From assembly GCA_001303705.1 (NCBI GenBank), contig LJUI01000030.1:1-36318 (forward strand): a stretch of 36,318 bases of DNA, in the 5' to 3' direction. The notes under the pieces are model-generated. The model ran no database searches. It was not told where the DNA came from and was given only the letters and a program-made list of their open reading frames with translations. This DNA is from a candidate division TA06 bacterium SM23_40 (GTDB taxonomy: Bacteria; LJUI01; SM1-40). A program made the position numbers and the translations under genes. Shown piece by piece: positions 1-36,318 of this stretch; the first letter of the stretch is position 1, and every line of letters starts with the position of its first letter.

Positions 1-1569
1 TTCGAAACAGGGCAACAATGGCTGCAAGCTGTCGCGACGGAGTATGGGGGGGAGGAGGTCGCGGCATGGGCACGTCGAGACCTTGCGCGGCGTGCTGCCT
101 CATCGGGGGATTGGCAGGCTGCGTCGAGGCACTACGAGGCAGTACTGGAGAATCCCGCGCCTGAGGAGCTTGCCGAAGAAGCCATGTTCGGCCGTGGCGA
201 GTGCTGGTTTCGACTGGGAGCGTACGACGCCTGTTCTGACGCATTAGAGCAGTTCCTCGAGCTCTATCCGCACAGCGCGCTCGTCGCCGAGGCCGCCTAC
301 TTCCGGGCAATGTCGCTCGCACAGCTCGGGCTGCACGAGGAGGCGCTCGGTCATCTCGCCGAGTTTGAACAGGCCTACCCCGACGATGAACGCCTTCCCG
401 ACGTCCTTCTGGCCAGAGGCGATATGTTGCTCGAGATCGGACGCGAGCGCGCCGCGGCCGATCTGTACATGCGACTCAGTGAAGGCTATCCCTCTACTGC
501 GGCCGGCTGGGAGGGAGGGGTAAGGGCGGCCGATGCGCTGTTCGCGGCAGGAGACTATGAGTCCGCGCTCTCTGCCTATCGTCGTGTTCGAGAAGCCGTG
601 CCGGCTGAACAGGGTCAGACGCTGCGGGCCGGGGAGATCGCATGCCTGTTCAGGCTCGGGCACGTCCAGCGGGCGCTCGCCGCCGCCGAAGCCTTCGCGA
701 GCGATTTCGGTTCACATGCTCCCGGGATGGTGAGGATTCAATATGAAAAGGGGCGAAACCACCTCGAGCGGGGAGAGATCGGCGAGGCGATCGAGGTACT
801 CCGGCTGGCCCTTGAACGGCCGGACAACTCACCGTATCTGGGCGAGGTGATGTACGCGCTCGGCATCGCGAGGATGCGATCCGCCGATCTGGAAGGGGCT
901 ATCTCCCTGTTCCGGCAGGTACGTGAGTTGGAGCCTGGAGGTCGTCTCAGCAGAGAGGCGGCATTCAAGATGGGTTCGTGCCTGTACGGACTGGAGGAGT
1001 ATGAACAGGCAGCCGTCGCGTACCGGGCCGCCGCCGACACGTCGCCTGGTGGAGCGATGTCGGATGCGTCTCTGGCCGAGAGCGCGCTGTACAATCTGGC
1101 CGTGACAGAGCGCAGACGCGGTGAGTTCGGGGGCGCGATCAAGACAGCAGAAGAGTTGCTCGAACGGTTCCCCGGCAGCGAACACAGGACCGCGGCGCTG
1201 TTGCTGGTCGGGGGAGTCTATCAGGAGCAGGAGGATTACATCTCAGCACTCGAGGCTTATCGGTCGATCACTCAGTTCTCCTCGGATCTGGAAGAGGCCG
1301 AGGTCCGTTTCTGGATTGCCGAGTGTCTGCTCTCCCTCGGGGAGCCCCTCGAGGCTGCATCCGAGTTTCTCTCCCTCGTCTATCACTTCCCGGATCAGGG
1401 GCTCTGGACAGTCACCGCCGAGTACAGGTCGGGCGTGGCATATGAGGATGCGGGGAAGGTAAGGGAGGCAGTGGAGATCTATCGGGGCCTGATAGCCGAC
1501 CGCCCCGAGGGGGATGAATGGGCTCAGGCGGCACGGGAGAGGCTGGAGGCGCTCGGAGGAGGCCAATAG
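1..1569 (+). CDS. Tetratricopeptide-repeat protein (5'-truncated by the window edge)
   Basis: Frame 1 is open from base 1 (FETGQQWLQAVATEYGGEEV...) into the listed ORF at 184. Repeated TPR-like helices such as ALYNLAVTERRRGEFGGAIKTAEELLERFPGS and AEYRSGVAYEDAGKVREAVEIYRGLI. Confidence 0.85.
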   Translation, partial: FETGQQWLQAVATEYGGEEVAAWARRDLARRAASSGDWQAASRHYEAVLENPAPEELAEEAMFGRGECWFRLGAYDACSDALEQFLELYPHSALVAEAAYFRAMSLAQLGLHEEALGHLAEFEQAYPDDERLPDVLLARGDMLLEIGRERAAADLYMRLSEGYPSTAAGWEGGVRAADALFAAGDYESALSAYRRVREAVPAEQGQTLRAGEIACLFRLGHVQRALAAAEAFASDFGSHAPGMVRIQYEKGRNHLERGEIGEAIEVLRLALERPDNSPYLGEVMYALGIARMRSADLEGAISLFRQVRELEPGGRLSREAAFKMGSCLYGLEEYEQAAVAYRAAADTSPGGAMSDASLAESALYNLAVTERRRGEFGGAIKTAEELLERFPGSEHRTAALLLVGGVYQEQEDYISALEAYRSITQFSSDLEEAEVRFWIAECLLSLGEPLEAASEFLSLVYHFPDQGLWTVTAEYRSGVAYEDAGKVREAVEIYRGLIADRPEGDEWAQAARERLEALGGGQ

Positions 1570-1753
1570 TTCATTCTTATCCTTACGTGATGCACGTAGG
1601 CTCCAATTTCTCGGGGAGTTACGCGTTTTGACAAGACGATGCCTCGGACCGGGATCCTGCGGGATTCGTCTGTGCGGAGGCGTCTGGCCGACGCGGCAGG
1701 AGCGGCGATGCCCGATCGGGAGGATGGACAACGAACCGGCCCCCAATCCGGGC

Positions 1754-1782
1754 TTGACCACGGGGACACGATCGCGTTATAT
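1754..1782 (+). promoter_or_regulatory. Putative sigma70-type promoter upstream of the Cys-rich cluster
   Basis: TTGACC (1754-1759), 17-nt spacer, TTATAT (1777-1782), about 90 bp before the ATG at 1874. Confidence 0.5.
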
Positions 1783-1873
1783 TGAGATGTAACATGATCC
1801 TACCGCAAACACCTCGCCTGGCGAGCAGGCGGCGGGGATGAAGGGAGTCCGCCGAGGACAAGAGGCCCACACG

Positions 1874-2284
1874 ATGCGATTCCAGATCATCTGTCTACTC
1901 ACTGCACTTGCCATCACCGGTTCGGGTCTCGCTGCCTCACAGGTTCAGAGGTCTGGAGGCAGCCAGATCTGCGCCGGCCGCGAGGCTCCACGACAACCCG
2001 TGCGGGACGCGGGTTGCACGTGCGGCCCGGCCGCGTGCGGCCTGGCGTGCGGGCCGGCGGTATGTGTCGCTCTCGAGATGGAGTGTACCTGTGGCCCCTC
2101 ATCGGTGGAGAGCTCAGCGGCAACTAGCCCGATGCCGAGAATCAGCGGGGACGTGCCCCTGCCCCCGACAGAGCTTCGGGTGCGCCTCGTGTCGTGCTCC
2201 CTGACAGTCCTTGTCGATGTCCTGCCGCAATCATTCGATGGCGAACCCCCTGAGGAGCCTCCTCGTACGTTGTTGCGTCTTTAG
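1874..2284 (+). CDS. Small exported cysteine-rich protein of unknown function
   Basis: Start at MRFQIICLLTALAITGSGLAAS (signal-peptide-like) inside ORF 1838..2284, followed by CTCGPAACGLACGPAVCVALEMECTCGPSS. Confidence 0.55.
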   Translation: MRFQIICLLTALAITGSGLAASQVQRSGGSQICAGREAPRQPVRDAGCTCGPAACGLACGPAVCVALEMECTCGPSSVESSAATSPMPRISGDVPLPPTELRVRLVSCSLTVLVDVLPQSFDGEPPEEPPRTLLRL

Positions 2285-2375
2285 TGGAGCAGGTGTCTGG
2301 GCCGGAACCGGGATGGGCGCCGCCTGCGAGTGCGGTACCAGCGTCGAGCACTGTGTCGGCGTGGCTCCAGGGTAG
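2217..2375 (+). CDS. Possible 52-aa Cys-containing small ORF overlapping the previous gene
   Basis: Hand translation of frame 3: MSCRNHSMANPLRSLLVRCCVFSGAGVWAGTGMGAACECGTSVEHCVGVAPG*. Below the length cutoff of the supplied ORF track. Confidence 0.2.
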   Translation: MSCRNHSMANPLRSLLVRCCVFSGAGVWAGTGMGAACECGTSVEHCVGVAPG

Positions 2376-2481
2376 AAGAGCGTCCTGGCCTGGCTGCCGT
2401 CGCCGGAGTTCCTGCCGGCTGCATCGGGGCCGGTACAGGGCAAGCCTCAATCAACACGAATGTGAGAAGAGGGAGGAACCC

Positions 2482-3321
2482 ATGAACAAGTATCTGTACA
2501 CTATCGTGCTTGTCATCGTGGTCGCATTAGCGGCGGGAGCATTCTGGGGGTGCCAGCGCGAGCAAGCAGAGCTGTGCGCCATGTGTTCCAAGGAGATTCC
2601 TGCCAGGACGGGCGCCAGGCTCGTCTCCACGGCCGACGAGACGTACTACACGTGCTGCGCCCACTGTGCACTGCTCCTGGCGTCCCGGGCGGGCGACGAG
2701 GGAACGTCCTTCAGACTCATGAAGACCAAGGGCTACGAGACAGGCGATGTCATCGATCTGCCAGAGGCCTTCTTCGTCTATGGATCGGACGTTGTTCCCT
2801 GTTGCGTCCCATCAGTGCTGGCATTTGCCAGTCGCGAGCGGGCAGAGGAGTTTGCCCGGCGCGAGGGCGGTGAGGCACTCGATTGGGGCGGGGCGCGCGC
2901 CACGCTCGCTCTCGAGGCCGGGGATCAGTGTGAGATGTGCTCTAAGAGCCTCGATATCGAGGCCGCCAAGCCGACTGCCCTCCTCCTCGCCAGCGGCGGA
3001 GATCGTGTCGCCTGCTGTCCCCACTGCGCGTTCATGCTGGAGAAGATGCTCGCGGATCGTACAGATGAGCGGGTAGAAGAGATGTGGACCACCGGTGAGG
3101 ATGGCAAGCTGTTCCGCGTCGGCGACGAGACGCGGTTCGTCGCCGACAGCGACGCACCGATCTGCTGCACCCCGATGGTGGTGCCGTGTGCCTCGGAGGA
3201 GGCCGCGAGTGCGTTTATCTCTGAGCACGGAGGCAGGATGCTCGATATGGATGAAACGCGAGCGCTGATGCATGAGCACGCCGGGGAGGGGCGCCACAGC
3301 GGACGCCCTAGTAGTGGATAG
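2482..3321 (+). CDS. Tandem double NosL-like lipoprotein (predicted metal-binding)
   Basis: Lipobox-like AGAFWGC after a TM segment. Two repeats of CxMCSK...CCxHCA...(V/I)xCCxP....FAS/CAS..A..F...GG: CAMCSKEI...YTCCAHCALLLA...VPCCVPSVLAFASRERAEEFARREGGEALDW and CEMCSKSL...VACCPHCAFMLE...ICCTPMVVPCASEEAASAFISEHGGRMLD. Start taken at ATG 2482 rather than 2284. Confidence 0.7.
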   Translation: MNKYLYTIVLVIVVALAAGAFWGCQREQAELCAMCSKEIPARTGARLVSTADETYYTCCAHCALLLASRAGDEGTSFRLMKTKGYETGDVIDLPEAFFVYGSDVVPCCVPSVLAFASRERAEEFARREGGEALDWGGARATLALEAGDQCEMCSKSLDIEAAKPTALLLASGGDRVACCPHCAFMLEKMLADRTDERVEEMWTTGEDGKLFRVGDETRFVADSDAPICCTPMVVPCASEEAASAFISEHGGRMLDMDETRALMHEHAGEGRHSGRPSSG

Positions 3322-3449
3322 AGGTGACGTCCGGATGCAGACGATTGTGACAAACGTGAGGCGCAGTCGAAGAGGGTGCAGTTGAGCGCGCCGCCAGAAC
3401 AGGTTGAACGCCGTGCAGGAAGAGAGGGAAGCCTCAGAAGGAGAATCAT

Positions 3450-3797
3450 GTGGAGAAGCGAGGACTGACAGCCGCCCTGATCATCGTCGTGCTCATCGCT
3501 GCGGTGATGGCGAGCTTTGCCGAGCGTCGAATAGAGGGGCGGCTCGAGGCAGAAAGGCTGGTGGCCCGGCGGGCGTTGCTCCAGTCGCTGGGTGTCTCAT
3601 CGCTCGCTGTCACATCTGAATGCACCCTGGTGCGCAGTCTCACCGAGGGTCTCAGCGGGTGCTTAGGGGACGTGCCGGGTGGGTACTGCACATATACGAG
3701 TTGCGATGTCGTGACGCTCCCTGATTTCGAGACAGATTTCGCATTCGAGCTACGCATCGTGAGGAAGACGAAAGATGGGGATGGCGAAACACCGTAA
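3450..3797 (+). CDS. Small membrane-anchored protein with four Cys in the exported part
   Basis: N-terminal TM (LTAALIIVVLIAAVMASFA), then SECTLVRSLTEGLSGCLGDVPGGYCTYTSCDVV. Overlaps the permease start; upstream purine-rich RBS (AGAAGGAGAA). Confidence 0.6.
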   Translation: MEKRGLTAALIIVVLIAAVMASFAERRIEGRLEAERLVARRALLQSLGVSSLAVTSECTLVRSLTEGLSGCLGDVPGGYCTYTSCDVVTLPDFETDFAFELRIVRKTKDGDGETP

Positions 3798-4971
3798 TCT
3801 CTGGTCGGTTGCTGCATACAATCTCTGGCGGTACCGGCCGAGGACGATCGCCATCCTGCTGCCTCTGGTCGTCGTGATGGGGACTGCGGGGTCGGTGACG
3901 TTCGTGCGCGACGGCCTGAGCCGGGATGCGTCGCTAACAGTGGCGATGCTTCCCGACATCACGGTGCAACAGCTTGTCGGCGGCCGCGTCGAGAGGATGG
4001 CACTCTCCTACGGTGACTCGCTCCGAGCCGTCGAGCACGTCATCAGCGCCGTCCCCAGAGTCTGGGGGTACGTTCCCGTGAGCGTACCTGGAGGTGAGGC
4101 AGCGTACACCCTGATGGGCATCGACCTGGAGCGTATGCCGATCGCCGAGGAGATCGGACTGAGCGTGGAGAAAGGGAGGTTCCTCGTTGCGGGAGACGTC
4201 GATGAGGCAGTCGTGGGGAAGGCGTTTGCCTCGGTCTTCCGGCTCGAGGTCGGCGACAGGATCAACCTCGAGGATGCCCTGGGGAATGAGGCGGAACTCC
4301 AGATCGTCGGTGTCTTCGGCACCGCGGTCGAGATCTACGCGGCAGATCTCCTCGTCGTTTCGCTCGAGACGGCGCGCAAATTCTTCGGGTACCTGGAGAG
4401 CGAGGCGTCGGATTTCTGTGTGTACCTCGATGATCCGGTGTACGCCGACCTGGCGGCGCAGCGGATCCTTGAGATCGGTAACAATCTCCGCGTACTGACA
4501 CGGGATGCCCTCGGGGAACTCACACAGCAAGCCTATGGGGGCCGGGGCGGCGTGTTTCAGCTCATGTGGATGATCCTGCTGCTCACCGTCTGCCTCGTGG
4601 CCTGGGCCCAGAGCGCGAGCATCGGGCTTGCACTGAGGCGGGAGATTGGGATATTGAAGGCCATTGGATGGGGGACTCTTGACATCATCGAAGTTAAAAT
4701 GCTGGAGACCGTCATCATCGCGCTCCTCGGCACATTCGGCGGGATACTGCTCGGCCTGGGGTACCTGGGGCTCGGTGCGCCCGGGATCAAGCAGTACTTC
4801 CTTGGATGGGCGACGGTATATCCGGAGTTTGCCGTGCCGATCTACATGAGCGTCAAGAGCCTGTTTCTGCTGCTCGTTGTGGGAATCTTTCCGCTCCTTG
4901 TGGCAACGGTGGTACCGGCCTGGCTGGTGGGGATCATCGAGCCCGATGAGGCGATCCGCGGCGAGCAGTGA
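3775..4971 (+). CDS. ABC transporter permease, MacB/FtsX/LolC-type
   Basis: N-terminal TM, large periplasmic domain, three C-terminal TMs with the FtsX-type motif LALRREIGILKAIGWGTLDIIEVKMLE. Confidence 0.85.
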   Translation: MGMAKHRNLWSVAAYNLWRYRPRTIAILLPLVVVMGTAGSVTFVRDGLSRDASLTVAMLPDITVQQLVGGRVERMALSYGDSLRAVEHVISAVPRVWGYVPVSVPGGEAAYTLMGIDLERMPIAEEIGLSVEKGRFLVAGDVDEAVVGKAFASVFRLEVGDRINLEDALGNEAELQIVGVFGTAVEIYAADLLVVSLETARKFFGYLESEASDFCVYLDDPVYADLAAQRILEIGNNLRVLTRDALGELTQQAYGGRGGVFQLMWMILLLTVCLVAWAQSASIGLALRREIGILKAIGWGTLDIIEVKMLETVIIALLGTFGGILLGLGYLGLGAPGIKQYFLGWATVYPEFAVPIYMSVKSLFLLLVVGIFPLLVATVVPAWLVGIIEPDEAIRGEQ

Positions 4972-5079
4972 CCAGGTCGAATTAGACCTAGAACAAGGAC
5001 ACTGTTGTTGGCATGTGAGCAGTGGCGCCGTCTGGTTGGTGTTGCTGTGTGACCAGCACAACGAACGTGGATGTGACTC

Positions 5080-5790
5080 GTGACAGCTGCCATTCAGCTC
5101 GAGAACGTGAGCAAGATCTTCTACTCCGGAAGAGAGAGAGTCGAGGCCGTGAAGGAGCTCACCTGTGCGATCGAGGCTGGTGAGGTGGTGCTGTTCAGCG
5201 GCCCCTCGGGAAGCGGGAAGAGCACGCTCCTCAACATGGTGGGCTGCCTGACGAGGCCTACGGTTGGTCGGGTCTTTCTGCGGGGCCGCGAGGTGTCACG
5301 GCTGGCCGACCATTTCCGGAGCGATGTGCGCCGCAATGAAATGGGATTCATCTTTCAACAATTCAACCTGCTTCCCGGATACTCAGCTCTCGACAATGTT
5401 GCGATGCCGCTCGTGCCTCTCGGGCTCCGGGCGAGTGAGAGGCGGGAGCAGGCCGGCATTCTACTGGAGCGGCTTGGCATGTCGCACCGGGCCAGCTTCG
5501 CGGCGAACGAACTGAGCGGGGGCGAGCAGCAGCGGGTGGCGATCGCCCGGGCCCTCGTGGGCGATCCCTGGCTCATTCTCGCAGATGAGCCAAGCTCTAA
5601 CGTTGACATGAAGACGGCACATAGACTGCTCTCCATCTTCTCCGAATTCAAGAAGGAAGGGAAGACACTCGTCATTGCATCTCACGATCAGATGCTGCTA
5701 GAGAGCGATCTCATCGATCGGGAGCTTGTGCTTCCGGATGGAGAGTGGGTGCGGCGTGGACGGTCGCAGGCGCCACCCACGGCGGTGTAA
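5080..5790 (+). CDS. ABC transporter ATP-binding protein, LolD/MacB-type
   Basis: Walker [10 protein letters not shown], signature [15 protein letters not shown], Walker [14 protein letters not shown]-loop ASHD. GTG start. Confidence 0.93.
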
Positions 5791-5804
5791 CAGAGGGTAT
5801 CGTA

Positions 5805-6776
5805 ATGGTCATCAGCGGGCTGACCGTGACCTATCTTCTCATCTCAGTCCTCACGTTGGTGGTCGCCATACCGGCTGCAGTCGTCGCCTTCGTCGTGGCG
5901 CGCCACTGGAGGCCGGAGTCAGGATTGGAGCAGCAACACCAGCTCGAGCGGTGGGTCTATCTCGTCATCACGCTCGTGGCTCTCGGGCTCTCACTCCGCC
6001 TCGGGCTCGTGCCGCTCTGGTTCCTCACGCTCTGGAGTCTGATATCGTATGTGCCTGGAGCCATGTGCCTCGCGGGGATGCACATGTTGTATCCGCCGTG
6101 GTCGTTCGTGGCCTCTGCTCTCAAGTTCGTCGTGCCTCTCATGTACGGGTACTGGTTGGTACTCAATGCGCTCGACAGGAAAATAGAAAGTCAGCCGTTC
6201 ATGCGTCGGAAGCTCTTCCTGCAGGCGCCTATTGCTCTACTGGTCCTCGTGGAGAGTAGTCTCGATTTCCGCGTTCTGGCGGCCGTCGAGCCCCGGAGCG
6301 TCAGCTGCTGCACATCGCTATTCGATATGCCGACGACAGCTGTGACGAAGGCCATCTCGTCGAGCACCCCGGTATGGGCCTGGACGTTTGTCGTCCTGGC
6401 CCTGGCCGTTATAGCGTTAGCGCTCGTGGTCCGTCGGATGCCAGCCATACCCCTGAGGGCTGCACTCGTCGTTGCAGCTGCGGCCACGCTGCCGATCTAC
6501 ATACTGGCGCTCCACACGAAGCTCTCCCCTCTTCTTCTCCATGCACCATTCCACCATTGCGTGTTCTGCGTCATGCAGATGTCAGTCGACATACCCGTAG
6601 CCAGCGGCCTCATCATCTCCGGGTGCTGGCTATCCTTCGTGGCGGGAGTCCTTCCCTCCGGCGTCGAGCAGGATGTGTACAGGGGGCTCCTGGACAAGCT
6701 CCTGCGCCTGTCGGTCGGAACACTTGCTGTTGGTGGTATCATGCTGGCGGTTCGGGTTTTTGTGACGGTTCTGTGA
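5805..6776 (+). CDS. Polytopic integral membrane protein with CC and HHCVFC motifs, unknown function
   Basis: About eight hydrophobic segments; RSVSCCTSLFD and LHAPFHHCVFCVMQ motifs. ATG at 5805 chosen inside ORF 5745..6776, which otherwise overlaps the ATPase end. Confidence 0.75.
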   Translation: MVISGLTVTYLLISVLTLVVAIPAAVVAFVVARHWRPESGLEQQHQLERWVYLVITLVALGLSLRLGLVPLWFLTLWSLISYVPGAMCLAGMHMLYPPWSFVASALKFVVPLMYGYWLVLNALDRKIESQPFMRRKLFLQAPIALLVLVESSLDFRVLAAVEPRSVSCCTSLFDMPTTAVTKAISSSTPVWAWTFVVLALAVIALALVVRRMPAIPLRAALVVAAAATLPIYILALHTKLSPLLLHAPFHHCVFCVMQMSVDIPVASGLIISGCWLSFVAGVLPSGVEQDVYRGLLDKLLRLSVGTLAVGGIMLAVRVFVTVL

Positions 6777-6821
6777 CGGCCGAAGAATTGGAGAGGTCGA
6801 GGACATTGTGTGAATGCATTG

Positions 6822-6840
6822 ACATGAAGTTCATTCATGT
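6822..6840. promoter_or_regulatory. Inverted repeat upstream of the lipoprotein gene
   Basis: ACATGAA-GTTCA-TTCATGT: perfect 7-bp arms, 5-nt loop. Confidence 0.4.
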
Positions 6841-6870
6841 GATGAGAGAGCCATAAGATACTACCAGCAA

Positions 6871-6883
6871 CGTTCACTGAACG
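6871..6883. promoter_or_regulatory. Palindromic candidate operator
   Basis: CGTTCA-C-TGAACG: perfect 6-bp arms around one base, about 26 bp upstream of the GTG at 6909. Confidence 0.35.
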
Positions 6884-6908
6884 AACAGAAGACGTTGGAG
6901 GTTTCATC

Positions 6909-7859
6909 GTGCGAATAAGAGGCTGGATGGATACGGTGCCGATGCTCGCAGTAGTGGTGGTGATCTTCGTTGGGATGTGGAGCGGCGGATGCGCGGAGCG
7001 CAGGAAGCCGGGTGATACTGCGCCAGTTCTGCTCCAGGAGATCGATCGTGTCGAACTCCTGTACTCCGAGGATGGCTTCCGCGAGGCGATGCTTGTGGAG
7101 GTGCTGGGAGTGGGGCTGAACACCCCCGAGGCCGAGACTTATCGCTTCGACGTGGGTATTGTCGATACACTTCCTCTCGGAGAGACCCTTCTCTTTCCCA
7201 CCGAGAACCCGCTGGCGGTCTATACGTTCTATGGCAGAGAGTACGCGCTCCCGTGGCTCCTCGAGGAGGCAGGGGAGACGAAGCGGCTCCGGTTCGAGCT
7301 ATCCGATGTGCCGGCCATCGACCTCGATCAGGCGGTGACGTGCACGGTAAGTGATCAGTGTGGTGGGGCGTGCAGTGTCTGTTTCCAGTACTCGACGACG
7401 TGGAGAGGGGAGCAAGGGGAATGGGGCGACCTCGCCTTCGTCACATCGAAGAGTTCGATCCCCATCGGACGGGCCACCAATGTCGATGTCCTCATCTCCG
7501 TCAAGACAGGGATTCTCCGTGACGCCGTCTGCAGCATCATCATTCCCGTCCGCGTGAGAGGAGCACGCATCGGGCTCCGCGACGCCCCACAGGAGATGAC
7601 GGTGCAGCGGCACGATCGGTGGCTTCAACTCACCGGAGAGGTGAAGGGTGGCGTAGACACTTACTCAGTATCGATTGCAGTTGAGCCCTCTCTTCCGGGC
7701 ACGGTTGCCGTGCGGGACTTCGTCGTGGTGCGCGGGAATCTACCGGGTCTCATCGCATCCCCGGCGGCTGTGGTTACGGATCGGGAGGTCACGCGGACGA
7801 CCGGTACCGAGATCTACCACCGCGGAGATCTCCATATCACGGCAATGCAGGCTGACTAG
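6909..7859 (+). CDS. Lipoprotein of unknown function with internal Cys-rich motif
   Basis: Signal plus lipobox-like WSGGC; internal TCTVSDQCGGACSVCFQYS; predicted beta-rich secretory protein. Confidence 0.7.
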   Translation: MRIRGWMDTVPMLAVVVVIFVGMWSGGCAERRKPGDTAPVLLQEIDRVELLYSEDGFREAMLVEVLGVGLNTPEAETYRFDVGIVDTLPLGETLLFPTENPLAVYTFYGREYALPWLLEEAGETKRLRFELSDVPAIDLDQAVTCTVSDQCGGACSVCFQYSTTWRGEQGEWGDLAFVTSKSSIPIGRATNVDVLISVKTGILRDAVCSIIIPVRVRGARIGLRDAPQEMTVQRHDRWLQLTGEVKGGVDTYSVSIAVEPSLPGTVAVRDFVVVRGNLPGLIASPAAVVTDREVTRTTGTEIYHRGDLHITAMQAD

Positions 7860-7865
7860 AGCAGG

Positions 7866-7894
7866 TTGACTTTTGATGTTGAACATGGTAGTGT
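7866..7894 (+). promoter_or_regulatory. Putative sigma70-type promoter for uvrA
   Basis: TTGACT, 17-nt spacer, TAGTGT (weak -10). Confidence 0.35.
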
Positions 7895-7928
7895 CGGCAC
7901 GGTGATCAAGTCTGCGAAGGAGAGGATC

Positions 7929-10775
7929 GTGGCTTCAAACCGTGCCATCGTCGTTAAGGGTGCGAGAGAGCACAACCTCAAGAATATCGATGTGACGATC
8001 CCGCGAGACAAGCTCGTCGTCGTCACCGGGCTCTCCGGCTCCGGGAAGTCCTCTCTGGCCTTCGACACGATCTATGCCGAAGGCCAGCGGCGTTATGTAG
8101 AGTCGCTCAGTGCGTATGCTCGCCAGTTTCTGGGGGTGATGGAGAAGCCGGACGTCGACGCAATCGAGGGGCTGTCGCCGGCAATATCGATAGAGCAGCG
8201 AAAGGCCGCCCGAAACCCCCGATCTACGGTGGCGACAGTCACGGAGATCTACGACTATCTGCGGGTTCTGTTTGCGCGGATCGGCATCCCTCACTGCTAC
8301 AAATGCGGCCGTCTCATCGCCAGCCAGACGGTCAGTCAGATTGTCGATGCTGTGCTTTCTCTGGGAGAGGGAGCGAGGGTCCAGATTCTTGCACCACTCA
8401 TCAGAGGGCGGAAGGGCGAGCATCTTCGCGTGCTCCGACTGGCAAAGTCCCGCGGGTACGTGCGGGCCCGGATAGACGGCAAGGTGATCGATCTCGATGA
8501 GCTCCCGGCCCTCGACAAGAAGAAGGCGCATACCATCGAGCTGGTGATCGATCGGCTTGTCGTCAAGAACAAGGCGAAGCGCCGCCTTGCCGATTCGATC
8601 GAGACTGCACTCCGCGAGGGGGATGGTGTCATCATCATCGATCGCGGGCAGGCAGGCGAACAGGTCTATAGTGAACACTGTGCCTGCATCGAGTGCGGGA
8701 TCAGCTATGAGGAGCTTTCGCCCCGGATGTTCTCGTTCAACAGTCCGTATGGCGCATGCCCGACCTGCGGCGGGCTGGGGACCAGGCTGGAGATAGACCC
8801 CCAGCTCCTCATCGTCAACTCTGAGCTCTCGATCCTGGAGGGAGCGATCGGTCCGTGGGGGGAGCCGACGTCTCGCTGGCTCCTCACCCAGCTGGAGATG
8901 TTGCAGGAACGGCATGGTGTCGATCTCGATGCGCCGTACGGGAGTCTCGGCGAGGATGCCGAGCGGATCTTGCTGTACGGAACAGAGCCCGAGGGTGGAG
9001 CTGTGCCTGGAGAGGGGCGCGGCCGTGACGAAGAGAGATGGCGGTTTGAAGGAGCCATCCCCATGCTTATGCGTCGGTACCGTGATACACAATCGGATTG
9101 GGTCCGTCATGATATCGAGCGGTACATGAGTATACTCACCTGTCCGGCCTGCCGAGGTGCGCGGCTCCGGAAAGAGAGCCTGTCGGTTCGCGTCTGCGGG
9201 CTCTCGATCTCCGAGCTAGTCAGCATGTCGGTCAAGCGAGCGCACGCCTTCTTCTCCAGCGAGCTGGAGTTGAACGGGCGGGAGAAGGTAATCGGAGAAC
9301 AGGTGAAGGCAGAGATATCGGCGCGGCTGGGGTTCCTGGTCGACGTGGGCCTCGATTATCTGACGCTCGATCGGTCCACCGACTCTCTCTCCGGCGGGGA
9401 GGAGCAGCGCGTACGATTGGCAACGCAGATCGGCAGCGGGTTGACAGGTGTCCTGTACATCCTCGACGAGCCATCCATCGGGCTCCATCAGCGCGACAAT
9501 CGGCGCCTGCTCGATACCCTCACCCGGCTTCGCGATCTCGCCAATACAGTAGTCGTGGTCGAGCACGACCGTCAGATCATTTCTGCCGCTGATCACGTGA
9601 TCGATCTCGGACCGGGGGCGGGAGAGCTGGGTGGGCACGTCGTCGCCACCGGCACTCCGGCGGAGATTGCGGAAGAGAACGGGTCGCTCACCGGGGCGTA
9701 CCTGGCGAGGAGACGCTCGATCGAGACCCCCGGTCGGCTGCGGCGCCCGAAGAAGGGATGGCTGGTCGTCACGGGGGCAGCGGCGAATAACTTGAAGTCG
9801 ATCGACGTCCACATCCCGCTCGGGCTCTTCGTCTGCGTGACCGGTGTTTCGGGATCAGGAAAGAGCACTCTGGTCAACGACATACTCTATCGCGCACTTG
9901 CCCAGCGGTTCTACCGTTCACGCCGCCCTCCGGGGGCGTACGACCAGATCCTTGGGGTGGAGGAGATAGACAAGGTTATCAATATCGACCAGTCGCCCAT
10001 CGGGAGGACACCCCGGTCGAACCCGGCCACGTACACCGGCAGCTTCTCCTACATCCGCGAGCTCTTCGCTTCTGTACCGGAATCGAGGGTGCGCGGCTAT
10101 CGTCCCAGGCGGTTCAGTTTCAATCTCAAGGGCGGACGATGTGAGGCATGCGCAGGCGACGGGATCATCAAGATCGAAATGCACTTTCTTCCTGACGTCT
10201 ATGTGCTGTGTGAGTTGTGCAAAGGGAAACGTTTCAACCGCGAGACCCTCGAGATCACCTATAAGGGGAAGACGATCAGTGACGTGCTCGAGATGACGGC
10301 CGATGAGGCCATGCGGTTCTTCGGGGCGGTGCCGAAGATAAAGCGGAAGCTGAAACTCCTGGCCGATGTCGGACTCGGATACATCAAGCTGGGTCAGCCG
10401 GCGCCGACCCTGTCGGGCGGAGAAGCCCAGCGGATCAAGTTGGCCAAGGAACTGTCAAAGGTCGGCACTGGGAGTACACTCTACATTCTCGATGAGCCGA
10501 CGACCGGACTCCACTTCGAAGACGTGAAGATGCTCCTCAGGGTTCTCGACAGGCTGGTCGCAAAGGGCAACACGGTGCTCGTCATCGAGCACAATCTGGA
10601 CGTCATCAAGTGTGCCGATTGGGTTATCGACCTCGGGCCGGAGGGCGGGGACGACGGTGGTGATATTGTCGTCGCGGGACCGCCGCAGGAGATAGAGGAA
10701 TCGAGAACTTCCTATACCGGCGCTTATCTCCGTCGTGACCGAGAGGAGGAGCGTCTCTCTATGGCCAGCCCGTGA
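7929..10775 (+). CDS. uvrA: Excinuclease ABC subunit UvrA
   Basis: [16 protein letters not shown], two Walker A motifs ([18 protein letters not shown]), [38 protein letters not shown], CxxC zinc motifs. GTG 7929 with an AAGGAGAGG RBS preferred over TTG 7866, which lies in the putative promoter. Confidence 0.98.
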
Positions 10776-10787
10776 GGAGGAGGGAGT

Positions 10788-11891
10788 ATGGAAGAGAAAT
10801 CGCCCAGACGGACTCCTTTCTTCGAGAAGCACAAGGCGCTCGGGGCCAGAATCGTTGAGTTCGCGGGCTTCGAGATGCCGATCCAGTTCACGTCGATCAT
10901 CGAAGAGCATCGGGCGGGGCGGTCTAATGTCGGGATGTTCGATGTTTCCCACATGGGGGAGGTGACGATCCGTGGACCCGATGCTCTGGAGTTCGTGAAC
11001 TATGTGACTATTAACGATGCGGCTCAACTGGCGGTCGGTCAGGCGCAGTACTCAGCTCTCTGCTATGAAGATGGGGGGCTGGTTGACGATCTCGTGGTCT
11101 ATCGCCTCGTCGATCATTTCCTGTTCGTAGTCAATGCCGCGAACATCGAGAAGGATTACGACTGGATCGTCAGCAACCGGAGTGGAGATGTCGAGATAGA
11201 GAATAGCTCTTACGAGACGGGACAGCTCGCTGTTCAGGGTCCGAATGCCGAGTTGGTGATGCAGCGTGTAACAAATCTGAAACTCTCTGAGATACAGTTC
11301 TACTGGTCGGCTCAGGGGAAGGTCGGGGGCGTCGAAGCCCTCGTCTCGCGTACCGGCTATACGGGAGAGGATGGTTTTGAGATCTACATGGCGGCGGAAC
11401 ATGGTCCGCAGGTGTGGGATACCATCGTCGAGGCGGGGAAGGAGTTTTCGCTCAAGCCGGTCGGACTGGGGGCCAGAGATACGCTGAGGCTGGAAATGAA
11501 GTACAATCTCTATGGTAATGACATGGATGAGACGACGACTCCCCTCGAGGCCGGACTCAGCTGGATCACCAAGCTGGAAAAGGAGGAGTTCATCGGCCAG
11601 GAGGCCCTCAAGAAACAGAAAGAGGAAGGTGTCAAGCGACGCCTCATTGCGTTCGAGATGATGGGGAATGAGATCCCGCGCCCCGGATTCGACATCCTAG
11701 TCAACGGGGAAAAGGTGGGACATGTGACGAGCGGCACGTTTTCGCCTTCTCTCGAGAAGGGCATCGGCCTGGGGTATGTCGCTCGGCCCCATACTAAGTC
11801 AGGCACTGAGCTCACAATTGTCGTGCGGGGAGAACCGGCATCGGCCGCGATCGTGAAGCCTCCGTTCTATAAACATGGAACTCACCATTAG
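10788..11891 (+). CDS. gcvT: Glycine cleavage system T protein (aminomethyltransferase)
   Basis: RRTPFFEKHKALGARIVEFAGFEMPIQFTSIIEEHRAGRSNVGMFDVSHMGEV; TGYTGEDGFEIY; GLGARDTLRLE. Confidence 0.97.
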   Translation: MEEKSPRRTPFFEKHKALGARIVEFAGFEMPIQFTSIIEEHRAGRSNVGMFDVSHMGEVTIRGPDALEFVNYVTINDAAQLAVGQAQYSALCYEDGGLVDDLVVYRLVDHFLFVVNAANIEKDYDWIVSNRSGDVEIENSSYETGQLAVQGPNAELVMQRVTNLKLSEIQFYWSAQGKVGGVEALVSRTGYTGEDGFEIYMAAEHGPQVWDTIVEAGKEFSLKPVGLGARDTLRLEMKYNLYGNDMDETTTPLEAGLSWITKLEKEEFIGQEALKKQKEEGVKRRLIAFEMMGNEIPRPGFDILVNGEKVGHVTSGTFSPSLEKGIGLGYVARPHTKSGTELTIVVRGEPASAAIVKPPFYKHGTHH

Positions 11892-11952
11892 GGGAGCGAG
11901 GACGTGCGACCACACACACTCGAAATGACAGGCACACGGATGGAGGACTGAC

Positions 11953-13299
11953 GTGAGTTACATACCGAATACCGACCGCGACCGAGAGGAGATGCTGAAG
12001 GCGATCGGGGTGGGCGACTTCGAGGCCCTCATTGAGCACGTACCGGAGGGTATCAGGCTCGATCGGTTGCTTGATCTGCCGGCCCCTCTCTCCGAGATCG
12101 AGGTGCTGAAGCTTCTCGAACAGATGTCGGACCAGAACGGTGCGGCAGGCCTCGTCTCCTTTGCCGGTGCCGGTGCTTATGACCATTTCATTCCCAGTGT
12201 CGTCGATCACCTCATCTCGCGCTCGGAGTTCTACACCGCGTACACGCCCTATCAGTGTGAAGTAAGCCAGGGGACGCTCCAGGCGATCTATGAGTTTCAG
12301 AGCCTCATTGCTGAACTGACCGAGATGGACGTGGCGAATGCCTCGCTCTATGATAAAGGCTCAGGACTCGCTGAAGCGGTTCACCTCTGTCGGGCTGCCG
12401 CCCGGCGGCCCGAGGTCGTCGTCTCCGAGTCGATCCATCCCCACTATCTCGTGATCATCGAGACGTACTGCCGGGGGATCGATGTCCCGATCAGGCGCAT
12501 CCCCGCTCCTGAGGGGGTGACCGATCTCGACCAGCTGCGGGGAGCGATCGGGGATGAGACTGCCTGTGTTGTCGTCCAGCATCCCAATTTCTTCGGCTGT
12601 CTCGAACCGGCAGCTGCTGTGGGCGAGCTTGCGCACGCGGCCGGTGCGCTGCTCGTCGTCGGAGTCGATCCCATCTCGTTGGGGACCCTCGTGCCGCCCG
12701 GGCAATATGGATGCGATGTTGCCGTCGGTGAAGGTCAGGCTCTTGGCATTCCTCAGAGCTTCGGTGGGCCGTATCTCGGCTTATTTGCCACGCGTCGTGA
12801 TCTCATCCGGCTTCTCCCCGGGAGGCTTGTGGGAGCGACGACCGACACCGAGGGGACGAAGGGCTATGTCCTCACCCTTCAGACCAGAGAGCAGCACATC
12901 CGGCGCGAACGGGCAACCTCGAACATCTGCACGAACCAGGCGTTGTGTGCTCTCGCCGCCACCATCTACCTCTCACTCCTCGGAAAGCAGGGGATGAGGA
13001 AGGTGAGTGAACTCTGCCTCCAGAAGAGCCACTATCTCATCGAACAGTTGACGCAGATAGCCGGGGTGGAACGTCGGTTCGATATTCCGTTCTTCAAAGA
13101 GTGTGCAGTGAAACTGCCCGGGCCCGCGTCGGATCTGATTGATCGTCTCCTCGAGCGCGGGTATCTGGCCGGGGTAGATCTCGGGGGGTTCCGGGACGAT
13201 CTTGCTGACACTCTTCTCGTCGCCGTAACAGAGAAGCGGACGAAGGAAGAGATGGATCGGTTCGCGAAGGATTTCGACGAAGCTGTGCGTGGGGGGTAG
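11953..13299 (+). CDS. gcvPA: Glycine dehydrogenase (decarboxylating) subunit 1
   Basis: MSYIPNTDRDREEMLKAIGVGDFEALIEHVPEGIRL; YTAYTPYQCEVSQGTLQAIYEFQSLIAELTEMDVANASLYD; QHIRRERATSNICTNQAL. Confidence 0.97.
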   Translation: MSYIPNTDRDREEMLKAIGVGDFEALIEHVPEGIRLDRLLDLPAPLSEIEVLKLLEQMSDQNGAAGLVSFAGAGAYDHFIPSVVDHLISRSEFYTAYTPYQCEVSQGTLQAIYEFQSLIAELTEMDVANASLYDKGSGLAEAVHLCRAAARRPEVVVSESIHPHYLVIIETYCRGIDVPIRRIPAPEGVTDLDQLRGAIGDETACVVVQHPNFFGCLEPAAAVGELAHAAGALLVVGVDPISLGTLVPPGQYGCDVAVGEGQALGIPQSFGGPYLGLFATRRDLIRLLPGRLVGATTDTEGTKGYVLTLQTREQHIRRERATSNICTNQALCALAATIYLSLLGKQGMRKVSELCLQKSHYLIEQLTQIAGVERRFDIPFFKECAVKLPGPASDLIDRLLERGYLAGVDLGGFRDDLADTLLVAVTEKRTKEEMDRFAKDFDEAVRGG

Positions 13300-13307
13300 T
13301 CCTTCCT

Positions 13308-14237
13308 ATGAAGCCAGCGTTCATCTATTCACCCAAGTATCGCGTCGACATCGGCTCGCACGTCTTTCCTATCGCGAAGTATGATCTGGTCGCAGATCGC
13401 TTGATAGAGCTGGGACTCGCCTCGCGGAGCGACCTGCTCGATCCGCCATCACCATCCCGGGAGGATCTGCTCGCCGTCCACACGCTCACCTACCTCGAGG
13501 ACCTCGATGAACTTCGATGGACAGAGCGGACGTGTCGCTCCGAGCTCCCCCTGACACGTGAGATCGTCGATGGATTCATGCTTGCCGCAGGAGGGACCAT
13601 TCTCACATGTGTCGAGGCGATGAAGAGAGGTGCAGCAGTGCATATCGGTGGAGGCCTCCACCACGCCTTCGCCGATCATGCCGAGGGATTCTGCTATGTG
13701 AATGATGTTGCCGTCGGAATACGGGGCCTCCAGCGGACCAATGCCGCCTCTCACGTCCTCGTCGTCGATTGTGATCTCCATCAGGGTAACGGGACGGCAC
13801 ACATCTTCCGCCACGACCCGTCGGTGTACACGTTTTCCATGCATCAGGAGAATAACTACCCGCTCAAGGAAGAGAGCGATCTCGACATCGGACTGGCTGA
13901 TGGGACCAACGACGAGGAGTACCTGTCGCGGCTGAATGAAGTTCTGCCACGCCTCTTCGATACACATCTGCCTGAGCTGGTTGTCTATCTTGCAGGCGCT
14001 GATCCATACTGCGGAGATCAATTGGGAGGACTCGACCTGTCGATCGAGGGGTTGCGTCGGCGCGACGAGCTGGTACTGGGAGAGTCGAAAGTCCGTGGCC
14101 TGCCGGTGGCAATCCTGCTGGCGGGAGGATACGCCTGGGACACGCAGGATACCGTCGAAATCCATATCAACACCTGCAGGACCGCGCTCGATCTGTTCGC
14201 CGCCAAGCCGACAGTCCCGGGGGGCGAGTCAGGATGA
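13308..14237 (+). CDS. Histone deacetylase-family (arginase/HDAC fold) deacetylase
   Basis: VHIGGGLHHAFADHAEGFCYVNDVAVG, LVVDCDLHQGNGTAHIF, YLAGADPYCGDQLGGLDLS, LLAGGYA. Confidence 0.92.
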   Translation: MKPAFIYSPKYRVDIGSHVFPIAKYDLVADRLIELGLASRSDLLDPPSPSREDLLAVHTLTYLEDLDELRWTERTCRSELPLTREIVDGFMLAAGGTILTCVEAMKRGAAVHIGGGLHHAFADHAEGFCYVNDVAVGIRGLQRTNAASHVLVVDCDLHQGNGTAHIFRHDPSVYTFSMHQENNYPLKEESDLDIGLADGTNDEEYLSRLNEVLPRLFDTHLPELVVYLAGADPYCGDQLGGLDLSIEGLRRRDELVLGESKVRGLPVAILLAGGYAWDTQDTVEIHINTCRTALDLFAAKPTVPGGESG

Positions 14238-16147
14238 AGAATCGGGAGCTAGCAGCCGTCTTCGATCAGATCGGAGATGCTCTCGAGTTCAAGGGAGAGA
14301 GCGTCTTCAAGGTAAATGCCTACCGGAAGGCTGCCCGTGTACTGCGGGAACTCTCCGAAGATGTCGCCGTGCTGCACGACGAAGGGAGGCTGAGGAAGGT
14401 CTCCGGCATCGGCGAGGGGATCGCCAAGAAGATCGAAGAATATCTCAGGACCGGAGCGATGAAGAAGCAACAGGATGCGATGGAGGGGATTCCCGACGGT
14501 CTCCTCGATCTGCTCCGGATTCAGGGGCTGGGCCCGAAGACACTGGCGCTCGTCCATCGAGAGCTCGATGTGAAGGGCCTCGACGACCTCAAGCACGTGC
14601 TCGACAACGGCAGTCTGGCGCAGCTTCCCGGATTGGGGGCGAAACGGGCTCAGTTGCTCAAGCGTGGTATCGAGCTCTTCGAACGGTCGCGTGAGAGGAT
14701 CCCCCTGGGCAGGGCTGCGCCGCTCGTCGAGCGAGTCATCAAGGAGCTCTCCGAAGAGGGAGGCATCGTCGACATCTCACCGGCGGGATCGCTGCGCCGG
14801 ATGCGCGAGACCGTGGGCGACATCGACATCCTCGTCTGCTCCCGGGCCGGTGCGGAGGTTATTGACCGATTCACCCATCTCCCTCTCGTTTCGGACGTGC
14901 TCGCGGCAGGCGCGACCAAGGCCTCCATCCGCACTGAGGAAGGAATCCAGGTCGATCTCAGGGTCGTCGATCGCAGCTCGTACGGTGCCGCACTCCAGTA
15001 TTTCACCGGTTCGAAGGCACACAATATCCGGCTCCGGGAGATGGCCAAGGCCAGGGGACTGAAGGTGAGCGAGTACGGGGTGTTTGAGGTCGGCGACGGA
15101 GAGGAGGTGCGGATTGCGGGGAAGACAGAGAAGGAGGTCTATCGGAAGCTCGGCCTTCCGTTGATACCGCCTGAGCTTCGCGAAGACAGGGGTGAGATCG
15201 AGGCTGCCCTGAAGAAGCAGCTGCCGGAACTCATCGACGAGGGTTCGATAGTCGGGGATCTTCACGTCCATTCCCAATACAGCGATGGAGAGGGCAGCCT
15301 GAGCGATCTCGCCACGGCAGCCCGCAGGTTGGGCTACTCCTATCTAGCGATCTGTGATCACTCGCAGTCGGTCTACTACGCGGGCGGGCTCTCCATCGAG
15401 AAACTCGAGGAACAGATCGCTGAGGTGCGGAAGCTGAATCGGCGCCTGAAGGGCGTGCGGTTGCTTGCCGGCTGTGAGGTCGACATCCTTGCCGACGGCA
15501 GCCTCGATGTGCCCGATGAGGTACTTGCACGGCTCGATTTCGTCGTCGCCTCCCTCCACACCGTGTTCAGGAAGCGAGCGACCGACCGCATGATCGAGGC
15601 AGTGCGTCATCCGCTCGTCGATACAATCGGTCACCCCACTGGGAGGCTCCTCTCCGGACGCGAGGGGTACGACGTCGATATCGAGGCTGTGATGCGTGAG
15701 GCGGCGGCCACCGGCACGGCACTCGAGATCAACGCGTACTACGATAGGCTCGACCTATCCGACATCCACGCGCGGCGGGCCAAGGAGTTGGGTGTCGTGC
15801 TCTCCCTCGGGACCGACAGCCACTGGCTGGAGGATCTCTCGATGATGCGGTTCGGGGTCGCGGTCGCCCGGCGTGCCTGGCTGGGCCCGGAAGATGTGGT
15901 TAATGCATGGCCGGCGGAGAAGATCGCCTCGTGGAGGGGATCCCGTCCCAAATCGCGCGGGTCGCACAAGCCGCGAACGCCGGTTACGTCACGTAAGTCT
16001 GGCGGGTCTGGCGCGTCGGTCCGGTCTCGCGCCTCGAGAAAGTCGCGCTCCTCGCGTCCGCCACGGACATCGCGCGGGTCACGGACTTCCCGCGGATCAC
16101 GGACTTCGCGCGCATCACAGAGGGCACGCAGATCGCAGAAGAGGTGA
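14234..16147 (+). CDS. polX: DNA polymerase X / PHP-domain protein with a basic Ser/Arg-rich C-terminal tail
   Basis: HhH segments (RKVSGIGEGIAKKIEEYLRTG, RIQGLGPKTLALV), Pol motif VGDIDILVCS, PHP motif VGDLHVHSQYSDGEGSLSDLATAARRLGYSYLAICDHSQS. Tail SRPKSRGSHKPRTPVTSRKS...RTSRGSRTSRGSRTSRASQRARRSQKR. Confidence 0.94.
   Translation: MKNRELAAVFDQIGDALEFKGESVFKVNAYRKAARVLRELSEDVAVLHDEGRLRKVSGIGEGIAKKIEEYLRTGAMKKQQDAMEGIPDGLLDLLRIQGLGPKTLALVHRELDVKGLDDLKHVLDNGSLAQLPGLGAKRAQLLKRGIELFERSRERIPLGRAAPLVERVIKELSEEGGIVDISPAGSLRRMRETVGDIDILVCSRAGAEVIDRFTHLPLVSDVLAAGATKASIRTEEGIQVDLRVVDRSSYGAALQYFTGSKAHNIRLREMAKARGLKVSEYGVFEVGDGEEVRIAGKTEKEVYRKLGLPLIPPELREDRGEIEAALKKQLPELIDEGSIVGDLHVHSQYSDGEGSLSDLATAARRLGYSYLAICDHSQSVYYAGGLSIEKLEEQIAEVRKLNRRLKGVRLLAGCEVDILADGSLDVPDEVLARLDFVVASLHTVFRKRATDRMIEAVRHPLVDTIGHPTGRLLSGREGYDVDIEAVMREAAATGTALEINAYYDRLDLSDIHARRAKELGVVLSLGTDSHWLEDLSMMRFGVAVARRAWLGPEDVVNAWPAEKIASWRGSRPKSRGSHKPRTPVTSRKSGGSGASVRSRASRKSRSSRPPRTSRGSRTSRGSRTSRASQRARRSQKR
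16062..16133 (+). repeat. In-frame 18-bp tandem repeat encoding RTSRGS-type hexapeptides (four units)
   Basis: cacggacatcgcgcgggt / cacggacttcccgcggat / cacggacttcgcgcgcat / cacagagggcacgcagat. Confidence 0.8.
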
Positions 16148-16159
16148 CGACCAGGGGTG

Positions 16160-17263
16160 ATGAGTACGCACTCAACCGTCTTCGGCGAGGTCGATTCGCC
16201 GCGCCATGAGGCAGACCTGTATGATCGCCTCGAGAACCGTCGCGTCCAGTGCAACGTCTGCCTCCGGCGCTGCATTGTCGCCGATGGGCGCGCCGGGTAC
16301 TGTTTTACGCGCCGCAACGAAGGCGGGAGGATGGTCACGCTCATCTACGGCGCAGTCTCTACCTGGTCCGTCGCACCGATTGAGATCAAGCCGCTGTACC
16401 ACTTCTATCCCGGATCGCATGCCCTGTCTTTCGGATCATTCGGGTGTAACTTCCGCTGTATTGGTTGCCAGAACTGGGAGATCGCCCATGTTGGGCCGAC
16501 CAGGTTGGGAGTCAAGGAGCGGCGGGTCACGCTTGATCGCGCGGTCCGGATCTCTCCCGCCCAGAGCGTGGAGATGGCGCTGCGGCACGGATGTCAGGGT
16601 CTCTCCTGGACCTACAATGAGCCGGCGCTCTGGCTCGAATATGCCACTGAGGCTGCGCGACTGGCAAAGCGGCGCGGCCTGTACACGAACTTCGTCACCA
16701 ACGGGGCCCTCACCCCGGAGGCGCTCGACTACATAGGACCTTCTCTGGACGGCTTTCGTGTCGATCTGAAAGGGTCTCGTTCACATACGTATCGTCGGCT
16801 GGCGAACTTCCGCGCCCTCGACGAATTGCTCGAGACGATCGAGCGTGCCCATCGGATGTGGAAAATGCACGTCGAGGTAGTGACAAATGTCACTCCCGGG
16901 TACAACGATAGTAAGGAGGAACTGCACGGTATCGCCAGGTTTATCGCCACGAGGCTGGGGCCTGATGTCCCATGGCACGTTACGCGGTTCGTTCCCCACC
17001 TCCGCCTCAGCCACCTGCCGTTGACGCCCGTGGGAACGCTGGAAGTGGCATGTGAGATCGGCCGTCGCGAGGGCCTCAAGTACGTGTACATCGGGAATGT
17101 CTCCGGCCACCCGGCCAACCATACCTATTGTCCCGAGTGCGGTCACCGCGTCATCGAACGGAGAGTTCATGGTGTCGTCAGCATATCGCTCGTCAAGGGA
17201 CGATGTCCTGCGTGCGGGACGTCGATCCCGATCATCGGCCTCTCGCCAATGGACGTCGCGTGA
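16160..17263 (+). CDS. amrS: AmmeMemoRadiSam-type radical SAM protein (AmrS-like)
   Basis: CNVCLRRCIVADGRAGYCFTRRNEGG; radical SAM CNFRCIGCQNWEI; C-terminal zinc ribbon CPECGHRVIERRVHGVVSISLVKGRCPACGTSIPII. Confidence 0.88.
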   Translation: MSTHSTVFGEVDSPRHEADLYDRLENRRVQCNVCLRRCIVADGRAGYCFTRRNEGGRMVTLIYGAVSTWSVAPIEIKPLYHFYPGSHALSFGSFGCNFRCIGCQNWEIAHVGPTRLGVKERRVTLDRAVRISPAQSVEMALRHGCQGLSWTYNEPALWLEYATEAARLAKRRGLYTNFVTNGALTPEALDYIGPSLDGFRVDLKGSRSHTYRRLANFRALDELLETIERAHRMWKMHVEVVTNVTPGYNDSKEELHGIARFIATRLGPDVPWHVTRFVPHLRLSHLPLTPVGTLEVACEIGRREGLKYVYIGNVSGHPANHTYCPECGHRVIERRVHGVVSISLVKGRCPACGTSIPIIGLSPMDVA

Positions 17264-17709
17264 TGAATGTAGTCTACTCCCTGGGGACGAGTACTCGTTC
17301 GTTCGACGAGTTCGCCCGGATCCTGGCGACATATGGGATAGAGACCGTCGTCGATGTGAGACGTTTCCCGACGAGCAAGTACGATCACTTCCGTATAGAC
17401 CAGTTCTCTCGACTCCTCGCGGATCGAGGGGTCGAGTATATCTATCTCGGCGAATCGTTGGGGGGGTACCGGAAGGGGGGGTATCGCGACTACGCGTGTT
17501 CCGTTGAGTTCAGGCGTGGCGTCGAGCAGCTCGGGCAACTCGCGTCTGAGCGCACGACGGCCATCGTCTGCGCGGAGTTGCTCCCCTGGCGATGCCATCG
17601 GCGGTACATCTCTCGGGCCCTGGAGACCCGGGGGTGGCGTGTGATCCATCTCCTCGATGAGCGCCGCGCCTACCGGCAGGAGGGCGACGGCTGGAGGGCT
17701 GTGGGATGA
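17263..17709 (+). CDS. DUF488 family protein
   Basis: VYSLGTSTRSFDEFARILATYGIETVVDVRRFPTSKYDHF; YLGESLGGYRKGGY; ICAELLPWRCHRRYIS. ATG 17263 overlaps the amrS stop. Confidence 0.88.
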   Translation: MNVVYSLGTSTRSFDEFARILATYGIETVVDVRRFPTSKYDHFRIDQFSRLLADRGVEYIYLGESLGGYRKGGYRDYACSVEFRRGVEQLGQLASERTTAIVCAELLPWRCHRRYISRALETRGWRVIHLLDERRAYRQEGDGWRAVG

Positions 17710-17747
17710 AGCTCGGACGTTTCAGCAACTGTTCAAAGGAGTGACCG

Positions 17748-19094
17748 GTGGTGAGGGCAAGACCCGGCAGGAGGAGAAGAAGAAGGCCGAGGGTGAGACC
17801 CTCGACTCTGAGATTATCGAAGCGGAGGGCGCGGATATCAAGAGGGCAGGCGAGCTTCCTTCTGGGCGTGGGGCTCATGCTCGTTGCTGTCGGCTCGCTG
17901 CGCTGGGATTTTCGGACGAGGGCAACAGAGGAGGCTTCGATGGAAGTCGCCGTCCCGGCCGACGAGCCCGGCGACACCCTATCCGGTGTGGTCAGGCGTG
18001 CGGAGACGCTGTCGGAGGCCCTGGCGAGAAGCGGGATTGAACCGTATACGGCGCACGAGATCTTCTCCGCGCTTCGCGGGATCCTCGATTTCAGAAGATG
18101 TCAGCCGGGGGATCAGTTCATGGTTGTGCTCGATACCGACGGCGTGGTCGACTACTTCGAATACCGCACAGGGCCGATGGTCTCGTATGTTGTGGAACCA
18201 TCCCCTGAGGGGCTGCGGGGATACCGCTGCCAGGCACCCGTTGCGCGGCGCCTCGCCCTGGCTGCGGGGACCCTCGAGGAGTCTCTCTATCTGGCAATGC
18301 TGGAGCACGGCCATTCGCCGGAGTTTGTGTCGAAGTTCGCGGACATCTTTGCCTGGGATATCGACTTCTACACGGAGAGCCGGGATGGGGATCGGTTCAT
18401 CGCCCTATATGAAGAACTTTTCTCGGAGGGGAGGTGCATCGGGTACGGGGACATCATCTGCGCCAGATACTGGGGGAGGGAGGATCACTATGCCTTCCGG
18501 TACGTGGATCCTGAAGGGCATGCCGACTACTATGACGAGAACGGACGGTCGCTGCGGAAGGCGTTCCTCAGATCTCCCCTCAGCTATAGTCGCATCAGCT
18601 CGTTCTACAGTCGATCGCGGTTTCACCCCATCCTCAGGTACTACCGGCCGCACCACGGAATCGACTATGCCGCCCCGGTGGGCTCTCCCGTATCAGCTAT
18701 CGGCGATGGCGTCGTCGAGTTCGCAGGGTGGAACGGAGGATATGGCAAGTTCGTGCGCGTCAGGCACGCAAACGATTACAGGAGCGGGTATGGACACCTG
18801 TCGCAGATCGCGGCAGGGGTGCGGGCAGGCGGCAGGGTTGCACAGGGCGAAGTGATCGGATACGTCGGTTCGACCGGTCTTTCGACAGGGCCCCATCTGC
18901 ACTTCGAAATGAAGTACAAAGGGAGGTTTGTCGATCCGCTGAAGGTCAACCTGCCGGCTGCCAACCCGGTCCGGCCCGAGTTCATGGGCAACTTCGTTGT
19001 TCACCGTGATAGTCTGATGGCTATCATCTCCGGGGATGTGGAGACCCGGACAGCTCGATTGCCGGCGGGCAGCAGCTACACGGATGAGGGGTAG
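17748..19094 (+). CDS. M23-family metallopeptidase (murein endopeptidase-like)
   Basis: HHGIDYAAPVGSPVSAIGDGVVEFAGWNGGYGKFVRVRHANDYRSGYGHLS and GLSTGPHLHFEMKYKGRFVDPL; Arg-rich N-terminus followed by one TM. Confidence 0.92.
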   Translation: MVRARPGRRRRRRPRVRPSTLRLSKRRARISRGQASFLLGVGLMLVAVGSLRWDFRTRATEEASMEVAVPADEPGDTLSGVVRRAETLSEALARSGIEPYTAHEIFSALRGILDFRRCQPGDQFMVVLDTDGVVDYFEYRTGPMVSYVVEPSPEGLRGYRCQAPVARRLALAAGTLEESLYLAMLEHGHSPEFVSKFADIFAWDIDFYTESRDGDRFIALYEELFSEGRCIGYGDIICARYWGREDHYAFRYVDPEGHADYYDENGRSLRKAFLRSPLSYSRISSFYSRSRFHPILRYYRPHHGIDYAAPVGSPVSAIGDGVVEFAGWNGGYGKFVRVRHANDYRSGYGHLSQIAAGVRAGGRVAQGEVIGYVGSTGLSTGPHLHFEMKYKGRFVDPLKVNLPAANPVRPEFMGNFVVHRDSLMAIISGDVETRTARLPAGSSYTDEG

Positions 19095-19096
19095 CG

Positions 19097-20446
19097 ATGG
19101 AACAGCTGGCGGCAAAGCTGAAACGCATCGACGGTCGCGGGTATAAGGCGTACAAGTCGATCGCCGGCCGATATGCGTTCCCGAACTTCGAGTTGCACGT
19201 TGACCATGTCCAGGGTGATCCGTTCGCAGCTCCCTCCCGGATGAGGGTGCGAGTTGGCCGTGATACCGCTGGTTTCCCCAGGGAAACATACGCGGGCGAG
19301 AGCAGGAGGACGGCGCTCGAGGATTTCCTCACCCGTAGATACCGGGATGCCATCAACAGGACAGCGAAGGGACGGCGCGGTTCCGGTAAGAGCGGCACGA
19401 TCGGGATCATCCCGTGTGGTCAGGAGATCCTCAAGAGATCGTCGATGGTCGTCGACGACGAGTTCGTCGAGGCTCGGTTTGTCGTCGGCCTGCCGGCGCG
19501 TGGTCGGACGATCCTGGGCAAAGAGGCCGAGACGATCTTCTTCAAGGAGATCCCGCGCATCGTCGACGGGGCACTCCTGTTCGCTAATCTCGATGCTGAT
19601 CGGCTGTGGACTCATGTGAAGATCGCGGAGGATCAGGATTTCATCCGCCGCACCCTCCCGGACAAAGGGCTGGTCTCGTTTCTCGCTAATGTCTCGATCC
19701 TTCCCAGGCGGAGCGGTGTGGACGATCGGCCCATGGATCGGGAGACCGCCGTGCCTCTCTTCTCTCCTCCCTCGCTAGAGACCTCGTTCACCACGCCGAA
19801 TAGCGGTGTCGTGAACGGCATGGGGATTCCGGCAGGCGTGACGCTCATCGTCGGCGGCGGGTATCACGGGAAATCGACGCTCCTCCGCGCTGTCGAGCGC
19901 GGCGTCTATAACCAGATTCCCGAGGACGGGCGGGAGTTCGTCGTCACGAACCCGCATGCCGTGAAGATCCGGGCGGAAGATGGCCGCCGGGTGGAGAAGG
20001 TCGACATCTCCGACTTCATCGGTGACCTCCCCGGCGGGAAGAGCACAACTGCGTTCAGCTCGGACGATGCGAGCGGGAGCACCTCTCAGGCCGCGAACAT
20101 AGTGGAAGCCCTCGAGCTCGGCGCCGAGCTCCTGCTCATCGATGAAGACACCTCGGCCACCAATTTCATGATCAGGGATCATCGCATGCAGCTGCTAGTG
20201 GCCAAGGAGAAGGAGCCGATCACTCCATTCGTCGATCGCGTGCGGTCGCTGTACGGGCACCACGGGGTCTCGACGATCCTCGTGCTTGGCGGATCGGGCG
20301 ACTACCTCGATGTAGCCGACCTCGTGATCATGCTCGACGCGTACCGGCCGCGTGATGTAACGAGGGGGCGGAGAAGCCGCGCCGGCCTCGCCCGCGGGCT
20401 CCGCTCGCCCGGAGCTTCGACCCACGGCGGGGCAAGAAGGCGGTGA
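19097..20446 (+). CDS. Predicted ATPase of the ABC class (PF09818/COG3044-like), N-terminal part
   Basis: IDGRGYKAYKSIAGRYAFPNFELHVDHVQGDPFAAPSRMRVRV; GGGYHGKSTLL; FSSDDASGSTSQAANIVEALELGAELLLIDEDTSATNFMIRD; VIMLDAYRPRDVT. Family motifs stop after DVT, followed by out-of-frame-looking RGRRSRAGLARGLRSPGASTHGGARRR. Confidence 0.88.
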   Translation: MEQLAAKLKRIDGRGYKAYKSIAGRYAFPNFELHVDHVQGDPFAAPSRMRVRVGRDTAGFPRETYAGESRRTALEDFLTRRYRDAINRTAKGRRGSGKSGTIGIIPCGQEILKRSSMVVDDEFVEARFVVGLPARGRTILGKEAETIFFKEIPRIVDGALLFANLDADRLWTHVKIAEDQDFIRRTLPDKGLVSFLANVSILPRRSGVDDRPMDRETAVPLFSPPSLETSFTTPNSGVVNGMGIPAGVTLIVGGGYHGKSTLLRAVERGVYNQIPEDGREFVVTNPHAVKIRAEDGRRVEKVDISDFIGDLPGGKSTTAFSSDDASGSTSQAANIVEALELGAELLLIDEDTSATNFMIRDHRMQLLVAKEKEPITPFVDRVRSLYGHHGVSTILVLGGSGDYLDVADLVIMLDAYRPRDVTRGRRSRAGLARGLRSPGASTHGGARRR

Positions 20447-20778
20447 AGATCGATGCCAGGCGCATCGACACGATCTTCTACGGGTATGAGGAGCTCGATC
20501 TCTCCTATGTCGAGCAGATCGTCGACCTCGGTCAGACGAGAGCGGTCGGCGATGCGATCCACTACGCGGCACAACAGTATGTCGATGGCCGTCGGACCCT
20601 CAAACAGATCGTCGATCTGGTGATGCGCGACATCGATCGTGCAGGGCCCGATGTCATCAATCCGTTTCAGAGGGTGCCCTTCGGCGGGTACGTCGGCTTC
20701 AGAAAGTATGAGTTGGGCGCCGCGATCAACCGCCTTCGTACGTTGGTGGTGAAGTCGGGCTCGAGGCGCAGTCGCTGA
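20443..20778 (+). CDS. C-terminal part of the same ABC-class ATPase in the -1 frame
   Basis: Frame reads RSFDPRRGKKAVKIDARRIDTIFYGYEELDLSYVEQIVDLGQTRAVGDAIHYAAQQYVDGRRTLKQIVDLVMRDIDR, the expected C-terminal region of this family. The in-frame sequence extends upstream of the listed GTG. Confidence 0.75.
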   Translation: MKIDARRIDTIFYGYEELDLSYVEQIVDLGQTRAVGDAIHYAAQQYVDGRRTLKQIVDLVMRDIDRAGPDVINPFQRVPFGGYVGFRKYELGAAINRLRTLVVKSGSRRSR

Positions 20779-20917
20779 TCTGCCCGCTCCTCCCGGCCGT
20801 CCGTGGGTGTTCGGTCGCCCGGTCGCTCGTCTGGTCGGCCGACTGCCAGATCCTCCGTTAGACCATCGATGCCCCGATACTGCATTCCACTCGCTGCCAT
20901 CCATTCGAGAGAGATCC

Positions 20918-22021
20918 ATGGCTCAGTGTCTCAGCTGCGGGAGCACGTCTCCTGAAATACCCGCGGTGCTCGGGCTCTGCCTCCGGTGTATCAGGGAAGG
21001 TACGGGGACGGCGGCGGACGTGGCCGCCGATGTCCACGCCAGAGCCCGCAGGTACTATGGGCTGCGGGAGGCCATCCCGGAGGATGATGAAGGTGTGCGG
21101 TGCGGAGTCTGCCGCAACAGATGTCTGATCGGAGAGGGGATGGCGGGATACTGCGGGCTGCGGGAGAACCGCGGCGGCCGGATCGTCGAGCTGGGCGGCA
21201 CCCCGGAGCGGGGATTTCTCGACTGGTACTACGATCCGATGCCCACTAACTGCGTGGCCGACTGGGTCTGCGCCGGCGGCAGCTCGGCAGGGTACCCGAC
21301 CTACTCCCGATCGCGCGGTCCTGAATACGGGTGTGTCAATCTCGCCGTCTTCTATCGAGCCTGCACGTTCGACTGCCTTTTCTGTCAGAACTGGCACTTC
21401 CGCGAGGGCGTAGGCGGAGGGCGGAGCACGAGCGCACACGAGCTGGCGGGGAAGGCATCGCCGCAGACGAGCTGCGTCTGCTTCTTCGGCGGAGACCCCA
21501 CACCTCAGATGCTCCACTCTCTGGCCGTGGCAGAGGAGGCGCTCGAGGCGGCCGGGGACAGACCGCTGCGCATCTGCTGGGAGACGAACGGATCGATGAG
21601 CCGTGTCCTCATGGCGAAGGCGGCGGAGGTCGCGCTCCGGTCCGGAGGGACGATCAAGATCGATCTCAAGACCTGGGATCCCAACCTGTCCCGGGCGCTC
21701 TGCGGCGTGGGCAACGAGCAGACGCTGGAGAACTTCGCCTTTGTCGCCTCGAAAATGGGGGAGCGGCCCGATCCTCCGCTCCTCGTCGCCTCCACGCTTC
21801 TCGTGCCTGGATACGTCGACGAGCAGGAGATATCATCGATCGCCCGATTCATCGCTTCGTGCAATCAGGACATCCCCTACGCGCTCCTCGCATTCCACCC
21901 CGCATTCGTCATGGACGACCTTCCTACCACAAGCCGCCGCCAGGCACAGGCCGCGGAAGCCGCCGCCCGGGCCGCCGGCCTCTCCCGCGTCCGCATCGGC
22001 AACATCCACCTCCTCACATGA
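20918..22021 (+). CDS. Radical SAM protein (PflA/AmrS-like) with N-terminal zinc-ribbon-like motif
   Basis: MAQCLSCGSTSPEIPAVLGLCLRCIREG; RCGVCRNRCLIGEGMAGYCGLRENRGGRI; radical SAM CTFDCLFCQNWHF. Confidence 0.85.
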   Translation: MAQCLSCGSTSPEIPAVLGLCLRCIREGTGTAADVAADVHARARRYYGLREAIPEDDEGVRCGVCRNRCLIGEGMAGYCGLRENRGGRIVELGGTPERGFLDWYYDPMPTNCVADWVCAGGSSAGYPTYSRSRGPEYGCVNLAVFYRACTFDCLFCQNWHFREGVGGGRSTSAHELAGKASPQTSCVCFFGGDPTPQMLHSLAVAEEALEAAGDRPLRICWETNGSMSRVLMAKAAEVALRSGGTIKIDLKTWDPNLSRALCGVGNEQTLENFAFVASKMGERPDPPLLVASTLLVPGYVDEQEISSIARFIASCNQDIPYALLAFHPAFVMDDLPTTSRRQAQAAEAAARAAGLSRVRIGNIHLLT

Positions 22022-22085
22022 CCGGGGACGAGCCAACCGGGGACGTTGGTAGGTTCAGAAGGTTACGGCGGGGACGTCCCTGGGA
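22019..22085. repeat. REP-like intergenic element candidate with repeated GGGGACG motifs
   Basis: tgaccGGGGACGagccaaccGGGGACGTtggtaggttcagaaggttacggcGGGGACGTCCCtg; includes the palindrome GGGACGTCCC. Confidence 0.4.
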
Positions 22086-22093
22086 TTTTGACC

Positions 22094-22122
22094 TTGACAA
22101 AGGTAATGGAGCGCAAAATAAT
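22094..22122 (+). promoter_or_regulatory. Putative sigma70 promoter upstream of holA
   Basis: TTGACA (22094-22099), 17-nt spacer, AATAAT (22117-22122). Confidence 0.5.
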
Positions 22123-22176
22123 TGAATTAGCATCTGTTCGTGCCGGCGAGGGTATGGCGTTGGGAGGGTTGCGACT

Positions 22177-23187
22177 ATGATCGTGAAATCCGAGCAGCTC
22201 ATGGCGGAGCTCTCGCGGGACAAGGTCGCCGCGGTTTATCTTCTGGCCGGGCCGGAGGATCTTCTCCGGCAGGAGGCGGTGGCTCGTCTCACACGATTGG
22301 TGCTGCGGGCGGGTGCTGAGGTGTTCGATCGGGACATACTCTATGGGGGCGAGGACGATCTTTCTAGGGTAGCCGGGCTTGCCGGCACACTCCCGATGTC
22401 GTCGCCCAAGCGGCTCGTCATCATCAAGCAGTTCGATCGAGCATCGCCGAAGGAGCAGCGTCTCATACTCGAATACGCTCAGCGCCCTTCTCCCATGACC
22501 TGTGTAGTGCTGGAATGTGATCGTGCGAATCTGCGGAGTGGGGTCTATCGGCAGCTCGCAGAGCACGCAGTCGCCACTATCTTCTGGCCGCCGTTCGAGC
22601 GACAGGCGAGAAGCTGGCTGGTGCGGCGCGCCAGGGGCGAGGGAGTCCGCCTTTCCCCCGAGGCTGCTGACCTGCTCCTTTCCGACGGGGGGGAGGGTCT
22701 GGCCGACCTCGCCGGCCAAGTCGAGAAGCTCGCACTGTACGCAGGTGCGGACGGCCATGTTTCAGCGGATGATGTCTCCGCTGTGGTCGGGTCCCCACAT
22801 GGTCGCAGCATCTTCGAGCTGTGCGATGCCGTCGGCACCGGGTCGCGTGCTCGGGCCTTCGAGATACTCGATCATCTGTGCAAGGTAGGTGAGGCGCCAT
22901 ATTATATAGTGAGTCTCCTTGGCAGGCACTTTCTCATCCTGTGGCGGGCCAAGATGATGATCGCGAGCGGCATGAGGGATGGGGTGGCCAGAAGGCTCGG
23001 ACTGAGCGAGCGAAACTTCCGCGGCTATGAACGTCAATGCGAGAGGCTGTCGCTACGACAGATACGGAAGGGCCTCGTACTCATCTTTCGGGCGGATCAG
23101 GCGTTGAAATCCGGGGCCCAGGATCGGACGACGATTCTGGACTCGCTCGTGTATGATCTTTCTAGTCTGAGTACGTCAGACGGCTAG
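22177..23187 (+). CDS. holA: DNA polymerase III subunit delta
   Basis: VAAVYLLAGPEDLLRQEAVARL; PKRLVIIKQFD; LSPEAADLLLSDGGEGLADLAGQVEKLALYAG; SIFELCDAVGTGSRARAFEILDHL. Confidence 0.88.
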   Translation: MIVKSEQLMAELSRDKVAAVYLLAGPEDLLRQEAVARLTRLVLRAGAEVFDRDILYGGEDDLSRVAGLAGTLPMSSPKRLVIIKQFDRASPKEQRLILEYAQRPSPMTCVVLECDRANLRSGVYRQLAEHAVATIFWPPFERQARSWLVRRARGEGVRLSPEAADLLLSDGGEGLADLAGQVEKLALYAGADGHVSADDVSAVVGSPHGRSIFELCDAVGTGSRARAFEILDHLCKVGEAPYYIVSLLGRHFLILWRAKMMIASGMRDGVARRLGLSERNFRGYERQCERLSLRQIRKGLVLIFRADQALKSGAQDRTTILDSLVYDLSSLSTSDG

Positions 23188-23252
23188 CGCCCGGCGGATT
23201 ACGCAATGGAGCCTGCCCAGTACGCGCGAGCGGGCATCGAAGGAGGAAAGAC

Positions 23253-24161
23253 ATGGGCGAGGAAGAGCTGGAGGAGGCTGCCGAACTCGACGTCGAGGAA
23301 CTCAAGGAGTTCGAGCGAGAGCGCGAAGATATCCTCCTGAAACTGGATCGCCTCGAGGAGAAGAGGGAGGAGTTCAAGAAGGCGGTCTATGACAAGGTGA
23401 AGGGTGACTACGAGAAGCGCCTCGAGGGGCTGTCGGCTCGTCTTGAGAAGAAGCGACGCGTCATAAGTGCAGAGATCATGCGTCTCAAGGATGAGAAGGC
23501 AGAACTCGGACGGCAGTGCGATATGATTCGGGACGAACTCGAAGAGCTCGATCTGCGACATGCTATCGAGGAATTCGACGATGCGGCCTATGAGAGCAAG
23601 GCCAGCGCCAAGAAGGACAGCCTGAAGGGGGCCGAGGAATGTCTCCGCGAGACAGAAGCCCAGCTCGAGTTCCTCGGGGGCCTCATAGGGGAGCCTGTGG
23701 CCGAAGAGGCGGAGGTGGCTGCTCCGGTGGGTGAGAAGGAAGAGGCCGAAAAGGAAGAGGCCGAGAAGGAAAAAGCGGAGGAGGAAAAGGTGGAGGAGAG
23801 GGAGGCGGAGAAAGAGGAGGAGGTAGTAGCAGAGAAAGAGGAGGAGGCAGTAGGAGAGAAGGAGGAATCTGAGGAGGAGGAGGCTGAGAAGGAAGAAACG
23901 CCGGAGGAGGTACCTTTACGGCCCACTTCGGCTCCGCCGGGAGTGATCAAGAGGGAAGAGTTCGAGGTGGAGCGCGGAGTGGAGCCGGAGCCAGTCGAGG
24001 CTGAAGCGAAAACAGAGGAAGCTGCGGTGGGTGATGCCGGGGAGGAGCCGACGCTCATCTGTCCCAAGTGTGGGGCGAGCAACAGGCCCGATAGCTGGTA
24101 CTGCGAGAAGTGCGGTGCCGAGCTCATGGGAAGCGCTGAGCCCGCAAGCCCCCCCAAGTAG
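23253..24161 (+). CDS. Coiled-coil, Glu/Lys-rich protein with C-terminal zinc ribbon
   Basis: N-terminal heptad-like coiled coil, low-complexity EEAEKEEAEKEKAEEEKVEEREAEKEEE, C-terminal CPKCGASNRPDSWYCEKCGAEL. Confidence 0.8.
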   Translation: MGEEELEEAAELDVEELKEFEREREDILLKLDRLEEKREEFKKAVYDKVKGDYEKRLEGLSARLEKKRRVISAEIMRLKDEKAELGRQCDMIRDELEELDLRHAIEEFDDAAYESKASAKKDSLKGAEECLRETEAQLEFLGGLIGEPVAEEAEVAAPVGEKEEAEKEEAEKEKAEEEKVEEREAEKEEEVVAEKEEEAVGEKEESEEEEAEKEETPEEVPLRPTSAPPGVIKREEFEVERGVEPEPVEAEAKTEEAAVGDAGEEPTLICPKCGASNRPDSWYCEKCGAELMGSAEPASPPK

Positions 24162-24246
24162 TGCGGATTGCATCGGGGAGCCCTATTGACCGCAGTCCAG
24201 GTCCGGGCGGAGATAAACGAATGGCGTTGCGGAGCGTGAGTGGGAG

Positions 24247-26757
24247 ATGAGGCGCGACAGCATGAGGGAGACAGTGGACCAGAGGATCTATCCATATGAA
24301 GAGGTCGAGCGGAAGTGGCGCGAGCACTGGGAGAGAATCGGCCTCTATACAACGCGCGATGACGACCGTCCTGAGTTCTATCAGCTTGTGATGTTCGCCT
24401 ATCCTTCGGGCGACGTCCACATGGGGCATTTCAGAAACTATGTGATCGGGGATCTCGTCGCGCGTTCCAAAATGATGCAGGGATACCGGGTACTCCACCC
24501 CTTCGGCTGGGATGCATTCGGCCTTCCTGCCGAGAATGCTGCTATCGAGCGCGGTATCCACCCGAGGGAGTGGACGCTGGGTAACATCGAGACGTCCCGG
24601 CAGACCCTGCGGAAGATAGCGATCAGCTACGACTGGGAGCGCGAGGTGATCACCTGCCTCCCAGATTACTACAGGTGGACGCAATGGCTGTTCCTTACCT
24701 TGTGGGAGCGCGACCTCGCGTACCGGGCAGAGGGGATGGTGAACTGGTGCCCGCAATGCCAGACTGTGCTCGCCAACGAGCAGGTCTCGGAGGGGCGCTG
24801 TGAGCGGTGCGAGACGCCGGTCCTCAAACGCGAACTCACGCAGTGGTACTTCCGCATCACGGCTTACGCTGACCGCCTCCTCGAGGATATCGATAACCTC
24901 GACGGCTGGCCCGACAGCATACGGACGATGCAGCGCAACTGGATCGGGCGCAGTGAAGGCACGGGGATCGATTTCCCGCTCGAATCGAAGGAACGGAAGC
25001 TCTCTGTCTTCACGACGAGGCCCGATACGATTTACGGCGTGACCTTCCTGACTCTCGCCCCGGAGAACCCACTCGTCAAGGAGCTCGTGCGGGGGACGGA
25101 GCGTGAGCGTGAGGTGACCGAGTACGTCGAGAAGGCTGTGGCGAAATCGGAGATAGAACGTGCCTCGATCGGCGCCAAAGACGGTGTCTTCACAGGGTGC
25201 TATGCTCTCCACCCCTTCTCCGGGGAGCGACTCCCTCTCTGGGTTGCAGACTACGTGCTCGCAACCTACGGGACCGGAATCGTGATGGGCGTCCCCGCCC
25301 ATGACCAGCGGGACTTCGAGTTCGCCAGGCGCTACGGGCTCGCCATCAGGGTCGTCATCGAGCCGGATTCCCGGACCCTGAGGGCCGAGGAGATGGAGGA
25401 GGCCTACGTCGATCCCGGAACGATGAGGAACTCGGATCAGTTCAACGGATGCCCCTCCGGGGAGGGGATCGAGAAGGTGACCGAGTACGCCATCGCCAAG
25501 GGGCTGGGGAGGCGGCGCGTCAACTACCGGCTGCGCGACTGGCTCATCTCCCGCCAGCGCTATTGGGGCGCTCCCATCCCCATGATCCACTGCCCCAAGT
25601 GCGGAATCGTGCCAGTGCCCATGTCCGAACTGCCCGTGGAGCTCCCCGTAGAGAATGTAGACTTCGTGCCCAAGGGGCGGTCGCCTCTCGCCGACATTCC
25701 TTCGTTCATAGAGGTCTCGTGCCCGACGTGCGGCGGCCCGGCAAAGCGGGATGCGGACACGATGGATACGTTCGTCTGCTCGTCGTGGTACTATCTCAGA
25801 TATCTCGACCCCAAGGATGAGGCAGAGCCGTTCACCAAGGAGCATGCCGCAGAGTGGCTCCCTATAGACCTGTACATCGGCGGAGCAGAACATGCGACCG
25901 GCCACCTCCTCTACTTCCGTTTCATCCACAAGGTGCTGTACGACGCGGGGCTGGTCCCGACGGACGAGCCGACTGAGCGTCTGTACAATCATGGAATGGT
26001 CCTCGATGCCGAGGGTTACGTCATGTCGAAGTCCCGCGGGAACGTCACGTCTCCTGCGAGCGTGATGGACGAAAACGGTGTCGATTCATCGAGACTGGGT
26101 ATGCTCTTCGCGGCTCCTCCTGACAGGGAGATAGAATGGACCGGGAGGGCGGGGAGTGGCGCCGCACGATTCCTCGACCGCCTGTGGCGCCTGGCCAACG
26201 ACCACATGGAACAGCTCCGGCAGTTCGATCCCGACTCCCTGCCCGAGCGTATCGATCCGACTGCTCTGAGCGGGGATGAACGGGATCTGTACCGTGAGCT
26301 CAATGTGATGTTGAAGCGCGTCTCCGACGATGTCGAGTCGCTCGATCTGAATACCGCCATCGCCGCAATGATGGAATTCCTCAATTCGCTGTACAGATTC
26401 AAGGCAACATCGAGCAGGATATTCCTACTCTCCCTGCGCAGGCTGGTGCACGCTCTTGCCCCATTCGCACCGCACATCGCCGAGGAGCTGTGGCATCGGA
26501 TGGGGAATGACGAGACCGTCTTCACGTCAGGGTGGATCTCGTACGACGAAGCCGCCACCGAGCAGGAGCTAATTACCATCGCCGTTCAGGTAAACGGGAA
26601 GGTGCGCTCGCGGCTCGAAGTCGCTCGGGATGCGGGTGAGGAGGAAATCCGCGAGCTCGCTCTGGCCGACGCGAGAGTGAAGCAGCACACCAAGAACAAG
26701 ACTGTCAGGAACGTAGTTGTCGTCCCCCGCAGGCTCGTGAATATCGTCACCTCCTGA
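24247..26757 (+). CDS. leuS: Leucine-tRNA ligase
   Basis: FAYPSGDVHMGHFRNYVIGDLVARSKMMQGYRVLHPFGWDAFGLPAENAAI; VMSKSRGNV; editing domain GTGIVMGVPAHDQRDFEFA. Confidence 0.98.
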   Translation: MRRDSMRETVDQRIYPYEEVERKWREHWERIGLYTTRDDDRPEFYQLVMFAYPSGDVHMGHFRNYVIGDLVARSKMMQGYRVLHPFGWDAFGLPAENAAIERGIHPREWTLGNIETSRQTLRKIAISYDWEREVITCLPDYYRWTQWLFLTLWERDLAYRAEGMVNWCPQCQTVLANEQVSEGRCERCETPVLKRELTQWYFRITAYADRLLEDIDNLDGWPDSIRTMQRNWIGRSEGTGIDFPLESKERKLSVFTTRPDTIYGVTFLTLAPENPLVKELVRGTEREREVTEYVEKAVAKSEIERASIGAKDGVFTGCYALHPFSGERLPLWVADYVLATYGTGIVMGVPAHDQRDFEFARRYGLAIRVVIEPDSRTLRAEEMEEAYVDPGTMRNSDQFNGCPSGEGIEKVTEYAIAKGLGRRRVNYRLRDWLISRQRYWGAPIPMIHCPKCGIVPVPMSELPVELPVENVDFVPKGRSPLADIPSFIEVSCPTCGGPAKRDADTMDTFVCSSWYYLRYLDPKDEAEPFTKEHAAEWLPIDLYIGGAEHATGHLLYFRFIHKVLYDAGLVPTDEPTERLYNHGMVLDAEGYVMSKSRGNVTSPASVMDENGVDSSRLGMLFAAPPDREIEWTGRAGSGAARFLDRLWRLANDHMEQLRQFDPDSLPERIDPTALSGDERDLYRELNVMLKRVSDDVESLDLNTAIAAMMEFLNSLYRFKATSSRIFLLSLRRLVHALAPFAPHIAEELWHRMGNDETVFTSGWISYDEAATEQELITIAVQVNGKVRSRLEVARDAGEEEIRELALADARVKQHTKNKTVRNVVVVPRRLVNIVTS

Positions 26758-26758
26758 C

Positions 26759-26804
26759 ACTCCCCTCCGCCACGTGCCGATCGGTCGCCTCCGGCCGGGG
26801 GAGT
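26759..26804. other. Long-stem hairpin just after leuS
   Basis: ACTCCCC (26759-26765) pairs with GGGGAGT (26798-26804); no U-tract follows. Confidence 0.35.
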
Positions 26805-26930
26805 CCCCGGACGTACCATAAGTGTTCATGTGCGCCGAGCTTCGGATTCTCAAAGGCGTGCGCCTGTGACGGAGGGAGACCGCCCCTGCGAGCACCGGCT
26901 CCCTGTGCGACGCCGCGGAGCATCTCGACG

Positions 26931-26966
26931 GGCGCACTGCAGCGGACAGGCGCACTGCAGCGGACA
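26931..26966. repeat. Perfect 18-bp tandem duplication
   Basis: ggcgcactgcagcggaca x2 (26931-26948, 26949-26966). Confidence 0.9.
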
Positions 26967-27024
26967 GACGCCCTGTATGAGGGCATGTACCGTGCCCGCG
27001 AGCATCCTCCCTGCAAACAAACGC

Positions 27025-27053
27025 TTGACAAGCGCGTGGTTGCGTGGTACAAA
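27025..27053 (+). promoter_or_regulatory. Sigma70-type promoter for tRNA-Arg
   Basis: TTGACA (27025-27030), 17-nt spacer, TACAAA (27048-27053), 47 bp before the tRNA. Confidence 0.7.
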
Positions 27054-27100
27054 GAGCCTGCGACAGCAATAAGTGCAGGCAGTTCATCACGATTTGGGCC

Positions 27101-27177
27101 GCGCCCGTAGCTCAACTGGATAGAGCAACGGACTACGAATCCGTAGGTTAGAGGTTCGAATCCCCTCGGGCGCGCCA
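27101..27177 (+). tRNA. tRNA-Arg(ACG)
   Basis: Acceptor GCGCCCG/CGGGCGC, anticodon arm ACGGA-CTACGAA-TCCGT (anticodon ACG), T-loop GGTTCGAATCC, encoded CCA. Confidence 0.97.
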
Positions 27178-27283
27178 TATGTATATTCATTTTGTCTCTG
27201 GATCCGGGCGGCGAGCAATGCTTACCCCTTTTGGACCGGATCGAGGCGCTTAACAGATCTCCACTACGACGACTCCCGATCGA

Positions 27284-27772
27284 ATGATCGATCTACACGT
27301 GGAAGAGCGGTTCATGCGGCAGGCGCTGACCGAGGCGGCGGAGAGCCTGCATGACGGCGAGGTGCCGGTCGGCGCGGTGATCACCCGGGGGGATCGCATC
27401 ATCGGGCGGGGGAGAAACCGTCGCGAGGGGCTGCGTGATCCCACCGCCCATGCTGAGATCCTCGCGATCGGAGCCGCGGCATCGAGCCTGGAGGCGTGGC
27501 GCCTCTCCGGGTGCACTATCTATGTGACTCTCGAGCCCTGCCCTATGTGCGCTGGCGCCATCGTGTTGGCGCGTATCGACCGATTGGTCATTGGCGCGGA
27601 CGATCCGAAGGGCGGCGCCTGTGGCTCGCTCCTCAACATCGTCGAGGACGAGAGACTGAATCACCGCGTCTCGGTGACGCGCGGCGTCCTTGCCGACGAT
27701 AGCAGCGCGCTCCTGCGACAATTCTTCGAGCAGTTGCGCGACCGCGGCGAGGGCGCACATACAGTAGCCTAG
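27284..27772 (+). CDS. tadA: tRNA(adenine34) deaminase
   Basis: FMRQALTEAAESLHDGEVPVGAVI; HAEILAI; LEPCPMCAGAIVLARIDRLVIGADDPKGGACGSLLNI. Confidence 0.96.
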   Translation: MIDLHVEERFMRQALTEAAESLHDGEVPVGAVITRGDRIIGRGRNRREGLRDPTAHAEILAIGAAASSLEAWRLSGCTIYVTLEPCPMCAGAIVLARIDRLVIGADDPKGGACGSLLNIVEDERLNHRVSVTRGVLADDSSALLRQFFEQLRDRGEGAHTVA

Positions 27773-27787
27773 AGCCGCACCAAGAAC

Positions 27788-27877
27788 GGAGAGATGGCCG
27801 AGTCTGGTTGAAGGCGCACGACTCGAAATCGTGTATCCCTTCGGGGATCGGGGGTTCGAATCCCTCTCTCTCCGCCA
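27788..27877 (+). tRNA. tRNA-Ser(CGA)
   Basis: Acceptor GGAGAGA/TCTCTCC, anticodon loop CTCGAAA in CACGA...TCGTG, long variable arm (TATCCCTTCGGGGATC), encoded CCA. Confidence 0.96.
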
Positions 27878-27995
27878 GTCTACGATTCTTTGTCGGATTC
27901 GGAGTCACGAGCCTGCACAGAGTGTCCGCGTCGACCTGTGCGAGACGGTGCGACTGGGAAACGGCAGAAGAAATCAGACATTCCGCGGCTGAAAC

Positions 27996-28408
27996 GTGAA
28001 AACGAACAGACCAGAGCCTCCCGCATACCTCTTCGTATGCCTACTCCTCGGGGTAGGACTACACTTCGTCGTGCCGATAGTGCAGCTGGTCCGGTTTCCC
28101 TACAGGTTGGGCGGAATCCTGCTTCTCTATTCAAGAAGGCGGAGACGACGGTCAAGCCGTTCGAGGAATCATCTGCCTTGATCGTAGAAGGGCCGTTCGG
28201 CGCGAGCCGTCATCCCATGTACCTGGGTATGGCCCTGGCACTTCTCGGGGTGGGACTCCTCCTCGGGTCGCTCGTCGCCCTGCTCGTTCCGTTCGCGTTC
28301 ATCGCCGCGATGGAGATCGCCTTCATCAAACATGAAGAAAGAGCTCTGGAGACGACCTTCGGGGAGGAATACAATCGGTACAGGCGGCAGGTGAGGCGCT
28401 GGTTGTAG
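27996..28408 (+). pseudogene. Isoprenylcysteine carboxyl methyltransferase-like membrane protein, apparently disrupted
   Basis: Frame 3 N-terminus MKTNRPEPPAYLFVCLLLGVGLHFVVPIVQLVRFPYRLGGILLL; frame 2 C-terminus LFKKAETTVKPFEESSALIVEGPFGASRHPMYLGMALALLGVG...EERALETTFGEEYNRYRRQVRRWL. The halves are in different frames and the linking TM segment looks missing. Confidence 0.7.
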
Positions 28409-28412
28409 GCTA

Positions 28413-28931
28413 TTGAAATCGTCTGGAAGCGACATGACCGGCATGCGAAAGAAGCGATCGCGACTCAAGCAGTATCAGGTGCCAGTTCTGGCAGGAGCGC
28501 TTCTGTTGATCGTGGTGTTGTGCATCCGTTGCGGAGGCACAGACGCGGCGGAGCGATCCTGGCTCGATGACATCGAGGAGGGGGAGAGAGATCTCGTCCA
28601 CTGCGAGCGGTATCGCGTGCGGTGGAGTGCCGCGGCCGATACCGCTGCTGCCCGGGAGGCAGCGGGCCCAGTGCGGCGGGCTGTTGCCGAGCATCCCCGG
28701 CTGCTCAATCAGCTGGCGAGCGAGTGCTATCCAGATGGAGAGGGGGATATCCCGAGCCTCGAGTTCCGTTACCAGACGACCGGGCAGAACAGGGAGGACG
28801 GTCTGTTCGTCGTCAAGTACTTCGCCCGCATCGAGCACCCGCACATTGTCGCAGGGTATTCGTGTATCTTCGTCGTCGACGAGAAGAGCAAGGTCCAGGC
28901 GCTCTATATCGAGGCGCTGCCTCTCGAATAG
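28413..28931 (+). CDS. Hypothetical membrane-anchored protein
   Basis: N-terminal TM (VPVLAGALLLIVVLCIRC) and soluble domain; TTG 28413 or ATG 28434 start. Confidence 0.6.
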   Translation: MKSSGSDMTGMRKKRSRLKQYQVPVLAGALLLIVVLCIRCGGTDAAERSWLDDIEEGERDLVHCERYRVRWSAAADTAAAREAAGPVRRAVAEHPRLLNQLASECYPDGEGDIPSLEFRYQTTGQNREDGLFVVKYFARIEHPHIVAGYSCIFVVDEKSKVQALYIEALPLE

Positions 28932-29188
28932 AAGAGAGGTCCGGCATTGTGAGGCGTGCCCTGTGATGCGAGGGAGACCAGCCTGAGCAGTGGTTATGCG
29001 TGAGCTGGAGGCCGGCGCGCCAATGAGACGCCACCCTACGAACGGGAAACGAGCGTGTGACTGAGGCGCGGACGAGGGGGTGGAATGCCGGCAATCGAGC
29101 GAAAGGTGAGGCCGGGAGCGAGACGCCAGCACGCGCCTGAGATGCGGACGCGCGGGCGGCACGCGAGCACTCGACGAAGGAGATCGCA

Positions 29189-29683
29189 GTGGGCATCATA
29201 AAGGGCCGGGTGATTAAACTCGGCGACAATATAGATACCGACGTCATCTATCCCGGCAAGTATCTCCCGATAATCGAGGCATCGGAGATGGCTGCCCATG
29301 CCCTCGAGGGCATCGATCCGTCGTTCCCGGAACGGATCGGACGTGGTGACATCATCGTAGCGGGATCGAACTTCGGATGCGGAAGTTCACGTGAACAGGC
29401 AGCGACCTGTCTCGCGGCTGCCGGCATCGGAGCGGTGGTCGCTAAGTCATTCTCTCGCATCTTCTACCGCAACGCGATCAACCAGGGGCTGCCACCGATA
29501 GAGTGCGCGCAGGCCGCAGACATGATAGAGGAAGGGGAGGAGGTCGAGGTCGATCTCGCCGGGGGGCAGCTGCGTTACAGCGGAGGCAGTCTATCGTTCG
29601 CTGCCCTGCCCGAATTCGTCATGGAGATTCTCAATGACGGGGGGCTCATCGCTCATACCAAGAAGGTTATGGGCAAGGCCTGA
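29189..29683 (+). CDS. leuD: 3-isopropylmalate dehydratase / homoaconitase small subunit family (LeuD-like)
   Basis: GRVIKLGDNIDTDVIYPGKYLP; IIVAGSNFGCGSSREQAATCLAAAGIGAVVAKSFSRIFYRNAINQGL. GTG start with an AAGGAGAT RBS. Confidence 0.93.
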   Translation: MGIIKGRVIKLGDNIDTDVIYPGKYLPIIEASEMAAHALEGIDPSFPERIGRGDIIVAGSNFGCGSSREQAATCLAAAGIGAVVAKSFSRIFYRNAINQGLPPIECAQAADMIEEGEEVEVDLAGGQLRYSGGSLSFAALPEFVMEILNDGGLIAHTKKVMGKA

Positions 29684-29828
29684 AGGTTGATCCGAGAGAG
29701 GGTACGCGACAGCAGGGGACGGATGACACGGACATGAACGAGCTTTGGTTCATTTTCGATACGCCAGAAAGCTCGTGGGCAAGGCCTGAAAGTTGTCATG
29801 ACAGAGGATACGTGACAGAAAGGGAGAC
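29660..29828. repeat. Imperfect direct repeat: leuD 3' end plus downstream leader
   Basis: Copy 1 at 29660-29720, copy 2 at 29766-29828; share TGGGCAAGGCCTGAA and similar downstream sequence (ggtacgcgacag / gatacgtgacag). Offset 106 bp. Confidence 0.8.
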
Positions 29829-29833
29829 CAGAC

Positions 29834-30889
29834 GTGGCGAAGTACAGAATTGCGTGGATGCCCGGCGATGGTATCGGGCATGATGTGCTCGAGGCCGCGA
29901 AGATCGTACTCGATGCGATCGAACTCGATGCGGAGTATGTTCCCGCCGAAGTGGGATGGACCTGCTGGGAGAAGTACAGGGACGCGCTGCCGCCGGGGAC
30001 GATCGAGATCCTGAAGGAGTGTGACTGCGGATTGTTCGGGGCGATCACCTCCAGGCCGAATGTACCGGGGTACCGCAGCCCGATCGTGCGCATGCGTATC
30101 CTCTTTGATCTGTACGTCAACCTCAGGCCCTGCAAGGCTTTTCCTGGCAACCCTCTCAATTATCGCGATGACATCGATCTGGTCATCTTTCGTGAGAACA
30201 CTGAGGGCCTGTACTCCGGCATCGAGTACCGCCCGATCCCGGATGAGATCATGAAGCTCCCGGGAATGCGTCAGGTTGATCCCAATGAGGCCGCGATCTC
30301 CATCCGGCTGTTCACGAAGAAGGGGTGTCGGCGTATCGTGAAGGCGGCGTTCGAGTATGCGAAGAAACACGGGAGGAAGAAGGTAACAGCGGTCCACAAG
30401 GCGAACGTGGTGCGCGAAACCTGCGGGATGTTTCTCGAAGAGGCTCGGGAGGTGGCCGCGGAGTATCCGGACATCGCTTTTGAGGAACAGAATGTCGATG
30501 CCGTTGCCATGTGGCTCATCAAGAATCCACAGGACTACGATATACTTGTGACGACGAATCTCTTCGGCGACATCATATCGGATGAGGCTGCCCAGTTGAT
30601 CGGGAGCCTCGGGTTCGGTTCGAGCGGGAACATCGGTGACGATTTCGCAGTCTTCGAGCCCACTCACGGGTCTGCCCCGAAGTATGCCGGGCAGTACAAG
30701 GTGAATCCGATGGCCACGCTGCTTGCGACCAGGTTGATGTTCGAGTGGCTCGGCGAGGAGGAGAAGGCGCGTCGACTGGAGGATGCGCTGAGCAGAGTCA
30801 TCCGCGAAGGGAAGGTCAAGACCTACGATATGGGCGGCAGCTCTACGACGCTCGAGGTGGCTGAGGAGGTGGCCCGGGTACTGGGTTGA
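29834..30889 (+). CDS. Isocitrate/isopropylmalate dehydrogenase family (NAD-type isocitrate or homoisocitrate dehydrogenase-like)
   Basis: MPGDGIGHDVLEAAKIVLDAI; GYRSPIVRMRILFDLYVNLRPCKAFPG; VIFRENTEGLYSGIEY; VTAVHKANVVR; NLFGDIISDEAAQLIGSLGFGSSGNIGD; FEPTHGSAPKYAGQYKVNPMA. Confidence 0.92.
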   Translation: MAKYRIAWMPGDGIGHDVLEAAKIVLDAIELDAEYVPAEVGWTCWEKYRDALPPGTIEILKECDCGLFGAITSRPNVPGYRSPIVRMRILFDLYVNLRPCKAFPGNPLNYRDDIDLVIFRENTEGLYSGIEYRPIPDEIMKLPGMRQVDPNEAAISIRLFTKKGCRRIVKAAFEYAKKHGRKKVTAVHKANVVRETCGMFLEEAREVAAEYPDIAFEEQNVDAVAMWLIKNPQDYDILVTTNLFGDIISDEAAQLIGSLGFGSSGNIGDDFAVFEPTHGSAPKYAGQYKVNPMATLLATRLMFEWLGEEEKARRLEDALSRVIREGKVKTYDMGGSSTTLEVAEEVARVLG

Positions 30890-30960
30890 TCTCGCATTCC
30901 GAACATCACATGTCTTGAGAACCGGCCCCAGGGGTGAGCGGAGCGGTCGAGGGGGAGGGC

Positions 30961-31845
30961 ATGTCTGGCGGTCGGCCGCGCGTGCTGTCGTTCCTGGCGC
31001 TTGTCGTTGGTGTTTGCGGTCTCAGCTCTCCATCCCGGGGTGCATTCGTCTCGCTCGATAGTCAGGCTTCTGGAGCAGGGATGGGTGGGCCGTTCGCCGT
31101 CGGCGCTGGTGTGTCGACGAGCGGGGCCGGGATCGCGCAGCTCGCACGCGCGGAGCTGGCGTTCTTCTACAGCGAGCTCTTCGGCCTCGACGACCTCCGC
31201 CTCGTTGCGATCACGTACGGTGGGCCGGGCCCTGTCGGAAAGATGGGGGCCGGTTTTCGTTCCTTCGGGGGATCGACCTACCGCGAAGATGTTCTCTGGC
31301 TCGGGTCAGGGTGGATGGTCGGAGAGCGGGTCGCGCTCGGCGGTGCGGTCAAGCTGATGTATCTCGTGATCGCGGGGTACGGCGAAGAGATGATTGGGGG
31401 CGCCGACGTCGGCATCCAGACCTGGCCGGCCGGAGAGGAGTCGTTCGCGCTCGGCATGTGGATCGAGAACGTGGATGGGCCGAGCATCAGAAGCGCCGGG
31501 GAACGGCTTCCTGCGGCCGCCCACGTAGGCTTCCACTGGCGTCCGACTGGACAATTGTTGGTTGCGGGAGAGATCTTCCAGGAACGGGGCTTCGATCCGC
31601 AGTATCGGGTGGGGCAGGAGATCTCGATCTCTCCTCTGGTGACGCTTCGCGCCGGGATCAGAACGGATCCCGCCTCGTTCTCTGCCGGACTGAGCGTCGG
31701 CAATGAACAAGTTGTCTTCGACTACGCGTGGCGCTCTCATCCCGTTCTCGGGGCGACTCAGATGGCCGGCGTGAGGATATTCTTCGGGATGAAAGATCGA
31801 GACGAGACCGGGGCCGGGGATCGATCTCCGGGTGAGGAAGAATAA
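30961..31845 (+). CDS. Predicted outer-membrane beta-barrel protein (PorV/UPF0164-like)
   Basis: Signal peptide; GAGVSTSGAGIAQLARAELAFFYSELFGLDDLRLVAITY; repeating amphipathic strands. ATG 30961 after GAGGGGGAGGG. Confidence 0.65.
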   Translation: MSGGRPRVLSFLALVVGVCGLSSPSRGAFVSLDSQASGAGMGGPFAVGAGVSTSGAGIAQLARAELAFFYSELFGLDDLRLVAITYGGPGPVGKMGAGFRSFGGSTYREDVLWLGSGWMVGERVALGGAVKLMYLVIAGYGEEMIGGADVGIQTWPAGEESFALGMWIENVDGPSIRSAGERLPAAAHVGFHWRPTGQLLVAGEIFQERGFDPQYRVGQEISISPLVTLRAGIRTDPASFSAGLSVGNEQVVFDYAWRSHPVLGATQMAGVRIFFGMKDRDETGAGDRSPGEEE

Positions 31846-32084
31846 ACGGCCGAGAAGAGCGAACCTTCGAGGAGATTGGAGCGTCGAGAAGGGTGGATTG
31901 GCCGAGGAGAGTGAGTGGTCGAGCAGGGCGGCCGATCGTGAGGAAGGGTCAAGAAGTGTAAATGGTCGGCGAGAGCGTGCGGCGAAGAAGAATGAACCGC
32001 GACGTCAAATGGATGCCCAGGAAGATTGAATCATCGAGAAGAATGAACGGCCGCGAAGAGTGGATGATCAACACGAACGAGGGC
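31833..32084. repeat. Degenerate 17-bp tandem repeat array (about 15 units)
   Basis: Consensus YCGAGAAGARTGRAYGG. Unit starts 31833, 31850, 31867, 31884 (18 nt), 31902, 31919, 31936 (13 nt), 31949, 31966, 31983, 32000, 32017, 32034, 32051, 32068. Confidence 0.75.
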
Positions 32085-32095
32085 GGAGGGAGTCA

Positions 32096-34099
32096 GTGAC
32101 CCGGGTGCGCGTTCCTTTCCTCATCATCATTTTCGTCATCGTTCCCCACCTCCTGTCGGCCCAGGATGGCCTGACGGACCTCGAGGAACTCCTCATCGAC
32201 CCCGCTCTCGAGGAGGAGGGGGAATCACTTCTTCTTGAACTCCTTGACGAACTGGCACGCCATCCGATCGAGCTCAACAGGGCCACCTGGGAGGAACTCG
32301 CCGCGCTACCCTGGGTGACGCCGGAACTGGCGAAAGCGATCGTCTCCTACCGCAAGGAGTACGGGTACTTCTCGCGTACGAGCGAGTTGCGCGGCGCTCC
32401 GGGCGTGGATGAGGAACTCTTCCGCAGAATCGCTCCCTTTGTCTGCGCGGAGCCGTGGCTGAAGGAAGTGCCCCGCAGGCCCTTCGAGGTGAGGATGCGG
32501 ACGCGCATTCGAGATCGCCATCCCCATCGCGAGGGGTATCTCGAGCGTACGTTCAGCCCCACTCGCTACTCGGTGTACAACCGTCTCTCGGCGAAGGTAG
32601 GGGAGAGAGTGTCACTCAGCCTGCTGGCGGAGCGCGATCCTGGCGAACCCGGCCTGACAGATCACATGAGTGGTGCTGTGTCGATACGCGGCGGGGAGCG
32701 GAGCGGTATCGTGGGGGCGCTCGATCGGGTCGTCGTCGGGGACTACCAGCTACAATTCGGGCAGGGACTTGTCTTTGGCCCGCGCTACGCCGTGCTCAAG
32801 GGGCGCGAACTCGTCTCTTCGCTGCGCAGACAGGAACAAGGGATCATCTACTATGCGTCTGCCGATGAGACCCGGCTCTTACGCGGGGTCGTCACCAGCC
32901 TCGGGCACCGCAACCGCGCGGTGGCGTTCGTCTCGCTGGCCCATCGCGACGCCACACTCTCCGAGGAGGGGACGTCGGTCCAGAGCGTATACGCGACAGG
33001 ACTCCACCGGACAGAGACGGAACGGGCGAAGAAAGACAAGCTCGAGGAGCAACTGATGGGTGCGCGGCTGCGCTGGCAGCTCGGGGAGAAGCTGGCGATC
33101 GGAGCCACGGGGTACCATGCCACGTACGCTCCGGAACTCGACCCACCGCTCGAGGGAGGAAGGTACTACTCACTCCGTGGCCGGACTAATCAGGTTCTCG
33201 GTGCTGACGCGCTGCTCCACCTGGGCGAGCTCGGGCTCTTCGGTGAGCACGCGTGGTGTAGAGGGGGCGGGCGAGCCTGGCTTGCCGGGGCCAGCTATCT
33301 CCTCGGGAATACGGAGACGATCACCATCATCCGTGACTACGATTGGGATTTCTATAACGACTATGGATTCGCGCTCTCCGATGTGAGCGGTGAAGTGCGC
33401 AACGAACGCGGCGCGCTCTTCGGGCTGAGACATCGGGTGGGAGGGAGCAGAGTCTGGTTTCATTATGACATCTTTGAACATCCGTGGCGCCGTTACCTGG
33501 AGGAGATGCCGACGCGGGGACAGGAGTACTGGCTTGAGGTCGAACAGCGACTGGGTACGGAGTTGGCCTTCACTCTCAGGAGGCGCAGCCGATCGAGAGA
33601 GGCGCGTCAGGAGGTCGCGTCTGACATCGCTTCCGGAACGCTCGATCTCCTCACTGATCGCGAGACGACCAGGCTGGAACTGACATGGCGGTCGGGCGAG
33701 ACGATGAGGTCGCGGCTGCGCGGCGAGTGGGTGGAGACGGCCATACAGGAGCTGGGACGTTCTGAGGACGGGAGGTTGATCTTCTGGGGGTCGACTGTAC
33801 GGCCGTACGACGAACTGCGACTGGAGACGCGATGGATCTGGTTTGCCACGGACTCGTATGACTCGAGGATCTATGAGTTCGAGAACGATCTGCCCGGGGT
33901 CATGCGGAACATGCCTCTGTGGGGCCGGGGGAGCCGCTGGTACGTTCTGATCGGGCACCGCTTTCTCCGCAGGCTCGATGTGACGGTCAAGTACGCTCAG
34001 ACGGAGAGGGAGGGCGAGCTCTCCCGCGGCTCTGGAGTCGAGGAGAGGAGGGGGAGATCCGAATATGAGTACGGCCTGGCGTTGGATCTGGTCTGGTAG
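32096..34099 (+). CDS. Helix-hairpin-helix protein with predicted outer-membrane beta-barrel
   Basis: Signal VPFLIIIFVIVPHLLSAQ; ComEA-like IELNRATWEELAALPWVTPELAKAIVSYRKEYGYFSRTSELRGAPGVDEELFRRIAPF; beta-strand-rich remainder. GTG 32096 with a GGAGGGA RBS preferred over ATG 32060. Confidence 0.8.
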   Translation: MTRVRVPFLIIIFVIVPHLLSAQDGLTDLEELLIDPALEEEGESLLLELLDELARHPIELNRATWEELAALPWVTPELAKAIVSYRKEYGYFSRTSELRGAPGVDEELFRRIAPFVCAEPWLKEVPRRPFEVRMRTRIRDRHPHREGYLERTFSPTRYSVYNRLSAKVGERVSLSLLAERDPGEPGLTDHMSGAVSIRGGERSGIVGALDRVVVGDYQLQFGQGLVFGPRYAVLKGRELVSSLRRQEQGIIYYASADETRLLRGVVTSLGHRNRAVAFVSLAHRDATLSEEGTSVQSVYATGLHRTETERAKKDKLEEQLMGARLRWQLGEKLAIGATGYHATYAPELDPPLEGGRYYSLRGRTNQVLGADALLHLGELGLFGEHAWCRGGGRAWLAGASYLLGNTETITIIRDYDWDFYNDYGFALSDVSGEVRNERGALFGLRHRVGGSRVWFHYDIFEHPWRRYLEEMPTRGQEYWLEVEQRLGTELAFTLRRRSRSREARQEVASDIASGTLDLLTDRETTRLELTWRSGETMRSRLRGEWVETAIQELGRSEDGRLIFWGSTVRPYDELRLETRWIWFATDSYDSRIYEFENDLPGVMRNMPLWGRGSRWYVLIGHRFLRRLDVTVKYAQTEREGELSRGSGVEERRGRSEYEYGLALDLVW

Positions 34100-35210
34100 T
34101 CTTCTATTCGTTCTTATCCTGCCGGCTCTGTCACAGGGAAGCCTTCTCGGATTCATGACTGACGGTGATCCAGTGATGAGCGTATCGGCCCGGGTCGCTG
34201 CCATGGGAGGTGCCTCGCTTGCCCTCGATGGCGCGGAGCTCGCCGCGTTCGCCAATCCTGCTCAGGCGGCATATGCTGAGGGGCCGGGGATATGGCTCGG
34301 TTTCGGGCGCCGGATGACGAGCGAGGAGATCGTCGGGCCGGAGACAGAGCCGGGCGAATTCGGTGCCCGTTCGACCAGCGAGGAACTGTTCGAGCCGCTT
34401 TCCGCCGGGATACAATGGGCGCCCGGCCGCCGCGTCGGCATCAGCCTGGGGACGACTCCCTGCTATGACTACCGCTATGAGAGCGAGATCGTGATCCGCG
34501 ATGCGATCCGTCCGGCTCGGGCGATCGGGGTCGAGCGGCTCGAGGGCAGGGGAGATCTGAGGCAGCACGTCGCGGCACTGGGCGTGCGGCCTGCGTGGTG
34601 GCTCTCCCTCGGGGTAGCCGGCGGGTTGGTGCGTGGCCAGCGGGACATGGAAACGGCAACTCACTACTACGACCCGGATTCGCAGAGCACGGCCAGCCAC
34701 GTGAGTGAGGACCTCGATTCAGAGCTGTACAGTGTGGGGCTCCAGGTGCGTGCGACTCAGTCATTGAGGATAGCTGCAGTCTATCGCAGCGGCCTCGATC
34801 TCGGGCCGATCTCGTATCCGGCCTCTCTTGGGCTCGGCGTGGCGTACGGGACGGGGAGAGGGCGGGGAGCCCTGTTCGCAGCAGATCTATTATACAGAGA
34901 TGACGGCGGGTCGTTTGAGCCCGGCCGAGCACTCGAGGCGGTCGAACTGAGGGTCGGGTCGGAGATACGGCTCCGGGGGGATGCGAGTGTGCGGTACGGG
35001 CTCGCTCTCATCCCATGGTATCGAGACGATACGATAGAGAAGGCGCTCATCTCGGCGGGGATAGGTCGGAGAGTATTCGGCCTGATGGTCGATGTCGCGG
35101 CCTCGGTCGGAACGAGAAACTACGTAGGTCAGACACCCTATCTGTCGGAGGAAGCCCGGGTCAACGAATCGACGACCAGGGTCGTCGTAACGGTCTCATA
35201 CGGGACTTAG
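34065..35210 (+). CDS. PorV/FadL-like outer-membrane protein
   Basis: SVSARVAAMGGASLALDGAELAAFANPAQAAYA typical N-terminal motif; beta-rich. Overlaps the preceding CDS by 35 nt. Confidence 0.75.
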   Translation: MSTAWRWIWSGSLLFVLILPALSQGSLLGFMTDGDPVMSVSARVAAMGGASLALDGAELAAFANPAQAAYAEGPGIWLGFGRRMTSEEIVGPETEPGEFGARSTSEELFEPLSAGIQWAPGRRVGISLGTTPCYDYRYESEIVIRDAIRPARAIGVERLEGRGDLRQHVAALGVRPAWWLSLGVAGGLVRGQRDMETATHYYDPDSQSTASHVSEDLDSELYSVGLQVRATQSLRIAAVYRSGLDLGPISYPASLGLGVAYGTGRGRGALFAADLLYRDDGGSFEPGRALEAVELRVGSEIRLRGDASVRYGLALIPWYRDDTIEKALISAGIGRRVFGLMVDVAASVGTRNYVGQTPYLSEEARVNESTTRVVVTVSYGT

Positions 35211-35251
35211 GGTATGCGGATCCGGATAGAATCATCGCCGGCACAACAATG

Positions 35252-36318
35252 TTACCAGAAAGACACAGTGAACTCCGTACTCTCCTCATCGATCAGATCA
35301 TCCGGAGGCGTGCCGATCTTCACCGTATAGATGTACGTGCCGGTGGGAGCATTGAACGGAACCGTGTGGCAGATGTGGATGGCTTTGGTCTGGTGGGGAG
35401 ACACACAGATGTAGGTCGGCCCCGCGACGGGATTCCCCGGATATGAGTTTCCGTTCGGCAGCGTCACATCGGCTATCCCATAGAAGCACTGCTGCGTGCC
35501 CGTGTGGGTTGTCACGGTTGCCGTATAGCAGAAATCGCTGCCGAGGTGGATGTTGACCGAATCAGGATCGATGTGGACCGTGGCAGGACGCTGCGCGAAG
35601 GCCGGCGCAGCGAGCTTCGCGGACTGCAGCACCTCCCTCTCTTCGTCTTTTTGGAGGAATAGAACGGTCTCGCAGTTGTCCCAGACCCAGGCCGGATCGA
35701 CCGTGAAATACCAGGACATCTCGACCGTGTCGCCGGGTTGAGTTGTGATCGGCGTTCCGGATGGCCCGGGTACCATATCTCGCATGGTCTGGTGATGCCA
35801 GAGCATCTGGTTCGGAGCGGGCCAGTAAATATTCGACTCGGTAACGACACAGCGTACGACCAGGGCGGGCCACGGGATGGCCTGGGTAATGATGATCTTC
35901 GCCTTCAGCCGGCCGGTATCGCCCCCCATGCTCCCATCAAGGTGAATTTCGAAGAGGCTCGGCACGCTCTCGCGATTCGTAATCATCCCGTCCCAGTAAC
36001 TATGCGATGCGCCTGCGGGGGAGCCGTCGATCCAGAAGTACGGCACGTACCCGGGATCGTAGTAGTTGGTGCGTGCGGTGTTCTCAATGATGTTTGCCTG
36101 GTAGAAGGGATCAGCCGACGAAGGCCACCACGTGTGGTAGCGGATTAGTGCCAGAGTTGCGCTGTGTTCGATCGCCAGGGTGTCGAGCTTCAGATTTGCC
36201 GGCCGGCAGGGACCACAACTCGTGTTGGTGAAGAGCTCTCCCAGAACGATCCTCTGTGTAGCCATCGAGCTGGTTGCGACCGCGAAGAGGCTCAGTACAA
36301 CGATCGCAACGACAGAAT
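35252..36318 (-). CDS. Omp28-like secreted protein with CGPC thioredoxin-like motif (5'-truncated by window edge)
   Basis: VLGELFTNTSCGPCRPANLKLDTLAIEHSATLALIRYHTWWPSSADPFY. The frame stays open upstream of the listed Met to the window end (SVVAIVVLSLFAVATSSMATQR, signal-peptide-like), so the true start lies outside. Confidence 0.8.
   Translation of the reverse strand, partial: SVVAIVVLSLFAVATSSMATQRIVLGELFTNTSCGPCRPANLKLDTLAIEHSATLALIRYHTWWPSSADPFYQANIIENTARTNYYDPGYVPYFWIDGSPAGASHSYWDGMITNRESVPSLFEIHLDGSMGGDTGRLKAKIIITQAIPWPALVVRCVVTESNIYWPAPNQMLWHHQTMRDMVPGPSGTPITTQPGDTVEMSWYFTVDPAWVWDNCETVLFLQKDEEREVLQSAKLAAPAFAQRPATVHIDPDSVNIHLGSDFCYTATVTTHTGTQQCFYGIADVTLPNGNSYPGNPVAGPTYICVSPHQTKAIHICHTVPFNAPTGTYIYTVKIGTPPDDLIDEESTEFTVSFW

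Follow-up and report, generated by a model that had tools for sequence, protein, structure and literature searches.

NosDFY-NosL of Pseudomonas stutzeri (PDB 7OSF-7OSJ, 7ZNQ) is a copper relay for nitrous oxide reductase. NosL itself is an established Cu(I) chaperone, in which binding is thought to go via a CXM motif, and it is described as an outer-membrane lipoprotein that is likely handled by Lol (PMC6530538). In Parageobacillus a NosDFY-NosL locus without NosZ has been reported (PMC13068155), and the description of the Sulfurospirillum cavolei nos cluster places an insert between nosL and nosY, annotated in order as hypothetical protein, ABC permease, ABC ATPase and two hypothetical proteins (PMC4794192). 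Other systems comparable in parts are the lipoprotein-releasing transporter LolCDE, MacAB-TolC and the copper/silver efflux system CusCFBA, a proton-driven RND pump.

Here we analyzed a window of 36,318 nucleotides (contig LJUI01000030.1 of candidate division TA06 bacterium SM23_40). Judged by sequence comparison, its genes at 2476-7859 appear to make up a divergent copy of an envelope module that is conserved in bacteria. This gene set is apparently unnamed: in the literature we found no paper that names the module and nothing relevant that joins NosL and FtsX, and a copper paper on Nitratiruptor mentions neither of the two.

Gene content of the locus

Six plus-strand genes lie in a row, with uvrA next downstream (Table 1), and the cysteine motifs that the original prediction gave for them are present. 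That prediction had also counted five genes with clustered cysteines, of which the NosL protein (5.7% cysteine) and the small protein (3.4%) proved clearly enriched. The cysteine share is ordinary in the membrane protein (1.85%) and in the last protein (1.9%) when compared with uvrA (1.65%) and gcvPA (2.2%). What is unusual about the membrane protein is that its cysteines are conserved, and not how many there are.

Table 1. Features of the locus in window coordinates.
Feature	Position	Strand	Description
Promoter-like site	1754..1783		TTGACC-18-TATATT
cys1 ORF	1874..2284	+	contains CTCGPAACGLACGPAVC; probably no gene, outside the module count
Double-NosL protein	2476..3321	+	signal/membrane segment followed by two NosL domains in tandem; 16 Cys
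Small protein	3450..3797	+	N-terminal TM segment, Cys4 tail (ECT...CLGDVPGGYCTYTSCDVV); 4 Cys = SEC/GC/YC/SCD
FtsX-family ABC permease	3775..4971	+	LolC/E-like, large periplasmic domain
ABC ATPase	5080..5790	+	LolD/MacB/FtsE group, motifs intact
8-TM membrane protein	5802..6776	+	family without a name; RSVSCC and HHCVFC
Last protein	6909..7859	+	secreted, probably membrane-anchored, all-beta; CGGACSVC

The first ORF (cys1) is probably not a gene, because it has no Pfam or NCBIfam match and no homologue, and its synonymous codon score resembles that of non-coding sequence. The score of 0.001 compares with 0.103 ± 0.032 for coding and -0.064 ± 0.092 for non-coding frames; it is lower than in any of the coding stretches tested and ranks at the 69th percentile among the non-coding frames. 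A cysteine-rich first gene (CTCGPAACG...) was accordingly ruled out as a part of the system. Exported CGCG-type cysteine-rich proteins adjoin the module in four other loci (L058, L066, L071 and L104), and they are not recognisably the same as cys1. The predicted sigma70-like promoter does exist as a site, but it carries no evidential weight, since the region has three such sites where shuffled sequences have 1.4 ± 1.2.

Conservation of the module

The 8-TM protein matched 427 genome stretches in several phyla, and 12 of the 385 other sampled genomes. Among 95 loci, its operon was shared by an ABC ATPase in 93, an FtsX permease in 87 and the small protein in 81, with NosL nearby in 78; the 80 named loci were chosen for their likeness to a single Geobacter protein, which makes these linkage counts phylogenetically redundant. 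The original prediction depended on co-occurrence of these families in other genomes, and indeed NosL, the small protein, FtsX, the ABC ATPase and the membrane protein recur as an operon in several phyla. The window operon has the arrangement that defines the module, an 8-TM protein with GxMC, CC and PxHxC adjoining FtsX and LolD-like genes. Two genomes (G037 and G182) carry the module without NosL, and five operons without NosL (L023, L026, L027, L061 and L064) still pair the 8-TM protein with FtsX and ABC. One could suppose that envelope genes with no common function are adjacent here by chance, as the window operon is known from the sequence of a single genome. However, the same order of genes is found in several phyla, and two genomes from a different phylum even share the last gene and the small protein with its Cys4 tail. 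This conservation already refutes a chance grouping, whose probability we take as negligible.

The small protein occupies the position of the 'TEARYTRHPS' small protein in other loci and is 39% identical to the L023 and L026 proteins, which have the same operon position. Homologues of the last protein were found at the same position in both G037 and G182 (22-23% identity) and in no other among 386 genomes; it thus appears to be an accessory of the window-type subgroup only. Its CGGACSVC motif, which had been put forward as a feature of the system, is missing from both homologues and is not conserved. An AlphaFold2 model of the last protein was unreliable (pLDDT 40) and was set aside.

The 8-TM membrane protein

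No Pfam, NCBIfam, PDB-sequence or PDB-fold match was obtained for the 8-TM protein; the best match of the fold search, CcmF (E 0.21, TM 0.22), is not meaningful. Its AlphaFold2 model is confident (pLDDT 91.5, pTM 0.87), and since this confidently predicted fold has no PDB match and the family is covered by no Pfam or NCBIfam model, a structure would be informative in itself. The invariant Cys, His and Met residues, in GxMC (GAMC), CC and PxHxC(xxC) (HxCxxC), sit in three loops that are predicted to be periplasmic by AlphaFold and positive-inside topology. CxxC and CC motifs in such loops, together with thioredoxin-like neighbours in 10 loci (cluster 14), would also be expected of a thiol/disulfide or sulfur system, where the cysteines would form redox-active disulfides, like those of DsbB, VKOR or DsbD, and the ABC part would export a thiol. 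We consider this very improbable: there is no fold match to DsbB, VKOR or DsbD, copper genes are commoner among the neighbours, and one family member reads CPFD in place of CPFC, which shows that the family can do without the CxxC pair.

The NosL domains

The NosL protein matched Pfam NosL (PF05573) in two stretches with 55.9 bits, against a curated cut-off of 24. When aligned to NosL domains of other module loci, both window domains keep CxxC and C..HC, but the CXM copper motif and the second conserved Met (PMC6530538) are absent in the aligned register. The Met of CXM is replaced by Lys (register CAMCSK / CEMCSK) and the second Met region (GxM) reads PCC / ICC. The copper-site methionines are thus replaced and a cysteine pair is added, which could mean a different soft metal in the window protein. 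A CxM string does start at the first Cys of CxxC. The NosL protein also gave a MerB match of 16.7 bits, below the cut-off of 27, which fits the reported structural homology of NosL and MerB and is no evidence for mercury.

The permease and the ATPase

Family matches agree with the predicted FtsX-type permease and LolD-type ATPase. The permease matched Pfam FtsX (29.6 bits) and lolCE (3.5e-13), with LolC (7arh_C) as the best PDB match (E 2.6e-8); its lolCE equivalog score of 49.3 does not reach the cut-off of 362. The ATPase scored 195.9 bits for LolD_lipo_ex, under the equivalog cut-off of 307.75, and its PDB matches are LolD and MacB. The label 'MacB-type' does not hold literally: the ATPase is encoded apart from the permease, which is nearest to LolC, and a MacA adaptor gene is lacking, with no HlyD/MacA match among the operon proteins in Pfam.

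With LolC and LolD as the nearest relatives, and NosL described as a lipoprotein of the outer membrane that Lol probably handles (PMC6530538), the FtsX/LolD pair might be dedicated to lipoprotein release. Like LolCDE, it would extract the NosL-type lipoprotein, or its partner in the outer membrane, from the inner membrane and would not act on metal. This seems quite improbable to us, as the operon has one permease gene as against two different ones (LolC and LolE) in LolCDE, and an 8-TM protein with invariant cysteines beside FtsX and ABC in the five NosL-free operons would be left unexplained.

Linkage to copper genes

Copper genes were found within 9 kb in 41 of the 95 loci and in the same operon in 24 (raw counts over phylogenetically redundant loci). 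They comprise CusA (23 loci), CusB (20), SCO1 (12), multicopper oxidase (10) and CopA (4), and their representatives were confirmed with Pfam except CopA. A metal or sulfur module resembling NosDFY had been predicted. The module does recur as an operon, and the neighbours that recur with it, CusA/CusB, SCO1, multicopper oxidase and CopA, speak for copper and less for sulfur or thiols in general. Methanotrophs and L034 have a NosL domain in one chain with an outer-membrane-barrel-type domain (PF13557), which suggests a route towards the outer membrane. Neither in the window nor in the loci most closely related to it (L023/L026 and L024) does a copper gene adjoin the module. A Cu-type P-type ATPase of the window genome scores well above its cut-off, and the RND matches of this genome fall below the heavy-metal cut-off.

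The NosZ propeller was matched in 1 of 53 module carriers, and this single match shows that the search works; NosZ maturation is thereby ruled out for most carriers. The predicted lack of nosZ extends from the window to its whole genome (G000), where nos_propeller had no match. NosD is absent among the operon proteins, the permease is FtsX and the ATPase is LolD-like, so the locus is not a NosDFY-NosL set.

The module might instead load copper into another periplasmic or membrane cuproenzyme (an SCO1-linked oxidase, a multicopper oxidase or a methanotroph enzyme), as NosDFY does for NosZ. The SCO1 and multicopper oxidase loci, the methanotroph carriers and the Parageobacillus locus without NosZ (PMC13068155) are consistent with this, and the five-gene insert in the S. 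cavolei cluster description fits the module in gene order and annotation (PMC4794192). However, no single cuproenzyme travels with the module and its commonest partner, CusAB, is an efflux pump. In the window genome neither COX2 nor NosZ, the two consumers searched for, had a match, and with no COX2 match no CuA oxidase consumer is visible. We regard cuproenzyme maturation as rather unlikely.

Proposed function

We consider it reasonably probable that the genes at 2476-7859 form a module that handles Cu(I) at the periplasmic side of the inner membrane, in an ATP-driven relay or export; the module as such probably moves copper in the cell envelope. For the window genome we infer all three of copper as the metal, the direction of transfer and the mechanism, and removal is favoured over cofactor delivery. 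Three observations speak against this reading: copper genes are missing beside the module in the window and its nearest loci, G037 and G182 have the module but no NosL with it, and the Met of the copper motif is lost in the window's NosL domains. The NosL domains would bind Cu(I) in the periplasm, and the 8-TM protein would supply a Cys/Met/His metal site from its three periplasmic loops. No metal would pass through the membrane by way of the FtsX permease and the LolD-like ATPase; ATP use in the cytoplasm would set the periplasmic parts in motion, by the mechanotransmission of LolCDE and MacB. Copper could then be passed between the 8-TM protein and NosL, and onward to the outer membrane or a copper acceptor.

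Somewhat doubtful, in our estimate, is a wider claim. The 8-TM protein may be a new class of membrane copper(I)-binding protein, which with a LolCDE/MacB-type ABC engine would make an ATP-driven periplasmic copper transfer machine in many environmental bacteria, distinct from P-type ATPases, RND pumps and NosDFY; in the window version the metal site would have shifted to mostly thiolate ligands, and it may serve another soft metal.

If copper handling is correct, bacteria would have a further ATP-driven copper route in the envelope. Its carriers include Geobacter and methanotroph relatives, in which the chemistry of copper and other metals is important for methane and metal cycling. The route would also account for the NosL genes of the many carriers that lack nitrous oxide reductase and for which a label of N2O reduction would be misleading.

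Comparison with known systems

The module resembles four known systems in different parts. First, it shares with CusCFBA the handling of periplasmic Cu(I), and CusCFBA is a frequent neighbour in the relatives; however, no such RND pump lies beside the window module. Second, MacAB-TolC has the same ABC type, with mechanotransmission from a cytoplasmic ATPase to the periplasm, but in the module ATPase and permease are unfused, the operon lacks a MacA adaptor, and the relatives have copper genes as neighbours. Third, LolCDE supplies some of the nearest homologues of known structure for both permease and ATPase, but a single permease stands for LolC and LolE, the scores are far under the equivalog cut-offs, and the module is accompanied by NosL and the cysteine membrane protein. 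Finally, NosDFY-NosL likewise combines a NosL-type Cu(I) chaperone with an ABC transporter near the periplasm, but the module has an FtsX/LolC-type permease for NosY, a LolD-type ATPase and an 8-TM cysteine protein instead of NosD, and 52 of 53 carriers lack NosZ. The five-gene insert of S. cavolei is alike in gene order and adjoins nosL; compared by annotation only, it is noted without interpretation in the description of that cluster (PMC4794192). By analogy, we propose that the module may work like NosDFY-NosL but with machinery of the LolCDE type, as a system in its own right and not as a member of it.

Gene content of the locus

The host draft genome (2.88 Mb), of which the window is one contig, is the sole representative of its phylum in the genome collection. 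The cluster of the original prediction (1754-7859), preceded by a TPR gene and followed by uvrA, was upheld for six genes between 2476 and 7859, but not for the open frame at 1874-2284 or the promoter. The frame's synonymous codon score of 0.001 is within the non-coding range and under all coding stretches (0.103 +/- 0.032, minimum 0.034), and the promoter match is no better than chance. Elsewhere in the window, tRNA genes found with Rfam (27101-27174 and 27788-27874) lie on either side of a tadA-like deaminase gene, in otherwise housekeeping surroundings.

Table. Genes of the cluster supported by codon usage
Gene	Window coordinates
Double NosL	2476-3321
Small TM protein, four Cys	3450-3797
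FtsX	3775-4971
ABC ATPase	5080-5790
8-TM membrane protein	5802-6776
Secreted protein	6909-7859

Distribution of the module

The original prediction depended on these families co-occurring in other genomes, and the operon indeed recurs in several phyla. Single-sequence and profile searches found the membrane protein in 12 of the 385 other sampled genomes, the former with one additional weak match; a single motif pattern run against the named genome collection matched 427 relatives, 80 of which were retained. Their phyla include Thermodesulfobacteriota, Nitrospirota, Pseudomonadota (methanotrophs), Methylomirabilota and Fidelibacterota, as well as Myxococcota, a label taken from the tree tool. 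The operon includes the ABC ATPase in 93, FtsX in 87 and a small protein in 81 of 95 loci, several of those without a component being contig ends; a NosL gene is nearby in 78, and 56 have at least two. At locus L112 the module is in two parts, with the ABC and membrane protein genes on one strand and those of FtsX, the small protein and NosL opposite. L036 (genome G186) has a double-NosL version downstream of genes resembling cytochrome c synthesis (ccs) genes.

In the tree, the window's membrane protein groups with those of L023 (genome G037) and L024 (genome G360) with support of 100/100 and long branches. The genomes G037 and G182 have the operon without NosL; their four-Cys small proteins are 39% identical to the window's, and the secreted protein is common only to them and the window genome. 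The NosL position is occupied there by an exported protein without Pfam match (L026:2607-3620, 337 aa; L023:4836-5747, a 303-aa open frame).

Putative metal sites

No fitting Pfam or NCBIfam family was found for 45 aligned members of the membrane protein, isolated chance matches only, and PDB searches gave nothing at E 1 by sequence and nothing below E 0.2 by fold. The predicted model is confident (pLDDT 91.5, pTM 0.87) and has eight long helices. From the charge distribution, the loops following helices 2, 4 and 6 are predicted outside; they carry GAMC (C89), CC (C169, C170) and HHCVFC (H251, C253, C256). The numbered residues are invariant across the 45 sequences except C256, which is nearly so. 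The three Cys loops may meet in one site.

Aligned with other NosL domains, those of the window retain CxxC and C..HC, with Lys at the Met position of CXM and PCC or ICC at the second conserved Met (motifs as defined in PMC6530538). These replacements point to a metal site that has likely shifted from Cys/Met to mostly Cys.

Copper genes in the carriers

In nearly all carriers the module is not a nitrous oxide reductase system: the NosZ propeller is absent from 52 of the 53, the match in G360 being the positive control. Profile searches of the window genome found no NosZ propeller, and no COX2, which the same search matched in 9 control genomes; since this genome is about 90% complete, these absences are not final. 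It encodes a Cu-type P-type ATPase (637.6 bits vs cut-off 397) adjoining genes resembling ccm genes, and two RND matches, both under the heavy-metal cut-off. Two of its proteins share a similar stretch, one in the window at 35252-36265 (minus strand; IRYHTWWPSSADPFYQANI) and one at L150:4391-6301 (ISYHTWWPSGADPFYLANI), the latter adjoining the CopA gene.

The commonest foreign neighbours of the module are CusA-type RND pumps (23 loci) and, in 20 loci, CusB-type adaptors with a heavy-metal-binding domain, followed by SCO1/SenC (12), multicopper oxidases (10), DsbD-like/HMA/cupredoxin proteins in methanotrophs (5) and CopA-type ATPases (4), identified by Pfam and, for CopA, by reading. Of the 95 loci, 41 have one or more of these copper genes at a distance of up to 9 kb, and 24 have one inside the same operon, counts that are suggestive but no formal test, because the loci are mutually related. 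Beside the module, L094 (Methylobacter; 11045-12448) and L034 (11441-13033) encode a fusion of NosL with an outer-membrane-barrel-type domain (PF13557). Repeats of the unit CGCGxGCDCG...CSC mark small, Cys-rich exported proteins encoded within the operon or adjoining it (L066:4917-5342, L058:5224-5625, L071:10192-10704); a Pfam scan of one gave no match. Eight loci have nearby proteins joining a cytochrome c domain to a region resembling a periplasmic substrate-binding protein (such as L104:5143-6840, L030:4080-5720 and L095:4301-6064).

Proposed mechanism

The permease and ATPase belong to the LolCDE/MacB group, in which ATP-driven movement is passed to the periplasm and the substrate is not carried through the membrane. 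Such an engine is combined here with a family of periplasmic Cu(I) chaperones and with a membrane protein whose soft-metal ligand set is invariant, which makes an ATP-driven periplasmic Cu(I) hand-off the simplest reading: the permease and ATPase would transmit movement to the periplasmic side, where copper would be handed between the NosL-type chaperone and the 8-TM protein. As to direction, copper removal is favoured, since the most frequent partner is CusAB and the carriers show no cuproenzyme client in common. Delivery of copper stays a serious rival because SCO1 and multicopper oxidases are linked to the module and because of an insert reported within the nos genes of S. cavolei (PMC4794192).

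Our literature search, which covered mainly journals open without subscription and so gives no proof, found no paper naming or studying the module. We file it as a putative copper relay that pairs NosL with an ABC transporter but has a different engine, and whose membrane component comes from a nameless family.
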